Source of the DNA: a virus
Length of the DNA: 64,000 bases
Reading direction: 5' to 3' (one strand)
IMG/VR virus record: IMGVR_UViG_3300017991_000012
Coordinates: 1-64,000 of that record
Made by a program: the position numbers and the translations under genes. The notes under the pieces are model-generated. The model saw only the letters and a list, made by a program, of their open reading frames with translations, searched no databases and had not been told where the DNA came from. This document shows positions 1 to 64,000 of the stretch, piece after piece (position 1 is the stretch's first letter; every line of letters begins with the position of its first letter).

Positions 1-115
1 CATAGTCCTGGTGATAGAATCTGAACTCCCAATCGAGCAGACCGAATTTCTTTCTGTAGTACAGCGCCCATTTCTTGAATTGCAAAAACTCCGACCTCGA
101 TGTGGTCTTCGCCAT
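1..115 (-). CDS. N-terminal part of an unknown protein, cut by the window edge
   Basis: The reading frame opens at an ATG at 115 and stays open for 38 codons to the left edge, so only the N-terminus is visible. It begins MAKTTSRSEFLQ and is rich in basic and aromatic residues. The start lies about 23 nt after the predicted transcription start of the promoter at 145-173, with a weak purine-rich site (GGCTGAG) in front. It is therefore the first gene of a new transcription unit after the terminator at 183-212. No family can be assigned from this fragment. Confidence 0.6.
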   Translation of the reverse strand, partial: MAKTTSRSEFLQFKKWALYYRKKFGLLDWEFRFYHQDY

Positions 116-144
116 GCTCAGCCGCTTTGCAGCTACCCGCCTAC

Positions 145-173
145 AGTATGCGGCTGGCCTATGGCTTTGTCAA
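145..173 (-). promoter_or_regulatory. Sigma-70 promoter P0
   Basis: On the minus strand TTGACA (173-168) is followed after 17 bp by CATACT (150-145). It lies just beyond the terminator at 183-212 and in front of the partial gene starting at 115. It lacks the CAC before TTGACA and the start-site motif shared by other promoters here. Confidence 0.6.
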
Positions 174-182
174 CCTTGGCCG

Positions 183-212
183 AAAAAAAGCCCGGCCTAC
201 AAGGCCGGGCAC
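183..212 (-). terminator. Rho-independent terminator
   Basis: On the minus strand the perfect stem GCCCGGCC/GGCCGGGC (210-190) is followed directly by seven T residues (189-183). It closes the terminase-lipoprotein unit about 30 nt after the lipoprotein stop codon. Confidence 0.92.
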
Positions 213-242
213 GGGGAAAGTGGAATGGCCATGGCAAGCCAC

Positions 243-674
243 TCACTCATTCTGTCTGTCGTTCAGCGCATAGTGATATGCACCTCGCTTCATCCCTCTG
301 CAAAAAGCCACCATTCGCTTTATGTTCTTCGATCCCACTGCGACAGTCTGCACCCGCTGCAGGCTGACAGCTGCCAGAATATCTGCCGGCACCCACTGCC
401 AGTCCTTCGGCACCAACGCTACGAGCTTACTCGTCAGCACCGTCCCAGTCAAGGCCGCGACCTGGCCGCCTTCCAGGAACTTGATCACCTTCTCGCACGT
501 CTGTTCAATCTGCTGCTTTCGCTTTTCTACCTTCGCCTGGTCGATGGCATCGAGCCATATCGTGGCCCCGATGTCGCCTGCGTCACGCAACGTGCTCCGC
601 TGCGCGTTCATACTCGGCTGGCGGCAGCCACACAGGCAGACAGCCATCAGCACCAGTACAGCGATCTTCCTCAT
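243..674 (-). CDS. Putative lipoprotein
   Basis: A 143-residue protein with a signal peptidase II signal: Met-Arg-Lys, a hydrophobic stretch, then a lipobox ending LCGC with the acylated Cys at about residue 17. The mature part is helical and charged with no recognised domain. I chose the ATG at 674 rather than an upstream one because AAAGGAGG sits 7 nt before it. It is the last gene before the terminator at 183-212 and follows a tiny membrane ORF with one base between. A membrane or lysis-related role is possible but nothing shows it. Confidence 0.8.
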   Translation of the reverse strand: MRKIAVLVLMAVCLCGCRQPSMNAQRSTLRDAGDIGATIWLDAIDQAKVEKRKQQIEQTCEKVIKFLEGGQVAALTGTVLTSKLVALVPKDWQWVPADILAAVSLQRVQTVAVGSKNIKRMVAFCRGMKRGAYHYALNDRQNE

Positions 675-675
675 C

Positions 676-786
676 CTATCCCTCCTTTCCATTCCGATCA
701 CCAAGCGCCTTCCTGAGCGCTTTTGAACAACAAAACCACCATATGCTTGCGAATATCAAGCCTGCTAGAAATCCTAATGGAAACAT
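676..786 (-). CDS. Small single-span membrane protein (36 aa)
   Basis: This short ORF starts MFPLGFLAGLIFASIWWF, a single transmembrane span, and ends in a short basic tail. It has an excellent ribosome binding site (AAAGGAGGTGG before the ATG at 786). Its last codons contain the Shine-Dalgarno site of the lipoprotein gene, which starts one base after its stop, so the two are translationally linked. Size and topology fit a minimal holin or spanin partner, but that is only a guess. Confidence 0.65.
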   Translation of the reverse strand: MFPLGFLAGLIFASIWWFCCSKALRKALGDRNGKEG

Positions 787-827
787 GGCCCACCTCCTTT
801 CCATGCCTCCATTGTAGCCATCAGCAT

Positions 828-2270
828 CTAGCCCGTCATCCTCATTCTCAGCCTGGCCGGCGCCAAGCTCGCGTGGATGCTCGTCACCGGATCTACCAGG
901 TCGTCGTGTTCGTCAGGATCGTCGATCGTCTTTGCCTGCTCGACCCAGGTCTCTGCCAGTGGTATGTTCGCTATTTTCAAGCGTTTGGCTCCGCCGCAGG
1001 CTTTCAGCATCCTGTACAGCCTGCGTTCCTTCGGATCTTTAGGCGTGTACCTGTGGACATACACATCGTGCTGCTGCGTCTCGTCCAGCCAATCCTCGAT
1101 GTCAGCCGCCAGCTCCTCCTGGAAGCCGATGCTTTCCACCACATATCCCGTGATCTTGTCCTGGCCGATCCAGTCTTTCAGCGCATCCAGGTGATTCGGA
1201 ATCGCGATCTTCTCCCTGAACAGATCCAGAATGTGATACTCTTCCAGGTCTTCAGGGCCTCTGATGCCGACCATCGCAAACGCCGTGAAGTCCGCATCGT
1301 CTGTCAGGCTCTTCGCCAGGTCGATACCGACCCAGATTTCCTTGAACTGACCAATGTCGGCTCTCGTGAACGGGCTGAAGTCATGCAGCATCGCGTCCAG
1401 GAACGCCGCCAGCTGGCCTGCAGTCAGCGGCATGCCCATGAATTCCTGGTTGAAAAACGCCTCACCCATCTCCTCCCGGCGCTTGTGCAGCACCGCCGTA
1501 GGCTTATGCTCCTCCCACGTGCTCTGGTCGTGCGCGTCCAATGCCTTGAAGCTCTCGCCCCTGTTCTGCTTGATCCGCTTGGCCAGGATCATGTGCTGAT
1601 GAATTAGGTTGCCGATGCAGAAGAACACGCAGTCATTTGCCGCGCCGCCCATGAGCGCGGTATGGAACCACTGCCAGTTCTTCTCCCTGCGCTTTTCCGT
1701 CACCACGTCCTGGTAGTCCTCAAGGTCATCGCAGACAATCACCTGCGGTCTGAAGCCCATGCGCATCCAGCCACGTACGCGCCCTCGCAGGTGCGTGGCC
1801 CTGATGTGCACGCCGTTGTTGAATGCCAGATAGCCCTCGCGCCACGGACTTCCACGCAGATTCCCGTAGTGCTCCAGAATCAACTCGTTCTGCTCGAACT
1901 CGGTCTGGATTTCCTTCAGCCAATCGTTTGCAAGACCGAGCGTGTTGCAGCAGATGGTGATAAAGCGCCTTCCGTATTTCTCGACCTCGCACGTCCACAT
2001 CGTCGGCGCCACTACCGCAGCCAGCGTGCTCTTCGCCCATTCTCTCGGCCCGGCAACGTCCGCCGCCTCCATTGCACTCAGCTTGTCGTCGAGGTAGTAA
2101 TGGAGGCTGCTCTGCGTCTCGGTCGTGAACCGGTGCGGCATAAAGTATCTGCCCCACAGGAGAACGCTTTTCTTCGCGTCCTCCAGTTCCAGCAAGTCCA
2201 TCTGTTCTTCGGCTTGGACAAGCCGCGACAACTGCTCTTCGTCCACGTATGCCGGCTCCTGTACAACCAT
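828..2270 (-). CDS. terL: Terminase large subunit
   Basis: A 480-residue DNA-packaging motor. The N-terminal ATPase has a Walker A of the phage type, GPREWAKST (residues 74-82), and Walker B VIVCDDLED (177-185). The C-terminal RNase H-like nuclease shows the catalytic acid pattern: Asp in VGIDLAKS (317), Asp/Asp around DDADF (324-327), Glu in VVESIGF (379) and the late DDLVD near 460. Length and motif order fit the family. The ATG at 2270 follows the stop of the upstream 53-aa gene by one base. Capsid genes should follow downstream, outside the window. Confidence 0.95.
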   Translation of the reverse strand: MVVQEPAYVDEEQLSRLVQAEEQMDLLELEDAKKSVLLWGRYFMPHRFTTETQSSLHYYLDDKLSAMEAADVAGPREWAKSTLAAVVAPTMWTCEVEKYGRRFITICCNTLGLANDWLKEIQTEFEQNELILEHYGNLRGSPWREGYLAFNNGVHIRATHLRGRVRGWMRMGFRPQVIVCDDLEDYQDVVTEKRREKNWQWFHTALMGGAANDCVFFCIGNLIHQHMILAKRIKQNRGESFKALDAHDQSTWEEHKPTAVLHKRREEMGEAFFNQEFMGMPLTAGQLAAFLDAMLHDFSPFTRADIGQFKEIWVGIDLAKSLTDDADFTAFAMVGIRGPEDLEEYHILDLFREKIAIPNHLDALKDWIGQDKITGYVVESIGFQEELAADIEDWLDETQQHDVYVHRYTPKDPKERRLYRMLKACGGAKRLKIANIPLAETWVEQAKTIDDPDEHDDLVDPVTSIHASLAPARLRMRMTG

Positions 2271-2271
2271 C

Positions 2272-2433
2272 CTAGCCCCGTTTGCGTTTGCGCTTCAGAT
2301 AGGCCTTCCATTCGCTTTCGGCAATAGCCCGTCTTTGGCTGACAGGATATTCCTTCACCATCGTCGGGTTGCCCATGAACCTGCGGATGAACTCGCGCTT
2401 GCTCTCGCTCGATCTTGGTTTCGGTATTGGCAT
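2272..2433 (-). CDS. Small basic protein upstream of terL (53 aa)
   Basis: It begins MPIPKPRSSESKREF and contains a GNPTMVKEYP segment, then a basic Arg/Lys tail. This layout (MPxPKP, a Met-rich middle, a Tyr-Pro motif) recurs in small phage proteins found near head and packaging genes, but no function is known to me. The ATG at 2433 has GGAGG 6 nt upstream. Its stop TAG is one base before the terminase ATG, so the two are probably translationally coupled. Confidence 0.75.
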   Translation of the reverse strand: MPIPKPRSSESKREFIRRFMGNPTMVKEYPVSQRRAIAESEWKAYLKRKRKRG

Positions 2434-2442
2434 CGCATCCTC

Positions 2443-2610
2443 CTATATAAGCCATTCGAGTGTGATCAGAGCCGCCGCGGACCCAGAGAATATCATCAGA
2501 TGTGTACCTGATACGTCCTTGTTTCGCCATAGCGCTTCGCTGATTTGGATGCCATAGAGAATAGTGCCCCACAGCGCCAGGCCCTTGAGAATGGCCAATG
2601 CGACTACCAT
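2443..2610 (-). CDS. Small two-span membrane protein (55 aa)
   Basis: Two hydrophobic segments (residues 2-20 and about 37-55) flank a short charged loop containing EALWRNKD. The start at 2610 has a strong GGAGGGATGGA site. It is the first gene after the hairpin at 2637-2663. The topology resembles small class II holins, but membrane proteins of this size are common in phages and no lysis enzyme is visible nearby. Confidence 0.7.
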   Translation of the reverse strand: MVVALAILKGLALWGTILYGIQISEALWRNKDVSGTHLMIFSGSAAALITLEWLI

Positions 2611-2636
2611 TCCATCCCTCCTGTCAATAAAATGCC

Positions 2637-2663
2637 GGGAGTGGCCGGACGAGGACCACTCCC
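2637..2663 (-). terminator. Possible weak terminator hairpin
   Basis: An 8-bp perfect stem GGGAGTGG/CCACTCCC with an 11-nt loop lies between the clamp-like gene and the next ORF. The trailing sequence GGCATTTTATT is only a poor U tract, so read-through into the terminase genes is likely. Confidence 0.4.
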
Positions 2664-2688
2664 AGCAACCGCCTAAGCGGAGGACGTG

Positions 2689-3846
2689 TCATGCAGCTTG
2701 TGCGTTCGCGCAGCTGTCGCATTTCCTGCTTTCGCCCGTATGCTCGCCGCCGCAGATCGCGCAGTACTTCCGGCCCAGTTCCTTCGCCTGCTTCCTGCAG
2801 TCCTTGTCGCAGTGATCCTTGTGCCAGTTGTCCAGCTGCTTCCCGCACCACTGGCAGTATCGGATCGTCTCTCCCTTCTCCACATTATGCTTCTTCGGCC
2901 TGCTCTTCTCAACCTGTTTTTTCTCCACGGCCAGGACCTTCTTTGTCCGTCGTGCGCGGATGTCATCCATCGATGGCCATGTGTCCTTCACATTCACTGG
3001 CATGATCAGGTGCGACCACGGACCTTCCTTGATCCGCATCGGTGCGCCATCGGTCTTGATTTCCAGCACGGCCTCGACGTCGTAGATCTTCGATAGCGCT
3101 TCGCTCACGTACTTCCAGTTCAGCTTGACTGCCTTCGGTCTCGGCCTGCTCACCTCTGCCGTCAGGCCAATATCCACGTCCGTCTTCGGATCATCAGCGT
3201 CAAAGCTCGTGACGTACATCTTGCCCTTGTCGGCCTCGACGTTCACCGCATGCGTCTCGCTGCTGGCGATATTGCCCGCGACCTTCAGTGCCGCAATGGC
3301 CTCCTTCACCGCAAACTTGTAGCTGCCATCGTAGCTTTTCGGGACGATCGTCGTGTACCGTGGGAACTTGCCCTCTATGACGTCGATCATCTTCGGCTTG
3401 CCCTGATTGACTGTCACCGCTGCTCCGGTGCCGCTCACCTGTAGTTTGTGCTCGCACCTGCAGCTGTTGTCCGCTCCGCAGCTCTTGCACATGCCGTGCT
3501 CGTCCCAGCCTTCGTACTTTAGATGTTTCTCCATCTGTGCCAGGTCGGTGTCGATGTAGATCGCCACCATGTCGTCTTTCTTGACCTTGATCGACTTCAG
3601 CTGCTTGGCGTTACATACGACGTCCGCATGCGACACCTCGTCGCACTTGACGCTGTGCGGCTTGTGCACGGTGTACAGGCTCAGCCTGTGCGTGTCGGTC
3701 GCCACAAACTGCACCTTGCTCGGCGTGAGATGGATCAGAATACCCGCCAGCGGCCAACGACTTCTGCCCTTGCATGTCGCGAATTCGACTTTTTTTATCG
3801 CCTCCTTCCACACCTTTGCCTCCAACTCCACCATTGCCTTTGCCAT
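2689..3846 (-). CDS. DnaN-like sliding clamp with zinc-finger insertions
   Basis: A 385-residue protein resembling the bacterial beta clamp. FVATDTHRLSLY (residues 47-58) matches the clamp signature around THRL, and the segment VLEIKTDGAPMRIK leading to HLIMPV resembles the last clamp domain. Two additions are unusual. A Cys cluster (CKSC, then CRCEH, about residues 120-133) interrupts the first half. The last 56 residues hold two more CxxC-type modules (YCQWC with a distal HxxHCxxxC, and CAIC with CDSC). The ATG at 3846 has GGAGGAGG upstream; the frame is open further up but lacks a start signal there. Role: probably tethering a replication or repair enzyme to DNA. Confidence 0.75.
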   Translation of the reverse strand: MAKAMVELEAKVWKEAIKKVEFATCKGRSRWPLAGILIHLTPSKVQFVATDTHRLSLYTVHKPHSVKCDEVSHADVVCNAKQLKSIKVKKDDMVAIYIDTDLAQMEKHLKYEGWDEHGMCKSCGADNSCRCEHKLQVSGTGAAVTVNQGKPKMIDVIEGKFPRYTTIVPKSYDGSYKFAVKEAIAALKVAGNIASSETHAVNVEADKGKMYVTSFDADDPKTDVDIGLTAEVSRPRPKAVKLNWKYVSEALSKIYDVEAVLEIKTDGAPMRIKEGPWSHLIMPVNVKDTWPSMDDIRARRTKKVLAVEKKQVEKSRPKKHNVEKGETIRYCQWCGKQLDNWHKDHCDKDCRKQAKELGRKYCAICGGEHTGESRKCDSCANAQAA

Positions 3847-3866
3847 GATCAGTCCTCCGCCTCCTC

Positions 3867-4475
3867 CTAGAACAACGTCCCGTTCTCGACGTAGAAGCCC
3901 CGCTGCTTCCACGACCAATGCTCGACTTCCAATCCTGCTTTCTCGAATCTCGCGCCAAGATCCTGCCACCGATGGCAATCTGGTGGCTCGCTCTCGCTGC
4001 ACATGATCGCCACCACGCCCTTGTCGCACATCTTCCTCACCTTCAGCACTCCTTCGAGCCTCTGAACCTCCGTCCACTCGTGCAGCCCTCCAAGCACTTT
4101 CCCCATCCACACGTACTCGATCTCGCCCAGCTCGATCGCATCCATCAGCGCTGGCCTGTTGAATTCCGGACGCCATCGGCTGTAGGGCCTGCTCCTCACA
4201 TCCACCAAGACCTTCACCTTGAACCTTTGCAGAATCCCCACCAGCTCTGCAAGCGGACGATTCCCGTACCCGATCGTCAGAATCTGCATCGTCTTCGTCC
4301 TTTCCTCATCGACCTCGATGCTCTCCAGATACTCCTCCGCACTCTCTCGCTCTCCCGGCGAGATTTCACGCTTCACTCTCAGTCTCGGTCCGTTCGACTT
4401 GCCTTCTTGCCAGGCTTTCCTGGCATGCATCGCTCTCTGCCATGCTTCGTATGGAAGCTTTATCTCGGTAGGCAT
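3867..4475 (-). CDS. DUF488 family protein
   Basis: A 202-residue protein. From about residue 60 it carries the DUF488 hallmarks: the opening strand QILTIGYGNRP, the VDVRSRPYS loop, and late in the protein MCSESEPPDCHR with the Cys-His pair. The first 60 residues are a charged extension. The start at 4475 has GGGAGAGG upstream and lies about 25 nt after the predicted start site of promoter P1. DUF488 proteins are widespread in bacteria with an unsettled function; the conserved Cys/Arg hint at a nucleic-acid or redox role. Confidence 0.85.
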   Translation of the reverse strand: MPTEIKLPYEAWQRAMHARKAWQEGKSNGPRLRVKREISPGERESAEEYLESIEVDEERTKTMQILTIGYGNRPLAELVGILQRFKVKVLVDVRSRPYSRWRPEFNRPALMDAIELGEIEYVWMGKVLGGLHEWTEVQRLEGVLKVRKMCDKGVVAIMCSESEPPDCHRWQDLGARFEKAGLEVEHWSWKQRGFYVENGTLF

Positions 4476-4505
4476 CGCCTCTCCCTGTGGGTCCAAGACG
4501 TATTG

Positions 4506-4534
4506 AGTATACCCCACACGTCTCACTTTGTCAA
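4506..4534 (-). promoter_or_regulatory. Sigma-70 promoter P1
   Basis: CACTTGACA (box 4534-4529), 17-bp spacer, TATACT (4511-4506). Five bases after the -10 box comes CGTCTTGG, the start-site motif found at four other promoters here (as TGTCTTG). It drives the DUF488 gene and the clamp-like gene. Confidence 0.88.
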
Positions 4535-4556
4535 GTGGATTCGGAGCTTTTTCGTC

Positions 4557-5000
4557 TCAATCGCCTCGCTGTGCCTTGACGTAGTACCACTCCTTCCAGC
4601 ATGGGCTATCGTGGTGCGCGTTGTTGATCGCCAGCTCCTGTCCTCGCTTGTAAATCTTGAAGCTGCACTCGGTCTTGGGCAAGATCTCGCGCAAAAGTTC
4701 CTGGCCTTCGTGGCAGCCGTGGAAGACCTTCATCCCGCTTTGTCCTCTCCATCCGAAGTTATCCACACGCACGATCCAGCCGCCAGTGCTGCCTGCATCA
4801 ATGTCTTTCATAACCTCAGTCAGCTCGTCGCACAGGTACTCCCACTCGAATCTGATCAGATCCGGATCTTCGCACGCCTTCCTAAACGCCTCGTCGTCTG
4901 TCAGCGTCGGATCCTGCTCCTGCAAATACTCAGCCTGCTGCCTGGCGATCTCGCACGTGTCCCAGACCAGAATCGGCTTCTCTTCAGTTGCTGTCGTCAT
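4557..5000 (-). CDS. Unknown acidic protein (147 aa)
   Basis: Starts MTTATEEKPILVW with GGGGGAAAG upstream of the ATG at 5000. The N-terminal half is helical and acidic, the C-terminal half richer in Gly/Trp with strand-like segments. It overlaps the upstream gene by 17 nt and ends 23 nt before promoter P1, so it is the last gene of the 7.7-4.6 kb unit. I do not recognise a family. Confidence 0.75.
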   Translation of the reverse strand: MTTATEEKPILVWDTCEIARQQAEYLQEQDPTLTDDEAFRKACEDPDLIRFEWEYLCDELTEVMKDIDAGSTGGWIVRVDNFGWRGQSGMKVFHGCHEGQELLREILPKTECSFKIYKRGQELAINNAHHDSPCWKEWYYVKAQRGD

Positions 5001-5457
5001 CGTCTTTCCCCCAATGCTCGTCATGGATCTTGCTAGCCACCTGTTCCGCCTCCTGGAGCGTGTCGAATACACCAACCTCCAGCGGCTCTGTCGCGTTGCT
5101 CTCGTATTCGTCCTTGCCGTCGGTCACCGTGATTTTCTCGACCTCGACCCATACCTTGTATCGTGTCTCGATCTTCTCCTCTGGCTCTTCCGCAGTCTGC
5201 GCCACAACCGCCTGTGCCTTCCTGTACGCATCCTCCTCGCCTTCTGAAGGCACGATGCCGTACTTCATGTCGCTCTCGACCGTCTGTTCCATCAGGTAGA
5301 TCAATGCCTCAAGCAGCTCAGGCGCCACCCGAAACACTGGCGGTAGCTGATCGACGATCGCATGTGACAGGTTCGGCGCATCGTCCGGATCAACGCATGC
5401 GGTCTCGCATACCAGGATCTCTTGAATGCGCTCGCTCAATTCCGTTTGCGTGCTCAT
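4984..5457 (-). CDS. Unknown acidic protein (157 aa)
   Basis: Begins MSTQTELSERIQEIL. The first 100 residues are helical, including VFRVAPELLEALIYLMEQ; then comes a strand-rich part (YKVWVEVEKITV) and a very acidic tail. The ATG at 5457 overlaps the stop of the preceding gene as ATGA, indicating coupled translation. No function assigned. Confidence 0.78.
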   Translation of the reverse strand: MSTQTELSERIQEILVCETACVDPDDAPNLSHAIVDQLPPVFRVAPELLEALIYLMEQTVESDMKYGIVPSEGEEDAYRKAQAVVAQTAEEPEEKIETRYKVWVEVEKITVTDGKDEYESNATEPLEVGVFDTLQEAEQVASKIHDEHWGKDDDDSN

Positions 5458-5714
5458 GCGTTGCCCCTTTCCTTCTTCTCCGTCTCTACGGCGTTTTTTG
5501 CCCTTCGGTGAATTGCCTCGACAAGATCTGCAGTATGCTGCAGATTGATCATCCGCAGCGTGGAGTTGATTGTCTTCATTTCCGCGAGTGCTTCAGCCGA
5601 TTCCGTTGGTGAACCTTGGGCGCGTTCTGCGCTCTGCATCAATCTCCACATGCGCCGACTGAATGCCTCAAGGCAATGGGCAGTGACCGCAAAGTGTTCC
5701 CGTTCGCTAATCAT
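5454..5714 (-). CDS. Unknown small helical protein (86 aa)
   Basis: I start it at the ATG at 5714 (MISEREHFAVTAHC) because this ATG overlaps the stop of the upstream gene as ATGA. The protein is helical and charged and ends KKERGNA. It is part of a run of overlapping small genes from 7.7 to 4.6 kb. No domain recognised. Confidence 0.75.
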   Translation of the reverse strand: MISEREHFAVTAHCLEAFSRRMWRLMQSAERAQGSPTESAEALAEMKTINSTLRMINLQHTADLVEAIHRRAKNAVETEKKERGNA

Positions 5715-6013
5715 TGGCTGTGCTCCTTTCCTTCGGCTTTGGCGATAGCAGAGCGCGTTTCTTGCGCATACGCAGCCAGCTGCATAGCCAGCGCTTCCTG
5801 CTCCTTTGGCTCTATCCATCCTCCTGAGCAAAGTTGTTGGGCCGCTGCATCCATTACGGCTTGCGCATTCTTGCATGCCTCAAGCACTTCCGGCGCGGCC
5901 TCGATCAACCTCGATGCCTTTGTGGCATCGGCAAGCGACCGTCCGTTGTCGAGAGAGACCTTGCAGCCGAACGTCCCGCCAGCGTACTCGATCTCCATCG
6001 CCTTCATTTTCAT
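5711..6013 (-). CDS. Unknown protein (100 aa)
   Basis: Starts MKMKAMEIEYAGG after AGGAGGACGAG. It contains DATKASRLIEAAPEVLEAC, a helical motif seen in many small phage proteins of unknown role. Its stop overlaps the next start (ATGA). No catalytic motif. Confidence 0.78.
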   Translation of the reverse strand: MKMKAMEIEYAGGTFGCKVSLDNGRSLADATKASRLIEAAPEVLEACKNAQAVMDAAAQQLCSGGWIEPKEQEALAMQLAAYAQETRSAIAKAEGKEHSQ

Positions 6014-6022
6014 CTCGTCCTC

Positions 6023-6229
6023 CTAGTAATGCGGCATACCGTGCCGCTTGCACATGGCCTTGCGGCCCTTCAGATTATACGGCAGCTGTCTCGTCAGCTC
6101 CCGTCTGTCCACCGGGTACTCGCCGCGCTCTGGGTCAAGCACGATCGGCAGCTTGCATCGCAGCGATCGCACCCACGTCACCAATATCCAGTCTTTCTTG
6201 TCTCGCTTGAGCCAGTAGCGCAGATCCAT
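6023..6229 (-). CDS. Unknown small basic protein (68 aa)
   Basis: MDLRYWLKRDKKDW at the start, AGGAGGACAACG before the ATG at 6229. It is strongly basic with a C-terminal CKRHGMPHY. It may bind nucleic acid but has no recognised domain. Confidence 0.72.
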   Translation of the reverse strand: MDLRYWLKRDKKDWILVTWVRSLRCKLPIVLDPERGEYPVDRRELTRQLPYNLKGRKAMCKRHGMPHY

Positions 6230-6239
6230 CGTTGTCCTC

Positions 6240-6671
6240 CTAGCCCCATTCTGCGGCTTCCACCTGAGGAAGCCTGCTCGTGATCCTGTGCGCCATCTCG
6301 TCTGACATCCGCTGCAACTGGCTGTACAGCGCCATCTGTGGTATGTTGCCCTCGCTGCATTGATAGATCAGACAGCGTAGCGCCTGGTACGCCTGGTGAA
6401 TCGTCGGGCTGGCCACCGCTTCATACTCGTATTCCTTGTCCTTGCCGTCCTCATCAACCGGACCAGGCACCTGGCCACTGTCGATGCAGTCAGGATAACG
6501 CTGCCTGATCGCTTCCCGGTTCAGGTTCCAGACACGGGTCCAGAACTGCTGCTGCTGCTCACGGTCCTGCATCTGTGGCCACGCCCGAAGTGGCTCACTG
6601 CCCCAGGCATTCCACAGCGCGAACGTCATCAGCTTGTCGATCGTGCTCTTGTCCACTACGTATGCGCTCAT
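6240..6671 (-). CDS. Unknown protein (143 aa)
   Basis: Starts MSAYVVDKSTIDKLMTFALW with GGAGGACGAG upstream. The N-terminus, including LMTFALWNAWG, is predicted helical, followed by a Gln-rich region and an acidic EYEYEAVA segment. Such proteins occur among phage early genes; function unknown. Confidence 0.78.
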   Translation of the reverse strand: MSAYVVDKSTIDKLMTFALWNAWGSEPLRAWPQMQDREQQQQFWTRVWNLNREAIRQRYPDCIDSGQVPGPVDEDGKDKEYEYEAVASPTIHQAYQALRCLIYQCSEGNIPQMALYSQLQRMSDEMAHRITSRLPQVEAAEWG

Positions 6672-6684
6672 CTCGTCCTCCTCC

Positions 6685-6924
6685 CTACGCTCCTGGCGTG
6701 ATCATCTGGCTCCTGAGCACCATCGGCTTGACCACGATCGTCACGCCCGCCTCTGTCTCCAGCGTCCACTCGACTCGGTTCAGATCACAATGCCACGTTC
6801 TGCTCTTGTCCACGTTCACGCCTCGGTTGTTCGCCGCCGCCATGCCGCTCATCATCGCATGGTCCATCTTTTCGAACAGCCAGTGATCCTCCTGCACCTC
6901 GCTGTAGTAATGCAGCAAGTACAT
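6685..6924 (-). CDS. Unknown protein (79 aa)
   Basis: MYLLHYYSEVQEDHW opens the ORF after the junction sequence AGGAGGACGGACG. The C-terminal part alternates hydrophobic and polar residues (VEWTLETEAGVTIVVKPM), suggesting a small beta sheet. No family recognised. Confidence 0.74.
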   Translation of the reverse strand: MYLLHYYSEVQEDHWLFEKMDHAMMSGMAAANNRGVNVDKSRTWHCDLNRVEWTLETEAGVTIVVKPMVLRSQMITPGA

Positions 6925-6935
6925 CGTCCGTCCTC

Positions 6936-7214
6936 CTATCTAAGCCTGCCTTCTCCGAAGTTCTCGCCCTTCAGCGCCTGCGCCATCTGCGTCTCGCGCT
7001 TCATGATCTTATCCCACTCCTGATCGGCCTCGGCCAGCAGCTGCCTGCTCGGTAAACAGCAATGCTCGCTGTAAGCCAACACGTCCTCATCTGGAAATCC
7101 TCGCCCGCCACAGCAGGCGCACTCCTCGCCTTTGCGTTCTGCGTTGGTTCTCTCGTTCAGCTCGTACCTCAGCGCCTCGATCAGATCTCCGAACAGCCTC
7201 GTCTGCCTGTCCAT
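6936..7214 (-). CDS. Small zinc-knuckle protein (92 aa)
   Basis: A helical N-terminus (MDRQTRLFGDLIEALRYEL) precedes ECACCGGRGFP, and a second pair HCC follows near residue 52. The CACCGGRG sequence resembles a DnaJ-type half zinc knuckle. The start at 7214 has GGAGGGAATAGG. Zinc binding is an inference from Cys spacing. Confidence 0.74.
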   Translation of the reverse strand: MDRQTRLFGDLIEALRYELNERTNAERKGEECACCGGRGFPDEDVLAYSEHCCLPSRQLLAEADQEWDKIMKRETQMAQALKGENFGEGRLR

Positions 7215-7215
7215 C

Positions 7216-7479
7216 CTATTCCCTCCCGCTCTTGATGATCGTCTGTGCCATGACCTCGATCACCATGTCCCGAAGCTCTTCCGTCTGCGTCTCGTGGCTC
7301 AGCTCCTCGTCGTCCTCGTCTAGCTTGTCGAAGTACTCGGTCTCGACCCACACGTCCCAGCTCCCGCCTGCCGGGCAGAGAAGCACCTGCAGGTCCATGT
7401 ACGTCTCGCCATGCAGCGCTTCGCTGATCGCATCCGCCGCCGCTTGCGTAATCACGTTCGTCAGCTTGAATCCTGCCAT
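7216..7479 (-). CDS. Unknown acidic protein (87 aa)
   Basis: MAGFKLTNVITQAAADAIS starts after the repeated junction GGAGGACGGACG. It has an acidic middle (DKLDEDDEELSHE). Stop and next start are two bases apart. No recognised domain. Confidence 0.74.
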   Translation of the reverse strand: MAGFKLTNVITQAAADAISEALHGETYMDLQVLLCPAGGSWDVWVETEYFDKLDEDDEELSHETQTEELRDMVIEVMAQTIIKSGRE

Positions 7480-7497
7480 CGTCCGTCCTCCTTTTTT

Positions 7498-7734
7498 CTA
7501 GCAGTTGTAAACGCCGTTGCCCTCACTGTCTTGCACCCACACAGAAATCTCTTCGCCGAAGTTGCTTGAGCGGCTTCCGTTCAGCCAACCATTTGCAAGC
7601 TCGGCCTCGTGGCTCTTCGCACGCTCAATCGCTTCAGCCTCGGTATCGAAAATCTCGCCGTCGTCAGTAACGCCGTCGACTGAGATCATCACAATGTACT
7701 CAAGGTCCTGCTTCTTCTCGTTGGCGTTGGTCAT
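7498..7734 (-). CDS. Unknown small protein, first gene after promoter P2 (78 aa)
   Basis: Start chosen at the ATG at 7734 (MTNANEKKQDLEYIVM), which has CAGGAG upstream and lies about 27 nt after the predicted start site; the frame's earlier start falls inside the promoter. The sequence has a compact alpha/beta look, with EAEAIERAKSHEAEL in the middle. No family. Confidence 0.76.
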   Translation of the reverse strand: MTNANEKKQDLEYIVMISVDGVTDDGEIFDTEAEAIERAKSHEAELANGWLNGSRSSNFGEEISVWVQDSEGNGVYNC

Positions 7735-7767
7735 TTCGTGCTCCTGTGTTGTAACCAAGACATATAT

Positions 7768-7795
7768 ACTATACCACACGGATTCGGTTTGTCAA
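7768..7795 (-). promoter_or_regulatory. Sigma-70 promoter P2
   Basis: CACTTGACA (box 7795-7790), 16-bp spacer, TATAGT (7773-7768). TGTCTTGGTT follows five bases after the -10 box. It drives the run of small genes from 7734 to 4557. Confidence 0.9.
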
Positions 7796-7824
7796 GTGAA
7801 TTTGCCGGGAAATTGTTTTTTCAC

Positions 7825-7852
7825 AAAAAAAAGACCTGGCTTTCGCCAGGCC
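7825..7852 (-). terminator. Rho-independent terminator
   Basis: Stem CCTGGC/GCCAGG closed by a GAAA tetraloop (7850-7835) followed by eight T residues (7832-7825). It ends the ParB-like gene transcript just upstream of promoter P2. Confidence 0.93.
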
Positions 7853-7876
7853 TCTAGGCAGGTTTGGCTTTGAGGT

Positions 7877-8647
7877 TTACGTCTCGGCTTCGACTTTCGC
7901 TTTCACCGTCTCGTAGTATTTCTTGACGATTTCGACCATCCTGACCAGGATAGCGCTGATCGACCGGATGTCGTCTACCTTCTTCACCGTCCGCATGATC
8001 TCCTTGAACTTCGCGAAGTGCTGATACTCTACCACGTCCACGGTCCTGGCATCGCGGCTGATCAGCTCCAGCACCTGATTGTAGTCCTCCATTTGGTTCT
8101 GCAGGAACGTCATGTTCAGAACCTCGAATTCGATCGGCAAGCAGATCTCCTCGCTCCTGACGTGGCTGAACTCGAAATTGAGATCTGCCAGCACGCCGGT
8201 CGCGATCTTCGCCTCCACATCCTTGATGCTGTCGTAGATCTCCTTCAGAATCTGCTGATCGTCCTCGCCGTTCAGCGCGTTGTGCGCCAGCTGCTTGCTC
8301 TTGATCTGGTCTTCAGTCAGCTCCTCTGGCAGCACCATCACGTACAGCTCCGTCACGTTCGCCATCCTCGCAGCCCTTACCCTGTGGTGGCCGCTGATGA
8401 TCGGAAATTGCAGATTGCCCGCCGGGTTCAGTTGCTTTGTGCATAGCGGCATGCTCTCCAGCCTATTGTCCGTTGCGATATTCGCCTGCAGTCTTTTGAA
8501 CCGCTCAGCGCTCATCACCCTCGCATTGCGCTCCTGCTCTCGCGTCAGGTCTACGTGCACTTTCCAGATCTCAATTCCTGTATCGAGCGTTATCGCCAAC
8601 TGCGGATCTGGCCTGTCAACCGGCTTGCTCGGTTTCTGCTCTGGCAT
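7877..8647 (-). CDS. ParB/Srx-like nuclease-fold protein
   Basis: A 256-residue protein with the ParB N-terminal signature IISGHHRVRAARM at residues 83-95, preceded by the usual segment in which target residues are listed, and an alpha-helical C-terminal half. The start at 8647 has GGAGAGGG upstream and lies inside the upstream gene (32-nt overlap). Proteins of this fold range from centromere binders and nucleases to nucleotide-binding modifying enzymes; many phages carry one beside terminase or DNA-modification genes, as here. It lacks a clear ParB helix-turn-helix, so a partition role is not supported. Confidence 0.82.
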   Translation of the reverse strand: MPEQKPSKPVDRPDPQLAITLDTGIEIWKVHVDLTREQERNARVMSAERFKRLQANIATDNRLESMPLCTKQLNPAGNLQFPIISGHHRVRAARMANVTELYVMVLPEELTEDQIKSKQLAHNALNGEDDQQILKEIYDSIKDVEAKIATGVLADLNFEFSHVRSEEICLPIEFEVLNMTFLQNQMEDYNQVLELISRDARTVDVVEYQHFAKFKEIMRTVKKVDDIRSISAILVRMVEIVKKYYETVKAKVEAET

Positions 8648-10064
8648 TTTCCCTCTCCTGAAGCTCTCGCAGGAACAGCTGCACGCAGTCCGCATACGTC
8701 CTGTCGTAGAACTTGCACTCGTACATGATTTTGTACAGCCCGTTTTTCATCTTCTCGCGCTTGACCACGTCAAGCAGCCCGTTGTTCAGCTTCACCTTCC
8801 TGTACCTGCTCAGGCACGTCGTCCTGAAGCCCTGGATCTCGAAAATCCTGTTCGTCTTCAGCGCGTGCCGCATGATCTGACCTTTCAGGAACTCCTGGCA
8901 CGTTATGGCCATCATCAACAGCCGGTTCGCCGTCGGGTACTTCTTCATCGGCGCATTAAACCCATAGGTCTCGAACACGTACTCGCTTCCTTCCTCCATG
9001 CGGCGGAGGTGGCCTGTGTGCAAGCCAACGATTCCGAAGATCTGTCCGTCTATGAGCATCACGAAATAATGCTCTGCCAACGTCGCGCCCAGCTTGTGCG
9101 CCCACAGATCGCGGTAGTAGCTCGCAACGTTGTGGTCCACACCTTTGCCGATGAAACTCACCTTGCTGTCTGGCCGAATCTCGTAATCCTCCGAGATGAT
9201 CGGAAGTGGCAGTCTTTCGCTTTCCTTCCACGGCCTCTGCCATGCGATCCCGTCGAATTCCGGTGCGTCCTTCAGCACCTCCGGCTTGGTTATCATGCAG
9301 TAGCTGTAGCTCACCGGGCTGAACTGCAGGCCCCAGAACAAATCCTCTTCTGGCAGATCGTCCTTCAGGTTGTACCTCGCCCATATGTACGTCGCCGGAC
9401 TTTTCTTGCTCTCCAAGTATAGATTCCCGAACTCGTCGTCGAAATCCATCTCCGGCGCCGTGAAGCCCCACGTCAGCTCCGGCTCGAAGTCGAACATCTT
9501 GGTATAGCCTTTGCGATACGCAGGCGGATGTACCAGCACCAGCGTTCGTTCGTCGTACTCGGCCCTCACCACATCGCGGATGTCCGCCATCTCGTACTTC
9601 ATCCCGCCAAGTTTTTCCTTCTGTTCCTCAAGTTGCGTGCATAGGCTCGCCAGGCACATATCTCGCTTGTCTATAAAATACTGCCTGTACTGGGTGAGGT
9701 ACATCTTGTTTGATTTCAGTTGACGCACGCGCATCAGCCATAGCAGGTAGGCTGCTTTTGCTACTTCTCGCTTGAATTTCCTGTATGCTAACTCGTGCTC
9801 TTCGTCCAGCTTGATCGGAAGCTCGTCGATCGGCCTTCCTGCGTACCAGCACCCAAGCACGGCACTGAACACGCTGATGTCGCTGCACTCCGCCTGCTTC
9901 GGATCAAAGCCCGCCGCGATCGCACCTCGTACCAGACAGAACTGTCCCGCGCATGGCACAATCAACCTGTCGTACCTATGCTTGATCTTCGCCATCAGCG
10001 ACGTAAGCATATCTCGCTCAGGCTGAGGATTCACACCCTGGAATATCTTGCCCATCGGATTCAT
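8616..10064 (-). CDS. Methyltransferase-like protein, possible DNA modification or antirestriction enzyme
   Basis: A 482-residue two-part protein. Residues 30-60 (RLIVPCAGQF through AGFDPKQ) look like the SAM-binding motif of adenine methyltransferases, and VHPPAYRKGY (178-187) sits where the DPPY motif would be, with His replacing Asp. The C-terminal half (about 320-400) has HYFVMLIDGQIFGIVGLH, compatible with an acetyltransferase (GNAT) strand-loop-strand as in Mom-type proteins; that link is my inference. The ATG at 10064 has no Shine-Dalgarno site and is 6 nt from the tRNA 3' end. It is followed by the ParB-like gene. Confidence 0.65.
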   Translation of the reverse strand: MNPMGKIFQGVNPQPERDMLTSLMAKIKHRYDRLIVPCAGQFCLVRGAIAAGFDPKQAECSDISVFSAVLGCWYAGRPIDELPIKLDEEHELAYRKFKREVAKAAYLLWLMRVRQLKSNKMYLTQYRQYFIDKRDMCLASLCTQLEEQKEKLGGMKYEMADIRDVVRAEYDERTLVLVHPPAYRKGYTKMFDFEPELTWGFTAPEMDFDDEFGNLYLESKKSPATYIWARYNLKDDLPEEDLFWGLQFSPVSYSYCMITKPEVLKDAPEFDGIAWQRPWKESERLPLPIISEDYEIRPDSKVSFIGKGVDHNVASYYRDLWAHKLGATLAEHYFVMLIDGQIFGIVGLHTGHLRRMEEGSEYVFETYGFNAPMKKYPTANRLLMMAITCQEFLKGQIMRHALKTNRIFEIQGFRTTCLSRYRKVKLNNGLLDVVKREKMKNGLYKIMYECKFYDRTYADCVQLFLRELQERENARAETEQAG

Positions 10065-10069
10065 AGGTT

Positions 10070-10144
10070 TGGTTGCGGGTGCAGGAGTCGAACCATGCGT
10101 CTTCCGGCGCAGAACCGGGTATTCTACCGTTGAACTATCCCGCA
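10070..10144 (-). tRNA. tRNA-Gln (anticodon CUG), degenerate
   Basis: A 75-nt cloverleaf fits on the minus strand. The acceptor TGCGGG pairs with CCCGCA (U1-A72, typical of tRNA-Gln), with an A-A mismatch as the seventh pair; then positions 8-9 are TA. The D arm is GTTC/GAAT with loop AACGGTA, the anticodon stem is CCGG/CCGG with loop TTCTGCG, the T loop is TTCGACT, and the 3' end encodes ACCA. Defects: C at position 37 where a purine is nearly universal, and a T stem that pairs only if one T is bulged. The 5' end overlaps the stop codon of the upstream gene. Confidence 0.75.
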
Positions 10145-10752
10145 GTATCCTTTCTTTTCTTCGCCCGTTCGTTCAGTTCAAGCAGTCGTTTGTCGAACTC
10201 TTCCTGCGTGACCTTCTTGTCTCTCTCAGCCTGCTCGTCCACGAACTTGATCGGAACCTTGTTCTCCACCTCCGGCACCAGGCCCACGGTCTTGTACAGC
10301 TCGCTCTTGAACCTCACGATGCCCGTGCGCGTCTGCAGAATCTGAATGCGCCTGCCGCTCATCTCCATCGACGCTTCGCCACCAAGCATCATCTGGTACT
10401 CGCGTCTGAGCTGCATGTCTATGCCTTCGAGTGCCAGTATCTGATCTTCAACCAGCTGCCCTGGATTGCCGATGTTCAGATACCTTCGCATCCACTCGTG
10501 GCGCCTGTGCCAGTCCCTCCTTACTGTGTTCGCCAGCCTCTGCAGCGTTTTCGAATACTCCTGCGCTTGTTCCCTCTCTTCTGGTGGATTTCCAAGTTCG
10601 ACCTTCGCCACCTGCAGCGCTGCATCAGTAGCTGTCAGGCCCATGCCTTCAACGAGACGTACCATTGCGAAACGCCGATTTCGCAGGTAGTCATCTTCTT
10701 CGTCTCTAAGGTCGTTTGGATCAAGCGGTTCGATTTCGGCAAGTTCGCCCAT
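10135..10752 (-). CDS. Helical protein, possible terminase small subunit
   Basis: A 205-residue, almost wholly helical protein. An N-terminal segment GLTATDAALQVAKVELG looks like a helix-turn-helix, followed by long amphipathic helices and a basic C-terminus (LLELNERAKKRKD). Size, HTH and its place upstream of the modification genes and the large terminase would fit a small terminase subunit, but no diagnostic motif is visible. Its stop codon TAG lies within the tRNA (positions 8-10 of the tRNA). No clear Shine-Dalgarno precedes the ATG at 10752. Confidence 0.6.
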   Translation of the reverse strand: MGELAEIEPLDPNDLRDEEDDYLRNRRFAMVRLVEGMGLTATDAALQVAKVELGNPPEEREQAQEYSKTLQRLANTVRRDWHRRHEWMRRYLNIGNPGQLVEDQILALEGIDMQLRREYQMMLGGEASMEMSGRRIQILQTRTGIVRFKSELYKTVGLVPEVENKVPIKFVDEQAERDKKVTQEEFDKRLLELNERAKKRKDTAG

Positions 10753-10804
10753 GACATATTTGCCGCTTTCTGTCTCAAGAGATGTTGTCGATTATGGAAA
10801 TCAA

Positions 10805-11329
10805 CTAGACCTCTTTCAACATCTTTTTCGCCCGGCCGATCGCCTCGAAGCCCTCTCCGATCGTGATCGTCTTTCGCTTGTTCTTGGTCCTGTGTGCCTC
10901 GTACTCACCGGCCTCCTTCGGATCCATCTTGACAATCCTCTTCGCCAGCCTCCTACTGATGCCCCGCGGCCGTTCGATCCTGCTCGCGTCGATCCCGGCC
11001 ATCCTGATGCTCTTCTGCATCCGCTCCTGGATCCTCTCCTTGCGCTCTGCCAGCAGCATCCGCCTTCCCTCTTCGATCAAGCTCATCAGCATGTCGAAGA
11101 CATCGTCCTTCGTATCGTCAAAAGGACGATCTTTGTCGCTGGCATTGAACCTGTGCTTCGGCGGGAGTCGCACCCCGATGGCTTCGAAAAAACACCTGAT
11201 CCCAAACTCTCTGACTTTCTGCTTTGCCGCCCCCCACGACTCCCCGCCGGATTTCGTCTGTCCCAAGCATCCCCCCCTTTGCCGCGCCAGTAGAAAGCTA
11301 CACGGCTTGGGGGCATGTTGCAAGCACAT
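10805..11329 (-). CDS. Unknown basic protein (up to 174 aa)
   Basis: The conserved-looking part begins around AIGVRLPPKHRFN and runs through PFDDTKDDVFDMLM and several basic helices (RRLAKRIVKMDPKEAG). It ends KKMLKEV. The upstream 40 residues (starting MCLQHAPKPC) are Cys/Gly-rich and the ATG at 11329 has a GGAG only one base away, so the true start is uncertain. It ends 52 nt before the next gene. No family recognised. Confidence 0.6.
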   Translation of the reverse strand: MCLQHAPKPCSFLLARQRGGCLGQTKSGGESWGAAKQKVREFGIRCFFEAIGVRLPPKHRFNASDKDRPFDDTKDDVFDMLMSLIEEGRRMLLAERKERIQERMQKSIRMAGIDASRIERPRGISRRLAKRIVKMDPKEAGEYEAHRTKNKRKTITIGEGFEAIGRAKKMLKEV

Positions 11330-11353
11330 TCTCCGATCGAAGTTGCAAGTGGT

Positions 11354-11797
11354 TTATTCGACGTCAGTTTTTGCGAGACAACGCGCACGCCTGGCTTCTG
11401 GGAAATCCCACAATCCGAGCTGGCCCTTGTACTCAATCTGGTTCCTGTACACCACCGGTTTCTTGAAGTACCATCCCACAAGACCATGCTCGTGCCATGT
11501 GCTGCGCCTGGGCTTCCGCTGGCTGATGCAGTCGTACATCTCGACCTCGCCCAGCATACAGCCCATGGGGAACATGCCAAGCCTGAGAGCGAAATCGTAC
11601 CTGGTCCTAAGCATCTCATACGCTTCGCTGTCAAAGCTCTGGCTCGCGTGAATGCACAGCAGTCCGCGGTGCTTGGTTTTCCACCGCCTGTTCTCGACAT
11701 CTTTCCAGACGTGAACGCCCGTGTGCCTGTCCAGTGCACCGTGGATGATCAGCTGCCCCCAAGGCTGCTTCACGCTCAAGGCTTTAGGCATTGGCAT
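11354..11797 (-). CDS. ASCH-domain protein
   Basis: A 147-residue protein with the ASCH/PUA-like signature: ALSVKQPWGQLII at the start, KDVENRRW and RGLLCIHASQ in the middle, and a central LGEVEMYDC strand. ASCH domains bind RNA or modified nucleotides and include small amidohydrolases; phages often carry one. AAGGAGA precedes the ATG at 11797, which lies inside the upstream lipoprotein gene (22-nt overlap). Confidence 0.85.
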   Translation of the reverse strand: MPMPKALSVKQPWGQLIIHGALDRHTGVHVWKDVENRRWKTKHRGLLCIHASQSFDSEAYEMLRTRYDFALRLGMFPMGCMLGEVEMYDCISQRKPRRSTWHEHGLVGWYFKKPVVYRNQIEYKGQLGLWDFPEARRARCLAKTDVE

Positions 11798-12006
11798 TTC
11801 TCCTTCTTCTCGATCACATTGCCGGTCTTGACCGCCTTGGTCCTGATCACCGTTCCCTTGTGCAGGGTCAGGATCGTGCTCTCGCCAGTCTCGATCAGCT
11901 CGGCCTTGACCGTCACCTGCTGCTCTATCCTGAATGCCTTGTCACGTTCTGTTACACTCGCGCTGCATCCTGCGCATAACACGAGCGCTATCAGTAACTT
12001 ACGCAT
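11776..12006 (-). CDS. Small lipoprotein (76 aa)
   Basis: A type II signal peptide (MRKLLIALVLCAGC, lipobox LCAGC with Cys 14) precedes a 62-residue mature part that looks beta-rich. AGGAGGATAGC lies before the ATG at 12006. Short lipoproteins like this occur as outer spanin subunits, but it lacks an adjacent inner spanin, so the role is open. Confidence 0.78.
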   Translation of the reverse strand: MRKLLIALVLCAGCSASVTERDKAFRIEQQVTVKAELIETGESTILTLHKGTVIRTKAVKTGNVIEKKEKCQCLKP

Positions 12007-12007
12007 G

Positions 12008-12418
12008 CTATCCTCCTATCCATCCTATCGGACACTCTCCATATGCCTTTCTCATCAGCGCTATCGTCTCCTCGTGCGTTAAAGGGTTTCTTGTCCTGAT
12101 TCCGTAATCGCATGGCAGCGACTGACTTACGCCATACAGCCGGCAGATAAGCGGCCTTCTCTCGTACACCGGGCATCCGCCGCTGCAGACATATGCGCTG
12201 CATCCGCGCTTGATCGTCGTTCTCCTGATCTTGATCGGCAATCCTTGCTCGTCCAACCATGTCTGCATCGCATGCCGATGCGCTTCTCTGCAGCACAGGT
12301 CGCAGCCCTCGACACAGTCTGCCTCCGGTATCCTGCTGATGATTCTGTACCAGGCCTTGTGTGCTCTGGCAAGCTCGATACCTTTCCACTTCCGCAGCTT
12401 TTTCTCCGTGTAGCTCAT
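12008..12418 (-). CDS. YkgJ-like cysteine-cluster protein
   Basis: A 136-residue protein with the pattern CVEGCDLCC at about residues 35-43, a middle Cys group with CSGGCP, and the conserved RRPLICRLYG. This is the layout of the YkgJ/UPF0153 family, which probably binds a metal or Fe-S cluster; the biochemical role is unknown. TAGGAGCG precedes the ATG at 12418. Confidence 0.82.
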   Translation of the reverse strand: MSYTEKKLRKWKGIELARAHKAWYRIISRIPEADCVEGCDLCCREAHRHAMQTWLDEQGLPIKIRRTTIKRGCSAYVCSGGCPVYERRPLICRLYGVSQSLPCDYGIRTRNPLTHEETIALMRKAYGECPIGWIGG

Positions 12419-12423
12419 CGCTC

Positions 12424-12816
12424 CTATTCCAGCTCTGGCTCATCATGGAAATAGTCGCAGTCGCTCTCGAACTCCTGCTCCATCTTTGTTACAATCTCGT
12501 CTTTTGCGCGTCTCATTTCCTTGTCTAGCGTCCTGTCTAGCTCTTCCGCGGCTTTCTCGCCAGCCCTCCTCGCGATGAACTCCTCCATCTGCTTCCGCTC
12601 CTCCGGGTCCTGGGCATCAAGCCAGATCTGGTCCACTGTGCGCTTCAACTCCTTGCACGGCCCGCACAGCAAGTTGCTCCGCTGCCAGTCCTTGCCAAAT
12701 GCATGCCCGATCTCCTGCAGTATCACATCATGGGCCTTGACCTCAACCGGCTCTGCCTCGCGCTGGAAGCAGCTCCTGCAGCTGAAGCCTTTAAGAACGA
12801 CAATGGGCTGGCTCAT
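12424..12816 (-). CDS. Zinc-ribbon and coiled-coil protein (130 aa)
   Basis: CRSC near residue 13 and CGPC near residue 51 form a likely zinc site. The region between holds a His-rich helix. The rest is a charged coiled coil ending in an acidic tail. AAAGGAG precedes the ATG at 12816; the gene start overlaps the end of the upstream gene by 26 nt. Function unknown. Confidence 0.76.
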   Translation of the reverse strand: MSQPIVVLKGFSCRSCFQREAEPVEVKAHDVILQEIGHAFGKDWQRSNLLCGPCKELKRTVDQIWLDAQDPEERKQMEEFIARRAGEKAAEELDRTLDKEMRRAKDEIVTKMEQEFESDCDYFHDEPELE

Positions 12817-13051
12817 GGCGCTTCTCCTTTGTGGTCTTTGTCACTTCGGCCTCTATCAGCGTATCTCCGATCCGGACCTCCAGCCTGGGCTTGCGCCAGC
12901 TCATGGTCACGTTGCAGCAGCGCGTGCACGCTATCACGGTCTGGATGATCCTGACCATCAGCTCCTTGGCAAAGATCGTGTTCCGCTGCTCGGTCAGCCG
13001 GTTGCGCTTGCCACAGGCCGCGCACTGGCCGTATTCAGTCAGCGTCATCAT
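12791..13051 (-). CDS. Zinc-ribbon protein (86 aa)
   Basis: YGQCAACGKRNRL near the start and CTRCC near residue 42 make a two-pair zinc ribbon. Two ATG codons follow AAGGAGG; the second (13048) has the better spacing. Function unknown. Confidence 0.74.
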   Translation of the reverse strand: MMTLTEYGQCAACGKRNRLTEQRNTIFAKELMVRIIQTVIACTRCCNVTMSWRKPRLEVRIGDTLIEAEVTKTTKEKRHEPAHCRS

Positions 13052-13058
13052 TCCTCCT

Positions 13059-13328
13059 TTATGGCCCTACAAGGCAGTCGTGAGAACTGGCAAGCATACC
13101 GCATTTGGAACAGGTCACAGACCAGCCGTTTTCAAGATCCACTGCCGGCCCGTCCCATTTGTGATCACAGTCCTTTTTGTAATGCAGCCGTATGCATTCC
13201 ATTATCGGCAACGCACACCTGGTCCTATCACAAGTATATCCGCAGTTGCACCTGCATGGATCGACGTCTTTGAATCTCTCGTGAAGCTGCTCAAGCGTTA
13301 TCATCGGACTGCGATCTTCTCTGAGCAT
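13059..13328 (-). CDS. Cys-rich zinc-binding protein (89 aa)
   Basis: Cys pairs in CRCNCGYTC, a central His-Asp region and a final CSKCG indicate a zinc-binding fold. Starts are possible at 13328 (after AAAGGCGATTG) or 13304 (MITLEQLHERF); I favour the former on its Shine-Dalgarno. Function unknown. Confidence 0.66.
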   Translation of the reverse strand: MLREDRSPMITLEQLHERFKDVDPCRCNCGYTCDRTRCALPIMECIRLHYKKDCDHKWDGPAVDLENGWSVTCSKCGMLASSHDCLVGP

Positions 13329-13381
13329 CAATCGCCTTTCTCTTCTTCCGCTTACGCCTTCCGAGAATGCTCACTTGCGGG

Positions 13382-13615
13382 TTATCTGGCGTTGTGCGCA
13401 ATCAGTTCGCAGCCCTCGACGTGACAGAAGTCGTCAATGCGACAGTCGAAGCAGACGGTGAAGTTCGGGCAATGGTTCTCCACGATTTCGTAGACCTCGT
13501 TGCCGAAGCGGTCGCGCAGTGCATTCAGCACGGCCGTCAACATGCGGCTGTTGCCGTGGCCGACGACGGGGCAGTGGTTGCAGTCGCCATCGCACAACAA
13601 CGCATGATCCATCAT
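13382..13615 (-). CDS. Cys-rich small protein (77 aa)
   Basis: Contains CDGDCNHCP near the N-terminus and a second cluster of six Cys/His in its last 30 residues. The start at 13615 (MMDHALLC) overlaps the upstream stop as ATGA and has AAAGGCGA in front; a longer form from 13627 is possible. Likely metal-binding; no family. Confidence 0.7.
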   Translation of the reverse strand: MMDHALLCDGDCNHCPVVGHGNSRMLTAVLNALRDRFGNEVYEIVENHCPNFTVCFDCRIDDFCHVEGCELIAHNAR

Positions 13616-14136
13616 TCGCCTTTCCATCTACGCAGCCGCTCGTTCCAGAACCGATACGGGAACACTGAGTATATATGTGCCTTCACCGCCTCAGCAACAT
13701 TTTTCTTATGCAGGCGCTTGGCTTGTCGTACTTGGTGCATCAGCAGTGTCTGGTTCTCGTTATTCACCTCATAGATCCCTGCGAAATCCGGCACTTCACC
13801 TGGCTCGACCATGCCCTTCGGAAGGATGTAGCTGAACTCAATCGGACCACGCTCATCACCGGCTGCCAACATCTCCATCTTCGATCCCGTGTTTTCCTTG
13901 CGCCATTTGTGGCCTCTATGCCTGTACTCCCAGTCTGTCTTGTTCCAGTCATTCTTCAGATCGGCCTTGGTCAGCTTGATCTCATACTCGTGTGCGCAAT
14001 CTGCCTTGGTTATCCCAAGCAGATCACACTCGAACCACCTGACCGGCGTGTAGTTCGGGATGAGGATCTTGTACCTGTGGCTGTGCAGCCTGTAGAAGCA
14101 CATCTGCACATCAAACTCTGTCAGCCGGACTCCCAC
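13612..14136 (-). CDS. Putative PD-(D/E)XK-like nuclease-fold protein
   Basis: A 174-residue protein. ECDLLGITKADCAHEYEIK (residues 36-54) fits the core of a restriction-endonuclease-like fold: Asp in a first strand, then E-x-K in the next, followed by a helix containing KADLKND. No specificity domain is visible. Translation starts at a GTG (14136) with AGGTGG upstream, inside the preceding gene. It could be a small repair or restriction-related nuclease; that is inferred from the motif only. Confidence 0.62.
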   Translation of the reverse strand: MGVRLTEFDVQMCFYRLHSHRYKILIPNYTPVRWFECDLLGITKADCAHEYEIKLTKADLKNDWNKTDWEYRHRGHKWRKENTGSKMEMLAAGDERGPIEFSYILPKGMVEPGEVPDFAGIYEVNNENQTLLMHQVRQAKRLHKKNVAEAVKAHIYSVFPYRFWNERLRRWKGE

Positions 14137-14326
14137 CGTTACCCACCTGATTCAAGATGCACACGCTCGCCCGTAGCGGATACCCTGTCGAGTGATCCTT
14201 GCCCAGCAGCTTATTGAACAGCCTGCACGTCCACTGCCCGCTGTACCACACGTGCTCGCACGCGCCTGAGGCGCTGTAGCAGTGTTCGCGATCACCCATC
14301 TTTCCCAGCTCTATCTTTACCTGCAT
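14111..14326 (-). CDS. Unknown Cys-containing protein (71 aa)
   Basis: I start it at MQVKIELGKMGD (14326), which has GAGAGGAAAG upstream. It has CEHVWYSGQWTC in the centre. It overlaps both neighbours by 26-35 nt. No recognised domain. Confidence 0.7.
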   Translation of the reverse strand: MQVKIELGKMGDREHCYSASGACEHVWYSGQWTCRLFNKLLGKDHSTGYPLRASVCILNQVGNGGSPADRV

Positions 14327-14927
14327 CGTCTTTCCTCTCATAGCTCTCGTACTTCAGATTGCCCTTCCAGGTCATGCGCTTGTAGTCGAAGCTGATCTGG
14401 CCTGGCTCGCACACCATCTCTGCCTCGTCCGCGCTCATCCTGCTCTTGAGCTTCTTCGTCCCAGGCCATAGCTCGAACAGTACGGGCTTGGTGAACAGCA
14501 CGATCCCATCGCCCTCGGTCTCAATCCTGTCGGCTTTCAGATACTGAATCAGAACCCCGTCCTCGAAATCAGGCGCCTGTACGCTCGTTGCATGGAACCG
14601 CTCGCGCATGACCATCGACCTGCGTTCGCGCTTCATCTCCAGGCACACGTCATCCACGCCCTTCTTCGACGCGTACAGGCCAAGGAAGAACCCGCTGAGG
14701 ATCCCGCTGGCCAGAACGATCGCATAGAACACGACTCTGGCGTAGATGCTCATCCGATGTCCGTCCACCATATATTGCCCGCCAACTGTCCAATCTTCAG
14801 CCTTCTGCGGCTCAGTCTCCAGGCGCACGTAACCAGGCTGCGGTAGTGGCGACTTAACAGAATCGAACACCACCTGGTCGTCCTGCCCTGGCGGGCCTGG
14901 TCGATCGCTTCCTGAACCGTCTGGCAT
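14292..14927 (-). CDS. Single-span membrane protein (211 aa)
   Basis: A Pro/Gly-rich N-terminal 60 residues is followed by one transmembrane helix (VVFYAIVLASGILSGFFLG, about residues 65-83) and a C-terminal soluble domain with strand-like segments such as GDGIVLFTKPVLFEL. AAGGAGG lies upstream of the ATG at 14927. No family identified. Confidence 0.75.
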   Translation of the reverse strand: MPDGSGSDRPGPPGQDDQVVFDSVKSPLPQPGYVRLETEPQKAEDWTVGGQYMVDGHRMSIYARVVFYAIVLASGILSGFFLGLYASKKGVDDVCLEMKRERRSMVMRERFHATSVQAPDFEDGVLIQYLKADRIETEGDGIVLFTKPVLFELWPGTKKLKSRMSADEAEMVCEPGQISFDYKRMTWKGNLKYESYERKDDAGKDRAGKDG

Positions 14928-14928
14928 T

Positions 14929-15240
14929 CTACGATGCCTCCTTCTTCAGCCGGGCACTCGCCTTGCGTTCCTTGGCGATCTTCTTCATCGCCCGCATTGC
15001 CTGCGTGTACTCCATGTACTCGCCCTGGACCTGGAGCACAGGCAGAGGAATGTGGTCTGTGGCTATGCTTTCGCAAAAGGCTACCAGCTCCCTGCTTCCG
15101 TTTTCGCGCCAGCCCTCGTGATGGTCGTAGCGATCGGCCAGCTGAACGAACTCGTACTCGAAGCCCATCTCGCTCGCATGCTTCTTCGCGTTCTCGCACT
15201 TCTCGCATCCATCGGCTCCAAAGATCTGGACAGTCATCAT
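14929..15240 (-). CDS. Glutaredoxin-like protein
   Basis: A 103-residue thioredoxin-fold protein. VQIFGADGCEKCENAKK holds the active-site CEKC in the right place after the first strand, and IPLPVLQVQGEYM matches the cis-Pro loop and following strand. Phage glutaredoxins supply electrons to ribonucleotide reductase or act in redox control; no reductase is in the window. The C-terminal helix is unusually basic. Tandem ATGs open the gene. Confidence 0.82.
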   Translation of the reverse strand: MMTVQIFGADGCEKCENAKKHASEMGFEYEFVQLADRYDHHEGWRENGSRELVAFCESIATDHIPLPVLQVQGEYMEYTQAMRAMKKIAKERKASARLKKEAS

Positions 15241-15263
15241 TATCTACTTTCCGTGTCTGGGTT

Positions 15264-15422
15264 TCAAACCATCCTCTCAGCCTTCCGTTTTGCCTTCTTC
15301 TCACGCCATAGCCTGGTCCGCATATCGACCATCCTGCCGCTGAACAACTCCCGGCGCTCTGCCTGTACCTCATTCCGAAAGCGCTCGTAGTCGCGCTCAG
15401 TCCAGTCCTTCTCCGCCTTCAT
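15264..15422 (-). CDS. Small basic protein (52 aa)
   Basis: Starts MKAEKDWTERDYERF with GGGAGGAG upstream and is a single charged helix, Arg/Lys-rich at the end. It begins inside the HNH gene (26-nt overlap). Coding is supported by the ribosome site and by filling the gap between two good genes. Confidence 0.65.
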   Translation of the reverse strand: MKAEKDWTERDYERFRNEVQAERRELFSGRMVDMRTRLWREKKAKRKAERMV

Positions 15423-15822
15423 CGTACTCCTCCCGCGCTTTCATCCTGCGTTCAAGATCACACGTGCACGGCCCGAAGCCGCTGCGTTTGTAGCTCTCGC
15501 ACCACTTTAGGTGATACGGTAGGTCAAGCTCGGTCTCGCCTATCTTCTGCCCCTTGTGCGTTCGGAACCTGGCCATCAGCGGATCACCACGATGTACGCG
15601 GTCGTGGCACTCAGGACAGAGACCTACGCCTACAAGCAAATACCACTCAGGGCCGGCCTCTTCGATCTCCTTCAGACTCAGCTGACTCTTCGGCTTCTTG
15701 TGATGCGGCACTGGAAAGCCGTCTGGGCCGAATCGGAAACCACAGCCGCCAGCACAGCGCCATCCCTGACGCTCCCATATCTCACGAGCCTGCGACTGGG
15801 TAAAGTTTTTGCTGACTTTCAT
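15397..15822 (-). CDS. HNH endonuclease
   Basis: A 141-residue HNH protein. CAGGC (about residues 23-27) and CPECHDRVH (about 74-82) supply the zinc ligands, with the central PVPHHKKPKS giving the catalytic His pair. Its start overlaps the previous stop as ATGA. Phage HNH proteins are either packaging cofactors or free-standing endonucleases; the distance from the terminase makes the latter more likely. The C-terminus has a further Cys pair. Confidence 0.85.
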   Translation of the reverse strand: MKVSKNFTQSQAREIWERQGWRCAGGCGFRFGPDGFPVPHHKKPKSQLSLKEIEEAGPEWYLLVGVGLCPECHDRVHRGDPLMARFRTHKGQKIGETELDLPYHLKWCESYKRSGFGPCTCDLERRMKAREEYDEGGEGLD

Positions 15823-16151
15823 TCGTTTGATATCGTAGCCGTCCTGTTGCCTGCTTTCTCTATCTCATTGTGCAGATCAGCAAGCCCGACCTCAATCGCT
15901 TTCTCGCTGCTGGCCATGACCACCGTCGGATACAATTGGCACACGCTTTTCAGCTCCTGGCAGTTGACCGTGCCCAGGTGCGCCTGACCTGCAAGTGCGA
16001 TCTCTCGCATCTCACGCATGCTCTCGAACATCGCAACCGGCACCAGCACATACCGGTTCGGATACAAGTGCATGCTCTTCAGCTTCTCCACCAAGTCCTT
16101 CTTCGCCCCGCCTATGCTACCCACCTGCTGCTCTTCGTTTTCTGTCACCAT
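15819..16151 (-). CDS. Unknown protein (110 aa)
   Basis: MVTENEEQQVGSIGG start with GGAGACGACG upstream. A central segment PNRYVLVPVAMFESMREM and a C-terminal helical region follow. It overlaps the HNH gene start by 4 nt. No family recognised. Confidence 0.74.
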   Translation of the reverse strand: MVTENEEQQVGSIGGAKKDLVEKLKSMHLYPNRYVLVPVAMFESMREMREIALAGQAHLGTVNCQELKSVCQLYPTVVMASSEKAIEVGLADLHNEIEKAGNRTATISNE

Positions 16152-16161
16152 CGTCGTCTCC

Positions 16162-16434
16162 TCATTTCGCTGAACATTCTCCCCGCACCTCGTACTTATG
16201 AAAGCCCCGTTTGCAATGGATGCACATCACGCATTGGTTGCCAGGAAACTCAGGATGCTCCACGCATGGACCGTGCGGCTTCTTCGCAGGCTTGCCCATG
16301 AATGAAAACGGAACTGAGCCGCCGCGCTCGTGCAGTTCATTCTCTATTTTCAGCCGCTTGTTCTCTGCACGCAATTCACGCAGCTCGCGCTCCTGATCCG
16401 TTTCGTGCATCATCTCAAGAAATTCGTGGCTCAT
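16162..16434 (-). CDS. Coiled-coil protein with zinc pair (90 aa)
   Basis: The ATG at 16434 (MSHEFLEMMHET) is preferred because AAGGAGCTG lies directly before it. A leucine-zipper-like stretch (ELRELRAENKRLKIENEL) precedes CVMCIHCKRG. Function unknown; possibly DNA-binding. Confidence 0.7.
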   Translation of the reverse strand: MSHEFLEMMHETDQERELRELRAENKRLKIENELHERGGSVPFSFMGKPAKKPHGPCVEHPEFPGNQCVMCIHCKRGFHKYEVRGECSAK

Positions 16435-16444
16435 CAGCTCCTTC

Positions 16445-16648
16445 TCATTTGTGTAAAAAGTCATCTGCCCGCCTGATCTCAATCTTGTTCTCGTGTCGGT
16501 TCTCGCACACGACAGTGCCTGGTCCGCTGCCTACTAGGATGTGTCCACAGCTGTTGCTGTGGCCCATCATGCAACAGAACTTGAACCGCATCTCATACTC
16601 GGTCAGGAAGCCCCGGTATTCGCCATTGACATAGATCTTGTATCGCAT
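16445..16648 (-). CDS. Unknown small protein (67 aa)
   Basis: Starts MRYKIYVNGEYRGFLTEYE with AATAGGAG upstream. Two Cys groups (FCCMMGHSNSCG and VVCEN) suggest metal binding. It ends 10 nt before the next start. Confidence 0.7.
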   Translation of the reverse strand: MRYKIYVNGEYRGFLTEYEMRFKFCCMMGHSNSCGHILVGSGPGTVVCENRHENKIEIRRADDFLHK

Positions 16649-16677
16649 TGACACTCCTATTCTCAAACCCAACACTG

Positions 16678-16920
16678 TCATCTACCAGGGCACCATATTG
16701 GCAGTGCTCGTCCAACAACGCCCAGGTCTCCGTGCATCTGATAGTCGAACATCGACGTGAACTTCTCAGGACACGCAACCTGCCCATGCGCCCAAACTCC
16801 TTTCTTCGATCCATACCAGTAGTCCCAGACTCCTGGGCATGCATATTCTTCACGCCTTGCGCCATGCCGCTGGATGCAGCGGAAGCACTGGCGTCTGTTC
16901 TTCAGTCGTTTGGTGCTCAT
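16678..16920 (-). CDS. Zinc-containing small protein (80 aa)
   Basis: Starts MSTKRLKNRRQCFRCIQR with GAGGCGACT upstream. CFRC, CPG and a later CPEK give a likely zinc site; the middle is Trp/Tyr-rich (VWDYWYGSKKGVW). Function unknown. Confidence 0.68.
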   Translation of the reverse strand: MSTKRLKNRRQCFRCIQRHGARREEYACPGVWDYWYGSKKGVWAHGQVACPEKFTSMFDYQMHGDLGVVGRALPIWCPGR

Positions 16921-16927
16921 AGTCGCC

Positions 16928-17218
16928 TCAGTCCGTCGTATCGACAGTCCGGTATCCCATGCGTCCGTCCATTTCGATCCTGGCGCAGATTTCATCGAGA
17001 AGCTGTCGCGTGGTCGCGCATCCAAGGTTTGGTTGTGTTCCTGTATCGATTCTCGCATTCCACGACCGCATTGCTGATTCTGGTCGGAGGAAATCCTGCG
17101 TCATCGCACAACATTGGATCGCCATGCATTCAACCGCATGTACAACGCGCTCACTCACGACTCTCTCTACCACGTGCGCTTCGTTCCCGCAAAACGGGCA
17201 TGGCTTCAGTTCTTCCAT
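16928..17218 (-). CDS. Lar-family-like restriction alleviation protein
   Basis: The start MEELKPCPFCGNEAHV and the later SWNAR are the signature of the small Lar-type proteins, which in Rac prophage modulate type I restriction and in other phages are simply zinc-ribbon proteins. The remaining 40 residues are helical (LLDEICARIE). GGAGACGACG lies before the ATG at 17218. Antirestriction activity is inferred from family only. Confidence 0.72.
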   Translation of the reverse strand: MEELKPCPFCGNEAHVVERVVSERVVHAVECMAIQCCAMTQDFLRPESAMRSWNARIDTGTQPNLGCATTRQLLDEICARIEMDGRMGYRTVDTTD

Positions 17219-17427
17219 CGTCGTCTCTCCTCCATCTTCTCCGTCATCTGCTCCATGCAATTCTCGTCCTCATCCACGTGCGAGATGGCCGTCACCAGCT
17301 TGCAGCTGAAGTCGGCCGGTACGTCCATGCTCGACAGCCGTACCTCCGTGGCGTCGAACACAACCACACGCCCGCCGCTCGCGTACAGCCTGACCTCGGC
17401 TCGCTTGATGCCGTCAACTGGTCTCAT
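17206..17427 (-). CDS. Unknown small protein (73 aa)
   Basis: MRPVDGIKRAEVRLY with AAAGGACG upstream. Beta-rich first half, acidic helical second half ending RRRWKN. It overlaps the Lar-like gene by 13 nt. No family. Confidence 0.7.
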   Translation of the reverse strand: MRPVDGIKRAEVRLYASGGRVVVFDATEVRLSSMDVPADFSCKLVTAISHVDEDENCMEQMTEKMEERRRWKN

Positions 17428-17438
17428 GCGTTCGTCCT

Positions 17439-18098
17439 TTACGCCTTATACGACTGCTGCTCCGCAACCTTGAAGTCAATCACCCAAACCCACGGGTTCC
17501 TATTCCACTCGTAGCCACGCTTGGCGTTGATAGAATCCCAAAGCAACCTGAAATGCTCAATTGGATCATACCACTCGCCATCATTCGGCTCAGCGTAATC
17601 CACGCCTTCAGCCAAAGCATCCTTTGTTGAAATGCGCTGCACTCGCTCAACTCGGATTCCCTTCACCTTCAAGTCAAGACGACTAGCCCAACGCGGCATA
17701 TGAATAGATGGACGCTTGCGCCAGAATGGTCGATACGCCTGCCCCGGCCTTGCATCTTCACTCCCAAGCTCACATGTCGCGGCATACTTGACTTTCTTTG
17801 TCCCGCTCCAGGTGGCATCCTCGTCATCTGCACCATCCCAGGGCGGCATGGAATACCGACCAAGCTGATACCACGTTTCGCGCACCCACAACTGGTCAAA
17901 TTCCCACGGGCAGTTCACATCAAAGTCCAGACATTGCCAACACGGCTTGCCATTTGCTCGCTCTATCTCGTTCAGCAACTTCCATATGGCTGGCTTGCAC
18001 ACACGCCGCGTTTGCGTCTTGACCCCATCCAGAATCGCCCGCACCATCGAGCCAGAGAACAGAATGGGTTTTTCGTCTACAGCCTTCGCCTCATCCAT
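17439..18098 (-). CDS. ASCH/PUA-like phage protein
   Basis: A 219-residue protein with the layout of phage ASCH-type proteins: KPILFSGSMVRAILDGVKT followed by QTRRV, LWVRETWY, MPRWASRL, then EGVDYAEP and a closing region with LLWDSINAKRG and NPWVWVIDF. These bind RNA or nucleotides; the phage role is unknown. AGGGGATAAGCGA precedes the ATG at 18098, a sequence shared with the next gene upstream. This is the second ASCH-like gene in the window. Confidence 0.82.
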   Translation of the reverse strand: MDEAKAVDEKPILFSGSMVRAILDGVKTQTRRVCKPAIWKLLNEIERANGKPCWQCLDFDVNCPWEFDQLWVRETWYQLGRYSMPPWDGADDEDATWSGTKKVKYAATCELGSEDARPGQAYRPFWRKRPSIHMPRWASRLDLKVKGIRVERVQRISTKDALAEGVDYAEPNDGEWYDPIEHFRLLWDSINAKRGYEWNRNPWVWVIDFKVAEQQSYKA

Positions 18099-18133
18099 TC
18101 GCTTATCCCCTCACGCCTTTTCGGAATAGTCGA

Positions 18134-18328
18134 TCAAAAGCCCAAATCAAAACACTCAATAGCAAGCCTCAAAGCCTTTTCTGCTTGCGCCTTTGCCCCT
18201 CGTCCGTAGAAATTTATCTCGCCACGGTAGGCTTCTAAGATGCGCTGGCCTAGCGGGGTCAACGCTTGGACGAAATAGCATGTCGATTCGCCTCTTACCT
18301 GTTCACGCTGCACATGTAGATCATTCAT
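18134..18328 (-). CDS. Unknown small protein (64 aa)
   Basis: MNDLHVQREQVRGES start, with GGGGATAAGCGAATAGC before the ATG at 18328. Contains VQALTPLGQRILEAYRG, a helical segment. Its downstream junction carries a copy of the repeat described under 18104-19128. Confidence 0.7.
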   Translation of the reverse strand: MNDLHVQREQVRGESTCYFVQALTPLGQRILEAYRGEINFYGRGAKAQAEKALRLAIECFDLGF

Positions 18329-18337
18329 GCTATTCGC

Positions 18338-18655
18338 TTATCCCCTCTTTTCAGAATACTCCATGCCCTCAATCTTTTCCTCTAGTTCATTGATCTGATC
18401 CTGTAGCCGCTGCGTAAACTCATCCGCATCTTTTCGGTATCGCTCAAATTCATTAACGTTGTCCGCAAGCGCGTGGCTCAGCTTTTGGCATTCTTCTGCC
18501 AGCCGCTCATTCTCTGCGCCTAATTTTTCGGCCAAAGCGTGATCTTGTTCATGTAAAAACTTTTCGCGTTCCAATTGTTCAAAAACATCTGACTTCTCTG
18601 CGCGAAGCTGCCGCCTTTCTTCGTCTAATCTTTCATCTGTTGTAGGTGTCATCAT
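18338..18655 (-). CDS. Coiled-coil protein (105 aa)
   Basis: Nearly the whole protein (RLDEERRQLRAEKSDV onward) is a charged heptad-pattern coiled coil. It ends EYSEKRG, the peptide repeated at another gene end nearby. GAAAGGCGA precedes the ATG pair at 18655. Function unknown. Confidence 0.74.
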   Translation of the reverse strand: MMTPTTDERLDEERRQLRAEKSDVFEQLEREKFLHEQDHALAEKLGAENERLAEECQKLSHALADNVNEFERYRKDADEFTQRLQDQINELEEKIEGMEYSEKRG

Positions 18656-18663
18656 TCGCCTTT

Positions 18664-19092
18664 CTATTCTGGATGCTTGGCGCGGTAGGCAGCGATAGCT
18701 TTAGACACCTTCGTAAACGTCATCAGTCCATCTCGGTATTCTTCTGCGGCCCGTATTACTTCTTCCGCGTCTGCTTTCAGCCGCTCATTCTCTGCGCGAA
18801 GCTGGTCATATGCTTCCATTAACGCAGGCCCATTGACGCCACACCTTGGGCATAGTGCCGTATCGTCTGGTCTGAACTGTCCATTTTCAATTCCCATACC
18901 ATACGCCTTTTCGGAATGCTCGCGAATATACTTGCACACTCGCGCCTCAAACTGCGGTTCGGCCACGCGCAACTGTTGGATGCTTTCAACTGCGTCCTTC
19001 CTGTAACGAAATACTGTTGCCCGATGACACCACTTCCCGTTAAGGCGTTGTTCAACTACCCACACATACGGCCTTGCAAACGAGTTAACCAT
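18664..19092 (-). CDS. Unknown protein with zinc pair and coiled coil (142 aa)
   Basis: A beta-rich N-terminus (PYVWVVEQRLNGKW), a central CPRCG and a C-terminal coiled coil sharing LRAENERLKAD with its neighbour's style. An internal stretch EHSEKAYG corresponds to the repeated gene-junction sequence. GGGGAAAGACGA precedes the ATG at 19092. Confidence 0.74.
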   Translation of the reverse strand: MVNSFARPYVWVVEQRLNGKWCHRATVFRYRKDAVESIQQLRVAEPQFEARVCKYIREHSEKAYGMGIENGQFRPDDTALCPRCGVNGPALMEAYDQLRAENERLKADAEEVIRAAEEYRDGLMTFTKVSKAIAAYRAKHPE

Positions 19093-19513
19093 TCGTCTTT
19101 CCCCTCTTCTCCGAATACTCTGGCTCTACAACCTTCGATGCCGCAAACCTCAATTCCTTAGGCGGCACCAACACCTCGCACCGATCAAAATGCACATTGC
19201 CGAGAATCGTTATCTCTCCACAGCAACTCGCATCAAAATGCGCAGATGACATTATGGTCAAACTGGCAGCGCAAATCTTCTCCTGGTTCACCGTGACGTG
19301 ATGGCAGAGCACAACATCATCATGCGGCCCTGGCACAGATCGCCGATCCCATGTACACGCATCGCTCCACAGGCCGGACTTGCGCGATGTGAATACCTTG
19401 CCGCCATGCGTAGGCGCTGCCGTGATCTGGCTCGGTATGTACTGCCAGCCCTTCGGCATGAATAGCGCCACGGCAGAAAGGCTCGCGCCCTTCAGAAAGG
19501 TTCGCCTCAGCAT
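19085..19513 (-). CDS. Putative Tat-exported beta-rich protein
   Basis: The N-terminus MLRRTFLKGASLSAVALFM is a twin-arginine signal (RRTFLK followed by a hydrophobic segment). The mature part (SGLWSDACTWDRR, SVPGPHDDVVLCHHVTV) resembles the start of G8-type or related beta-helix domains. A Tat-targeted phage product is unusual and would act outside the cytoplasm. It ends with the repeated peptide EYSEKRGKTNG. GGAGGGTAAGC precedes the ATG at 19513. Confidence 0.7.
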   Translation of the reverse strand: MLRRTFLKGASLSAVALFMPKGWQYIPSQITAAPTHGGKVFTSRKSGLWSDACTWDRRSVPGPHDDVVLCHHVTVNQEKICAASLTIMSSAHFDASCCGEITILGNVHFDRCEVLVPPKELRFAASKVVEPEYSEKRGKTNG

Positions 19514-19815
19514 TGCTTACCCTCCAGCAGTGCCTTTCGCTTATCGATCCTCTCCTTGCAGCCGTTGCACACCCGCCCCACGCACAGCATCGGACGCCTG
19601 CCGCCTGCCAGCATCCGCTGGACCTGGTCACCGCGGAAGCGTGTCTTCTGCTCATACCACGGGCTGCTCTTCTTCTTCGGCACGCGCTTCTCGCAGACCA
19701 TGCAGACGACGGTCTTCTTGCCCTTCCTCTCTAGCTTCTGGCGCTCGTACCGACGCACGCGCTCGTAGTACAGCTTGCGCTTCTGGCGCTCGGTCAACGG
19801 CTTGTCGCTATCCAT
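19507..19815 (-). CDS. Basic zinc-finger protein (102 aa)
   Basis: A basic helix (RQKRKLYYERVRRYERQK) leads to VVCMVCEKR and later VCNGCKERI, a CxxC/CxxC zinc site. GGGAGAAATAAG precedes the ATG at 19815. Likely nucleic-acid binding. Confidence 0.75.
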   Translation of the reverse strand: MDSDKPLTERQKRKLYYERVRRYERQKLERKGKKTVVCMVCEKRVPKKKSSPWYEQKTRFRGDQVQRMLAGGRRPMLCVGRVCNGCKERIDKRKALLEGKQC

Positions 19816-19816
19816 C

Positions 19817-20326
19817 TTATTTCTCCCTGGCTCCCCTCGCCCTCTGCATCAAGACGTTTTTGACCGCAAAGTCTGCTAAAGAAATCGCGTCACTCATATC
19901 GCCCCCACGGTCTTTGGCCGCCCATTTCGTATACTCCGGCCACAAGTGCGGCGCGATCAGCTTGCGCTCTTCCTTGCCCGTGCCGCGTGTCCACTCATTC
20001 ACGCCCACGCAGTCAACTGTATACCCATCCCAGATCGTGTAGCAGTGCCACCAGATCGCGCCCACGGCCATGCCATAGATACTCATGCCGCTGACCTTCT
20101 GTCTGTTCAGCCTGCCGTGGATCTTACCCTCCGGTATCTCAATCACGATCCTCTCCGGCAGTCTGGCTCGTACGATCTCACCTACCTTGCCGCACATGAT
20201 TTCGATCCTGGCCAACGGCGGCAGACTTGCCTTCGGAATGATCAACCCGGCATCGACGATGTCAATGCCTTCGGCCCAGGCCCAGCCAGTTCTGAGACTG
20301 CTTGGATCAAGCGCGAGGATCTTCAT
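19817..20326 (-). CDS. RuvC-like Holliday-junction resolvase
   Basis: A 169-residue RNase H-fold nuclease. MKILALDPSSLRTGWA provides the first catalytic Asp; ERIVIEIPEGKIHG provides a Glu on the third strand; GGDMSDAISLADFA near the end provides the last Asp pair. This matches phage RuvC-type resolvases that debranch DNA before packaging. AAGGGAGCTGG precedes the ATG at 20326, so I prefer it to the upstream Met. It sits downstream of the replication genes. Confidence 0.85.
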   Translation of the reverse strand: MKILALDPSSLRTGWAWAEGIDIVDAGLIIPKASLPPLARIEIMCGKVGEIVRARLPERIVIEIPEGKIHGRLNRQKVSGMSIYGMAVGAIWWHCYTIWDGYTVDCVGVNEWTRGTGKEERKLIAPHLWPEYTKWAAKDRGGDMSDAISLADFAVKNVLMQRARGAREK

Positions 20327-20660
20327 CCAGCTCCCTTTCAATGCGATATATCATGTCATCAATCTCTTGCCGCAGCTTCCCGCATACGTGTTTGTTCGCT
20401 GGCGACCCGCTTTCTGTCCATGCGCCTGAAACGAATTCGTCGACAGCCCGCTTCAGGTTCATGAACTTCTCGCCAGGAAAGTACACCTGCTCTGCTCCAG
20501 CCTCTGCGAAATTTTCATTCAGCAGACCGTTGCTCGTGCGGAAGTCCGACATTCCGGACGCCAGCTCGATCGAAAGCTCCGAAATGCCTGATAGTGCACT
20601 TCGCATGCGCCTCAGTTGTTCTTTCCTGTCTTTGAGCAGCAACCTCTCAATGTAGTTCAT
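20307..20660 (-). CDS. Unknown helical protein (117 aa)
   Basis: MNYIERLLLKDRKEQLRRM start with AAAGAGAAGAGAC upstream. Helical throughout, with one Cys. It overlaps the RuvC-like gene by 20 nt. No family. Confidence 0.74.
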   Translation of the reverse strand: MNYIERLLLKDRKEQLRRMRSALSGISELSIELASGMSDFRTSNGLLNENFAEAGAEQVYFPGEKFMNLKRAVDEFVSGAWTESGSPANKHVCGKLRQEIDDMIYRIERELDEDPRA

Positions 20661-20859
20661 GTCTCTTCTCTTTCATCTGGATGGTCTCGATCTTCCGATC
20701 CAGATCCATGCAGGATCCGGACACGCACAGCAAAACGCTGGCCTTGCATTCCGGACACTCGTACTGATCGCCAGGATACACATGCGCCTCACCCCACCTG
20801 GCACCCAGGCCGTTCTTGATGCACTTCATCTCCACCTGGCATAGTGCGCAACAGATCAT
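20647..20859 (-). CDS. Zinc-ribbon protein (70 aa)
   Basis: MICCALCQVEMKC and YECPECKAS supply two Cys pairs of a zinc ribbon. AGGAGAAATCTG precedes the ATG at 20859. Function unknown. Confidence 0.73.
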   Translation of the reverse strand: MICCALCQVEMKCIKNGLGARWGEAHVYPGDQYECPECKASVLLCVSGSCMDLDRKIETIQMKEKRHELH

Positions 20860-20869
20860 CAGATTTCTC

Positions 20870-21226
20870 CTACTCTTGGGTCGCGATCGATTCCCAGTAC
20901 CGGATGTGCTTGCCGGTGCTCTTCGCATATTCGATCTCTCGCTTGGTCGAATATCCGACATAGCCACCGACATTCAAAACCAGGATTTCATCAGCCATGT
21001 CGATCTTGCGCAGGTGTAAGACATCCAATCTGATCTTGTCATCGTCCGTGTGCTCGATGCCATTGTGGTGCAGCCATCGCCCGTGAGATCCTACGCTCAG
21101 CACGATATTGCCGGCCTTGGTCTCTTCATAGTTGGCCATGTCGTACGCTTCATCAAACCTGGTCGATCCACATAGGCAAACGACCTTTGGCCTGCCACTG
21201 AATATCATGAAAGTATCGTCGCCCAT
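20870..21226 (-). CDS. Nucleoside 2-deoxyribosyltransferase-like protein
   Basis: A 118-residue protein with KVVCLCGSTRF near the start (glycine-rich nucleotide loop) and ADEILVLNVGGYVGYSTKRE followed by EIEYA, the pattern of nucleoside deoxyribosyltransferase or DUF4406-type proteins. The Glu in the last helix is the usual catalytic position. It may act in nucleotide salvage during phage growth. GGAGGATAGATA precedes the ATG at 21226. Confidence 0.78.
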   Translation of the reverse strand: MGDDTFMIFSGRPKVVCLCGSTRFDEAYDMANYEETKAGNIVLSVGSHGRWLHHNGIEHTDDDKIRLDVLHLRKIDMADEILVLNVGGYVGYSTKREIEYAKSTGKHIRYWESIATQE

Positions 21227-21615
21227 TATCTATCCTCCAAAACAAACTTCGCGTGGTTCGCCATATCCTTGATCGCTGCCTTCAGCCTGGCTACGTCCTC
21301 ATCCCGCGCCTTCAACTCCAGGCCAACGCGGTTCAGCATAGGTCGCCGCTGCCAGTCGGCGATGAACATCTTGACCTGGTGAATTTCACACGACTGGTTG
21401 CTGCATCTCACGCGCCCGACATCCACTCGCTCTGCCGCATGGTCACAGAACGGACAGGCTAGGACTTGCTCAATATTCGGCATCACAGATCCTCCACATG
21501 AATCGCCACCGTGCAGCAGGACAAACAGCTCTGTCATCACCCAGTATGCCCGGCTTGACTTGCTGCTTTCCTCGTATAGCTCGGTGAGCAAATCGCATTT
21601 CCGACAGGTAGTCAC
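21226..21615 (-). CDS. Two-module zinc-ribbon protein with an internal start
   Basis: From a GTG at 21615 (overlapping the upstream stop) the frame runs for 129 residues: a first CRKC module, a linker, then MPNIEQVLACPFCDHA and CSNQSCEIH. The second module is Lar-like and has its own perfect site (GGAGGATCTGTG before the ATG at 21483). The same GGAGGATCTGTG occurs at the GTG, so the gene may make both a 129- and an 85-residue protein. Confidence 0.68.
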   Translation of the reverse strand: MTTCRKCDLLTELYEESSKSSRAYWVMTELFVLLHGGDSCGGSVMPNIEQVLACPFCDHAAERVDVGRVRCSNQSCEIHQVKMFIADWQRRPMLNRVGLELKARDEDVARLKAAIKDMANHAKFVLEDR

Positions 21616-21806
21616 AGATCCTCCACTCCGTCCTTGAACCCCATGAGCCACGCCTTCCGGAAACCCCAGCCGCCGGCCTTGCGCTTGTACTGGCAGTCAG
21701 CTGTTCCCTTGCCGGTCATCGCAGCATCGTATCCTTTCAGGTATCCAGCCTGGTGCGCCTTGCTCGTGATCTTGTCCACGCCCTTGAGAAACATGCGCCT
21801 GGTCAT
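21612..21806 (-). CDS. RMF/CrpP-like small protein (64 aa)
   Basis: AHQAGYLKGYDAAMTGKG, a Cys in CQY and WLMGFKDG resemble ribosome modulation factor and related phage or plasmid proteins: a Gly-rich helix, a Cys-Pro/Gln-Tyr centre, then W-GF-DG. The match is by pattern only. The ATG at 21806 overlaps the upstream stop (ATGA). A role in host ribosome hibernation is conceivable. Confidence 0.6.
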   Translation of the reverse strand: MTRRMFLKGVDKITSKAHQAGYLKGYDAAMTGKGTADCQYKRKAGGWGFRKAWLMGFKDGVEDL

Positions 21807-22402
21807 TTCATGCGCCTATCAACGTCAGGCAGCTTGATCTTCTGAAAAGACGCCAGCCTGGACGCTATCCGCGGCTGCCATCGATGGATCCGGTCCAGTC
21901 CCATCTCGGTCGTCACGATCGTCTCGCGCATACGGTTTATCCGGTTACTGAGGATCAGGTAGAAGGTGCTTACCGAATAGTCGCTGCGCTTCTCGGCGCC
22001 GAGATCGTCCAGCAGCAGCAGCGGAACCTTTGAGTATCGATCGACCACCTGCATTTCGCTTGTCTCTGACTTGGCGTCGAACGACGACCGGATCCTTAGC
22101 ATCAACTCCGGCACCGAGATCCAAAGCCACTCCTGGTCCTTGATGCGATCGACGAGTATGGCTGTGGCCAGGTGCGTCTTTCCAATTCCAGTCGGCCCGC
22201 TCAAAAAGAATCCGCCCTTGTTCCAGTCCACCTTGATGCCGTCGAAATCAGCCAGCCTTGCCTGCCTGTACCTTTCCGGGATCCCTCTCAGGTCTGGGAT
22301 GGACTTCTTGATCTGGTTCGACGTTGGCGAACTTATCTGGACGTTCTGCAGCACTCTGCGTGCCAGCTCGTTGATTGGACGAGCCTCTTTCTCCGCTGTC
22401 AT
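21803..22402 (-). CDS. DnaC-like helicase loader ATPase
   Basis: A 199-residue AAA+ protein: Walker A GPTGIGKT (residues 69-76), Walker B LLLLDDLGAEK (128-138), and a sensor-like region ending IASRL. The N-terminus has IPERYRQARLADF, typical of DnaC/DnaI loaders. The ATG at 22402 has GGAGGTCC in front. It begins well inside the upstream initiator gene (155-nt overlap). It should load the host replicative helicase at the phage origin. Confidence 0.88.
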   Translation of the reverse strand: MTAEKEARPINELARRVLQNVQISSPTSNQIKKSIPDLRGIPERYRQARLADFDGIKVDWNKGGFFLSGPTGIGKTHLATAILVDRIKDQEWLWISVPELMLRIRSSFDAKSETSEMQVVDRYSKVPLLLLDDLGAEKRSDYSVSTFYLILSNRINRMRETIVTTEMGLDRIHRWQPRIASRLASFQKIKLPDVDRRMK

Positions 22403-23075
22403 TATCTGGACCTCCATTCTTCATGTACCGCTGCAGCGTGCTATTCATCCAAGACATCGGGTTGTTTGGTTTGCGCCTCTCAGTGTTTGCCAGCGCCTCG
22501 TAGATCCAGTCTTCTGGATACATCTTCAGCCAGTTTCTCAGGTTCACCAGGCAGTCGCCAAGTACTCTGAAAGCATGCTGCTGTAGATCTTTCGATATAT
22601 GAATTTGAGACTCCGACTCGTCCTCTCCCTCCTCTCCTTCCACTCCTTTCCCTCCCTCCCTCTTAGGCGCTACCTCAGGTTCTTGCGGTATACACGCGGT
22701 ATCCTCCAAGTGCCTATCAGATGGATACTGGATGCGCACCCATCCAACTTCTTCGCTGGCGCAAACTTCCAGAGTATCGACTATCGTTTTCTCTGAAAAC
22801 CTTGTCATCATCGCGATCTCTTCTGGTGTCCACGCGGTACCATCTGGGTATCCGTCATGTGTCATCCAGCCGTCCCTCGGCTGCTCTTGACGAGAACACA
22901 GGAGAACCATCGCGCACCAAGCACCGTACATAGCTTCACCGCTTGGCTTCGACAGCAGCTTGCAGTAGCCAAGACCATTCTGCTTGTTTGGAACGCTACA
23001 CCAACTCTTCCTTGCGATCGTCCGAGACTTCGCATTCTCAAAGTGCTTACCCCAGTTGACGATCTGATATTTCAT
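22248..23075 (-). CDS. Replication initiator / replisome organizer
   Basis: A 275-residue protein. The N-terminal domain begins MKYQIVNWGKHFENAKSR and continues as a winged-helix (YGAWCAMVLLCSRQ; TPEEIAMMTRFSEKTI), as in phage initiators of the DnaD/O type. The middle is acidic and charged, the C-terminal helical part includes NPMSWMNSTLQRYM. The final 51 codons overlap the loader gene in another frame. Start at 23075 after GAGGAAC; the ATG overlaps the HNH gene's stop. A phage origin often lies within such a gene, but no iterons are seen here. Confidence 0.78.
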   Translation of the reverse strand: MKYQIVNWGKHFENAKSRTIARKSWCSVPNKQNGLGYCKLLSKPSGEAMYGAWCAMVLLCSRQEQPRDGWMTHDGYPDGTAWTPEEIAMMTRFSEKTIVDTLEVCASEEVGWVRIQYPSDRHLEDTACIPQEPEVAPKREGGKGVEGEEGEDESESQIHISKDLQQHAFRVLGDCLVNLRNWLKMYPEDWIYEALANTERRKPNNPMSWMNSTLQRYMKNGGPDNDSGERGSSNQRAGTQSAAERPDKFANVEPDQEVHPRPERDPGKVQAGKAG

Positions 23076-23560
23076 TTTTGTTCCTCGACTTCCATGATGC
23101 GCTGCCCGTGGTCCCTGCAGCTGTCGGTCCATTCTCTTGCGACATCCATCATCATGCTTTTCATCGCGCTCATCTGATCAAGGTGACTCCGTATGGAAAA
23201 GAGAAGAGGAACCCATCGATCCAAGTCACAAGATCCTCGCGCCCCCACAATATCATCCTTGACGAAAAACGCGAATTCATGCATGGCTTCGTCGTTGAAA
23301 ATGCATCCGAGTGCTTTCATCACATATTGCAGGTCATCGTCACCGTGATGTTTGCCGTGGCACTGGCTACACAGACAAACCAGATCGTTCACCGTTTCCG
23401 TTCCCCATTCCTTTGGGTAACGGCGATGATGAACGTGCTTTGCCTTCCCTCCACACAGCACACACTCGCCGTTATCCATCGCCAACCGTTGCGCCCTGAT
23501 CGTCTTCCACTTGTCGCTCTGCAGGTACTTCTGATAAGCGGCTTTTCCGTTCTTGGACAT
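23072..23560 (-). CDS. HNH endonuclease
   Basis: A 162-residue HNH protein. CVLCGGKAKHVHHRRYP holds the first zinc pair and catalytic His, NDLVCLCSQCHGKHH the Asn and second zinc pair. A helical C-terminal half with a Met-rich stretch (DQMSAMKSMMMDV) is unusual. It is the first gene behind promoter P3 and follows a 117-nt structured leader. CGGAGATCGGC precedes the ATG at 23560. Confidence 0.85.
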   Translation of the reverse strand: MSKNGKAAYQKYLQSDKWKTIRAQRLAMDNGECVLCGGKAKHVHHRRYPKEWGTETVNDLVCLCSQCHGKHHGDDDLQYVMKALGCIFNDEAMHEFAFFVKDDIVGARGSCDLDRWVPLLFSIRSHLDQMSAMKSMMMDVAREWTDSCRDHGQRIMEVEEQK

Positions 23561-23589
23561 GCCGATCTCCGCCAAAAGGCCCTCCCCAG

Positions 23590-23678
23590 CTGGACGGACC
23601 AACAGAGGATGCTGGTAGGAAGCTGGGTCAGGCCAGGAATAAGTCCGGTTGAATCCTTCCTCTGTTTTTTCCGTCCAG
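23590..23678 (-). ncRNA. Structured 5' leader of the HNH-initiator-loader mRNA
   Basis: The transcript expected from P3 starts at about 23678. Its first eight bases CTGGACGG (23678-23671) pair perfectly with CCGTCCAG (23597-23590), and an inner perfect 9-bp helix forms between AACAGAGGA (23666-23658) and TCCTCTGTT (23609-23601). The apical 48 nt can fold further. The element ends 30 nt before the HNH start codon. Confidence 0.65.
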
Positions 23679-23683
23679 GTTCA

Positions 23684-23711
23684 ACTATACTCGGAAGCGC
23701 TCGTTTGTCAA
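23684..23711 (-). promoter_or_regulatory. Sigma-70 promoter P3
   Basis: CACTTGACA (box 23711-23706), 16-bp spacer, TATAGT (23689-23684). The stop codon TGA of the upstream gene lies inside the -35 box. It drives the HNH, initiator and loader genes. Confidence 0.86.
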
Positions 23712-24055
23712 GTGCCCAACTCTGTTTTCCACTCAAAAATCGTAGAAATCGGAATCTTGATCCCGTGCACGCGCTCCATCTCGATCGCAGTCTGCTCCAG
23801 TGTCCTGCTTTCCAGCATCCGTAGTGCCTCGTCCATCACCCGATCCATATATCTTGCGCTGTCACGTGCGCCCGGCACTCCGGCATTGAAGTACTTGCGA
23901 CACAGCCTGCAGTAGTGCTTGCTGTATCTAACCCTCCATGTTGTGTGCTGCAGGTCTTTCAGCGTGCGTCTGCCAACGCTGTGTTTTTTGCATGATGCCC
24001 CACATCTCGGACAGTCCGCGTACTTCTTCACCGCGTCGTGTTCTTTTATCTTCAT
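23708..24055 (-). CDS. Zinc-ribbon plus HTH protein resembling a transposase N-terminus
   Basis: A 115-residue protein. CPRCGASCKKHSVGRR and a second pair in HYCRLCRKYF form a zinc ribbon of the kind seen at the N-terminus of ISL3-like and related transposases. The rest (TLEQTAIEMERVHG, then IPISTIFEWK) is a helix-turn-helix. There is no catalytic domain, so it is probably a free-standing DNA-binding regulator. Its stop codon overlaps the -35 box of promoter P3, which makes auto- or local control plausible. Confidence 0.75.
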   Translation of the reverse strand: MKIKEHDAVKKYADCPRCGASCKKHSVGRRTLKDLQHTTWRVRYSKHYCRLCRKYFNAGVPGARDSARYMDRVMDEALRMLESRTLEQTAIEMERVHGIKIPISTIFEWKTELGT

Positions 24056-25020
24056 CAGCAGACCTTCTTCAGCTGGTTCTCCTCGGCGTACTTCACAAGT
24101 TGTGCAATCGCTTCTTCCTTGGTGTCGACAGGCGGCATGGCCGCCTTGTCGTACAGCTCATTTCCTGCGTTCTCACCCTTGCTTGTGTAACTGCAGAACT
24201 TGCTCCCAGTCTGACCATCGCTGACAAAGATCTGCCGGCCAAGTCCGTCCTCGTAGACCGGCCCTCGATCCTCACCGGAAGCGTTGGGAAGCTCTGTCTT
24301 ATCTCCATCTTGATCGCCTCCAGTATCTTCATCATCGGATGCACTGGCATCGCCGCTCTCGTCCACCTGCTCGCCCTCCTCGTTCTCCTTGAAGGGCAGC
24401 TCCTTCTGGCGATCGGCATCAGTGAACGGCCTGCTGCTGATAATCTCGCCCGTGTCAAGGCGCACCTGCTGCACTTCTTCCGCTTCCCAGTTCTTCCTCT
24501 CTTCCACGTCGACATACTTCAGCACCTTTCCGATCTGAATCTCATTGTCGATCTTCTCGCGCCTGGCCATGAGTGCGCTGATCTCGGCCTCCAACGTCTT
24601 CTTCTCGGCCTTCAGCTGATCCTCGACCACTTTCAGATGCTCGGTCTTCTCACGCATCTCGGCCGTCAGCCCAGCGGCTTCCATCGCCTTCTCCCTGACC
24701 TCGGCATCCGTCATGTCGAACCGGAACTGGCGCCTGTTCTTGCCCAGGACTTCAACCTTCAACTTCGCGCAAGCGCAAGGGCTGGTGCTACATACGCCGC
24801 AGACAACGCATTTGCAGAAGCTGATTCCATTACCGCAGCCCACGCAGACCTCTTCATCTCCGCTCGCTTCTCCTTCTGCTTCTGCCGCTCCTTCTTCAGC
24901 CGCTTCTTCCTGTGTTTGCTGTTCACGATCATGCTCCTCTGCCATCTCCGCTTTTGCTCGCTCGTCCTCTGCGGCCAGCGCATCTGCCTTTGCCGCGGCC
25001 TGTTCCTGTTCTTCGTTCAT
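24055..25020 (-). CDS. Acidic Cys-rich coiled-coil protein (321 aa)
   Basis: From the ATG at 25020 (MNEEQEQAAAK, GGAGGGAGAGCTG upstream): an Ala/Glu-rich acidic N-terminus (1-60), a Cys cluster with CVGCGNG and CKCVVCGVC (about 60-85), a coiled coil (VVEDQLKAEKKTLEAE) in the middle and a Glu/Asp-rich C-terminal half with a DRGPVYEDGLGRQIFV segment. It may be a scaffold or ssDNA-associated protein, but I recognise no family. Confidence 0.74.
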   Translation of the reverse strand: MNEEQEQAAAKADALAAEDERAKAEMAEEHDREQQTQEEAAEEGAAEAEGEASGDEEVCVGCGNGISFCKCVVCGVCSTSPCACAKLKVEVLGKNRRQFRFDMTDAEVREKAMEAAGLTAEMREKTEHLKVVEDQLKAEKKTLEAEISALMARREKIDNEIQIGKVLKYVDVEERKNWEAEEVQQVRLDTGEIISSRPFTDADRQKELPFKENEEGEQVDESGDASASDDEDTGGDQDGDKTELPNASGEDRGPVYEDGLGRQIFVSDGQTGSKFCSYTSKGENAGNELYDKAAMPPVDTKEEAIAQLVKYAEENQLKKVC

Positions 25021-25056
25021 CAGCTCTCCCTCCAAGATCAAAAGCAACCTGGTCCT

Positions 25057-25152
25057 CTATGGCTCAGGTCTCGACCTGGCCAACGCCCGTAAACGAACGC
25101 GGCTGTAACCGCGCTCAAGATACTCCTCCACAATTTCCTCTGCCGTTCGCAT
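25057..25152 (-). CDS. Very small protein (31 aa)
   Basis: MRTAEEIVEEYLERGYSRVR, a short amphipathic helix plus Arg-rich tail. GGAGACTGAG precedes the ATG at 25152 and the upstream stop TGA is one base before it. It fills the gap between two good genes, so I consider it real but of unknown role. Confidence 0.55.
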   Translation of the reverse strand: MRTAEEIVEEYLERGYSRVRLRALARSRPEP

Positions 25153-25153
25153 C

Positions 25154-25774
25154 TCAGTCTCCAAACAGATACCCGAACATCTTGCAGTCCTTCTGTACCC
25201 ACGGCCACAGTGCTTCGAATATCTCGGCGTCGTAATACTCACGGTACGGACGCACGTTTCCAAGATCGTCCCTGCGGCTTGCGCTGACATTCAGGCACGG
25301 CAGCTGCGGCAGATTGTCCAGCTCCATCAGCCTGTACCAGCCGTCGCGCAGATCCTCGAACTTCAACACCGTGTCCATGATCAGCTTGCCGTCGTTATCG
25401 CACAGCCAGCGCCATTGCTGGAACCAGAACAGCATCCACGGCTTGCCATGCCTGATCTCGCCGACGCATTCGCAGCTGACAAAGATCTTCCAGATCCAGT
25501 CGCGGAAGCTCAGGTCCTCATCGCGATCGCGCTTGATACTTCCGTCCTTGGCCTCGTGCTGCCAGGTGTACAAGCTCACGATCCGGTCCCATGGGTTCCT
25601 GACTACAGCCAGCTTCTTGTAGCCGGCCCAGCGTACGGGATCGGCCTTCTGCAGCTCAAGTGCCGTATAGTGCCATTCGGCATGGCCCATCGGCCAGAGC
25701 GCCTTGCAGATACTGAAGCCCGCGCACTTGGGAATGTGCACATGCGCTATGCGGTACTGGTCGCTGAAGCCCAT
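25154..25774 (-). CDS. Sulfotransferase-family protein
   Basis: A 206-residue protein with the two PAPS-binding motifs of sulfotransferases: HIPKCAGFSI (residues 13-22, phosphosulfate loop) and VVRNPWDRIVSLY (57-69, 3'-phosphate binding). The middle is Trp-rich (WLCDND, FWFQQWRW), and KFEDLRDGWYRLMELD resembles the later conserved helix. The substrate is unknown; it could be a glycan, a small molecule or a protein Tyr. GAGGAGGTAGACTG precedes the ATG at 25774. It lies among early genes, unlike the surface-sugar genes at the right end. Confidence 0.82.
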   Translation of the reverse strand: MGFSDQYRIAHVHIPKCAGFSICKALWPMGHAEWHYTALELQKADPVRWAGYKKLAVVRNPWDRIVSLYTWQHEAKDGSIKRDRDEDLSFRDWIWKIFVSCECVGEIRHGKPWMLFWFQQWRWLCDNDGKLIMDTVLKFEDLRDGWYRLMELDNLPQLPCLNVSASRRDDLGNVRPYREYYDAEIFEALWPWVQKDCKMFGYLFGD

Positions 25775-25968
25775 CAGTCTACCTCCTCGCGAGGCCAGCC
25801 ATAGCTGCCTCGATCTCCAGGCTCGATCAGCTCCACACTCTCTACCTTGATCACGCCAGGCCGCCGCTCGGCGATCTCCCTAGCCTCGACCTCGTGCAAA
25901 GCATGCACTTCGATCGTCTCATCCACGGCCTTCAGGACCGTGACCAGGTACGGTACGTTTGCGCCCAT
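25774..25968 (-). CDS. Unknown small protein (64 aa)
   Basis: MGANVPYLVTVLKAVDETIE start; a compact beta-alpha-beta pattern with HALHEVEAREIAERRPG. Start and stop are joined to the neighbours as TGATG. Possibly a small DNA-mimic or regulator; no family. Confidence 0.72.
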   Translation of the reverse strand: MGANVPYLVTVLKAVDETIEVHALHEVEAREIAERRPGVIKVESVELIEPGDRGSYGWPREEVD

Positions 25969-26267
25969 CAGTTTTCCTCCGCGTATTTCTTGCGCCAGGC
26001 GTCAATGGCCTTGTGCGCCATCCTCGCATATACTGGATGCACTTCGTTTGGACCATCCGTGATCTCAAGGCTGGCTTCAAGCGCCTCTACCAGATCCCGC
26101 GCCTCATCCCGCACACACTGCCTGATCGCCGCCACGCCTGCGGCCTTGATCTCTGCTGCCGTCATCTTGAATACAGGCACTCTGTCTGACATGATGGCGT
26201 GCATCGCCGCGTCCATGCGCCTCTGCTGCAGGTAGGCGAAAACGTCAAACGCTTCTTCTGGTGTCAT
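25968..26267 (-). CDS. Unknown helical protein (99 aa)
   Basis: MTPEEAFDVFAYLQQRRMD, helical throughout, with VYARMAHKAIDAWRKKY at the end. AAGGAGAGCTG precedes the ATG at 26267. Coupled to the neighbours by TGATG overlaps. No family. Confidence 0.74.
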   Translation of the reverse strand: MTPEEAFDVFAYLQQRRMDAAMHAIMSDRVPVFKMTAAEIKAAGVAAIRQCVRDEARDLVEALEASLEITDGPNEVHPVYARMAHKAIDAWRKKYAEEN

Positions 26268-26683
26268 CAGCTCTCCTTAGGTGGACTGATCTTAAACCTG
26301 CAGCCAAGTTTCAGATCCGGATGCGGCATGTAGATCGTGAACGACCACTCGTCTTTGAGCATTCCCAAGTGCGTCTCCGGATCACGGATGCAGCACTCTG
26401 GCACGTCCAGGATCTCAGACAGGATCGCCTTCAGCTTCTCAGGATGCCCTGGCTGCTTATCCCATCTGGCCAGCGTCCGGTTCACGCTTTCAAGCAGCTT
26501 CGCCTTGTACTCGGCCATGCCCTCCGGCGTGTCGTACAGCTCGATCCGGATCATCAGCTGCTCGCCGCACGACCAGCACTTGAACTTGAACGGACGGCCG
26601 TCGATCGCCTTCAGCCAGAATACCTCGCGGCATTTCCAGCAGCGGCGTCTGACATCGTGTACCTTGATCTCGTGCTCGATCAT
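26267..26683 (-). CDS. Zinc-ribbon protein (138 aa)
   Basis: Starts MIEHEIKVHDVRRRCWKC after CAGGAAGAAAAG. CWKC and FKCWSCGEQL form a zinc ribbon; the C-terminal half has a region around LDVPECCIRDP and a final beta segment. It may bind DNA or RNA. It overlaps the previous gene's stop. Confidence 0.75.
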   Translation of the reverse strand: MIEHEIKVHDVRRRCWKCREVFWLKAIDGRPFKFKCWSCGEQLMIRIELYDTPEGMAEYKAKLLESVNRTLARWDKQPGHPEKLKAILSEILDVPECCIRDPETHLGMLKDEWSFTIYMPHPDLKLGCRFKISPPKES

Positions 26684-26916
26684 CTTTTCTTCCTGAACCT
26701 GTCGGATGCTGGGCAGTCCGCGAAGTGAGAAATGAACGCCTGGCTCACGGGGAACTTCTTGTGCTCGCCGTTCGGCTTCTTGTTCTTGGTCAGCACCCAC
26801 CAGATGTCGGCACCGCAACCACGGCACTGACTGCGGTCTCCGATCTGATCCAACAGCTTCGCCATCCGCTCTTCCAGATCAACCAGTTCCTGCTTCGGTA
26901 CGAATTCGCCTGCCAT
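26680..26916 (-). CDS. Zinc-finger protein (78 aa)
   Basis: I start it at the second ATG (26916, MAGEFVPKQELVDL), joined to the upstream stop as TGATG with GAGGAG in front. CRGCGADIWW and HFADCPASD provide CxxC and HxxxC zinc ligands. Function unknown. Confidence 0.72.
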   Translation of the reverse strand: MAGEFVPKQELVDLEERMAKLLDQIGDRSQCRGCGADIWWVLTKNKKPNGEHKKFPVSQAFISHFADCPASDRFRKKR

Positions 26917-27278
26917 CATTTCTCCTCGTCTGATTGCCAACTCGTTCCGCCTATGCAGATCGCTCCAGGATCTTCTCGCCATTCTACGATGGTTTGATTG
27001 AATACATTCTCGTCGCGTTCAGTCCACGTTCCTTTGGCCTTTTCGTATGCGCGAATCAGCCTGTACACCTCCAGGTAGTACGGTTCGTCACAGGCCACGA
27101 CAATGAACGGCTTGCCTTTTTTCAGCAGCTTTCCTGCCCTGCTATCAAGAAGGAACTCCATCTCTGCCACTCGCTTCTGTTCCTCGCGGCGAATCTGTGC
27201 TTGGATCTGCCGCTCCTCGCGGCGAATCTGTGCTTGGATCTGCCGCGCCTTTTGTGCCTTCGTCAGCTTCTTTGTCAT
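26916..27278 (-). CDS. Unknown protein with a tandem duplicated helix (120 aa)
   Basis: The N-terminus contains RQIQAQIRREE twice in a row, encoded by an exact 33-bp tandem repeat at 27181-27246. The rest has GKPFIVVACDEPYYLEVYR, an alpha/beta segment, and ends in an acidic tail. Function unknown; the repeat adds about three helical turns to a basic helix. Confidence 0.73.
   Translation of the reverse strand: MTKKLTKAQKARQIQAQIRREERQIQAQIRREEQKRVAEMEFLLDSRAGKLLKKGKPFIVVACDEPYYLEVYRLIRAYEKAKGTWTERDENVFNQTIVEWREDPGAICIGGTSWQSDEEK
27181..27246 (-). repeat. Exact 33-bp tandem duplication inside a gene
   Basis: Units 27181-27213 and 27214-27246 are identical, keep the reading frame, and so look recent. 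Confidence 0.95.
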
Positions 27279-27293
27279 CAGAACATCTCCTTC

Positions 27294-27581
27294 TCAAGGT
27301 CTTCGATAACCGCCAGCCTTTGCCGAGAACAGGTTCTTCATCGAACTCCATAGAAGATCCCTGAACTCATACCAGGTCAGGAATGTCTTGGCATTACCCT
27401 TTCCCTTCTTGCCTAGCCACTTTCCGTCGCTCCTGACACGGTATCTGGCAGCCATATCCCTATGGAGACCATAACGCCAGCGTTCTATGAAGTCAGTAGC
27501 GCGGAACAGCTCAACTTTGTGCGTTCTCTTGCCAGGAATCTTGAGCAAGAACGTCATCACCGGCTTTCGCTTCTCTCCCAT
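27294..27581 (-). CDS. Unknown basic protein (95 aa)
   Basis: Starts MGEKRKPVMTFLLKIPGK with AAGGGTTTACA upstream; an alternative start at 27557 (MTFLLKIPG) would be joined as TGATG to the short ORF at 27557-27679. Strongly basic, with RSDGKWLGKKGKGNAKTF. Possibly nucleic-acid binding. Confidence 0.68.
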   Translation of the reverse strand: MGEKRKPVMTFLLKIPGKRTHKVELFRATDFIERWRYGLHRDMAARYRVRSDGKWLGKKGKGNAKTFLTWYEFRDLLWSSMKNLFSAKAGGYRRP

Positions 27582-27679
27582 TGTAAACCCTTTACAAGAT
27601 CACGGATAGCGATCGCCTCCGAGGCCCGGATCCACCGCGAGGCCACGGCGACAGCCTCGGCGCAACGAGAGCTGCTCAT
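27557..27679 (-). CDS. Possible small ORF (40 aa)
   Basis: MSSSRCAEAVAVASRWIR, Ala/Arg-rich. No Shine-Dalgarno, but its start overlaps a preceding short frame as ATGA and its stop overlaps an ATG as TGATG, the pattern of real genes here. The remaining bases up to 27791 hold no other supported gene. Confidence 0.3.
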   Translation of the reverse strand: MSSSRCAEAVAVASRWIRASEAIAIRDLVKGLQWERSESR

Positions 27680-27791
27680 GAACCAGTCGTGACAAGTACT
27701 AGTTTTTTGTGCTCGGAAATCACAGCAATCTTTCCTCGCAAGTCGTTCGCCGTCAACGAATCTTCCCGGCAGCCGTCGAGACGCTACGCAA

Positions 27792-28307
27792 TCAGAACAG
27801 CCTTCCTTCTACCTTCCGCGGCGCCATGCCCATCATCTCCTCGTAGTCGTACTTCTCGCCCAGCGCCTGGCGGATCGACAGCGGCTCGCCCTCAGAGAAG
27901 CCCAGGCAGTGCTTGTTGTAGACGAACGCATACTTCTCGATCGTGATCTTGCCCTCGACGAACTCCCGGCCCTTCTGCGTGATACGCCAGTCGCCGCTGC
28001 CGACCTTCTTGCCGCCGACCAGATCAAACCGCTGTTCGATCAAATCCCAATAGCGGCTCTTGGCAAAGTCGCCCGCGCCTCTGGTGATCTGCAAGATCCG
28101 GTCGCTGCTCGCAACGTGCAGCCAGCCGATTCCTTCCTCATCGACCTTGTACATCTCGACCAGGAACTTGGCCATCGTCCGGTTGAACTTGCGTCGGTAT
28201 ACTTTCACGTTCTGCTTGCAAACGCAGCATATGCATCCATCTGGTTCACGTGCCTTCTCGCGGAGGATCTTCCTCGCCTCCGCGACTGTCATCAGATCCC
28301 AGTTCAT
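27792..28307 (-). CDS. Unknown protein with zinc pair and winged-helix-like part (171 aa)
   Basis: CICCVCKQNVKVYRRKF near residue 25, then a helical stretch, and GDWRITQKGREFVEGK resembling the wing of a small DNA-binding domain in phage recruiter proteins. GGAGGCAGGGAG precedes the ATG at 28307. It starts inside the membrane-protein gene upstream (62-nt overlap). Confidence 0.74.
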   Translation of the reverse strand: MNWDLMTVAEARKILREKAREPDGCICCVCKQNVKVYRRKFNRTMAKFLVEMYKVDEEGIGWLHVASSDRILQITRGAGDFAKSRYWDLIEQRFDLVGGKKVGSGDWRITQKGREFVEGKITIEKYAFVYNKHCLGFSEGEPLSIRQALGEKYDYEEMMGMAPRKVEGRLF

Positions 28308-28509
28308 CTCCCTGCCTCCATAGCCTCCGAATGAAGTTGATGATCATGGTCAAAAAAAGCACCGGCCACAACACCCCCGTGATTATGGCCAGCGCGTCCT
28401 GTCTGAACTTGTGCTCCTGGCACAGATCCTCGTCGCCTACAATCGCTCCTTGAGCTACGTGGATCATCCAGGCTGCTATCAGCAGATAGGCCACAACTAC
28501 CAGGCTCAT
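28246..28509 (-). CDS. Two-span membrane protein (87 aa)
   Basis: Hydrophobic segments at residues 3-24 (SLVVVAYLLIAAWM) and 40-62 (ALAIITGVLWPVLFLTMIIN) with a short polar loop and a charged C-terminal tail. The ATG at 28509 overlaps the upstream stop as ATGA. Membrane role unknown. Confidence 0.74.
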   Translation of the reverse strand: MSLVVVAYLLIAAWMIHVAQGAIVGDEDLCQEHKFRQDALAIITGVLWPVLFLTMIINFIRRLWRQGDELGSDDSRGGEEDPPREGT

Positions 28510-29522
28510 TTCGCCGTCGCAGCCTCCTTCTCGTCGATCAGATTCAGGTACGTCGTGTAAACCGTTGACGCAGCAGCACTATCGCCAGGATGTAGCTCGT
28601 CCCAGCTATCAAATCCGCACCTGTTCAGCGCCTCGATCACCATATCCGCGTTGTTCCTGCCGGCCTTTACCAGCCGCTGATAGGCCTCAGAAGGCTCCTG
28701 TGTGGCCTCGAACAGCGTGCCGTTGGATTCGGTATCCTCAGCCGCTTTCTTTGCAGTAGCGTCCTCTGGTGCGCCTCCTGTGGGCTTCTGGAAGGTATCC
28801 GGTCCCTTCGGTTGCGTGCCGCTGTCTGGCAACTGTGTCGTTTCGACAATCCTGGCCTCTCCCAGGTCCTCGATCTCACCATCCTGCTGTGGCATTCTGC
28901 CGTTGGTCACGATCTCCAGGATCTCGGCGCCCATCTTGCGCTTGGCCTTGGCTCTCACCGCGTCCGGACCCATCCTGCGGTTGACTACGATCTGGAACGT
29001 GCGCTCTACCTTGCGCATCTCGCCATTGAATGAGAACTTGGCCCTGACCTGGACCGTCGCCTCGCGCTCGCCCGTGATCTTGTACGGCAAGACCTCCATC
29101 TCGTACGCGTCCATCTTCGGCAAGCGCTTCAGCTGGCTCTTCACCCCGTTCTTCGTCTTATACAGCTGCCCGCTGATGATATTGAAGTGGTTGCCGCAGA
29201 TCGGCAAGCCCTGCATCGTGGCATCGATCAACACGTGCTTGACCACCGGCCACGGATACCCGCCCTCGTCGTCCTTGTCTGTCTTGAACCCCAGCGTGTG
29301 ACCCTGCAGCCACATCACCGCATCCTTGATCTGAGGCGTGTCAATCAGCTCCGTCAGGGCCTTGATCGCCTCGCCCGTGCGTTGCATGTCGCTGAACGCG
29401 CCCACCAGATCCTCGCTAACCAAGCCGTTCAAGTAGTTCTCGCTGATCTCGGTCGCGATCTTGTCCAGCTCCATCAGCCGCTGCTCTCGCGTCATTACCT
29501 CCTGCTTTTCCTTTTTGGCCAT
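28506..29522 (-). CDS. Probable single-strand annealing recombinase
   Basis: A 338-residue protein, first gene behind promoter P4. The N-terminal 200 residues contain VKHVLIDATMQGLP and ICGNHFNIISGQLYKTKNG, similar in layout to the RecT/Redbeta-type annealing core, followed by a strand-rich region (YKITGEREATVQVRAKF) and a flexible Pro/Thr-rich C-terminus ending in a helical domain. Its partner just upstream is a RecB/Cas4-like exonuclease, the usual pairing. Sequence alone does not prove the family. GGAGGAGCCAACG precedes the ATG at 29522. Confidence 0.62.
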   Translation of the reverse strand: MAKKEKQEVMTREQRLMELDKIATEISENYLNGLVSEDLVGAFSDMQRTGEAIKALTELIDTPQIKDAVMWLQGHTLGFKTDKDDEGGYPWPVVKHVLIDATMQGLPICGNHFNIISGQLYKTKNGVKSQLKRLPKMDAYEMEVLPYKITGEREATVQVRAKFSFNGEMRKVERTFQIVVNRRMGPDAVRAKAKRKMGAEILEIVTNGRMPQQDGEIEDLGEARIVETTQLPDSGTQPKGPDTFQKPTGGAPEDATAKKAAEDTESNGTLFEATQEPSEAYQRLVKAGRNNADMVIEALNRCGFDSWDELHPGDSAAASTVYTTYLNLIDEKEAATAK

Positions 29523-29569
29523 CGTTGGCTCCTCCCTACACAAAAAAAGTCCTCTTGCCGGATATTGTG

Positions 29570-29598
29570 AGTCTATCAGATGTCCTTCTCTTTGTCAA
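29570..29598 (-). promoter_or_regulatory. Sigma-70 promoter P4
   Basis: CACTTGACA (box 29598-29593), 17-bp spacer, TAGACT (29575-29570). It drives the probable annealing protein and the genes after it. Confidence 0.84.
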
Positions 29599-29608
29599 GT
29601 GATTTCGT

Positions 29609-30571
29609 CTACTCCCAGACCAATTCTCTCCTCACCAGCGTTTCGTCCACCTCCTTCTGCGCATCCTCGCATTGTCCAGGCCAACAGATCGGCTCGAACG
29701 GACACGGCTCGTTGTACATCCCCTGGCATGCGGTCGGGTTCTTCGGCCACTCGCCCGCTTCTTCGTACGATCTGAACAGCCTCACGGCCTGGACGATGAT
29801 CTCGAAGATGTAGTCGAATCGGATCGGTCTGAACCTGACCTCACCCGCGTCCTTGGCCACGCCCTTGACCGTCAGCAGCTTCGGCAGCTGAAAGCAGCCG
29901 ATGTCGTTCACATCATCCCCGCCCAACGCAGCCCACAGATATCGGTAGAACGACAGCTGCGTGTTGTACATCGTCATCTTGGCCTTGTTCGCATCTGCCT
30001 TGCCGGTCTTGATATCGCGCAGGCACAGATGCTCATCCTCGGCCCTGACCAGCAGATCCATCCTGCCTCTCATGCAGAAATTCAGATCGGCTATCTCCTG
30101 TTCGGAAATCTCCAGCCTCTCCGGGTTCGGATTCTGCGGATCGGCCTTGAGCCTGAATTCGCACTCGATCACGCTCTCAGACGGATACCGCTTCTCCTGC
30201 CAGACCTCCATCTGCGCCTGTGCTATCCTCGGCAGCCTGTCCTTCTCCTTCTCCGGCACCTCGACCGGCTCCTGCTCGCCTGTCGCAGGATCGATCGTCG
30301 CCTCCGTCTCCACCATCTGCCTTACCTCAGCCACCGCCAGCGCCGGATCCACATCGCCTTCGGCCGGCACCTTGTTCCCGTCCTTGTCCCTCTTGCTGTA
30401 CGGTCTTTCAGCATGCTTGTGGATGATCGATCCGAACGGGAAATAATGCGGCGTCTTGCGCTTGCGCCAGCCGTCCGCGTACAGCTTGCATTTCATCGGG
30501 CACTCGTGTACGTTCATCACACGGACTCCGCTCCCTCCAGTAGGACTCACATACAGCTTCTTCAACTCCAT
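29609..30571 (-). CDS. PD-(D/E)XK exonuclease, RecB/Cas4-like
   Basis: A 320-residue nuclease. GRMDLLVRA (Asp 172) and LRDIKTGK (D-I-K, 186-188) are the catalytic core, followed by the motif with TMYNTQLSFYRYLW (Gln and Tyr). Cysteines near the N-terminus (CPMKC, 24-28) and near the C-terminus (PCPFEPICWPGQC) are placed as in Cas4/AddB-type iron-sulfur nucleases. It should resect ends for the annealing protein next to it. AAGGAGAATCGG precedes the ATG at 30571. Confidence 0.85.
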   Translation of the reverse strand: MELKKLYVSPTGGSGVRVMNVHECPMKCKLYADGWRKRKTPHYFPFGSIIHKHAERPYSKRDKDGNKVPAEGDVDPALAVAEVRQMVETEATIDPATGEQEPVEVPEKEKDRLPRIAQAQMEVWQEKRYPSESVIECEFRLKADPQNPNPERLEISEQEIADLNFCMRGRMDLLVRAEDEHLCLRDIKTGKADANKAKMTMYNTQLSFYRYLWAALGGDDVNDIGCFQLPKLLTVKGVAKDAGEVRFRPIRFDYIFEIIVQAVRLFRSYEEAGEWPKNPTACQGMYNEPCPFEPICWPGQCEDAQKEVDETLVRRELVWE

Positions 30572-30598
30572 CCGATTCTCCTTGAGAAATCATGAGAC

Positions 30599-30649
30599 AA
30601 AAAAAGGGCAGGTCTGATCAAGATGTTCGCCCGGTTGCCAGACCTGCCC
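30599..30649 (-). terminator. Rho-independent terminator
   Basis: An 11-bp perfect stem GGGCAGGTCTG/CAGACCTGCCC (30649-30606) with a 22-nt loop, followed by seven T residues (30605-30599). It closes the regulator transcript that starts at promoter P5. Confidence 0.93.
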
Positions 30650-30654
30650 AGCGG

Positions 30655-30855
30655 CTACCCCTCCACACCGCCCTTCGGTGGAGGACCCTTTTCTTCCGCG
30701 ATCAATACCAGCCTGCTCTTGCTTCCGCTGTCGCTGAACTCCTGCTCCAGCTTGGCCGATGCAATCGGCACGGCCTTGCCCCCGACAAGGACAAACATCT
30801 CAAGCCCGCCCGTCTCCTTGCCCCTTGCCAACGTTTTCAGCTGCTTGACCTGCAT
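30655..30855 (-). CDS. Unknown small protein (66 aa)
   Basis: Starts MQVKQLKTLARGKETGG with GGAGGGCAAA upstream. GGLEMFVLVGGKAVPIASAK looks like a small beta sheet. It follows the leaderless HTH gene (18-nt overlap) and ends just before the terminator. It may be a cofactor of the regulator; nothing shows this directly. Confidence 0.73.
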   Translation of the reverse strand: MQVKQLKTLARGKETGGLEMFVLVGGKAVPIASAKLEQEFSDSGSKSRLVLIAEEKGPPPKGGVEG

Positions 30856-31130
30856 TTTGCCCTCCATTCTTTGACGACATTGAAAAGCTCGATTCCCATA
30901 CCAGCCTGGCACCCTCTTCTCGCCAGCCTCTTTGTCGCAAACACTGCGAACGCCTGCGGTACGAAATGCCTCACGCTCCGCAGTTCGCCAACCTCGATAC
31001 TGCGTACGACACCTGCCATGATGCCACTCACCAGCCAGTCGCTCATCGCCTGCCGGCTCACGCCAAGCATGCTGGAGAATTGGGACAGGCTGATGCAGTC
31101 CTGGCCTTCGATCTGTCGTGGATTTGTCAT
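30837..31130 (-). CDS. HTH regulator translated from a leaderless mRNA
   Basis: A 97-residue protein. ISLSQFSSMLGVSRQAMSDWL is a helix-turn-helix, followed by a basic C-terminal part. The ATG at 31130 lies seven bases after the -10 box of promoter P5 (TATGGT), so the transcript should begin at or next to the start codon, as in phage repressors of the lambda cI type. The same frame is open upstream to 31352 through the promoter, so a longer form from an upstream transcript is possible but has no good start signal. Role: probably repressor or early regulator. Confidence 0.75.
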   Translation of the reverse strand: MTNPRQIEGQDCISLSQFSSMLGVSRQAMSDWLVSGIMAGVVRSIEVGELRSVRHFVPQAFAVFATKRLARRGCQAGMGIELFNVVKEWRAKCRSSS

Positions 31131-31137
31131 GAACACT

Positions 31138-31166
31138 ACCATACACCCCTGGTCCCCGTTTGTCAA
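31138..31166 (-). promoter_or_regulatory. Sigma-70 promoter P5 (leaderless transcript)
   Basis: CACTTGACA (box 31166-31161), 17-bp spacer, TATGGT (31143-31138). The expected start site coincides with the ATG at 31130. The stretch from here to 31521 holds no supported gene on either strand. Confidence 0.84.
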
Positions 31167-31521
31167 GTGAGTTGTGTTGACAAAGTCGGCCTCAACATAT
31201 CGTCCCTGACCAAACCACTGCTGAAAGCGCCAGTCCATTACCCTTCGTGGCACACCTGCCGCGCCTGGTCCATCCAAGGCTCTGCAAAGCATCCTCATCC
31301 CGCCTGGCGCATCCCGTCGTGTCATACTATTCCACTGCGGGCCATGTCGCACTTAGCCACTGCGGATCACACCTGGCCTACCCAATCAAACAGCATCACC
31401 CCACTTCTTTCCTCGGTGGCATCTTTTCTCCTTTGCCGGAAAACAAAACAATCGAGTAGTACCACAGTCACCGCTCAATTCATTGGCCCTCCTTCCGAAC
31501 GATGTTGCTACTCGTTCACAC

Positions 31522-31654
31522 AAAAAAGCCGGAGATGGTCTTGGTCACTCAGGAGACCCGCTATGTGTAGCAGGTTTTGATATGACTTCCGACCCTCGCG
31601 GGTTACGGCATCTCCGGCAAGATTCTCAGCGCTTCCTCCTGATCAGTGCAAGAC
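31522..31654 (-). ncRNA. Free-standing structured small RNA
   Basis: A unit of about 133 nt with its own promoter (P6) and terminator and no ORF longer than a few codons. P1 is a perfect 10-bp helix GCCGGAGATG/CATCTCCGGC (31618-31609 with 31537-31528) followed by six T residues (31527-31522), so it also acts as terminator. Inside, ACCCGC pairs with GCGGGT (31603-31598 with 31561-31556). A 7-nt segment of the 5' tail, TCAGGAG (31642-31636), is complementary to CTCCTGA (31555-31549) inside P1, a likely pseudoknot that would also hide an AGGAGG sequence. I do not recognise the family. Confidence 0.72.
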
Positions 31655-31660
31655 AACACT

Positions 31661-31689
31661 ATTCTACTCCGCAGTCTCCACTTTGTCAA
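31661..31689 (-). promoter_or_regulatory. Sigma-70 promoter P6 of the small RNA
   Basis: CACTTGACA (box 31689-31684), 17-bp spacer, TAGAAT (31666-31661), then five bases and the start-site motif TGTCTTG. No gene starts downstream before the terminator of the small RNA. Confidence 0.87.
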
Positions 31690-31696
31690 GTGAAAT

Positions 31697-31963
31697 TCAC
31701 GCTAGATCGTAGAAAGTCGAAACCCCGACCTTGAACACCGCGCACAGTCCAGCCAGCACATCGCCACGCGGCTGAACCCGCCTGCCGTTCAGTAACTCGC
31801 GGATCACGTACGGCCCGCACATAACGCCCCTCATCCCCAGCTCCTTCGCCAGGTCATACGCATCCAGCTTGTGTCTGCGCATCAGCGCCTCCAGCTTCTG
31901 CCGCTTGAACGGCGTCACCTGCGCCATGCGCTTCATCGTGCCCTTTGTCGATTTCTTTGCCAT
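31697..31963 (-). CDS. XRE-type HTH regulator (88 aa)
   Basis: Starts MAKKSTKGTMKR with GCGAGGAGTGACG upstream. The helical domain LDAYDLAKELGM with YVIRELLNGRR and VLAGLCAVFKVG is an XRE-like DNA-binding fold. It is encoded directly upstream of the promoter of the small RNA, so the two may form a regulatory switch. Confidence 0.82.
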   Translation of the reverse strand: MAKKSTKGTMKRMAQVTPFKRQKLEALMRRHKLDAYDLAKELGMRGVMCGPYVIRELLNGRRVQPRGDVLAGLCAVFKVGVSTFYDLA

Positions 31964-32036
31964 CGTCACTCCTCGCCTGCCGGTCCATACCATATCCAAT
32001 CGGACCTGTCCTAGTCACTCCTTGACCCGCCTGCCG

Positions 32037-32324
32037 TTACTCTCTCTTCGACTTGCCGATCTCGATGTTCACGCCCTGTCTGGCTCTGATGCTTGTGGCG
32101 ATCATCGACTCATCGGCTTCTGTCGAGAACGCCGGGCAGTCGCCTTCCATCCACAGCGGATCAAACGACTGCGGAAAAGCGAACTGGCCCTGTACCTTTC
32201 CTCGTGCCGTGCTCTTTGGCATCTGGTGCTCGCTCTTGTCCCAGTCGTAGACACACGTGATGTTGATGTCGTTCTCGATCTCACGCCTGTACGCACACCT
32301 CGGACACTTCGGGTTCTCCTGCAT
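32037..32324 (-). CDS. Zinc-ribbon protein (95 aa)
   Basis: NPKCPRCAYRREI at the start, with Cys residues also at ITCVYDW and EGDCPAF. AAAGGCACCAG precedes the ATG at 32324. Function unknown. Confidence 0.75.
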   Translation of the reverse strand: MQENPKCPRCAYRREIENDINITCVYDWDKSEHQMPKSTARGKVQGQFAFPQSFDPLWMEGDCPAFSTEADESMIATSIRARQGVNIEIGKSKRE

Positions 32325-32335
32325 CTGGTGCCTTT

Positions 32336-33367
32336 CTAGTCGTTCACCGCCCTCAAGATCAGCTCGTACTCGCGATCGTCCAATGCGAATTCAGACACCT
32401 GCTCCTTTCCAAACAGCTTGCAGACCATGTCCCAGTTGTGCCCGCCTTTGCCAGGCCTCATCGACAGTCCACGGCTTTGTTCCTCCTTCAGCTTCCGTTC
32501 GGCCTCGATCCTGGCCTGCTTCTCTGCCACGGCCTTGGCCTCAGCCTCTTCCTTGGCCCTGGTCTCTGCCTCTGCCTTTCGACGTTCCTCGGCCTGCTTC
32601 TGCTCTAGCAACTCACGCTCAGCCGCTTCCTTCGCCTTGCGTTCGGCCTCGATCTTCGCCTCAGCCTCTTGGCGAATCTTGCGCTCAGCCTCCTCTTTCG
32701 CCCTGCGCTCGGCTTCGATCTTGGCCTCTGCCTCTTCCCTGGCCTTGCGCTCCTGCTCCAGCTTCTCCCGCGCAGCCGCAAGCTCAGCCTGCTCCTTCTC
32801 GCGATCGAAGACTCTCACCAGCGCCCGGCCGATCTTCTGTACCGCCTGCGCCTTGATCGCCTCCGCATGCTCGGTAAATTCCGCAAAGTGCTCCTTCGTC
32901 ACCTCTCTGGCGGTTACCTCTTCCAGCACCTGGCGGATCTGCTCCGACTTCATATCCTCCAGATCCAACGCCGCGTCGTTCATCTCCTGGATCCTGGCCT
33001 TGATTCCTTCGACTCGCTCGCGTTCGATCCGCTCCTTTTCCGCCTTCTCAGCAGCCTTCCTGTCATCCACCTCCTTCTTCGTCGCCTTCAGCGGCTGCTC
33101 GATCGACAGCAGCTCGGCCGTGATCCTCTTGGCCTCTGCATCAACTCTGCGGCCCCACTCCAGCGCATCGGCCTTCAGCGCCTTGCGCATCTTCTCCACG
33201 CCCGTCCTGAGCGTCACGACCTCGCCAATCGCCTTGCGCACGTGATCGTAGCCCTCCCTGTCGCTGATCGTCAGGCCCGTGTACCGCTCCTTCAGATCCG
33301 CGATCGTCGCGTCCGTCACATCGTACTTCACAACTGCCGTCATCTTCTCGCCCGTTACCTCACTCAT
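32336..33367 (-). CDS. Long coiled-coil protein (343 aa)
   Basis: An N-terminal domain (VTDATIADLKERYTGLTI) leads into a helical region and then about 120 residues of Ala/Glu/Lys/Arg coiled coil with repeats of the kind AKIEAERKAKEEAE. A C-terminal globular part (NWDMVCKLFGKEQVSEF) follows. It resembles phage coiled-coil proteins found next to recombination genes. AAAGGAGGAG precedes two ATGs; I use the second. Confidence 0.8.
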   Translation of the reverse strand: MSEVTGEKMTAVVKYDVTDATIADLKERYTGLTISDREGYDHVRKAIGEVVTLRTGVEKMRKALKADALEWGRRVDAEAKRITAELLSIEQPLKATKKEVDDRKAAEKAEKERIERERVEGIKARIQEMNDAALDLEDMKSEQIRQVLEEVTAREVTKEHFAEFTEHAEAIKAQAVQKIGRALVRVFDREKEQAELAAAREKLEQERKAREEAEAKIEAERRAKEEAERKIRQEAEAKIEAERKAKEAAERELLEQKQAEERRKAEAETRAKEEAEAKAVAEKQARIEAERKLKEEQSRGLSMRPGKGGHNWDMVCKLFGKEQVSEFALDDREYELILRAVND

Positions 33368-33487
33368 CATCTCCTCCTTTGCCGAAGGCTTGGGGCGCGG
33401 CCCGGATTTCATCGCTACGGGACCGGCTGGTTACGGCGATTGCTCTATCCGTACGGCGCCCGAACGCCGCCGCGCCCTTGGCCAAAT

Positions 33488-34537
33488 CTATGCCTGGACC
33501 TCCTCGGCCGTCGCCAGCCTCTCGATCGTTCGCTGGTTCGCATACAGCAGTTGGCCACCCAACTTCTCCAGCTCATACCTGTTCTCAGCCTTCTCTTCCT
33601 TCTGGGCCGCGTTCGTCACGGCATTGACCATGCCGTAGAGGCTCAGTTCGCTCTCGGCACCAAAGGCGATGAACAGGTTGTCCTTCTGCGCCTCGCTCAG
33701 TTTGTACTCGCGCACGAGGTTGTTGAGGAACACCCCCGCGTCCGGTATCTGGAAGTTGCCGCTCTGCTCGATCTTCTTCGCGATCTCGCCAAAGCTCTCG
33801 AACAGGCCCTTGACCGCCTGCTGCAGCGCGTTGTACAGATTCGCATCATCGCTGAGCGTGCCGCTGCCCATGTGGTATGCCTTCACCGCCTGCTGCTCGA
33901 TCACAAGCCCGTTGCTGCATACCTGACGGTAGATCCTGGGCAGCACCTGCGTGCTGCTGTGGCCGGTCTCGCTATTCTTCAGCAGCATGCCGCCAAAGAA
34001 ATCGTCGCCAACACGCATCCGGCCTTTCAGTTCATTGAACCTGCAGCTGACGAACATCTGTCGCTCTGTCAGATCCGCTCGCTCAAACACCAGGCCCTTG
34101 TCCTGGTGTCGATCCAGTTCGGCGCCGACGCAGTTGATCACGTCCAGGTTGTCGATCACGCGATAGCGATCGCTCAACAGCGCCCTGGCCTTGTCATCCA
34201 TCGTTCGCAGCAAGTACTTCTTCTCCGGCTGCGCCGCGAACAGCGTATTGCACGTCGTCTGCCACAGATCCGGATGGTCGCCCAAGATCCTGTTGTAGAA
34301 CTTGCGCGGAACATCAAGCCTGTCGGCTATCTGCTCGTGGCAGCCATCTCCGATCTCGTTCAAGATCGTCCCGCCATTCCACTCGTTCACTACTTTTCCG
34401 TCCTTGACCTCCTCTCCTCGCGCAAATGAGATGCACGGCCCGTCCGAAGCATCCCTGACCATCATGCCGCTGGCCTTGTAGTCCACTTTCAACTCGTGTT
34501 GCCTCTGCAATTCACAAATCAGCCCTTGGAAATCCAT
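33488..34537 (-). CDS. DUF932-family protein
   Basis: A 349-residue protein with the features of DUF932 phage/plasmid proteins: LDVPRKFYNRILGD, a central region of ERQMFVSCRFNELK, then GGMLLKNSETGHSST, the strand LPRIYRQVCSNGLV with CSNG, and a C-terminal helical part. Such proteins occur in phages and megaplasmids with unknown function. GAGGAGGAAGCC precedes the ATG at 34537. Confidence 0.85.
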   Translation of the reverse strand: MDFQGLICELQRQHELKVDYKASGMMVRDASDGPCISFARGEEVKDGKVVNEWNGGTILNEIGDGCHEQIADRLDVPRKFYNRILGDHPDLWQTTCNTLFAAQPEKKYLLRTMDDKARALLSDRYRVIDNLDVINCVGAELDRHQDKGLVFERADLTERQMFVSCRFNELKGRMRVGDDFFGGMLLKNSETGHSSTQVLPRIYRQVCSNGLVIEQQAVKAYHMGSGTLSDDANLYNALQQAVKGLFESFGEIAKKIEQSGNFQIPDAGVFLNNLVREYKLSEAQKDNLFIAFGAESELSLYGMVNAVTNAAQKEEKAENRYELEKLGGQLLYANQRTIERLATAEEVQA

Positions 34538-34566
34538 GGCTTCCTCCTCCTGACTTTGCGTAATGT

Positions 34567-34755
34567 TCACGCGACCAAGACTTTCTGGGCATCTCCCTCG
34601 GATACCCTCACAATCTTCATGTGCTCGCGGCAGATGTGCCTGCGAATCGCCCGTTCGCCGCCAAGACGTACGGCCTGCGTCAGGTCCTGTTTGCACACCT
34701 CACAGCGTACTGTGATCGTGCTCATGTTCGGCCCACCAACCTCGACGCTGATCAT
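34567..34755 (-). CDS. Small C2H2-like zinc-finger protein (62 aa)
   Basis: CEVCKQDL and RRHICREHMK give a CxxC/HxCxxxH zinc site. First gene behind promoter P7; three consecutive ATG/GTG codons follow GGAGG, of which I use the one at 34755. Possibly DNA-binding. Confidence 0.72.
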   Translation of the reverse strand: MISVEVGGPNMSTITVRCEVCKQDLTQAVRLGGERAIRRHICREHMKIVRVSEGDAQKVLVA

Positions 34756-34778
34756 CATCACTCCTCCGATCTGGTTGA

Positions 34779-34807
34779 ATCCTACCCCACCGCCTCCGGT
34801 TTGTCAA
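34779..34807 (-). promoter_or_regulatory. Sigma-70 promoter P7
   Basis: TTTCACTTGACA (box 34807-34802), 17-bp spacer, TAGGAT (34784-34779). It drives the zinc-finger, DUF932 and coiled-coil genes. Confidence 0.84.
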
Positions 34808-34835
34808 GTGAAATTCGCCTCGTTTTGCGCGGAAT

Positions 34836-35105
34836 TTACGGTCCCGCTGGCCCAGCCCTGTATCCTATACTGTACACCTGCACGCTCTCCGTTCCTTCGC
34901 GCACAACTCTAAGCTCAACCGCAGCATAGAATTCCACCGCCGCCTTGTACAGATCCAGCCTGTCCTTCGCCACGCACCTGTTGATCGGCGCCTTCCAATC
35001 CTCCGGATCGCAGATCTCGTCAAACGCGCTCTGCAGCTCCACCAGGTCGAATCCCTTGTACGTGCCGGTCGTCATGATATCCAGCACCGTCTCTGCGCTG
35101 TTCAT
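34836..35105 (-). CDS. Unknown helical protein (89 aa)
   Basis: MNSAETVLDIMTTGTYKGFD start after AGGAGGAGGACG. The centre CDPEDWKAPINRCV matches a small phage motif of unknown role. It ends just upstream of promoter P7. Confidence 0.74.
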   Translation of the reverse strand: MNSAETVLDIMTTGTYKGFDLVELQSAFDEICDPEDWKAPINRCVAKDRLDLYKAAVEFYAAVELRVVREGTESVQVYSIGYRAGPAGP

Positions 35106-35476
35106 CGTCCTCCTCCTACCAGGTCCGGGAACCGCTCCGCGAACCAATCCTTGTACGGCTTCTGATTCTGTGCGATCGCCATCTCGATGCACAGATCGCC
35201 GTCGGCGTTCTTCCAGAACTCGTCGGCCTCGTACTTCGTCGCGCCGCAGAAAAACAGTACCTCTGCCTCTGGGTCCATGTCCTCGATCATCTTCTGCAGC
35301 TGTCCGATGTTCATCACTCGTCCTCCTTCACACACGATTTTCGCCTCCGGATAAGCAGCGTTCGCCTCTGCCAACGATTCGAACTCTGCCTCCACGTCTT
35401 CAAACATGCATATCGTTCCGCACCTGTCGATGTACAGCTTCTCGTCTCGCACATCGCGAATCACGAAATACGTCAT
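35102..35476 (-). CDS. Fused or nested small protein (124 aa)
   Basis: From the ATG at 35476 (MTYFVIRDVRDEKLY) the frame runs 124 residues. A second perfect start lies inside it at 35314 (AAGGAGGACGAGTG before MNIGQLQKMIED). In another frame the same junction reads KEDE-stop, exactly the end of the gene at 35823, so the two halves look like formerly separate genes joined by a frameshift. Confidence 0.65.
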   Translation of the reverse strand: MTYFVIRDVRDEKLYIDRCGTICMFEDVEAEFESLAEANAAYPEAKIVCEGGRVMNIGQLQKMIEDMDPEAEVLFFCGATKYEADEFWKNADGDLCIEMAIAQNQKPYKDWFAERFPDLVGGGR

Positions 35477-35823
35477 TTCTCGTCCTCCGCCAGCTTGGCT
35501 CGAATCGCCTCATCGTACGCTCTGGCCTGGAACCCTCTGCCCAGGCACCCACGGGCCTCTGCGCCTACCACGCTGCATAGCGCACCAAGCACATCCAGGC
35601 CATAGACGCCCATGCACTTCCAGATGATCTGGCCGTCGTTACCGAACAGCGTGCCCTTGGCCGATCCGTCAGATTCGACCACGTGCGCCACCTTCTTCAC
35701 CGCCTCCTTCGGCCAGATTCGAAGAAACGCCTCTGGCTTCCAGACCGTGTGACCATCACCCTTGATCAGATCACACGCTGCCAAGATCTCGTCCCTCGTC
35801 AGCTTCTCCAACGGGTTACTCAT
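35473..35823 (-). CDS. Unknown protein (116 aa)
   Basis: Starts MSNPLEKLTRDEILAACD, joined to the upstream stop as TGATG. A middle part resembles a small alpha/beta unit (GNDGQIIWKCMGVYGLDVL). Ends coupled as ATGA to the next gene. No family. Confidence 0.76.
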   Translation of the reverse strand: MSNPLEKLTRDEILAACDLIKGDGHTVWKPEAFLRIWPKEAVKKVAHVVESDGSAKGTLFGNDGQIIWKCMGVYGLDVLGALCSVVGAEARGCLGRGFQARAYDEAIRAKLAEDEK

Positions 35824-36029
35824 CACTCGTCCTCCTTCACAAGATCACTCGGCCTTACCCAGCGCTCGGCCTGATCTCCAGGCCCGAACTCGACTATCCA
35901 CTTCTCCCAGCCTTCGTAATGCGGAAACTCGTGCGTCGACAGCTTCTTGACCAATTTCGCCTGGCCTTCCAGCACGTCCTTGCCTCTGCAGTTCTGGTTC
36001 CAGATCTGGAACAGATCGCCCTTCTTCAT
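35823..36029 (-). CDS. Unknown small protein (68 aa)
   Basis: MKKGDLFQIWNQNCRGKD with GGAGGGTAGACG before the ATG. Beta-barrel-like pattern (WIVEFGPGDQAERWV). Ends KEDE-stop. No family. Confidence 0.74.
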   Translation of the reverse strand: MKKGDLFQIWNQNCRGKDVLEGQAKLVKKLSTHEFPHYEGWEKWIVEFGPGDQAERWVRPSDLVKEDE

Positions 36030-36032
36030 CGT

Positions 36033-36230
36033 CTACCCTCCAAACGTCTCCCGCAACACGTCGACCGCGGCTTGCTTGCACACACACTCTTTCACCAATC
36101 CGCGGTTCGGTCCCAGCGCTCGGTAGGCCGTCTCCTTCGTGGCCCAGCCTCGCACTCCGTCTGCGCTGATCTGCGTGTACTCGAACTCCTCCACGTATCC
36201 GATCAGCTTGCCGTTCTCTCTCACGACCAT
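36033..36230 (-). CDS. Unknown small protein (65 aa)
   Basis: Starts MVVRENGKLIGYVEEFEYT with AGGAGGACGAGG upstream; C-terminus has CVCKQAAVDVLRE. A longer open frame upstream has no start signal. No family. Confidence 0.72.
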   Translation of the reverse strand: MVVRENGKLIGYVEEFEYTQISADGVRGWATKETAYRALGPNRGLVKECVCKQAAVDVLRETFGG

Positions 36231-36240
36231 CCTCGTCCTC

Positions 36241-36489
36241 CTATACAAGGTTATGCCCACGAACCGGATCATGCGCGTCCCGCTCGTACTCGGCCTCGTC
36301 AACCATCCAGTCATTTGCCGCCTGGAACCACTCTTGGTACAAGAACTCTCGCTCCTTGGTCGTGACCTCGACCTCGTTGCCATCCTCGTCCTGGATCGAA
36401 TCGATCTCAGGCTCGTCGTCCCACGTGCCGAACACCCACAGTTCTGTTCCGTCTGGCATCTCAATTTGCGTGTCGAATTTGCGGCTCAT
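36241..36489 (-). CDS. Unknown acidic protein (82 aa), first gene behind P8
   Basis: Starts MSRKFDTQIEMPDGTELWVF with AAAAGGAGAAGCT upstream. The centre is acidic with SIQDEDGNEVEVT. It lies about 22 nt after the predicted start site. No family. Confidence 0.75.
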   Translation of the reverse strand: MSRKFDTQIEMPDGTELWVFGTWDDEPEIDSIQDEDGNEVEVTTKEREFLYQEWFQAANDWMVDEAEYERDAHDPVRGHNLV

Positions 36490-36517
36490 AGCTTCTCCTT
36501 TTAACCAAGACATATGG

Positions 36518-36545
36518 AGTATACCACACATGCCTGGTTTGTCAA
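36518..36545 (-). promoter_or_regulatory. Sigma-70 promoter P8
   Basis: TTTCACTTGACA (box 36545-36540), 16-bp spacer, TATACT (36523-36518), then five bases and TGTCTTGGTT. An A/T-rich stretch lies upstream (36548-36565), possibly an UP element. Confidence 0.9.
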
Positions 36546-36574
36546 GTGAAAAAGCGTTTTTTTCGTCTTTCGTC

Positions 36575-37009
36575 CTACAGAATCCCCTCCTCCTGCATCG
36601 ACAGATAGCCGTCGCCTACGATCACGCTGTCCAGTAACCTGATCCCCAGCAGCTCCGCGCACTCCTTCAGCCGCTTGATCAATACTCGATCCTCGTGGCT
36701 CGGCGTCGTGTCGCCACTCGGATGATTATGCACGAACGCGATCGCAGCCGCTCCGTCAACAATCGCCGGTCTGAATACCTCTCGTGGATGCACGAGACTC
36801 GCGGTCAGCGTTCCCAGGCTCACCAGGTGCTTGTCGATCAGCCGGTTCTTCTGGTTCAGCGTCACGACCAGGAACGCCTCCTGGCCCAGCTTTGCCGCGT
36901 CTTTCACGGCCTTCACCAGGTCCCTGGCGTTCTTCACGTACGGTCCCTCGGTCTCGCGCACCTGCATCAGCTTCGCGTTCAAGCTCACTCCGAAGTAGCC
37001 TGCGCTCAT
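36575..37009 (-). CDS. RadC-like JAB/MPN-domain protein
   Basis: A 144-residue protein covering the RadC C-terminal domain: a strand LVVTLNQKNRLI, then VHPREVFRPAIVDGAAAI, and the metal motif AFVHNHPSGDTTPSHED. This is the JAB metal-binding motif found in RadC proteins of phages and mobile elements; the function is unproven (not the original recombination role). AGGAGGACGGACG precedes the ATG at 37009. Confidence 0.88.
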   Translation of the reverse strand: MSAGYFGVSLNAKLMQVRETEGPYVKNARDLVKAVKDAAKLGQEAFLVVTLNQKNRLIDKHLVSLGTLTASLVHPREVFRPAIVDGAAAIAFVHNHPSGDTTPSHEDRVLIKRLKECAELLGIRLLDSVIVGDGYLSMQEEGIL

Positions 37010-37021
37010 CGTCCGTCCTCC

Positions 37022-37246
37022 TCACACGCGGATTGCGTCCAGTCCCAGCTCGTCAATCAGCGCACAATAGGCCTGGTACAGATCCTGGCTCGTGAAGCTC
37101 AGGCTCTTGTCCTGCGCTCCGAACCAGCAGTACAGGTACGAATGCACGATCGCCAGCTTGCCGGAATCAGCCAACACGTAGTAGTGATCGTCCCGTCGCG
37201 CCTTCTTCGCCAACTCCTTGATCTGCTCCTTGTTTGGTCCTGCCAT
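37022..37246 (-). CDS. Unknown protein (74 aa)
   Basis: Starts MAGPNKEQIKELAKKARR after GGAGGAAGGACG. The rest has a globular pattern (HYYVLADSGKLAIVHSY) and a helical end. No family. Confidence 0.74.
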   Translation of the reverse strand: MAGPNKEQIKELAKKARRDDHYYVLADSGKLAIVHSYLYCWFGAQDKSLSFTSQDLYQAYCALIDELGLDAIRV

Positions 37247-37257
37247 CGTCCTTCCTC

Positions 37258-37452
37258 CTATGCAACCGCGGCTGTGGTGATCACCAGCCGACCGTCCCTG
37301 ACCGCCTTCTCCAAGTGCTTGCACCACTTGGCGTCACGCCGGCTGAACTTCCAAGCCGGGCACGTGCAGTACACCACGTCGTCTGCTCCGCGCCTGATCT
37401 CGTACTTCTTGCCGGCCTTGCTCGCGCTTTCGACCTCGAATAGTACTGTCAT
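37258..37452 (-). CDS. SWIM-type zinc-finger protein (64 aa)
   Basis: After two strands (VESASKAGKKYEIRR) comes VVYCTCPAWKFSRRD and WCKHLEK, i.e. CxC followed by CxH, the SWIM zinc-finger pattern. Such domains bind DNA or protein and often accompany recombination. AGGAGGACGGACG precedes the ATG at 37452. Confidence 0.8.
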   Translation of the reverse strand: MTVLFEVESASKAGKKYEIRRGADDVVYCTCPAWKFSRRDAKWCKHLEKAVRDGRLVITTAAVA

Positions 37453-37463
37453 CGTCCGTCCTC

Positions 37464-37655
37464 CTAGATCAGCCCGCAGATCTGACCCATGTATACGTTG
37501 TAGGCACAGACCTCGTCGTCCGTCATCTCGGCCAAGACACTCATCTCGGCCTCTTCGTACTTATCCCACGTGCTCTCATCGTCATCATCCCAGCCACGCC
37601 TTCTGGCCTCGTCGAGCACGATCCTTCTGGTCTCTTGTCCGCTGATGCTCTTCAT
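37464..37655 (-). CDS. Unknown acidic protein (63 aa)
   Basis: MKSISGQETRRIVLDEARRR followed by a run of acidic residues (WDDDDESTWDKYEE). It uses the repeated AGGAGGACGGACG site. Could be a DNA mim, but nothing proves it. Confidence 0.73.
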   Translation of the reverse strand: MKSISGQETRRIVLDEARRRGWDDDDESTWDKYEEAEMSVLAEMTDDEVCAYNVYMGQICGLI

Positions 37656-37666
37656 CGTCCGTCCTC

Positions 37667-38041
37667 CTATGCGTTGTCAATCGCTCGCGCCAGCCCAATA
37701 ACCTCTTGTTCAATCTCGTAGTGCCTGATCTTCTCGGCGCCCTTGCCAACCACGTTCTTGCACGAAAAGCAGTATGTTTCTCCCTCAATGCACTGTTGCA
37801 CCCAATGCGCTATCTCGTGTGCGATCGTTAGGTACGACGCTCCAATCTTCACCCTGATGATGTGCTCTGCGAGCAGGTTGTCCTTCGTGAAGCCCTTGGC
37901 TATGTATTCGCCTTCTGCTCCGCGCACGCCACCGACCTCGATGGTTGGGTCGTTCTCGTCCGCTATGCCATAGAACCTTCTTGCGCGTTCGGCCCAGGCC
38001 TCTATTTTGAAGGCTTTGATTTCCTTTTTTCCACTCTTCAT
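37667..38041 (-). CDS. Putative metallopeptidase (zincin) (124 aa)
   Basis: Starts MKSGKKEIKAFKIEAW, first gene behind promoter P9. The motif YLTIAHEIAHWVQQ contains HEIAH (HExxH), the zinc site of a zincin peptidase, and a downstream CFSC with a helical Glu-rich C-terminus could complete the metal site. Small zincins of this kind occur in phages and mobile elements (ImmA- or SprT-like). CAGGAGAGCGAC precedes the ATG at 38041. Confidence 0.78.
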   Translation of the reverse strand: MKSGKKEIKAFKIEAWAERARRFYGIADENDPTIEVGGVRGAEGEYIAKGFTKDNLLAEHIIRVKIGASYLTIAHEIAHWVQQCIEGETYCFSCKNVVGKGAEKIRHYEIEQEVIGLARAIDNA

Positions 38042-38075
38042 GTCGCTCTCCTGAGTAGTGAACCAAGACAATAGT

Positions 38076-38103
38076 AGTATACACCACAGGCCACGTTTGT
38101 CAA
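38076..38103 (-). promoter_or_regulatory. Sigma-70 promoter P9
   Basis: CACTTGACA (box 38103-38098), 16-bp spacer, TATACT (38081-38076), then five bases and TGTCTTGGTT. A long A/T-rich stretch upstream (38107-38132) may be an UP element. The 37-bp repeat array begins 50 bp upstream. Confidence 0.92.
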
Positions 38104-38152
38104 GTGGATTTGTATTTATTTTGCTGTTTTTTCGTCGAGTTATTTTTGTGGA

Positions 38153-38830
38153 TTTTTGCCTGGAAAACTAATCGCTCTGAGGTGCGCTGGTTTTGCCTGC
38201 AAGTACTCGGTCTCGAAAGCGTACAGCTGTTGCCTGCAAAAGCAGCGTGTCGGATCGTGCGTGGTTTTGCCTGCGAAGCGGTGACCTCGCGTCGCGCCAT
38301 GTTTTTTCTGGAAAAGCTGCGTCTCGTTTCGAATTGGATTTTGCCTGGGAAGTGCTCGTCTCCTTTCGTCGTGAGTTTTCCCTGCAAAATCTATCGCTCG
38401 GATCGTATCACGTTTTACCTGGGAAAGTTTGGTCTCGAATCGCGACGGTTTTTGCCTGAAAATCGGATCGCTCGCTTCGTCACAGGTTTTGCCTGCAAAG
38501 CGTGTTCGTCTGTGCGTCACGTGTTTTTCCTGAAAAAGCTATCACTCGTTTCGGCGCAGGTTTTTCCTGGAAAAGTTCGACGTCAGATCGTGACGTTTTT
38601 TGCCTGAAAAAGCTGCCGCTCCATGCGTCGCAGTTTTTGCCTGAAAAAGCCGTGCGTCGAAGCACGTCAGGTTTTGCCTGGAAATTGTCCTGCTCGCTTC
38701 GTCACAGGTTTTGCAGCCTAGATCAGGCGCTCGGCGGGAGTCGTGTTTTGCCTGCGAAAGCTGCGCGTCACAGACGCGCCAGGTTTGCCTGCGAAGTGAC
38801 GTGCTCTCAGAGCATGGTGCTGTTGCAGAA
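38153..38830. repeat. 18-unit array with exact 37-bp period
   Basis: Starting at 38153, a CCTG-centred box occurs at 38159 and then at every 37th base without one exception in register to 38788 (18 units, one of them as CAGC at 38714; a 19th remnant near 38825). Unit consensus on the plus strand: GTTTTG, CCTGNAAA, about 6 variable bases, CG(C/T)TCG, two variable, TCG(T), a few variable bases. The units are only partly identical, yet no insertion or deletion breaks the spacing. The array lies between a terminator (38832-38870) and promoter P9, and shows no gene on either strand. Confidence 0.95.
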
Positions 38831-38831
38831 T

Positions 38832-38870
38832 AAAAATGGAGGCCTATCGCCGGGCGAACGATAGGCCTCC
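38832..38870 (-). terminator. Rho-independent terminator of the tail operon
   Basis: A 12-bp perfect stem GGAGGCCTATCG/CGATAGGCCTCC (38870-38838) with a 9-nt loop, followed by ATTTTTATT. It prevents tail-operon transcription from entering the repeat array. Confidence 0.92.
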
Positions 38871-38905
38871 GGTGGGTAGCCGCTGGGCTGGCGGCTGGTA
38901 TGGAA

Positions 38906-39229
38906 TTACGGATCGCCCGGCGGATCCTCTTCCAGGACCTTGTTCTTGTTCGCTCTCGCCAGTCGATACAGCTTGCGGAAGGCAGCCGGGCTTAGGACGT
39001 AGAACTTGTCCAGGTCCTTCAGCTGCACCTCGGCCTGGTTGTAGTCGAAGATCTTGCCCTCACGGATCTGGTACGGCACCATGTCTGCCGGCACCACGTT
39101 GTTCGCATGCGCCGGATTTCTGAACGGATTGCCGCAGCCATAAAAACCGAACAGCAGCGCCACGATCATCAATGCAGTCAGCATTTTGATGACAATGCCA
39201 TCGGCAAGCCTGTTGCGGTTCTCATTCAT
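38906..39229 (-). CDS. Putative lipoprotein / membrane protein (107 aa)
   Basis: Starts MNENRNRLADGIVIKMLTAL with AGGTGAGCAG upstream. A hydrophobic segment ending in LLFGFYGC could be a lipobox with an unusually long N-region, or a membrane anchor. The mature part (DKFYVLSPAAFRKLYRLAR) is basic and helical. Last gene of the tail operon. Confidence 0.72.
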   Translation of the reverse strand: MNENRNRLADGIVIKMLTALMIVALLFGFYGCGNPFRNPAHANNVVPADMVPYQIREGKIFDYNQAEVQLKDLDKFYVLSPAAFRKLYRLARANKNKVLEEDPPGDP

Positions 39230-39237
39230 CTGCTCAC

Positions 39238-39363
39238 CTACTTTCTCTTCGGGCATTTCTGTCCCGCAGCCCGCCTTCGTCCGACTCCCCCCTTCTTTCC
39301 CTGGTAGCTCCCCTTGTACGGCCCAGTGCCGTCACGCACGCCACGTGCTGTCTTACCCATCAT
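39238..39363 (-). CDS. Small Gly/Lys/Arg-rich protein (41 aa)
   Basis: MMGKTARGVRDGTGPYKGSY, strongly basic and glycine-rich. GAGGAGTCG precedes tandem ATGs at 39363. It overlaps the upstream gene end. Function unknown. Confidence 0.62.
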   Translation of the reverse strand: MMGKTARGVRDGTGPYKGSYQGKKGGVGRRRAAGQKCPKRK

Positions 39364-39586
39364 CGACTCCTCTCGTTTCTGGCCGTGGATCATCCAGCTC
39401 ATCCACCAGCCTGCCCATTTCTTTGAGGTCGCCATCCAGTATGGCGTCATCCATCGAGTCCAGATCCTCGGTCAACGCATCGTCCGCTGCCATGTTCCGC
39501 TTGTCGCGCCTGACCTCCCGGCGCCAGCCGATGAACTCCGTGGCCGCAGCCAGCAAGCCGCCCAGCATTTTCAGGATGGTCATCAT
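39353..39586 (-). CDS. Small protein with N-terminal hydrophobic helix (77 aa)
   Basis: MMTILKMLGGLLAAATEFIG, then charged (WRREVRRDKRN) and acidic residues. Possibly a membrane-associated tail or lysis component. TAGGAGACCGAT precedes the ATGs. No family. Confidence 0.72.
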   Translation of the reverse strand: MMTILKMLGGLLAAATEFIGWRREVRRDKRNMAADDALTEDLDSMDDAILDGDLKEMGRLVDELDDPRPETRGVDDG

Positions 39587-39595
39587 ATCGGTCTC

Positions 39596-39877
39596 CTAGA
39601 TCAGCGGCGGAGTTGCATCTATATCTGCGCCGCCGTACAACAGTCGGTTTGACATGATGAAAACGGCATAGATCGCTGCTAGATGCTTGGCACGCGCCTC
39701 CGTCACTTCTCCGTCAGCAACCTTCTTATCAAGATCATCGTTTCTGTAGCACAGCATTCTGCCGTCGAATATGAAACTCTCGTGCTCCTGCAGCGAGTGT
39801 CCGAATGCTTTATTCAACCGTTCGAGATGCCCAGGCGCCTCTTCGACAGTAGAACTCGTCAGTCCGAATTTGATCAC
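39596..39877 (-). CDS. Unknown protein (93 aa)
   Basis: MIKFGLTSSTVEEAPGHLER, helical with LAAIYAVFIMSNRLLYGG near the C-terminus. The start overlaps the LamG gene's stop (ATGA). Function unknown. Confidence 0.72.
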   Translation of the reverse strand: MIKFGLTSSTVEEAPGHLERLNKAFGHSLQEHESFIFDGRMLCYRNDDLDKKVADGEVTEARAKHLAAIYAVFIMSNRLLYGGADIDATPPLI

Positions 39878-42036
39878 AGCACGTTCTCCCTGTACGCGAA
39901 CTGGCCAAGCGGATTATCAGGATCGGTGAACGCATACGGCACGGTCAGCGTCAGATACGGCCCTCTGGTGCTTCCCTGCCTGGCGCAGATCGCGACGTAA
40001 ACCTGCTGCTCCTGCGTGAACGGATAATCGTATTCACGCGGCGTCTCGGCCAGGACCGTCGCCGTCGGCTCGCCGCTGGTATTGACCGGACTCGTGGTGC
40101 TGATCCAGATCGCGAAGTCATCCGGCAGCAAGGTCCCGAACTGCTCTCGCCACACCCAGTACAGGACTGTCCTGCTTATCGTCTGGTCATAGGCCGGGCT
40201 GCACCATTCCAATGCCGGAGGCCTGCTGCCCTCGACTTCGACAATTCCACCAGGGCTTCCCTCGATATGCACCCTCAGCGTCTGGCCCTGCAGCCAGTCC
40301 TGCCACTGATAGCCGGCCAGCCAAAAGCGCAGATCATACGTGCCTGGCGCGAGATTGATTCCGCTCAGCTCCAACGGACTCGCGCCGGCATCGATAAACC
40401 CCAGGTCGGTCACGGCCCCGGTCGCGACATTCACGGCCTCACATGTGTAGCCTGCTTTGGTCCACACCGGACTGTCGGCATCCAGCTGTACGCGCTTCAG
40501 GCCATAGACCCTGTACTCTGGCGTGAACTGCAGACGCTTAAGCGTTCTGACATTAAACAGCTGGTCTTTTGCCAGTCTGCTTCGATTGCGGCTGACTATC
40601 CTTGCGTCAAGCTGCAATCTTGCTGCACCGCGGCCGTCTAGCGTTGCATCAAAACCAAGCCGCCTTGAGTACAGCAAACTCTTGAAATCCGGCGAGAAGT
40701 CCAGTCTGGCCATCGCCCTCGTATCGAGCACCGGATCGAATGCCAGGCGCTTGCTGTAGCTCACCGAGTACGGTGCCGTCGGCGGCGTGAAGTTGCTGGT
40801 CCACCTGGCCACGTCGCTGTATCTGAACTCGTCGACGTTGCCGTTCCAGTATCCGGCATTGCTTTCGCGCCTGGCCCCGATCTTTAATGTGTCATCAGAA
40901 ATGCTCGTGCTGTCACTGCCGGTCGTGGCCTGCGCCACGCCATCGATGTACAGCGTACAGGTCCCGCTGGCTCTGACTGCAGCCATGTGATGCCAGGCAT
41001 CGTCGTCAACAGCACTGTCGCTTGTCGCCCTCTGCGCACCTCCGACATAGAAGTCCAGTTTGCCATTCGAGGAATCGATGAGTATCTTTGCATTGTTCCC
41101 GCCATGATCAAACAGCCTTCTGCTGTAGCCGCCCTGCGTGCTTCTGGTGGCGGTCTTGAACCAGCAGTCGATCGTGAAGTCGCTCGTGCCGACTCCGAAG
41201 TCGCCGTTACTGAACACGGCCGCAAACACCGAACTCCCATTCAGATTAAGGCTTGAAGTCCATTTCTTTGTAGTAACATCGAAAGCGCTATCATCGCGCA
41301 AATTGATGCCGTGCGGACTCAGTTCAGCCGTTGCATTACAGTGCCAGAGGAAAACGGTATTCGCATCCGATTCATATTCCGCTGTTGCTGGCGTGAATCC
41401 GCTTGTCCATCGCGCCGTATTGCTGATTCTGTATTCGTCAAGATGCCCGTCTACATATTGGCTTGGGCTTGCCTTGCCTGAGCATGCGAATGTAACTTCG
41501 GACGATGCGTTGAAAAGACTGTCTGATCCTATCGATCCCGTTCCCTTCGCAACCCCATCATGGAAGAATCTTATCGTGCTTCCATCTCGCACAACCGACA
41601 TATGATACCAAGTATCGACGGATATAGTCAAACCATCCGAATACATCTGCGTTACGGTTCCCGATCCCCCATCCGTCGAATAAGTGAATTGCAGCTTATA
41701 CGTTCCGGAATCATTGTAGAATCGAAATCCGAATGATCGCTGATTTGTTCCTGTCTCATACTTGGCGATCAGTGAAACGTTGCTTCCGCTTCCCGGAAGA
41801 CTTGTGAATCGAACCCAACATTCAAGCGTGAAATCTCCGCTTCCGAAGTCGAAATCAGAATGATCCGCGACCCATGCGAATTCGTTAGAGGCCGGATCGT
41901 AACTTGTCTCTCCGAACTTCTTGACGTCCTTGTCAAACTTGTTGGTGTTCTGTTCGAAGTTAAGCGTATGGCCGGTGTTGCCCACGTCGCCATAGAAGTG
42001 CAGCACAGTCAGCGCATTGGCATCGATGCCAGGCAT
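39874..42036 (-). CDS. LamG-domain tail fibre / receptor-binding protein (720 aa)
   Basis: Two laminin-G/concanavalin-like domains (about residues 40-225 and 240-430), each with the strand pattern of DFTLECWVRFTS or DFTIDCWFKTATR, then WYHMSVVRDGSTIRFFHDG / WHHMAAVRASGTCTLYIDG, and an EYR segment after a Asp/Glu (HLDEYRISNTARW, NVDEFRYSDVARW). The C-terminal 290 residues are beta-rich. Likely binds host surface glycans at the tail tip. GGAGTAGCGA precedes the ATG at 42036. Confidence 0.88.
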   Translation of the reverse strand: MPGIDANALTVLHFYGDVGNTGHTLNFEQNTNKFDKDVKKFGETSYDPASNEFAWVADHSDFDFGSGDFTLECWVRFTSLPGSGSNVSLIAKYETGTNQRSFGFRFYNDSGTYKLQFTYSTDGGSGTVTQMYSDGLTISVDTWYHMSVVRDGSTIRFFHDGVAKGTGSIGSDSLFNASSEVTFACSGKASPSQYVDGHLDEYRISNTARWTSGFTPATAEYESDANTVFLWHCNATAELSPHGINLRDDSAFDVTTKKWTSSLNLNGSSVFAAVFSNGDFGVGTSDFTIDCWFKTATRSTQGGYSRRLFDHGGNNAKILIDSSNGKLDFYVGGAQRATSDSAVDDDAWHHMAAVRASGTCTLYIDGVAQATTGSDSTSISDDTLKIGARRESNAGYWNGNVDEFRYSDVARWTSNFTPPTAPYSVSYSKRLAFDPVLDTRAMARLDFSPDFKSLLYSRRLGFDATLDGRGAARLQLDARIVSRNRSRLAKDQLFNVRTLKRLQFTPEYRVYGLKRVQLDADSPVWTKAGYTCEAVNVATGAVTDLGFIDAGASPLELSGINLAPGTYDLRFWLAGYQWQDWLQGQTLRVHIEGSPGGIVEVEGSRPPALEWCSPAYDQTISRTVLYWVWREQFGTLLPDDFAIWISTTSPVNTSGEPTATVLAETPREYDYPFTQEQQVYVAICARQGSTRGPYLTLTVPYAFTDPDNPLGQFAYRENVL

Positions 42037-42039
42037 TCG

Positions 42040-43365
42040 CTACTCCGTGTCTACTTCAAAGTCCACATACATTCTGGCCAGCGCACTGGTCACCGGCTTC
42101 TGTCCTGCGGGAATGTAAAACCGCTCCCACACACAGTATACGTCTGATGCCGCCAGGTTGCCGATGCTCAGCGCATCGGTCGTGTTCATCGGCGTCGTAA
42201 ATGTCACGCCGCTCGGCGCCGTGCTTTCGGTAGCCGGATCCTCGAACAGCTGCAGGTCCGGGCTGCCCATGTTCAGCGGCGCGTCCAGGCCAATATCCAT
42301 CCACGGGCATGGAATGATATTGTCGCCTGCATTCCAGGCCGCAGCCGTGTACCCACGCATTCCGCCTGCTGGGTTCATCACGCTGTATTCGTTGCCGCTC
42401 TTGTTGTAGCAGTACCTGATGTCTTGCACCGTACCAGCGCCATCGATCTTCGCAATCCAACCGCTGTCCGGCCAGTTCGTGGCGTCCGTCACCTCCAACG
42501 TATCTGCACCCGTCCCGATTCCGCCAGGACTACCGCTTGCCACGGTGCTGGCAACCGCGCCGTCGTCAGCATACGGATTCGGCAGGTAGCACTTGAGATC
42601 GTACAGGCTGCCACTTGCATGAACGTTGATCAGGCCAACTGGCCTGTAGATCGTGATCCCGCTCTCGGCCTCGGTGCCGGTTATCGGGCTGACGAACACG
42701 CCCAATGGCCTGGTCAGAACAATCGTGTCGCTCTGATCGCTGCCAGGGAAGGCACTGGCGTTGCGCTTCATCACGCAGTACTTGCTGGTGTTCGACTGTC
42801 CGGTGCCGCCGCCGACAAGCGTGAACTCCTCGTCCGTACTCAGGTTCGTTATGTCTACTCGCGCACCCTCGGTGCCGCCAGGTGGCGTCCATGTAGCTTC
42901 GATCGTGGCCGGACTACCTGAGCCGACATAGATCTTCAGCGTTCCGCTGCCTTCGTCGTTGATCATGTTGATGTTGATGAACTCGATGCCGGTGCAGTTC
43001 GTCGGCGTCAGATCCCAATCGTTCGGCACCATGCCGGGAATGCGCTGGTCGCCGATGAACTTGCCGCCGCGTAAGAGCGTGAACTTATCGCCGGCCACCA
43101 CATCATTCGGCAACGCATCATCTACCGTGATCGTGGTCGTGCCGTCTGTGTAGCTGTTGACCCAGCTCCATTGATTGGCGTCTGCATTGTCGCCAACGTC
43201 CCAGCGCATGAGACCGCCTTCCATGTTGGTCTTGCCGCTGAGCGCAGCGCAGATAGCCGTCCTCGCACTTCCACCGCTGCACGTGTATTGCGTTGGTGTG
43301 CCGCCGCTTTCGGTCAGGTCCTTGTCCAGGTAGCGGAGCACAAGGTCAGATACTGTCGCTCCCAT
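42040..43365 (-). CDS. Minor tail protein (441 aa)
   Basis: A beta-rich protein of the phage tail region, low in motifs, with Gly/Thr/Ser-rich segments. Position between the fibronectin-like protein and the LamG protein indicates a tail-tip or fibre component. AAGGAGAAGAAA precedes the ATG at 43365. Confidence 0.8.
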   Translation of the reverse strand: MGATVSDLVLRYLDKDLTESGGTPTQYTCSGGSARTAICAALSGKTNMEGGLMRWDVGDNADANQWSWVNSYTDGTTTITVDDALPNDVVAGDKFTLLRGGKFIGDQRIPGMVPNDWDLTPTNCTGIEFININMINDEGSGTLKIYVGSGSPATIEATWTPPGGTEGARVDITNLSTDEEFTLVGGGTGQSNTSKYCVMKRNASAFPGSDQSDTIVLTRPLGVFVSPITGTEAESGITIYRPVGLINVHASGSLYDLKCYLPNPYADDGAVASTVASGSPGGIGTGADTLEVTDATNWPDSGWIAKIDGAGTVQDIRYCYNKSGNEYSVMNPAGGMRGYTAAAWNAGDNIIPCPWMDIGLDAPLNMGSPDLQLFEDPATESTAPSGVTFTTPMNTTDALSIGNLAASDVYCVWERFYIPAGQKPVTSALARMYVDFEVDTE

Positions 43366-43375
43366 TTTCTTCTCC

Positions 43376-43948
43376 TTACGTTGTCAACGTCAGCTTCAGG
43401 CTCGCACCGTCAAGCTCCATAACCGCATTCGCTACCAGGCTTGGAAGCCCGGTCAGCAGCCTCGGCCATGGATCCTTGGTGCTTTGCGCCCCACTATCCT
43501 TCCTGGCCTCGACCTTGAACCAGTAATAGATGCCGCCCCATCTCTCGACATCTCTTCCCATGATCCTGCTGTAGTACGTCGTCAGCGGCTCGTTCTCGAC
43601 CGTCAGCAGCCTGGTGTACACTGTCTCGCCGGCCTGGCGATAGTAGATCCTGTACCTGTCTGCGTCCGAGACCGGCGCCCAGTAGATGAACGGCTTATCT
43701 TCATGCGGATCCTCAACTGCCTCGACGGTCACGCCGCTATCGACCTCATGCAGTTCTATGTGCGTTACGTCATCACCGGCAATAGGCACGTCCATTGTCT
43801 TGCTCGTGCTCGTGTGCGTAACCGGCCCGGCATAGTAAGTGCCATCGATGAACACCCACGCCAGCTTGTCCACATCGCCAGTCCAGGCAATCCGGATCAA
43901 GCTCGCGCTGATGTACGTGTACGTGATATTGCTTCGCAGGATTCTCAC
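43376..43948 (-). CDS. Fibronectin-III-like tail protein (190 aa)
   Basis: Strand pattern with YYRQAGETVYTRLLTV and YYWFKVEARKD is that of a fibronectin type III-like domain near residues 95-165. Starts at a GTG (43948) that overlaps the upstream stop. Typical of phage tail-tip accessory proteins. Confidence 0.75.
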   Translation of the reverse strand: MRILRSNITYTYISASLIRIAWTGDVDKLAWVFIDGTYYAGPVTHTSTSKTMDVPIAGDDVTHIELHEVDSGVTVEAVEDPHEDKPFIYWAPVSDADRYRIYYRQAGETVYTRLLTVENEPLTTYYSRIMGRDVERWGGIYYWFKVEARKDSGAQSTKDPWPRLLTGLPSLVANAVMELDGASLKLTLTT

Positions 43949-44310
43949 TTCTGCTTTCTCTTTTCCGCCAGCACGGCCGCAAGTCGTTTTGCTTCCGCGA
44001 CCATTGCCTTGTTCGGGTTCTTGCCAAGGAACTCCTTGCTCAGCTCGATGAAGCGTTTGCAGAACAGATCCATCTTATGGCAGGCCCTGGCATGGGCCGG
44101 GTCCTTCTTGCCCTTACCGTAATTATCCGGCACCGTCTTTTCAACCCAGCTGAATGACTGCAGCGCATACGGCAGGAACTTCGCAAAGCGCTTCTTGGTC
44201 TTGTCGCATGCGAACGCCTGCAGCAGTGCCTTGAGAATCAGAATCAGGCACAGCAGAATCACCGCGCCAGCGCTCAGTCCTTCCGGCGTCAGTAGTTGTT
44301 CAAATTCCAT
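43945..44310 (-). CDS. Single-span membrane protein (121 aa), holin candidate
   Basis: Starts MEFEQLLTPEGLSAGAV with TAAGGAGAACGAG upstream. One transmembrane helix (AVILLCLILILKALL, about residues 16-33), then a basic cytoplasmic-type tail with several Cys. It may be a holin, but there is no endolysin next to it. Confidence 0.65.
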   Translation of the reverse strand: MEFEQLLTPEGLSAGAVILLCLILILKALLQAFACDKTKKRFAKFLPYALQSFSWVEKTVPDNYGKGKKDPAHARACHKMDLFCKRFIELSKEFLGKNPNKAMVAEAKRLAAVLAEKRKQK

Positions 44311-44320
44311 CTCGTTCTCC

Positions 44321-45865
44321 TTAGCTTGGCGTGTAACCTTCCCACGGCCACCAATGCGGAATGTTCGACTGATAGACAAATGGGCATGCGATATCAGCAT
44401 GAAAATACCAGCTGCTGCCATCGCCGTTCTTGTCCCACATGCGAGCGTCAACCCCTGCTGGCAAATCTGGACGGACCTGAATGATGCGGTCCATCTGGTC
44501 TGCAAACAGCGTGCGTTTGTTTCCAGTCATTCCGCTGTTTGTCCATTTCACAGTCCAGCTCAAGCCAGCATCATCGCTGTATTGTAGCTGCGCGGAATTC
44601 GATGCATTATATACGGAAATCCACACCCTGTCCTTCAGGGCAAGCGGTCCACCGATCCATCCGTATGAGCCCCAGTCACTTGTCTTGTCTGCGATACTAC
44701 TGTTTGTGACGAAGTATCTCCCGGCAGCACCACCGACTACGGCTGTCGTCCTCAGATAGGCATATACAGTGCTATCCGCCTGCGGCCAATGTGATTTCCA
44801 TTGAATGATACGAACTCCTGTTTGCGTTGTCGGATTGCCATCTTCATCCTCGTCAGCTTCGCCGATTGTAGTCAGCGACCAGCTGCTGCCGCCATTGCTG
44901 CTCTGCAGAATGCCGTAGATAAGTTTGTCAAGATCGGTTCCCGCATTTGATCCATGCCACCATAGCGTCACGCCTGCCGTTAACACCTGTCCGCTTTTGC
45001 TCACGCCCCAACCATGGATGTTGTACCTTTCATTTTGTCCATAGTCACCATACCAGTCCGGCCTATTACTGCTCAGCTCAGACAAGATCGCACTGTGAGC
45101 CAGGCTCGTCCACGTCCCATCAGGCGTATCTGCGCTTATGATGTCGACGGAGTAATTGCAGTTCGCTCCGTAATCGCTTGAATAGTATCTGACCAGCACG
45201 CTTGCATAGTACTTCAGATCAGACCCTCGCATATCCACGCCACAGTAGTCAGAGATTGTTCCATAGAAGTACGTGTTGTACCCTGATTCAGGCAGTCCGC
45301 TTATGCTGTGTTCCGTCCAGGTCTGCCCCTTATCGCTTGTGAACCTCACGCTTGGATGCGTGCTCAGGTAGTCATATAGCGTAGGGGTCTCATCGAAAGG
45401 ACTGCTTCCAACAAGACAGAAATTTGCGGCCGAGTCACTTACACCATCAGACCATGGCGTGCTGTTTCCTATCTTGTTCGTTCCTCCATTGCTTCTTCTT
45501 AAATCGTCAATGCAGTTGTACAGCGTTCCAGGGTGACTCGACAGATCATTTATCACAAAGTCATAATTAGGCGCCCAATTGACTCTGAACGGCGCCTTGT
45601 CGATCGGATAGGTCTCTGTCGGAATCACTTTGGCCTCGACAATGTACTGACTGTCTGCTTCGGTCGCATCTAAAAATACATTCATGAATCCAAGCAGATC
45701 GGACTCTTCAACCTTGACAGCGATTCCTTTTGTCCCTCCATATCCTATGGCTGGATAGAGCCTGTACAGCGTTGTCACGTCCCCGACCTTGACCGGGATC
45801 GCAAGATCGTCCTCGATCAGCGTCGGCAGCCGCACAGTATTTTCCCAGTCGGTATAATATCCCAT
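44321..45865 (-). CDS. Tail protein with sialidase-like beta-propeller (514 aa)
   Basis: Three Asp-box motifs of the form S-x-D/N-x-G-x-S/T-W (TSDKGQTW, SSNGGSSW, SDDAGLSW) indicate a BNR-type beta-propeller, as in sialidases and other glycan-active proteins. The N-terminal 100 residues are of tail-hub adaptor type. No clear catalytic Arg triad seen, so it may bind rather than cleave. The start overlaps the upstream stop as TGATG. Confidence 0.82.
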   Translation of the reverse strand: MGYYTDWENTVRLPTLIEDDLAIPVKVGDVTTLYRLYPAIGYGGTKGIAVKVEESDLLGFMNVFLDATEADSQYIVEAKVIPTETYPIDKAPFRVNWAPNYDFVINDLSSHPGTLYNCIDDLRRSNGGTNKIGNSTPWSDGVSDSAANFCLVGSSPFDETPTLYDYLSTHPSVRFTSDKGQTWTEHSISGLPESGYNTYFYGTISDYCGVDMRGSDLKYYASVLVRYYSSDYGANCNYSVDIISADTPDGTWTSLAHSAILSELSSNRPDWYGDYGQNERYNIHGWGVSKSGQVLTAGVTLWWHGSNAGTDLDKLIYGILQSSNGGSSWSLTTIGEADEDEDGNPTTQTGVRIIQWKSHWPQADSTVYAYLRTTAVVGGAAGRYFVTNSSIADKTSDWGSYGWIGGPLALKDRVWISVYNASNSAQLQYSDDAGLSWTVKWTNSGMTGNKRTLFADQMDRIIQVRPDLPAGVDARMWDKNGDGSSWYFHADIACPFVYQSNIPHWWPWEGYTPS

Positions 45866-48330
45866 CACGTGACTCTCACGAATTGAACCAGGTCGCCACT
45901 TGCAGTTCCATCGGCTTTTGATTTGTATGCATAGACATACTGGCTCGTCGTGTAGCTGATCACATACAGTTGCGGAACTCCGCCTCCGGCCGTCCGGATG
46001 ATCATCGCAATGTGATCACTGTCCTTATCCGTTCCCATGTACGCGAGAACTGTGAAGCCAGTCTTGTCCTTGACGTACAGGTCCTCACCATCTTCGGTTC
46101 CGACCGTATCTCCAGGCTCGACCGCTGCGCTTACCTTGGCAATGAACGGATCATAGCTAAAGTCCAGCATTCCAGGCTGGCTGTCCTCGTCCGCGCTTCC
46201 TATGCCTTGATATGGAACATTGAACGCAAGTTCGCTGTTGTCCTCGTTCGGCTTCCTGGCCTGGACAACACCGTCTTTGACTCCACTGCTTTCCGCGCTC
46301 GTATCCACGACAAGTGGCTTGCCGCCAGTGATAACAGAGTTCTTCTCGGAAGCCTGGCTCAGTTGTGCCGTCACTCCCTGCTCGGCCTGTGCGCTTGTCT
46401 TGCGATCCTCGCCGCTGCTCATGGCCGTGCTCGCGCCAGCGCCTGTGCCTTTCTTGTTGTCGCTGTTCAGGCTCGCCGGCTTGCTGATGTTCTGGTTCCA
46501 CTGATTATCCTGCGCACCGAAATGGTGGCTTTCCATCGTCACCTCAACCGTGTGATCGGTCAGGACCTTTGCCAGATCGATGCTCTTCACCGCGCCGTCT
46601 GCCACGCCCACGTTCCATCCCAGCCAGAACGGCAATCGCCTCGTCCAGCTCGTCTGCATCCATTCGAAGCTGCCGCTGACCTTCGCCCGACAGTAGAAGT
46701 CGCGGTACATCTGCGCCAGGACTTCCATGTCCTCCGTATCGTCCCAGATCAGCGCCTCTTCGCCGTCTTCATTCAATCCGTAATACTTCACGTAATTGAC
46801 GAAGATTTCCTTCGTGCCAGTACCTTTTCCGTCCTTGGCCTCCAGCTCATACTCAAGCTCACTTGTGATCGCAGGATATGTCACGCGGAGAACATCGTCG
46901 CTGTCAGTCGGATCTGCGCTGCCGCCTTTTTCGTGGCCAATCTCCCGATACAGCGTCAGCTTGTAGTTGCGCCTTGTGCGGTTTGGCTCGATCACCTGCC
47001 TGACAGCCATCGGCTGCTTGGTCCAGAATACGCAGTACTGATCGTCGTCGATCTCGACGTTCGTGAACTTGCTGGCCTCGCCGTAGTCTACGATCACGTT
47101 CTGCGTCTTGGTCTGGCCTTCGTTATCCGGGTCGGGCACGGTCTCCAGCTTCGGCCTCAGAACTTTCGTGGCGTCAATGTAGTGCGGCGTGCTATTATCG
47201 ACCTCCTTGTCTTCATCCCATTCCGTGTTGTACGCACGCTGATGAAAGTCGGCTCGGTAGAACTCATACGCCGGCCCGCGGATGACCAGCACCTTCCCCA
47301 TGTCGCCAATGATGTCGACCTTGCCATCGTCGTTCAGCTCGATGTCATCCGGATCATCGTCGGTCGTATCGCGCTCGCCGATCTTGCGCAGCAGGTGCGG
47401 GAAGATCCTGTACTGCAGTTTGTACTTCGCATACCGCTCGGCCTGCGTCTGGGGATCGTACGCAACTCCCGGATCTTCGTTATCGATCAACCCCGGCCTT
47501 TTGTCCAGCCCAAGGTCCGCAGACGGATAGTCGCCTGCATCGACGTCAGTCTGGCGCACGACCTGTCGCCAGATCTTTTCCGGACTCTCAGTACGTTCGT
47601 GCACCTCGCCCCAGGCCTTGATCTTGACCTTGTTGTATTTCTGACTGCTGTCGGTCGTGATCTGCACGCTCTTGTTATCGGCATAGCCTCTGAAGTCTAC
47701 CTCGAAAGTCGTGTTGCTGAACTCGGCTGCATTCAGGATCTTGATCACCTTGTCACCGCTGTTGCTCACATGCCCGTAGAATACCAGCGCCGGGTTGAAC
47801 GCCAGGACCTCGCGCACGACCTGCAGCTGGTTCTTGCCGCCCGGCTTGTAGTTCGGAGGCTGGAATTCGTACGGATACTTGCCTTCGACCTGGTTCAGCT
47901 CATCCCAGTCAAACGTGAAGTCAGCATCCGCGAACTCGCGCTCCAGAATCTGCCTGATGTTTCGCTTCTGCGTGCTCTTGTCGATGACATTCGCCGCCGG
48001 CACGTTGTAGGCATCAATCTGCCGATCGTGATTCTCTCGCTCAAGCTCGTGCAGGAAGTCGTATGCGGTGTACGTCACCTGCTCGCCGCCAAGATTTTCC
48101 GGAATGATGTAGATCTTGCCCCTGAATGTGCGCTTGCATACCGTGCATTCGATCTCTTCCTCCAGCTCGAACATGTGCGGATTGTCTTCAACCTGTCCCT
48201 CTTCGTCCAGTAGCGTTCCGTCAAACGTGTCGTACGCCGCCTGGAAGGTGAAGACCGCCTTCTGGTTATAGGTCCAGCGCATGGTCTGGATCGTGATATG
48301 GTTCGCGCTCGGATAGATTCTTGTCGCCAT
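45865..48330 (-). CDS. Tail-hub / baseplate-type protein (821 aa)
   Basis: A large protein encoded after the distal tail protein, in the position of the siphovirus tail-associated or hub protein (gp27-like). N-terminal strands (ITIQTMRWTYNQKAVFTF), a CTVCKR pair near residue 63, an alpha/beta middle, and a C-terminal low-complexity region (Ser/Gln-rich) followed by a small beta domain. No lysozyme or peptidase motif visible. Starts with MATRIYPSANHI. Confidence 0.82.
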   Translation of the reverse strand: MATRIYPSANHITIQTMRWTYNQKAVFTFQAAYDTFDGTLLDEEGQVEDNPHMFELEEEIECTVCKRTFRGKIYIIPENLGGEQVTYTAYDFLHELERENHDRQIDAYNVPAANVIDKSTQKRNIRQILEREFADADFTFDWDELNQVEGKYPYEFQPPNYKPGGKNQLQVVREVLAFNPALVFYGHVSNSGDKVIKILNAAEFSNTTFEVDFRGYADNKSVQITTDSSQKYNKVKIKAWGEVHERTESPEKIWRQVVRQTDVDAGDYPSADLGLDKRPGLIDNEDPGVAYDPQTQAERYAKYKLQYRIFPHLLRKIGERDTTDDDPDDIELNDDGKVDIIGDMGKVLVIRGPAYEFYRADFHQRAYNTEWDEDKEVDNSTPHYIDATKVLRPKLETVPDPDNEGQTKTQNVIVDYGEASKFTNVEIDDDQYCVFWTKQPMAVRQVIEPNRTRRNYKLTLYREIGHEKGGSADPTDSDDVLRVTYPAITSELEYELEAKDGKGTGTKEIFVNYVKYYGLNEDGEEALIWDDTEDMEVLAQMYRDFYCRAKVSGSFEWMQTSWTRRLPFWLGWNVGVADGAVKSIDLAKVLTDHTVEVTMESHHFGAQDNQWNQNISKPASLNSDNKKGTGAGASTAMSSGEDRKTSAQAEQGVTAQLSQASEKNSVITGGKPLVVDTSAESSGVKDGVVQARKPNEDNSELAFNVPYQGIGSADEDSQPGMLDFSYDPFIAKVSAAVEPGDTVGTEDGEDLYVKDKTGFTVLAYMGTDKDSDHIAMIIRTAGGGVPQLYVISYTTSQYVYAYKSKADGTASGDLVQFVRVT

Positions 48331-48707
48331 CAGGTCAGTGCCTTCACAAACGTCACCGTCGCCATAGCGCTTTTCCCATCCCCACCGACATTGACATCTA
48401 TCGACTCAGGATAGACCGTCGTCAGCGTATCGGTCTCGGTCGTCAAGTTCCCCTGGCTTCCGTTGGGCACGATGTACTTGCGTCCGAAATTCGTGGTCTT
48501 GACCACCATCGGCCTGAAGCGCAAGTTGGTCAGCAGGTTCTCTATCTGCGCCTCGTACCCGCCCCTGCTCGGTTTGGCCAGGATCAAGTCTATCGACCAC
48601 CGTCTCAGGCCATCGCTATCAATCGGATTCGCGAAGCCCTTCTGGTCCACATGTCCGATGTTCACCTGGCTGCCGCCGATCCTTTGCCACTTGACTGTAT
48701 GCGCCAT
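48330..48707 (-). CDS. Distal tail protein-like (125 aa)
   Basis: A small protein directly after the tape measure. Beta-rich, containing LRFRPMVVKTTNFGRKY. Size and location fit a short distal-tail or hub accessory protein. GGGAGCGGCA precedes the ATG at 48707. Confidence 0.7.
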   Translation of the reverse strand: MAHTVKWQRIGGSQVNIGHVDQKGFANPIDSDGLRRWSIDLILAKPSRGGYEAQIENLLTNLRFRPMVVKTTNFGRKYIVPNGSQGNLTTETDTLTTVYPESIDVNVGGDGKSAMATVTFVKALT

Positions 48708-48716
48708 TGCCGCTCC

Positions 48717-51515
48717 CTACTGGCTCCGAGTCTCCGTTGCGATAGTCTCAACCGTGTTGCTCAGATTGCCTACGTCTCCCTTCAGCCTCGTAACGTATTC
48801 GCGCATCTGATTCATTCCTTCTACATTCAGCTGCGCTACCTGGCTTGTCAGATCAATGGCCTCGATCGTTGTCCTTACTACGTCGGCTTCTGCGGCAGTC
48901 GGACCTGCAGGTGAAACTGCACCAGACGCACGTACGTATGCTGCGGTTTTTTCTGCCTCTGCCTGCGCTTCCCCAGCTTTTGCCGCGCTTACTCCAGCCT
49001 GCACCACACGTGCAGCAGCTTGTGTCGCAGCCGGAACCGCTGTTCCGGCCTGTACTGCCTTCGCCTGATCTTCCGTCAATTTCGGAAATGCGAAGCCTGC
49101 GCCCACTTGCTTCAGTCCTCCACGCGCCGTGACTAGAGTCTTTTCCAATTCCTTCGCAGGACACACTTCTTTAAGGGCATTCGCCATCACTCTAGTCGTC
49201 GCTTCGGCTTTTTTGAAGTCCTTATCTACCTGCTTGCCGCCAGCAGTGAGATTCTTTTTCGACTTATCGGTTGCTTTTGCAGCTTCCTCAGCCTGGCGCC
49301 GCTGTTCTTTTGACGCATCCAGTGCCGCCTGGTACTGGCCCTTGGCAAGATTCGTCTCTGCCTCGATCTCACGCAACCGCGCCAGATGTTCAGCCCTTCT
49401 GCCTGTGCCACCTTCTGTGCCGCGTAGTGCGGCGATCGTAGCAACCCGTTCTTTTTCCAGCCGATCCAGCGTGTCCTTGTGCTCTGCCGCTCGTGCCTGC
49501 TGCCTGGCCACAGCTTCCTTTTCGATCGCATCCAGCCTGGCTTGCTTGTCTGATTCAAGAAATCTCTGGCTCTGCTCCTGCGCAGACCTCAGCTTCTGTA
49601 GGTCACGCTGGTACTCATCGGTGTCAATCAGATGCAGCGCATATTGAACATCGAGGAATTCTTCCTGAATTCCCTGCCAGATATTCAGAATGAACTTGGC
49701 CACCGCACCCATCGCCCTCTCCCATATGCTCTGGAAGCTGGCCGCGATGTCGATCCATACGTCTTCTACCGAATTGCCCACATCCTGCCAGATGCCAAGG
49801 AAGGATGCCTTCAAATCTATCAGCAGCCCCGCAACATCCTCCACGGCAGTTCTGAACAGCTCAGAGCACTGAAAGGTGAAGATCTCCCACTGGCTTTTCA
49901 GGTAAGCAATGGCCTTGGCCCAGACCAGCCTCAGGCCGCTTGTGGCCACCTGAAACGCCAGTTCCAAATCGCCGGCAACAAACGCATCTGCAATCCCTCC
50001 AAACGCCTCCTTGATCGCGTCACCCATGGTCTTGAACGCACCGCTGACGGTATCGGTTACAGCAGGAATCCTTGCCAGCAGCGTGCCCGCCGCCACCAGG
50101 CCCGCGACCATGATCCCAAGCGGACTGATGACAAGCGCGATCGCGCCTCCAATCGCTGCAATCGCTGTCGAGAATCCGCTTAGTGCCACGCCAAGGACAA
50201 AGAGCGTTGTCCCGACGCCGACCAGTGCAGCTCCAAGAGCACCGACTGCGGTCACGATAATTCCGATGCTTTTCGCCGCACCTTCGTTCTCTTTGACCCA
50301 CTTCTCGATTCCGGTCAGAAACTGATTTATTTGCTTCACGCCTGGCGCAAGCATCTCTCCCATAGCCAGGCTTATCCTGTCAATGATGTTGCCGACCTTC
50401 TGCATCGCAAGCTGAACCTGCGGGCCGAACATCTCGTCCATGATCTTCGCCATCTCTTCTGCAGTTTTGATTCCATCCTCTCTTGCCTTGATAAGTGACT
50501 TCTCTCCGCTTGTCACCGCATCCAACTGCGTACGCAGGATGTCGAATACCTTTCTTCCTTTGACGCCAAACAACTCGGTCAGCAGAATCAGCTCTGCCTG
50601 ATCGCCTTTAGCGCCGGCATAACCTTCTCTTGCGGCTTTTACAGCCTTCTCAACCTCACCAATCAGAGCCGGCATTTCTTTGATCCTGCCACCTTCGCCA
50701 ACAAACGTCAGACCTGCAAAGGCCTTGTTCGTCTTTGCCAGCTGTTTGAATTTCTTTTCGACATTACCTGCCTGCAAGTCGAGAGTACGCAGCGCAGTAC
50801 CAGCTTCAGCTCCGCCGATCTGCTGTCCAAGCACGCCAGCGATTGCAATGACTTCCTCAAACCTTCTTCCTACTCCAAACGCCGTCGCTCCGGCGTTTTC
50901 CCAAAAAGCCTGGATCTTCGGACCATCCAGCTTGAACTGCTTTACTCCCTGCGCGATGACGCCAGCAAACTGATCGCCGAATTCCTGCGCATCTATGCCG
51001 CGTCCAAAGGTAGCCTGAACCGTAGTATAGAGATCTGCGATCTGGTCAGAGCTTGCCTTTGTCGCCTTGGCCACGGTCGCGCTCATCTTTGCCAGGTCGG
51101 CGACCGCAGTCGAGCTTAGGTCTGACATTGCCGATCTGATCGAATACGCGCCGTCGATGATCTCTTTCGCGCCAACACCGGCAAAGGTGCTGCTCATTTC
51201 CAACGCCGCTTCTTGAATTTCTTTCGCCGCCGCTCTCGCGCCTTCCTGTCCAAGATCTATGTACAGGCTTTTCAGCTGTCCCAGACTGCGCTGTATATCG
51301 AAGCTGCTCCTGGCTACCAGCGTTGCCGCGCCAGCCATTGCTCCGCCGATCAGGCCAATGCTTCTTCCAATCTGCTTCAGCGAGTTCGCCGCAGCCGTCA
51401 TCCGCCGCGTCATTCCGGTCGTGAATTGCTTTGCAGCATTGGACACCGTTCGCATGGCATTCAATGCCGGTGCTGGATTCAGCGTGATTTCGCCCGCAAG
51501 ACTTTCTTCAGTCAT
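48717..51515 (-). CDS. Tape measure protein (932 aa)
   Basis: Long helical protein of the TP901-core type: N-terminal FTTGMTRRMTAAANSLK, a conserved core around ARSSFDIQRSLGQLKSL and GAAEI-like loops, several hydrophobic segments between about 420 and 490 (GVGTTLFVLGVALSGFST) and a long C-terminal coiled coil. It sets the tail length (about 930 residues suggests roughly 140 nm, by the usual 1.5 angstrom per residue) and is the marker of a siphovirus tail. AGGAGGTAAG precedes the ATG at 51515. Confidence 0.95.
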   Translation of the reverse strand: MTEESLAGEITLNPAPALNAMRTVSNAAKQFTTGMTRRMTAAANSLKQIGRSIGLIGGAMAGAATLVARSSFDIQRSLGQLKSLYIDLGQEGARAAAKEIQEAALEMSSTFAGVGAKEIIDGAYSIRSAMSDLSSTAVADLAKMSATVAKATKASSDQIADLYTTVQATFGRGIDAQEFGDQFAGVIAQGVKQFKLDGPKIQAFWENAGATAFGVGRRFEEVIAIAGVLGQQIGGAEAGTALRTLDLQAGNVEKKFKQLAKTNKAFAGLTFVGEGGRIKEMPALIGEVEKAVKAAREGYAGAKGDQAELILLTELFGVKGRKVFDILRTQLDAVTSGEKSLIKAREDGIKTAEEMAKIMDEMFGPQVQLAMQKVGNIIDRISLAMGEMLAPGVKQINQFLTGIEKWVKENEGAAKSIGIIVTAVGALGAALVGVGTTLFVLGVALSGFSTAIAAIGGAIALVISPLGIMVAGLVAAGTLLARIPAVTDTVSGAFKTMGDAIKEAFGGIADAFVAGDLELAFQVATSGLRLVWAKAIAYLKSQWEIFTFQCSELFRTAVEDVAGLLIDLKASFLGIWQDVGNSVEDVWIDIAASFQSIWERAMGAVAKFILNIWQGIQEEFLDVQYALHLIDTDEYQRDLQKLRSAQEQSQRFLESDKQARLDAIEKEAVARQQARAAEHKDTLDRLEKERVATIAALRGTEGGTGRRAEHLARLREIEAETNLAKGQYQAALDASKEQRRQAEEAAKATDKSKKNLTAGGKQVDKDFKKAEATTRVMANALKEVCPAKELEKTLVTARGGLKQVGAGFAFPKLTEDQAKAVQAGTAVPAATQAAARVVQAGVSAAKAGEAQAEAEKTAAYVRASGAVSPAGPTAAEADVVRTTIEAIDLTSQVAQLNVEGMNQMREYVTRLKGDVGNLSNTVETIATETRSQ

Positions 51516-51516
51516 C

Positions 51517-51846
51517 TTACCTCCTGTTGATCAAGCTCGCGAACCGCATGACCTTATCTTCCGGATCGTCAGCCGACCATCTGTGCTCGCCGGTCTCCGC
51601 GCCACGCTTACTTCCCTTGCGAGCCTTCTTCATGGCCTTGATCGTCATGTACCTGTCCCAGTTGATTTCGTGCAGCAGCGAGACAAGTGTGCCAAGGCGC
51701 ATCCAGCTGATCTCTTCTACTGACCAGCTGTATTCTTTGCAGAAGGTGTGGCAGAATCTTGACCATTCGATTCCTTCGTCTTCGTCTTCGACGGGTTCTT
51801 GTCCTCCGTCGGCCCATCCGCCACCACCAGTCCCACTGCTTTGATA
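51517..51846 (-). CDS. Tail chaperone T part, expressed by -1 frameshift
   Basis: No start of its own is needed: after codon 136 of G, ribosomes slipping back at GGGTTTT enter this frame at TAT (51846) and add 109 residues (YQSSGTGGGGWADGG, then WSVEEISWMRLGTLVS and a basic end), giving a GT protein of about 245 residues. It ends two bases before the tape measure ATG. The G/GT pair of tail chaperones coats the tape measure during assembly. Confidence 0.9.
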   Translation of the reverse strand, partial: YQSSGTGGGGWADGGQEPVEDEDEGIEWSRFCHTFCKEYSWSVEEISWMRLGTLVSLLHEINWDRYMTIKAMKKARKGSKRGAETGEHRWSADDPEDKVMRFASLINRR

Positions 51847-52253
51847 AAACCCCGCAGCTGTTCCGGCGTGGCCTCCACCTGGAAGCACGCCATGAGCATC
51901 GCCAGGTATCGACGCAGCAGGTTGGGCTTCATCACATCCATCAGTTCGGATCGTACGCTGTTCAGCCTCTTGTTGAGCACCTTCGGATCCATGTACGTCT
52001 GTTGCGCTTCCTTCGAATCGTGCTGGATTACCAGCGCCGCCAGTATCCGCTGGACCTCGGCGAACTTGATGTCCGGAAATCCACCGTCTTTTGTTGCTTG
52101 CTCCATCTCCGTGCTCATCGTCAAGAAGCTCTTTCCCGTGACGTGCTCGACGTACATGATGCCGCGCATGGTGATTGGCGACACGTACAGCTCCACGTCT
52201 TCAGCTATGGGGATTTTCTCGTTGCCCAGAAACTCACACAGCCGCTTGTCCAT
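51717..52253 (-). CDS. Tail assembly chaperone G (178 aa)
   Basis: Encoded between the tail tube and tape measure. Starts MDKRLCEFLGNEKIPIAED with AAAGGGTAGCC upstream; helical, with a Lys/Thr/Ser-rich tail after the shift site. Most ribosomes stop at 51717; a fraction shift to T. Its length and place match lambda gpG-type chaperones. Confidence 0.88.
   Translation of the reverse strand: MDKRLCEFLGNEKIPIAEDVELYVSPITMRGIMYVEHVTGKSFLTMSTEMEQATKDGGFPDIKFAEVQRILAALVIQHDSKEAQQTYMDPKVLNKRLNSVRSELMDVMKPNLLRRYLAMLMACFQVEATPEQLRGFIKAVGLVVADGPTEDKNPSKTKTKESNGQDSATPSAKNTAGQ
51846..51852 (-). other. Slippery heptamer for programmed -1 frameshift
   Basis: In the G frame the sequence reads G GGT TTT (X XXY YYZ with X=G, Y=T), codons 135 and 136. 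Both tRNAs can re-pair one base back as GGG TTT. The -1 frame is exactly that of the T part, open from here to the stop at 51517. Confidence 0.92.
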
Positions 52254-52290
52254 GGCTACCCTTTCTTACAACTCCGCCCGGTAGGCCTCA

Positions 52291-52316
52291 GGGCAGGAGG
52301 CACGCACCCCCTGCCC
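52291..52316 (-). other. Intercistronic hairpin between tail tube and chaperone
   Basis: A 7-bp stem GGGCAGG/CCTGCCC with an inner imperfect extension lies between the two genes. No T tract follows, so it may act as an attenuator or mRNA stabiliser that favours tail-tube expression. Confidence 0.5.
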
Positions 52317-52349
52317 CGGCCTTATTTGCTACGCTTGTCGCGTTTGGCA

Positions 52350-52889
52350 TCACGTCCAAGCACTGACCTCGATCTTGATCTTGCCAAACTCATTGCCGCT
52401 GTTCGCCGTGTACTCAAGCGCCGTGACCTCGATGTCGGTATCGCTGAAGTCATCGTTCGGGATTTCAGCGTCACCAGTCGGAGACACGCGGCCTTTCCAC
52501 ACGAACGCATGCCAGTACTTCCCGTCAGGCCGCTCGTGCTCCAGCCCGACCGTGTAGTACTTGAACACCAGCGAAGAGCCAATGTTCACATCACCATCGG
52601 CAGTAGCCGGCTCGTCCACCTGCAGCAGCACCGACAGGTTCTTCTGCGTCTTCTCGCCGACCGAACACCGCAGGCCGAATTCCTTCGTGATGATCCGCTC
52701 CTCAATGATGTTCGCGCCTTCCTTGTACTGGATGGTCTCGATGTTGATCGTCACCGCCGCACCACGGGCAGGACCAAGATCGCGACCGCCATTGGCCGTT
52801 GTCGGCGCAGCAACTGCGGTCACCGGAGACCCGCTCAGCTCTGCAACCCACATTCGGCACTTCCCAACAAACATACTTTCTGTTCCCAT
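52350..52889 (-). CDS. Major tail tube protein (179 aa)
   Basis: The N-terminus MGTESMFVGKCRMWV and a central part NLSVLLQVDEPATADG are typical of siphovirus tube proteins, a beta-sandwich with a long loop. It lies directly upstream of the G/GT chaperones and downstream of the terminator-type proteins. AAAGGAGAGAGTT is a strong ribosome site. No sheath gene accompanies it, so the tail is non-contractile. Confidence 0.88.
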   Translation of the reverse strand: MGTESMFVGKCRMWVAELSGSPVTAVAAPTTANGGRDLGPARGAAVTINIETIQYKEGANIIEERIITKEFGLRCSVGEKTQKNLSVLLQVDEPATADGDVNIGSSLVFKYYTVGLEHERPDGKYWHAFVWKGRVSPTGDAEIPNDDFSDTDIEVTALEYTANSGNEFGKIKIEVSAWT

Positions 52890-52900
52890 AACTCTCTCCT

Positions 52901-53296
52901 TTATCTTGCTGCGAGCAGCCTGTAGTCAAGATGAACCGCGAACTCCGTGTCGCTGTCCACCGAAATCCTGTTCACCAACCTCATCAGGTACGTCACTCCA
53001 TCGTCGGCAGAAGGCTTCTGTCCTCTAAGCGCGTCGTAGACCAAATCCGCCACCTGCTCTGCCTCCAGCGAAGTCGCCCTGCTGAATGCGCTGATCTGCA
53101 GCCGGTCGTCATTGATGTCTTTGCTGTCCAGCTCATAGTCGAGCGTCTGAATTCCCTGGCTGATCATCACCCGCGGATAGGTCCTCAGCCTGGTATTGTT
53201 CCCCGCACGGTTGACGATGGCCTTCGCAGGCACGACAGCCGTCAGCGCCACGTCAGCTTTCAGAATCACGAGCGTGCCTTCGATCGTGTGCAGCAT
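52901..53296 (-). CDS. Tail terminator-like protein (131 aa)
   Basis: VILKADVALTAVVPAKAIVN and a middle LDYELDSKDINDDRLQ match the alpha/beta layout of tail-completion proteins that cap the tube. Coupled to the preceding gene as TAATG. Fits the usual order closure - gp10 - terminator - tube. Confidence 0.75.
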   Translation of the reverse strand: MLHTIEGTLVILKADVALTAVVPAKAIVNRAGNNTRLRTYPRVMISQGIQTLDYELDSKDINDDRLQISAFSRATSLEAEQVADLVYDALRGQKPSADDGVTYLMRLVNRISVDSDTEFAVHLDYRLLAAR

Positions 53297-53679
53297 TACT
53301 CGATCCTCCGCACGCGACTACGCGCCCATGGTGCCTCGATCCTGATCGCCTCGCGCAGGAACGGCCTGCCAGGCACCTCGCTCGTACCGAACTCTACGTA
53401 CGCCGCGTATTCCTTGCCCAGCAGAATGACCATCGTAAAATAGGCCAGCCTCGTGGCGTCCACGCGCACGCTCTGGCGCAGATGGCCATGATCGACAGGT
53501 GCCTTGCCTTCTCTCCATCCACCGGTATCGACTCCCATTCTGGTAATACCGCTGTATCCTTCGCGTACCCTTGCCGCGATGTCGTCCGCGGCCTCCAGCA
53601 GCATTGCCATGTACGCCCTCTGGCGCCTGGCCCAGAAGTCTGTCATCTGCCTATCCAGGTTGTTTCGCATCTTGGCCAT
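53296..53679 (-). CDS. HK97 gp10-like head-tail joining protein (127 aa)
   Basis: The C-terminus (KEYAAYVEFGTSEVPGRPF followed by LREA) carries the hallmark VEFGT...GRPFLR of HK97 gp10-type proteins. Starts MAKMRNNLDRQM at 53679 with GGAGACAGGCAGAGCTG upstream, joined as TGATG. Confidence 0.88.
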   Translation of the reverse strand: MAKMRNNLDRQMTDFWARRQRAYMAMLLEAADDIAARVREGYSGITRMGVDTGGWREGKAPVDHGHLRQSVRVDATRLAYFTMVILLGKEYAAYVEFGTSEVPGRPFLREAIRIEAPWARSRVRRIE

Positions 53680-54371
53680 CAGCTCTGCCTGTCTCCAGCA
53701 GCCATCAAAAACCAATGCCATCTTGTCTCGGCTGCTTCGAAAATCGGCAAGCACTCCGTCACTCTATATCGCATGCTGTTGATCGTGATCTCATCCGGAT
53801 ACGGTGCGCTCAGCTGGTACAGGGTCTTGAACACCGCATCCACGTACTCGACTCTACCCTGATTTCCAGCACGTCTGAGGCTGACGTTCTGCGTGTCCAA
53901 CAATCCGCTCACCTCAATATAGGTCTCGACGAACTCCTCTTCTCCTACGTCATTGAAGCTAGGCGGACTCGCGCTTTCCAGCAATGTCACCGCAGCCAGG
54001 TCTCGTCCAAGAACGCCGCCATAGATATACCTCGTTCCGCTGGCAGTGACCTTGAACCATGCCAGGCCCACTGCCGTCTCGCTGTTCTTTGTGCTGGTGA
54101 CAATCCCCCAGTAGGTTCCGTTTGACAGCGCCGCATCCAGCGAGACGTTCTTCGTGATACTGGTCTCTGAACTGTATTCCTCCGTCGCGGTATTGAATGA
54201 CTTGAATGTATTCGTGCTGCCGCTTTCGCAATCGGTCAGCAGTACAGTTGCGCCAGTTCCGTCCTTCTGGTCCGTGACCATAAATACGGGCGTGCTGATG
54301 CCAGATGGCGATCCGCTTTCTTCTGTTACTGGACCGAAGCCAGTCAGCATGCCATATGATGCGCTCATCAT
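53679..54371 (-). CDS. Head-closure / joining protein (230 aa)
   Basis: A beta-rich N-terminal part (a capsid-decoration-like region, GATVLLTDCESGSTNTF) and a C-terminal half ending MRYRVTECLPIFEAAETRW, in line with connector-type proteins. Lies immediately upstream of gp10. Family not proven. Confidence 0.65.
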   Translation of the reverse strand: MMSASYGMLTGFGPVTEESGSPSGISTPVFMVTDQKDGTGATVLLTDCESGSTNTFKSFNTATEEYSSETSITKNVSLDAALSNGTYWGIVTSTKNSETAVGLAWFKVTASGTRYIYGGVLGRDLAAVTLLESASPPSFNDVGEEEFVETYIEVSGLLDTQNVSLRRAGNQGRVEYVDAVFKTLYQLSAPYPDEITINSMRYRVTECLPIFEAAETRWHWFLMAAGDRQS

Positions 54372-55429
54372 GGTCCTCTGTAGCCGCCAATCCTATGCGT
54401 CTCGGCCGTCACATTGCTTCCATCTGGCTGCGTCAGATCTTTTCTGAACAGCTCCACATCCGTTCCGCGTTCGTAATACACAGCCTGCCATGGTGTCTGC
54501 GTTCTATCCACGGCAATATCCATCTCCGTCCGTTTCTGGATTGTGGTCTGATTCGCGGCCGTCGCGTAGGAGGCAGCTACCAATGTCCTTGCCTCCATCT
54601 CGGCATTTGTCGGCCCGTCGTACGTATTCAAAGCTGACGAGCACTGCGCCAGCACATCTGCGGAGGATACGTTGTTCAATGCCGCGATCAGCCCAGGAAC
54701 AGTCGTTCCCGTGTCCTCAAGAATGGCCGCGACATTCGTTCCAACCGTGCCTGCCACAACCGCAGAATTGACCGCACTTGCGATCGCTGCCAGCGTTGCA
54801 GTCGCATCTCCCTCATTGATCAGGAACTCTTCAACCTTGGCCGAAATCGCAGCGAGCAACGCCGTGGCATCACCCTCGTCCAGCATCATCGCTTCCAGCT
54901 TTGTTCCAATGGCCGTGAGCGCCGTGTTGTTCGGCGCATTGACCAAGTCCATCTGTGCGCCTGCAGCTGCCGCCGTCTTGGCCGCGTCGTAGTCGCTGTG
55001 CAGCGTGATTGACCCGTCGGATAGGGATGCTTCTAGCGCTGCCGTGGCCGCAAGAGCCGCGCTATTCGTGCCGCGCATGTATCGGTTCTCAATGGAGAAT
55101 GAACCTATCCACGCATTGACGGTCTGCCCGTTAATCGTCACGCCTTCGATTCGGACAGCATAATTTGATCCAGTAACCCAAAAATCGGCAACTGTATCAT
55201 CAGAGGTATCAATTACGACTAGGTGATTCCCGGTAATGCCATCATAATCAATAGACACAGTTACTCCGGCTGCGTTATTTCTCTGCGTCAAACCGCCATC
55301 TTTATGGATGTGAACGTCCGTATTTGCGAAATCCGTAATCGTACAGGATGCACCATCAGAATCGAAGGTGTTAAATGGGACTTCGATTGTGTCATTTTCG
55401 TTTATGTTGCCAAGATATGGAACTGGCAT
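54368..55429 (-). CDS. Fibre-like structural protein (353 aa)
   Basis: An N-terminal beta-domain (EVPFNTFDSDGASCTI), then an Ala-rich helical region with repeated NTALTAIGTKLEAMM- and LLAAISAKVEEFL-type helices that look like a trimeric coiled coil, and a short C-terminal part. Typical of phage head or tail fibres. GGAGCAAGACG precedes the ATG at 55429. Confidence 0.75.
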   Translation of the reverse strand: MPVPYLGNINENDTIEVPFNTFDSDGASCTITDFANTDVHIHKDGGLTQRNNAAGVTVSIDYDGITGNHLVVIDTSDDTVADFWVTGSNYAVRIEGVTINGQTVNAWIGSFSIENRYMRGTNSAALAATAALEASLSDGSITLHSDYDAAKTAAAAGAQMDLVNAPNNTALTAIGTKLEAMMLDEGDATALLAAISAKVEEFLINEGDATATLAAIASAVNSAVVAGTVGTNVAAILEDTGTTVPGLIAALNNVSSADVLAQCSSALNTYDGPTNAEMEARTLVAASYATAANQTTIQKRTEMDIAVDRTQTPWQAVYYERGTDVELFRKDLTQPDGSNVTAETHRIGGYRGP

Positions 55430-55444
55430 CGTCTTGCTCCTGTC

Positions 55445-56599
55445 CTATCCAAATGGCCCAACTAATGGACCAGATCCGCCGCCGGTATCTATTAGGTTGC
55501 TGCCTTCTACCGCGCCGATACTCGGCGTGGTTGCGTGGCGTGGCTTGCCAAAGTAATCGTAATCACAGCTTGCGTCCATGCCCGCGTGGTACAGGCTGCT
55601 GTCTTCGGTGATCCCGAAAATGGGATAGTAGTTGCCGTTCGCGTTATCGCGGTGCCAGGACAAATCGTCGCGCGTCTGACTTGGCAAATTACCAGATCCG
55701 GTCGACCAGTTGCCGTTAGTGCAAGACGTATCATCGGCTGCGTTGTTGTAGCCGGTTGCGTTGCCGTGATTGACCCAGGCGTCGCTGCCGCCGCTGAAAG
55801 CTACGCAGTTCCTGAACGTCGCAGTTTCGTTTCCCACGTTGATGTTTTGCGGGTTCGCCCTGGCAAAGGTGCAGTGATCGAATTGCGCATTTGCTCCGCC
55901 GTCAACCCGTAGGTTGTAGCTCTTCGTGTTGCACAAAACCGTGTTGCGAACCGTGAGTGATCCGGTCGTGTTTACATACAGGCAGTAATTCCCGCCCTGG
56001 AAGTAACACATATCCACAACAAGCGTCCCGTTGGAGAAGGTGAGTTGTGTCGGCGCCCCAGCGTCATTTGTGCCGACAATACCCACGCCTTTGATTTCCA
56101 AACTGGCGCCGTCAAGATCGCCACGGCAGTCCACCATACCGTATGAATCATCCTGCATGGTGACGTCCATGGCCATGCCGTACAAATTGCACTTCGGGCC
56201 GGCGTCCGCGCCGATGTCGTTCATTTTCTCGTTTAGCCAATCGGTTGACCGGCTCTGGTCTGAATACCACAGCAAAATGCTATCGCCTGCGCTGCATCCT
56301 GCTTTCGCCAACGTCGGCGTGTTGTACTGATAGATTGTACTCTGGCGTTGGGGCGTGCATTCGTCGTCCGTGCTCCAGCCGCTGGCGTCGGATACCGTAA
56401 TCTCGAAAGACCCGTCCGACTGCTCGCCGCCGATGGCTGTAATCTGCTGGCTGGACGAATCGGTCACGTTGGCGACATAATCGCCAACCTCGAAAAGCTC
56501 CTCCCAGACACCGCGCCGCCAATCGCCCTCGGCCCAGGAAATCACGTTCCCGGTTACCGTGACGGCTGCTGGGTTGCCTGCGATACGGTCGTCTGCCAT
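55445..56599 (-). CDS. Right-handed beta-helix structural protein (384 aa)
   Basis: Repeating short strands with Asn/Gly turns (NYCLYVNTTGSLTVRN, ATFRNCVAFSGGSDA) and an NNAADDTSC-type motif typical of pectate-lyase-like beta-helices. Likely a fibre or surface spike that binds or degrades a polysaccharide. No enzyme motif can be confirmed. Confidence 0.78.
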   Translation of the reverse strand: MADDRIAGNPAAVTVTGNVISWAEGDWRRGVWEELFEVGDYVANVTDSSSQQITAIGGEQSDGSFEITVSDASGWSTDDECTPQRQSTIYQYNTPTLAKAGCSAGDSILLWYSDQSRSTDWLNEKMNDIGADAGPKCNLYGMAMDVTMQDDSYGMVDCRGDLDGASLEIKGVGIVGTNDAGAPTQLTFSNGTLVVDMCYFQGGNYCLYVNTTGSLTVRNTVLCNTKSYNLRVDGGANAQFDHCTFARANPQNINVGNETATFRNCVAFSGGSDAWVNHGNATGYNNAADDTSCTNGNWSTGSGNLPSQTRDDLSWHRDNANGNYYPIFGITEDSSLYHAGMDASCDYDYFGKPRHATTPSIGAVEGSNLIDTGGGSGPLVGPFG

Positions 56600-56602
56600 T
56601 GT

Positions 56603-56893
56603 TTACGGTTCCAGTTGTTCCTGAATCAGTCCGCGCCTGCGGGCTTCTTTTTCCAGTGCGGCCTCGCCCACGTCCTGCAGGTCAAGCGCTTCCGTGTCCG
56701 TGACCAGGGCGCGGTTGATTGCGCTGGCCTGCACAACGTAGCGCCCCACATGGACCTGACGGTCGTCCTCTTCCGGCTGCAGGTCCTCGGTCGTGACGAT
56801 CTCGAAATCTGCAAGGACGCCCGGCATCCACTTGATACCGTGCGGCTTGGCTTGGATGAATTTGCCGTCCCGAAAGCAGGCGTCGTATTTCAT
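56603..56893 (-). CDS. Unknown protein (96 aa)
   Basis: MKYDACFRDGKFIQAKPHG start after GAAAGGCGAGGC. A C-terminal helix (VGEAALEKEARRRGLIQEQ). Lies between the receiver-like gene and the beta-helix gene. Function unknown. Confidence 0.73.
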   Translation of the reverse strand: MKYDACFRDGKFIQAKPHGIKWMPGVLADFEIVTTEDLQPEEDDRQVHVGRYVVQASAINRALVTDTEALDLQDVGEAALEKEARRRGLIQEQLEP

Positions 56894-56927
56894 GCCTCGC
56901 CTTTCATCTTCCCTGCCTTGCGAATCG

Positions 56928-57401
56928 CTATGCCATTGCCACGTTTCCATTCAAGGCCAGGTTGCCCATGATCTCACGGATCTTCTTCGGCCTGTTCGAG
57001 TTGAACCAGAAGTCCAGAGTCCCGGTGTCATTTGCCGCCTTCTCCCGCTGTTCCTCTTCGCGCACGTAGAAAAAGAACGGCACGTTCGACAGCTCGCTGT
57101 GGATCCACTCGCGAAAGCTCCGTGCGCCGTTGCCGACGGTGCTCATTTCGACCAGGATGCAGCTGACGTCCTTCGGATCTGTTACCTGCAAGTACTTCAT
57201 CGCATCGGCCATACCGGGAAAGCTCATTACGCGCCGGCCGGCACTCAGGACCACGACTTGTAGAAAATCACGAAATTCCTGATTGCTGTCTATAATCAGG
57301 AAAATCCCACTCGGCCTTGCCGCGATTCTCAGCGTCCTGCTCGTCTTGATGTAGGCCTGTGCCGCATCCATTTCCCTCTGCTGCATCTCTTTGAGATTCA
57401 T
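56928..57401 (-). CDS. Degenerate response-regulator receiver protein (157 aa)
   Basis: From the ATG at 57401 (MNLKEMQQREMDAAQAY). A receiver-like fold: IFLIIDSNQEFRDFLQVVV (first strand with Asp), a helical region GMADAMKYL, then VSCILVEMSTVGNGARSF where the phospho-acceptor Asp is replaced by Glu, and VPFFFYV (fourth strand). No output domain follows. Presence among virion genes is strange. Confidence in the fold is moderate. Confidence 0.62.
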   Translation of the reverse strand: MNLKEMQQREMDAAQAYIKTSRTLRIAARPSGIFLIIDSNQEFRDFLQVVVLSAGRRVMSFPGMADAMKYLQVTDPKDVSCILVEMSTVGNGARSFREWIHSELSNVPFFFYVREEEQREKAANDTGTLDFWFNSNRPKKIREIMGNLALNGNVAMA

Positions 57402-57676
57402 GGTCGGCCTGTCCTTTCGCAAATCTCTACAGCCTTCTCTACCCTCGTCAGAAGCGGCTCGACCCGCTGCTGTATATCGAGATTCGATTGCTGCAATTTG
57501 AGGTTTTCGCTCAGGATGTCGATGAACTGATTGTGCCTGTTTTCCAGCAGATTCGACACGTCCTTCATGTATTGCTTCTTGTCGCGCCAAAGCCAGTAGA
57601 TTACCAACATGAGAATTGCAGACAGCCCCCATCCGCCGTTTGAAGCCAGGAAATCAGTCAAGGTCTGCAGGTCCAT
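57398..57676 (-). CDS. Membrane protein, holin-like (92 aa)
   Basis: MDLQTLTDFLASNGGWGLSA then a transmembrane span (ILMLVIYWLWRDKKQY) and a coiled-coil tail (LQQSNLDIQQRVEPLLTRVE). This one-span plus coil layout is that of BhlA-type holins. The start at 57676 has GGAGACACC upstream. Confidence 0.72.
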   Translation of the reverse strand: MDLQTLTDFLASNGGWGLSAILMLVIYWLWRDKKQYMKDVSNLLENRHNQFIDILSENLKLQQSNLDIQQRVEPLLTRVEKAVEICERTGRP

Positions 57677-57735
57677 GGTGTCTCCTTCGCTATAGCCGTA
57701 TTGTATTTTTCACCAGGACCGTTTTCAACAAGCAC

Positions 57736-58308
57736 TTACCAGAACCATTCCCGGCTGTAGTGATGATAGACGTACAACCCGTCCAGTCTGAGCATTTTGA
57801 AGCCGTGGTTGCGGATCCGCACATGATAGTCGTTATCCACACCCAGGAAGCCATCCTTGAACCCGCCGACCTTGCGCCAGACCATCTTATTCGTCAGCAT
57901 GAAGAACCCGCTGCCCAGATCCTTCCCCATATCCGTGATGTCCGTCACCTGCACGCCGTTCTCGTCCCACAGCTTCTTCGCGAACTGCCGGTGTTCTTCG
58001 ATGTCATTCGACTCAGGCGCATCCGGATGCTTCTGCTCTGTGCGTCCGATCCTATTCGTCCAGCACGTTATCCATCCAGCCTCGTTGCCATGGAACCTTA
58101 TTGCGTCCAGGCAGATCTCGTACCAATTCGGATTGCAGAGAAATACATCCTGATCCAGGAACAGCACCCAATCGTCTGCGTTCTCCATGTATCGATTGTA
58201 TGCCTGGCCGACCTCGCCTCCAGGCTCGTATGGGATGTTGGTGTCGATGAACAGACCGTCGTCTATCTTGTGCTCGGCCAGCTTCTGCAGGTTGTCTTTG
58301 TGGTTCAT
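57736..58308 (-). CDS. Glycosyltransferase, GT-A type (190 aa)
   Basis: DDWVLFLDQDVFL (about residues 45-57) has the acidic D-x-D type metal/nucleotide motif, LGSGFFMLTNKMVWRKVGG the acceptor-side region, and GVDNDYHVRIRNHGFKMLRL the motif around the catalytic Asp. Family-2-like. GCGAGGATACT precedes the ATG at 58308. Part of the surface-sugar cluster. Confidence 0.82.
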   Translation of the reverse strand: MNHKDNLQKLAEHKIDDGLFIDTNIPYEPGGEVGQAYNRYMENADDWVLFLDQDVFLCNPNWYEICLDAIRFHGNEAGWITCWTNRIGRTEQKHPDAPESNDIEEHRQFAKKLWDENGVQVTDITDMGKDLGSGFFMLTNKMVWRKVGGFKDGFLGVDNDYHVRIRNHGFKMLRLDGLYVYHHYSREWFW

Positions 58309-58913
58309 AGTATCCTCGCTTTGATTTCGAATTCACCAGCCAGCGGCGGTAGAAACTCACCATCTTGCTTCGGCCCATTCGCCGGATCGTGGAACACGGT
58401 ATCGATCGGCGCATCCTCGAATACGACCTCCGCATGTGCTGTGTTCATGATCGGCTTCAGCTTGCTGATTTCGACCTTGTGCTGAACCCCGCTCTTTTTC
58501 ATCGCACGCAGTACGTCATCGACCAATACCGGCGCCGTGTGTCCGGTCCATTTCGTCCAGGCGAACCGCAGCCCGAACTCCACCAGCCGCAGCTCGTCAT
58601 CGCTGAAGTTCGGTATCCTGATCCAGACCATGTTCGTCGACGCACGCATCATGTTCTCGACAATCTGTCTTGCGTCATCGACGCTCGGAACATGCTCCAG
58701 AAAATGGAACGCCAGGTACGTGCTGGCTTCGATCAGATCCGTCTGTCCATCCACCGGGCAGCAGAGAAAATGATAGCCCTTGTGCTGAATGGTCTGCTCG
58801 TACTCACGCTTGCAGTCTATTGCCAGACAGGCCTCAGGCGAGTAGCCAAACTGCTTGCACGCCATATCCATCGCGTTGCCGTTTTTGCATCCAAGATCCA
58901 CTGCGCTCAGCAT
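58305..58913 (-). CDS. SAM-dependent methyltransferase (202 aa)
   Basis: MLSAVDLGCKNGNAMDM gives motif I (VDLGCKNG), and LIEASTYLAFHFLEHVPS the post-I acidic and motif IV-like region with HFLEHV. Substrate probably a sugar or lipid. Overlaps both neighbours by 4-7 nt. Confidence 0.8.
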   Translation of the reverse strand: MLSAVDLGCKNGNAMDMACKQFGYSPEACLAIDCKREYEQTIQHKGYHFLCCPVDGQTDLIEASTYLAFHFLEHVPSVDDARQIVENMMRASTNMVWIRIPNFSDDELRLVEFGLRFAWTKWTGHTAPVLVDDVLRAMKKSGVQHKVEISKLKPIMNTAHAEVVFEDAPIDTVFHDPANGPKQDGEFLPPLAGEFEIKARIL

Positions 58914-59485
58914 TGCACGACCTCCGGATTGACAATCACCTCATCGTGTCCAAAGTCTGCGAGACCGAATCTCGCATCCTGCTTACCCTTCCACGCGATC
59001 ACGCCAAGACTGATTGGTTCTACATCCGTTGGATAGCCGTGCTCGAACACCTCGACCTTGAACCACGGCTGAATCTCCATCAGATTCCTGAGCTTGGTCG
59101 CGTCGTACAGCGCCTTGTGTAGCTGCTGATCTGAGTAGCGCATGTGCTTCTTGGCCAGCCCGTGCGTGGCCAGGAATACGTTCTGTAGTGGCATCATGCC
59201 GCCGAGATATAGCGCTGCCACGTGCTTGAAGTTCGGAATTCCGGCAAGCACCAGTCTCCCACACGCGCCCAGAGCCTGATAGCAGCTGCCGACAAAACCA
59301 ACGGCTTTGCTGTCCGTCAGGTGTTCCAGGAAAGCATAGCCGAAGATCGCGCTCGCACTGCCCTTCTGTACAAATCCCAGCACATCACTGCAGTCAGCCA
59401 CCAGATCAGCTGCGTCGGTCGGTCTGATGTCGACGTTCATAAAGCCAGCAATCGGCCTGTTTCCGCATCCGACGTTGATCTTCAT
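58907..59485 (-). CDS. SAM-dependent methyltransferase (192 aa)
   Basis: MKINVGCGNRPIAGFMNVDI gives motif I and post-I Asp; FGYAFLEHLTDSKAVG is the motif around the catalytic region. GGAGAGCAAGG precedes the ATG at 59485. Second of several methyltransferases in the cluster. Confidence 0.82.
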   Translation of the reverse strand: MKINVGCGNRPIAGFMNVDIRPTDAADLVADCSDVLGFVQKGSASAIFGYAFLEHLTDSKAVGFVGSCYQALGACGRLVLAGIPNFKHVAALYLGGMMPLQNVFLATHGLAKKHMRYSDQQLHKALYDATKLRNLMEIQPWFKVEVFEHGYPTDVEPISLGVIAWKGKQDARFGLADFGHDEVIVNPEVVQC

Positions 59486-60183
59486 CCTTGCTCTCCGAAC
59501 ATGTTGACCAGCTTCAGCTTATCCCAATCCATATTGGGATCGCGGAACATGCCCCGGCTTTTGAATCCTGCGTAGCCGTCCCACATGCTGCCGCAGTCGA
59601 TCATCGTGATCTTGTCACCAATCAGCGGCCACAGCCTGTGCTGCAGGACATTGGTCATCATGCTGCTGCTGAACAGGATCACCTCGCACCACTTGCACGC
59701 ATCCAGTACTCGCTTGAACACGCCATCGACCTTCTTGAAGCAGTCGACCTTCGGCACGTCAATCAGCTGCTCGAACTCCAGGCTGCTGGTTCCAAGATGC
59801 ATCGGCCCGACCACGAGCACGCGCTTGGTTTTCAGCGCCTTGACGAACGGCCACAGCCTGCCCTTGATATTCGCCTTATGCAGGCAGTCGCTGTCGTACC
59901 ACGCCCTGTCGATCTTGTTCACTGCAAGGTAATCCATCAGTGCAACATTCAGATCCTTCACGGCCTTGCGCTGCATGCCCCAGATCACGCCATCGTCGCT
60001 GCATACAGCCTCTTCAAGCGCCAGCTTCAACTCCGGCATGTACTGGTGGCCATCACAGTTCTTTCCGCCGTATCCAAGAATGCACCGCCACTCGCCGTCT
60101 CCGTACCGGACAAACGTAAACGGCTTCCCTTTCTCCAGCTTTTTCACCAGCTCCAGCACATTCAAACTGTTCACCTGTACCAT
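59482..60183 (-). CDS. GT-D-type glycosyltransferase (233 aa)
   Basis: The opening FTFVRYGDGEWRC is the RYGDGEW signature of GT-D glycosyltransferases (DUF1792), whose metal site is D-x-E. Later strands (RVLVVGPMHLG, WCEVILFSSSMM) fit the same fold. Role: transfer of a sugar to a glycan, probably together with the GT-A enzymes here. Confidence 0.8.
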   Translation of the reverse strand: MVQVNSLNVLELVKKLEKGKPFTFVRYGDGEWRCILGYGGKNCDGHQYMPELKLALEEAVCSDDGVIWGMQRKAVKDLNVALMDYLAVNKIDRAWYDSDCLHKANIKGRLWPFVKALKTKRVLVVGPMHLGTSSLEFEQLIDVPKVDCFKKVDGVFKRVLDACKWCEVILFSSSMMTNVLQHRLWPLIGDKITMIDCGSMWDGYAGFKSRGMFRDPNMDWDKLKLVNMFGEQG

Positions 60184-60185
60184 CG

Positions 60186-60689
60186 TCAGTCCTTTTTATA
60201 CCAAGGCTTGAACGCCAGCATCTTTTCAATTTCTGGAAATTGACCAGTGAACATCTGGCAGCGATCATCCAGTGAGTAGAAAGCTGGTGGTTTCGCACGC
60301 GGGAATTGGATCTTGTCCACGATCAGCCTTGCAGCATACCGAACCTCATCCGTCCACTGATCGGCAAAGGCCGTCTCGGCGATGATGCTACGCCACCACT
60401 CTGGCGTCTCGTCGTATTCACACGCATAGTCGCAGTACCACTTGAGCAACCAGGTCCTCATGGCCCAGCGCCCAAACAAGAACTTGCTTCTGCTGCTATA
60501 GATCGCTGGCTGCACATATGGCGATCTTGCAAGCATAGCAAGCCATTCGAGTGCGCCAGCAACCGGAATATCTGGTATCGTCCGCGGTCCCTGCCATCCG
60601 CTGGTGTAGCTATGGATCACGCCGTCGAAGTCAATGCAAATGATCGGCGTGAACTTGGGCACCTCCTGTCCTTTGTTTTCGTTCACCAT
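60186..60689 (-). CDS. HAD-superfamily phosphatase (167 aa)
   Basis: IICIDFDGVIHSYTSGWQG has the HAD nucleophile DxD (FDGV) and AIYSSRSKF the motif II Ser region; YSLDDRCQMF is a late Asp motif. Substrate unknown; sugar phosphate or nucleotide likely. GAGGAGGCCGGGCG precedes the ATG at 60689. Confidence 0.85.
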   Translation of the reverse strand: MVNENKGQEVPKFTPIICIDFDGVIHSYTSGWQGPRTIPDIPVAGALEWLAMLARSPYVQPAIYSSRSKFLFGRWAMRTWLLKWYCDYACEYDETPEWWRSIIAETAFADQWTDEVRYAARLIVDKIQFPRAKPPAFYSLDDRCQMFTGQFPEIEKMLAFKPWYKKD

Positions 60690-60701
60690 CGCCCGGCCTC
60701 C

Positions 60702-61544
60702 TCAGTCCTCGATCAGTATGTCCAAGATGTTTGCACGCTCCTCAATCTTGATAGCGTCCACGACCTCAAGCGTGTCGCAGCTGATCTTGAATATCGCAAT
60801 CTGCCTGGGCCAACTACGCTCGTTGCGCTTCCCCCTGTGGCTCCCCCCAACATAGAAATGGTCCTTGTACTCGACCAGTCCGCGAAGGTATCGTCCCTCC
60901 AGATCTATCTTGCGATATACCTCACCTGTATCCCTCTTCTGACACACCATTTGACCAGTTCCACTGCTGAGCGAAAACATATCGTTTCCGCGCACAAGAA
61001 CGTTATGCCCGCGATCTCCAACGTCGCGATATATTCGCCAGATCTTGATCTCTCCAGCAAGCAGTCTTGGTAAATCGAGTACGGCAATGAAGCTCGGCCC
61101 GTGGTTGTGGCAGTACACATACAGCCCTTCCTCCCAAATGCACATGCTGTTGATGTGGTTCACGTCCTGTGCTTTGCCGCCTGGAATTCCGAAGTCGATC
61201 TTGATCTTCTCGTGCTTTCCATTCTGAACGTCGGTCAACACAATCTCATTGCTGACGCTGGCGGTAGTCAGAATGTACGGCCCATAGCTGATGATCTGGT
61301 GCGCTCCCTGGCAGGCAGCTATCGTCAACTTGTTGCACAGCGCCATGGTCTTGTCCAGGAACAGCAGCAGCGTCGGGTCTTCCGGATTCTCACCCTGGCG
61401 CTTGGCAAATACGTACATCCCCTCGTACCTGGCAATGCCATAGATGCAATCTTCATTCGGCACCTGGCCTTTGTCGATCACAAAGTCTCGATCGTCCTCG
61501 CGAACATAGCAGTCAGTCAGCGTGCTGTACAACAGTCTCATCAT
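60702..61544 (-). CDS. Beta-propeller-like protein (280 aa)
   Basis: Short repeated units with YGIARYEGMYVFAKR, YGPYILTTASVSN, NHINSMCIWEEGLYVY, VLVRGNDMFSLSSG, LRGLVEYKDHFYVGGS, each a four-stranded blade. Similar to glycan-associated propeller proteins. No transmembrane or signal sequence. Starts MMRLLYSTLTDCY. Role in glycan metabolism or host contact is inferred from position. Confidence 0.78.
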   Translation of the reverse strand: MMRLLYSTLTDCYVREDDRDFVIDKGQVPNEDCIYGIARYEGMYVFAKRQGENPEDPTLLLFLDKTMALCNKLTIAACQGAHQIISYGPYILTTASVSNEIVLTDVQNGKHEKIKIDFGIPGGKAQDVNHINSMCIWEEGLYVYCHNHGPSFIAVLDLPRLLAGEIKIWRIYRDVGDRGHNVLVRGNDMFSLSSGTGQMVCQKRDTGEVYRKIDLEGRYLRGLVEYKDHFYVGGSHRGKRNERSWPRQIAIFKISCDTLEVVDAIKIEERANILDILIED

Positions 61545-62160
61545 CGGCCTTCCATATCATCCAGCTTGGATTCGTCCACCCGCGTACAGGATCTTCCGTC
61601 ACGTGAAAGCAGTCATGCAGGCCGTGCCTGTCTACAAACTCATTAACGGCCTGGATCACGCCGCACGTGCCCTTGACTTTGTAGTCATGGCCGGCGAGTA
61701 TGCCGCCTTTCTTCACCAGTGGCCAGTACAGCGCAATGTCCTTCTTGATGCCATCGTACCTGTGATCGGCATCGATGTAGATGAAGTCAAACGACAGGCT
61801 TTCAAACTCCATCCACGCCTGGTCGCTCCTGGCCTTGATCAACCGCGCATGCGTTGTCTCTTTCATCTTGGCAATTACATCGCAGCACATCTTCCACCTC
61901 TCGTCTCCGCTGCTGTAATGCAGGTCTTCGAAGATGTCGATTCCGATCAGTTCATCAGCCTCAGCCGCGCCAAGCAACGCCAGGCCCTCGCCCTTCCATA
62001 CCCCGACTTCCATCAACCTGCCATTCAATCCGGCCTCGCGCAGTAACTGCGGAATGTCCTTCCGATACTTGCAGGCCTTCATCAACTGCACTACTCGCGG
62101 CTGCCCCTCATCGGTCTTGGCGCGACGATCGACTTCGGCAGCTTTCTCCTGCTGTGCCAT
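61513..62160 (-). CDS. SAM-dependent methyltransferase (215 aa)
   Basis: LMEVGVWKGEGLALLG is motif I, FDFIYIDADHRYDGIKKD the motif IV with the metal-binding Asp of the methyltransferase-24 type, and GGILAGHDYK the following loop. AAGGATCAAAGT precedes the ATG at 62160. Overlaps the glycosyltransferase upstream by 70 nt. Confidence 0.84.
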   Translation of the reverse strand: MAQQEKAAEVDRRAKTDEGQPRVVQLMKACKYRKDIPQLLREAGLNGRLMEVGVWKGEGLALLGAAEADELIGIDIFEDLHYSSGDERWKMCCDVIAKMKETTHARLIKARSDQAWMEFESLSFDFIYIDADHRYDGIKKDIALYWPLVKKGGILAGHDYKVKGTCGVIQAVNEFVDRHGLHDCFHVTEDPVRGWTNPSWMIWKADDETVVQHAD

Positions 62161-62747
62161 ACTTTGATCCTTCCATGCCAATACTGCCATTTGTCCCTGA
62201 AATTCCAGCTCGCAGGCAGGACGAACGGATTGAACTCCATCTCGAATATCGCCCTCGACAGGTGCGGCTGGTCATTGGTCTCGCCACCAACGTGCTCCTC
62301 GCACAGTTCCTTCCATCTATTGAACACGCACTCGCTGTACTTGTGGTCGAAGAAGATCACGCCCGTATTGTACTGAATCCAGTCCTGGTGATCCTGCCAT
62401 CCAGGCACGCTCGCCAGGTCATAGAACGGTGCGATCGTCAGCGCCATCCCATGCAGTTCGGCCATTTTGAATCCGAAGCACAGTTCGTCACAGACAATCG
62501 TGTCGCTGTCGAGAAAGCACGTCAGATCAAACGGCGCCAGTCGGTAGATGTTGCTTGCCTTGTTCAGATGCACGCGCTGGCGATCGATCATCGTATAATG
62601 CACGACATCGAATTCCGGCCAGCTCACTTCCTCATCAGTCAGCAGCACCGTCTGGTAGCCGTATTTCTTCGCGCTTGCCGCCGATCGCCTGGCCTCAGCC
62701 AGCGACTTCTCGCCCCAGGCGTTGTAGACTATTCCTCTTGTGGGCAT
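62091..62747 (-). CDS. Glycosyltransferase, GT8-like (218 aa)
   Basis: LTCFLDSDTIVCDELC holds the DxD motif and IQYNTGVIFFDHKYS the region of the acceptor site of family-8-type enzymes; EVSWPEFDVVHY precedes it. GCGAGGTACATCT precedes the ATG at 62747. Confidence 0.82.
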   Translation of the reverse strand: MPTRGIVYNAWGEKSLAEARRSAASAKKYGYQTVLLTDEEVSWPEFDVVHYTMIDRQRVHLNKASNIYRLAPFDLTCFLDSDTIVCDELCFGFKMAELHGMALTIAPFYDLASVPGWQDHQDWIQYNTGVIFFDHKYSECVFNRWKELCEEHVGGETNDQPHLSRAIFEMEFNPFVLPASWNFRDKWQYWHGRIKVWHSRRKLPKSIVAPRPMRGSRE

Positions 62748-63508
62748 AGATGTACCTCGCTCACATGCAAGCGCTTCAGCTCATCGCGCCTGGCCGCGTA
62801 CGTATTCAAATCAAGCCTGCGCCGTTCAAGGTACAGCGCCTGCGCCCGTTCTTCCGTCAGATGGTCCTTGAACGTCACCGCCCTATGGCTGTCGACAAAG
62901 ACGTTCAGCATCGGCGCCCGCTCAAAGCAGGCCATGCGCGTGACCTGGTCTTTGAACATCCGCATTCCAGCGACCTCGATCTGGTTCGGCGTCCTGGCCA
63001 TCGGGCAGTGGTTCAGGACCTGGATGATCGTGCTCATGCGATAGACCGTGCTGCTTACCTCCCAGCAGTACCCCCAGCTGTGACGATGGTCGAACAGGCT
63101 TGGGTTGTAACGGATGATCCCGCTCTCGTTTTCGAGTACCTGGCCGCGGATGCCGTTCTGCAGCCGGAGGCTGAAGCCAAAGGTCTCATGCTCTTTGATG
63201 CAGCTGCGCACGACCCATTCGTCCACATCCCGCGTGCACAGGTTATCGTCCACAGACAGAATCCCGACATCGCCATTGATATGCGCCCAGGTGCGCACGT
63301 GGTCGACAAGACTCTTGACCGGCTGGTCCCGGTCCTGATCGATGAATAGTGCCTGCTTGTACTTCTGCTCCAGCTCCCGGTAGCTGTCCACGTATTCGTC
63401 CGATGCCGAATACAGGACCATGACGTCAAACGGCTGCCCTCTCAGGCTCTCCAGGTAATTCCAAACCCAAAACGGACGGTTCTTGCTGAACATCAGCATC
63501 GGTATCAT
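62729..63508 (-). CDS. Glycosyltransferase-like protein (259 aa)
   Basis: Starts MIPMLMFSKNRPFWVWNYL with GTGAGGGCTGTCAG upstream. GDVGILSVDDNLCTRDVDE carries a DxD-like acidic motif and WGYCWEVSSTVYR an acceptor-type region. A GT-A family 2-like enzyme. Overlaps the methyltransferase upstream as ATGA. Confidence 0.75.
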   Translation of the reverse strand: MIPMLMFSKNRPFWVWNYLESLRGQPFDVMVLYSASDEYVDSYRELEQKYKQALFIDQDRDQPVKSLVDHVRTWAHINGDVGILSVDDNLCTRDVDEWVVRSCIKEHETFGFSLRLQNGIRGQVLENESGIIRYNPSLFDHRHSWGYCWEVSSTVYRMSTIIQVLNHCPMARTPNQIEVAGMRMFKDQVTRMACFERAPMLNVFVDSHRAVTFKDHLTEERAQALYLERRRLDLNTYAARRDELKRLHVSEVHLCPQEE

Positions 63509-64000
63509 CTGACAGCCCTCACGCCTATCGTCGGATACTGGTGCTCGATACCTTCCCATTTGTCGATCTGGCTGAAGCCAATCGCCTTCAGCACTTCTTC
63601 CATCATCTCGAACGTCCAGCCCCACTTGTGCACCGAGTATTGATCGCGTCCGCTGCAGTAGACATAGCGCATCGCCAGTTCATCCTTGCCTTCCTCAATC
63701 ATCTTTGCGCTTGCCAGCACGTCCGGAAAGTCCAGAAGCAGCTGCCCCTTCTCGATCAGGTTCTCCCAGCAGCGCTTCAGGATGTCGATCGCCTCGTGCC
63801 TGAAGAAATGCTCGATGCCCTGAACCATGACAATCTGCTCGTACGGTCCATCCTCGGTCGGGAAGAACAGCCTCAGATCCATCGGTCGATCCACAAGTCT
63901 CAGCTGACGCATCGGCACGTTGCCGAACTCGAACTTGTAGTAATTGCCTAGCGTGGTCTTCATCTGCTCCACCAGTTCCGGATTGTGACATGCGTACTTT
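63505..64000 (-). CDS. SAM methyltransferase, partial at the right edge
   Basis: The frame is open to the window edge (KYACHNPELVEQMKTT) so the N-terminus is missing. IVMVQGIEHFFRHEAID and KGQLLLDFPDVL match the Rossmann strand plus motif around the catalytic loop. At least 164 residues are visible. Member of the surface cluster. Confidence 0.75.
   Translation of the reverse strand, partial: KYACHNPELVEQMKTTLGNYYKFEFGNVPMRQLRLVDRPMDLRLFFPTEDGPYEQIVMVQGIEHFFRHEAIDILKRCWENLIEKGQLLLDFPDVLASAKMIEEGKDELAMRYVYCSGRDQYSVHKWGWTFEMMEEVLKAIGFSQIDKWEGIEHQYPTIGVRAVR

Follow-up and report, generated by a model that had tools for sequence, protein, structure and literature searches.

The clamp locus and its phage genome

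The gene described here lies on the minus strand of a virus contig of 80,107 bp (IMG/VR record IMGVR_UViG_3300017991_000012), the first 64,000 nucleotides of which form the window to which our coordinates refer. Bases 1–123 of the record are identical with bases 79985–80107, and as such an identity of the two ends is the usual sign of completeness, we take the record to be a complete phage genome of ~80 kb. It encodes terminase, portal, head, tape-measure and LamG tail proteins, together with a DnaC-like helicase loader and a PD-(D/E)XK nuclease.

The gene encodes a homologue of the bacterial sliding clamp DnaN, and its coding statistics resemble those of other phage genes; the features of the locus and of the encoded protein are collected in Table 1. 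A longer open reading frame, extending to position 4176, was considered and rejected, as the 110 residues that it would add lie, in a different frame, over the DUF488 gene and bring no match with domain I of DnaN. Because a promoter-like site precedes the DUF488 gene and a strong terminator-like hairpin follows right after the clamp stop, both recognized as consensus matches, these two genes are probably co-transcribed as one short unit ahead of the terminase region.

Elsewhere in the window, a ParB-like protein adjoins a DAM-like-phage1 and GNAT-phage-like fusion (7877–10064, minus strand), the two being possibly a DNA base-modification pair. A sulfotransferase-family gene is found at 25154–25774 (minus strand), and a protein of 330 amino acids encoded at 24055–25047 (minus strand) carries eight cysteines at residues 68–93 and has no family match.

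Table 1. Position and basis of each feature at the clamp locus (window coordinates; residues are those of the clamp protein)
Feature	Position	Strand	Basis
Terminator-like hairpin, 14 bp stem and T tract, just past the clamp stop	2633–2667	−	Consensus scan
Clamp homologue gene, 385 amino acids	2689–3846	−	ATG at 3846, stop at 2689; PF02767, PHROG 947, AlphaFold, Foldseek
Tail Cys4 module 2, C-x2-C-x10-C-x2-C, residues 362–379	2710–2763	−	Same Javan616 match as module 1, cysteines aligned
Tail Cys4 module 1, C-x2-C-x11-C-x3-C, residues 331–350	2797–2856	−	Aligns to N-terminal finger of Javan616 HNH protein
C-terminal linker with basic helix, residues 288–328	2863–2985	−	Helix 293–315, pLDDT ~80–90; net charge +5
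DnaN domain III equivalent, complete, residues 171–287	2986–3336	−	7rzm domain III (155–284), PHROG 947, own HMM, strands/helices 174–281
DnaN domain II equivalent including insert, residues 1–170	3337–3846	−	PF02767 at 8–101; AlphaFold strands/helices 4–154
Insert in β6–β7 hairpin of domain II, residues 100–140	3427–3549	−	Absent from 67 aligned relatives
C-x2-C-x5-C-x-C cluster in insert, residues 120–131	3454–3489	−	Sequence; zinc binding putative
VATDTHRLS motif, part of clamp-binding pocket, residues 48–56	3679–3705	−	Aligns to E. coli 170–178
Ribosome-binding purine tract AGGAGGAGGCGGAGGA before ATG at 3846	3853–3868	−	Sequence
DUF488 gene, directly upstream of the clamp gene	3867–4526	−	PF04343, E = 3.6e-15; likely start ATG at 4475
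Promoter-like site TTGACA-17-TATACT, 11/12, before DUF488	4506–4534	−	Consensus scan, not proof of function

Homology with DnaN and two-domain architecture

Clamps occur as three-domain dimers in bacteria and as two-domain trimers in archaea, eukaryotes and T4, and their ancestral state is open (PMC8357120). In the phage protein, the Pfam family DNA_pol3_beta_2 (PF02767), which represents the central domain of DnaN, was matched at residues 8–101 with an E-value of 7.6e-10 (39.5 bits against a cut-off of 27), and PHROG 947, ‘DNA polymerase processivity factor’, was matched with an E-value of 3e-20 across domains II and III, to position 366/368. Solved DnaN structures were matched down to E = 1e-10, and every sequence match in the solved-structure search was a DnaN. 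Domain III is divergent in that the PF02768 profile was not reached, and our own HMM for this domain matched residues 134–286 with an E-value of 1e-15. The AlphaFold model, for which we supplied a 68-sequence alignment built from fetched loci (a single-sequence prediction gave a pLDDT of 34), has a core pLDDT of ~90 and two complete clamp domains in the arrangement (β-α-β3)×2, and Foldseek overlays it on DnaN chains with E-values of ~1e-17. The original prediction had read a β-clamp-like core with a THRLS signature from the sequence and had called for clamp domains in the predicted monomer; these data clearly confirm the former, the signature lying within the VATDTHRLS motif, and show the latter to be present in the model.

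Domain I (PF00712) gave no match in the clamp protein, nor did a search of the full 80-kb record, with positive controls, yield one at E ≤ 10, and when aligned with DnaN of E. coli the protein sets in at the start of domain II. The protein is thus a DnaN homologue with domains II and III only, and the picture of a standard clamp plus decorations has to be given up, the loss of domain I being a point that the first reading had overlooked. With bacterial DnaN (E. coli, PF00712 + PF02767 + PF02768) it shares the domain II/III fold, the VATD-HRL motif, the peptide pocket and its descent, whereas it lacks domain I, has changed residues at the dimer interface of domain III, and adds a cysteine-containing hairpin insert and a tail of ~98 residues with two Cys4 modules. 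The trimeric clamps PCNA and T4 gp45 likewise have two complete clamp domains per chain, an arrangement that would give a trimer; however, the phage sequence is DnaN-like and not PCNA- or gp45-like, and its trimer is one that we infer.

One domain could also be missing because the DnaN gene is non-functional, through decay or mis-assembly, and 7 of the 25 columns conserved at 85% or more among relatives differ in the phage protein. Yet the frame is intact and is accompanied by a ribosome site and phage-like coding statistics, no remnant of domain I is left in the record, the pocket is preserved, modules have been added and the protein starts exactly at the domain boundary, making decay so improbable as to be nearly negligible. 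Together with the ribosome site, this precise start at the domain II boundary was counted in favour of a two-domain clamp.

Pocket, dimer interface and relatives

A review (PMC11139829) lists which positions of E. coli DnaN form the pocket and which the interface. The peptide-binding pocket is situated between the two domains. At its positions conserved at 80% or more in relatives, the phage protein is identical in ten out of 11 and carries a V247I exchange in the remaining one, and the pocket residue M362 is likewise kept. To the interface positions we added R269 and positions 300, 301 and 303, with the help of the conservation table. All three of the domain III dimer-interface positions conserved at 80% or more are changed, namely R269V, a deletion at 300 and E304T, the alignment at 304 being ambiguous (E304T/V); relatives carry R at 269 in 93% and E at 304 in 93%, where the phage clamp has V and T. 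In addition, the hydrophobic interface residue I272 is replaced by N. Without domain I, and with the corresponding residues of domain III exchanged, the chain cannot form a DnaN-type dimer interface, and since both domain I and this interface were looked for and neither was found, the protein is not a member of the three-domain dimeric clamps. Interface residues also drift in viral three-domain clamps, among which R269 is present in 56 of 72 and an acidic residue at 304 in 53 of 72, with I272 not conserved, and their loss is therefore only moderate evidence; the contrast between a kept pocket and a lost interface is, at the level of aligned residues, suggestive but not proof. With regard to the ring interface, by which the original prediction would stand or fall, the outcome is divided, in that the DnaN dimer interface is gone and a trimer via a II–III′ contact is possible and is the best reading.

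The phage chain might instead enter a mixed ring with host β subunits and so supplement the host clamp, as it belongs to the same fold family and host machinery is needed. This we regard as very unlikely, given that the domain III contacts for host domain I are lost and that two plus three domains do not make a six-domain ring with two subunits.

Relatives from genome contigs were mostly from Armatimonadota and Bacillota, and those uncut by a contig end had a three-domain N-terminal length in 74 out of 74 cases among the matches listed. For viruses, we sampled open reading frames, uncut by contig ends, that contain the exact motif VATD(G/T/S)HRL, or the same with I at the first place. These viral frames, at least 109, fell into two groups, i.e. 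at least 83 that include domain I and have domain III in full, and at least 26 mini-clamps of ~180–237 residues consisting of domain II and the second half of domain III only (1.5 domains); three-domain relatives in the sample numbered at least 157. A profile check confirmed both groups and added two reduced proteins, L247 and L248. No other complete II + III form without domain I was found among the matches listed, and no close relatives were found in viral contigs searched by clamp, terminase and major head protein, leaving one sequence only. We had considered that lack of domain I might set this DnaN apart entirely and rejected this, as viral contigs commonly encode reduced clamps devoid of it, albeit in the 1.5-domain form.

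Such mini-clamps (PHROG 3007), as in Shigella phage EP23 and Burkholderia phage Bcep781, resemble the phage clamp in lacking domain I and keeping the pocket, but they are also without the first half of domain III, which is complete in the phage clamp, and without such cysteine modules; the PHROG 3007 profile reached the phage clamp with an E-value of only 0.0028. They are frequent in viral contigs, with loci that include L141:9330–9866 (minus strand), L138:2008–2691 (minus strand), L157 and L187. In annotated Enterobacteria and Burkholderia phages they are named either ‘DNA polymerase III beta subunit’ or ‘RusA-like Holliday junction resolvase’, and because the same mini-clamp proteins bear either name, the latter is probably a mis-annotation. 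L247 (2490–3134, plus strand) and L248 represent a second reduced form, likewise of 1.5 domains, in which the first half of domain II is joined to a full domain III, and by eye L247 sits just before DnaD-like and DnaC-like genes. One idea is that chains of three, four or six half-domains might form rings of four, three or two chains, with 12 half-domains in each.

The mini-clamps indicate that preservation of the pocket need not go with an obvious ring, which counts against a ring-forming phage clamp and bears on the main rival explanation. According to this, the phage protein would be a non-ring, monomeric clamp remnant whose pocket captures host proteins with clamp-binding motifs (such as polymerases, the loader and Hda), either blocking host replication or bringing these proteins to phage DNA via the zinc tail. 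That the pocket is the best-kept part of the protein and the dimer interface is not kept would fit such a role, and pocket-keeping proteins of this kind are common in phages, as counted above. However, domain III is whole and structured, including a first half that a pocket does not need, and the channel-facing helices are net basic, so that we consider this explanation possible but doubtful.

Cysteine modules and a proposed trimeric ring

The cysteines of the hairpin insert are at residues 120, 123, 129 and 131, in a region of low model confidence (pLDDT mostly 39–66 across the insert) flanked by strands at 93–99 and 141–146, and no homologue of this insert was found. Those of the tail are at 331/334/346/350 and 362/365/376/379. 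The protein has four CxxC motifs, a number attained only 19 times when its residues were shuffled 20,000 times, and the extra modules are present in none of the 67 aligned relatives, in agreement with the earlier description of them as additions to the clamp. Both the cluster in the core and the two C-terminal modules are thus present as first described, and all of them probably bind zinc.

The tail alone matches an HNH endonuclease of Streptococcus phage Javan616 (E = 3e-4, 39% identity over 57 residues) with all eight cysteines aligned, and its tandem Cys4 modules share CGK and the C-x3-C spacing with the zinc array of that enzyme. The Javan616 protein carries HNH_3 and further fingers, whereas the phage clamp has no HNH nuclease domain and has the array joined to a clamp. 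No match of the tail was found in plasmids, and none of significance in solved structures. Because of the match with this array, DNA contact is the likeliest role of the tail, and the suggestion that the modules recruit DNA or partners is supported, for the tail, by this homology. By clamp topology, the C-terminus and the β6–β7 turn would both lie on the face that binds polymerase and loader.

No DNA polymerase of families A, B or C was detected in the whole 80,107-bp record, with positive controls, extending to the full genome what had been stated for the window, and no δ′-type clamp-loader subunit was detected in it, again with positive controls. Any activity of the clamp must therefore depend on enzymes of the host or on a component that escaped recognition, and the presence of a helicase loader together with the absence of these polymerase and loader families was counted for a clamp that uses host machinery. 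A clamp acting mainly outside replication has also to be weighed, e.g. one coupling late transcription (as T4 gp45) or DNA packaging to replication with its zinc arms as an adaptor; in its favour, the gene directly precedes the terminase region, behind a promoter-like site of its own with the DUF488 gene. However, the scanned phage genes yielded neither a sigma factor nor a co-activator family, and phage proteins, with terminase among them, match the clamp-binding motif three times, which by our own estimate is about as often as chance would give, making this role unlikely.

A clamp ring consists of six domains, provided by two chains of three or three chains of two. As the phage clamp has two domains per chain, its ring, if it closes, would be a trimer. 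Compared with relatives, domain II has a five-residue deletion in its second helix (helix B), and this deletion and the hairpin insert would, by clamp topology rather than from coordinates, both lie on the edge that meets domain III of the neighbour; the alteration of domain II at this would-be new contact was counted for a trimeric ring. In E. coli, the short UV-induced DnaN product β*, the C-terminal two thirds of the protein, was reportedly found by Skaliter and Livneh in 1996 to be a trimer. β* consists essentially of DnaN domains II and III, as does the phage clamp, but it is an internal product of dnaN, whereas the phage clamp has a dedicated gene and cysteine modules. A literature search in an open library found nothing on a two-domain DnaN, on zinc modules in clamps or on β*.

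Taken together, the phage protein most likely works like a two-domain clamp. Our best explanation, for which we see the chances as evenly balanced, is a phage processivity clamp that descends from DnaN but no longer has domain I, works with the polymerase of the host and forms a PCNA-like trimer with DNA-touching zinc arms on its partner face. Three subunits would join head to tail, domain III of each to domain II of the next, and so encircle DNA with six domains, in the manner of PCNA and T4 gp45; the kept pocket would serve as docking site for the clamp loader and DNA polymerase III of the host, or for a phage partner. The cysteine modules, leaving from the partner-binding face, would bind zinc, touch DNA or a phage protein and so tie the ring to phage DNA, and the clamp and the phage DnaC-like helicase loader would turn the host replication machine to the phage genome. 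A more specific proposal, which we put forward tentatively and with more doubt than belief, is that the loss of domain I turned DnaN into a PCNA-like trimer in one step, a remodelled edge of domain II making up for it, and that the partner face carries nine zinc modules per ring, three from each subunit, which would hold phage DNA or a phage protein.

A naturally occurring DnaN that comprises just domains II and III and has a gene of its own would make the conversion between dimer and trimer directly testable in the laboratory. If the ring reading is true, a phage without a polymerase of its own can still own a clamp, and a sliding ring can be fitted with zinc modules that bind DNA.
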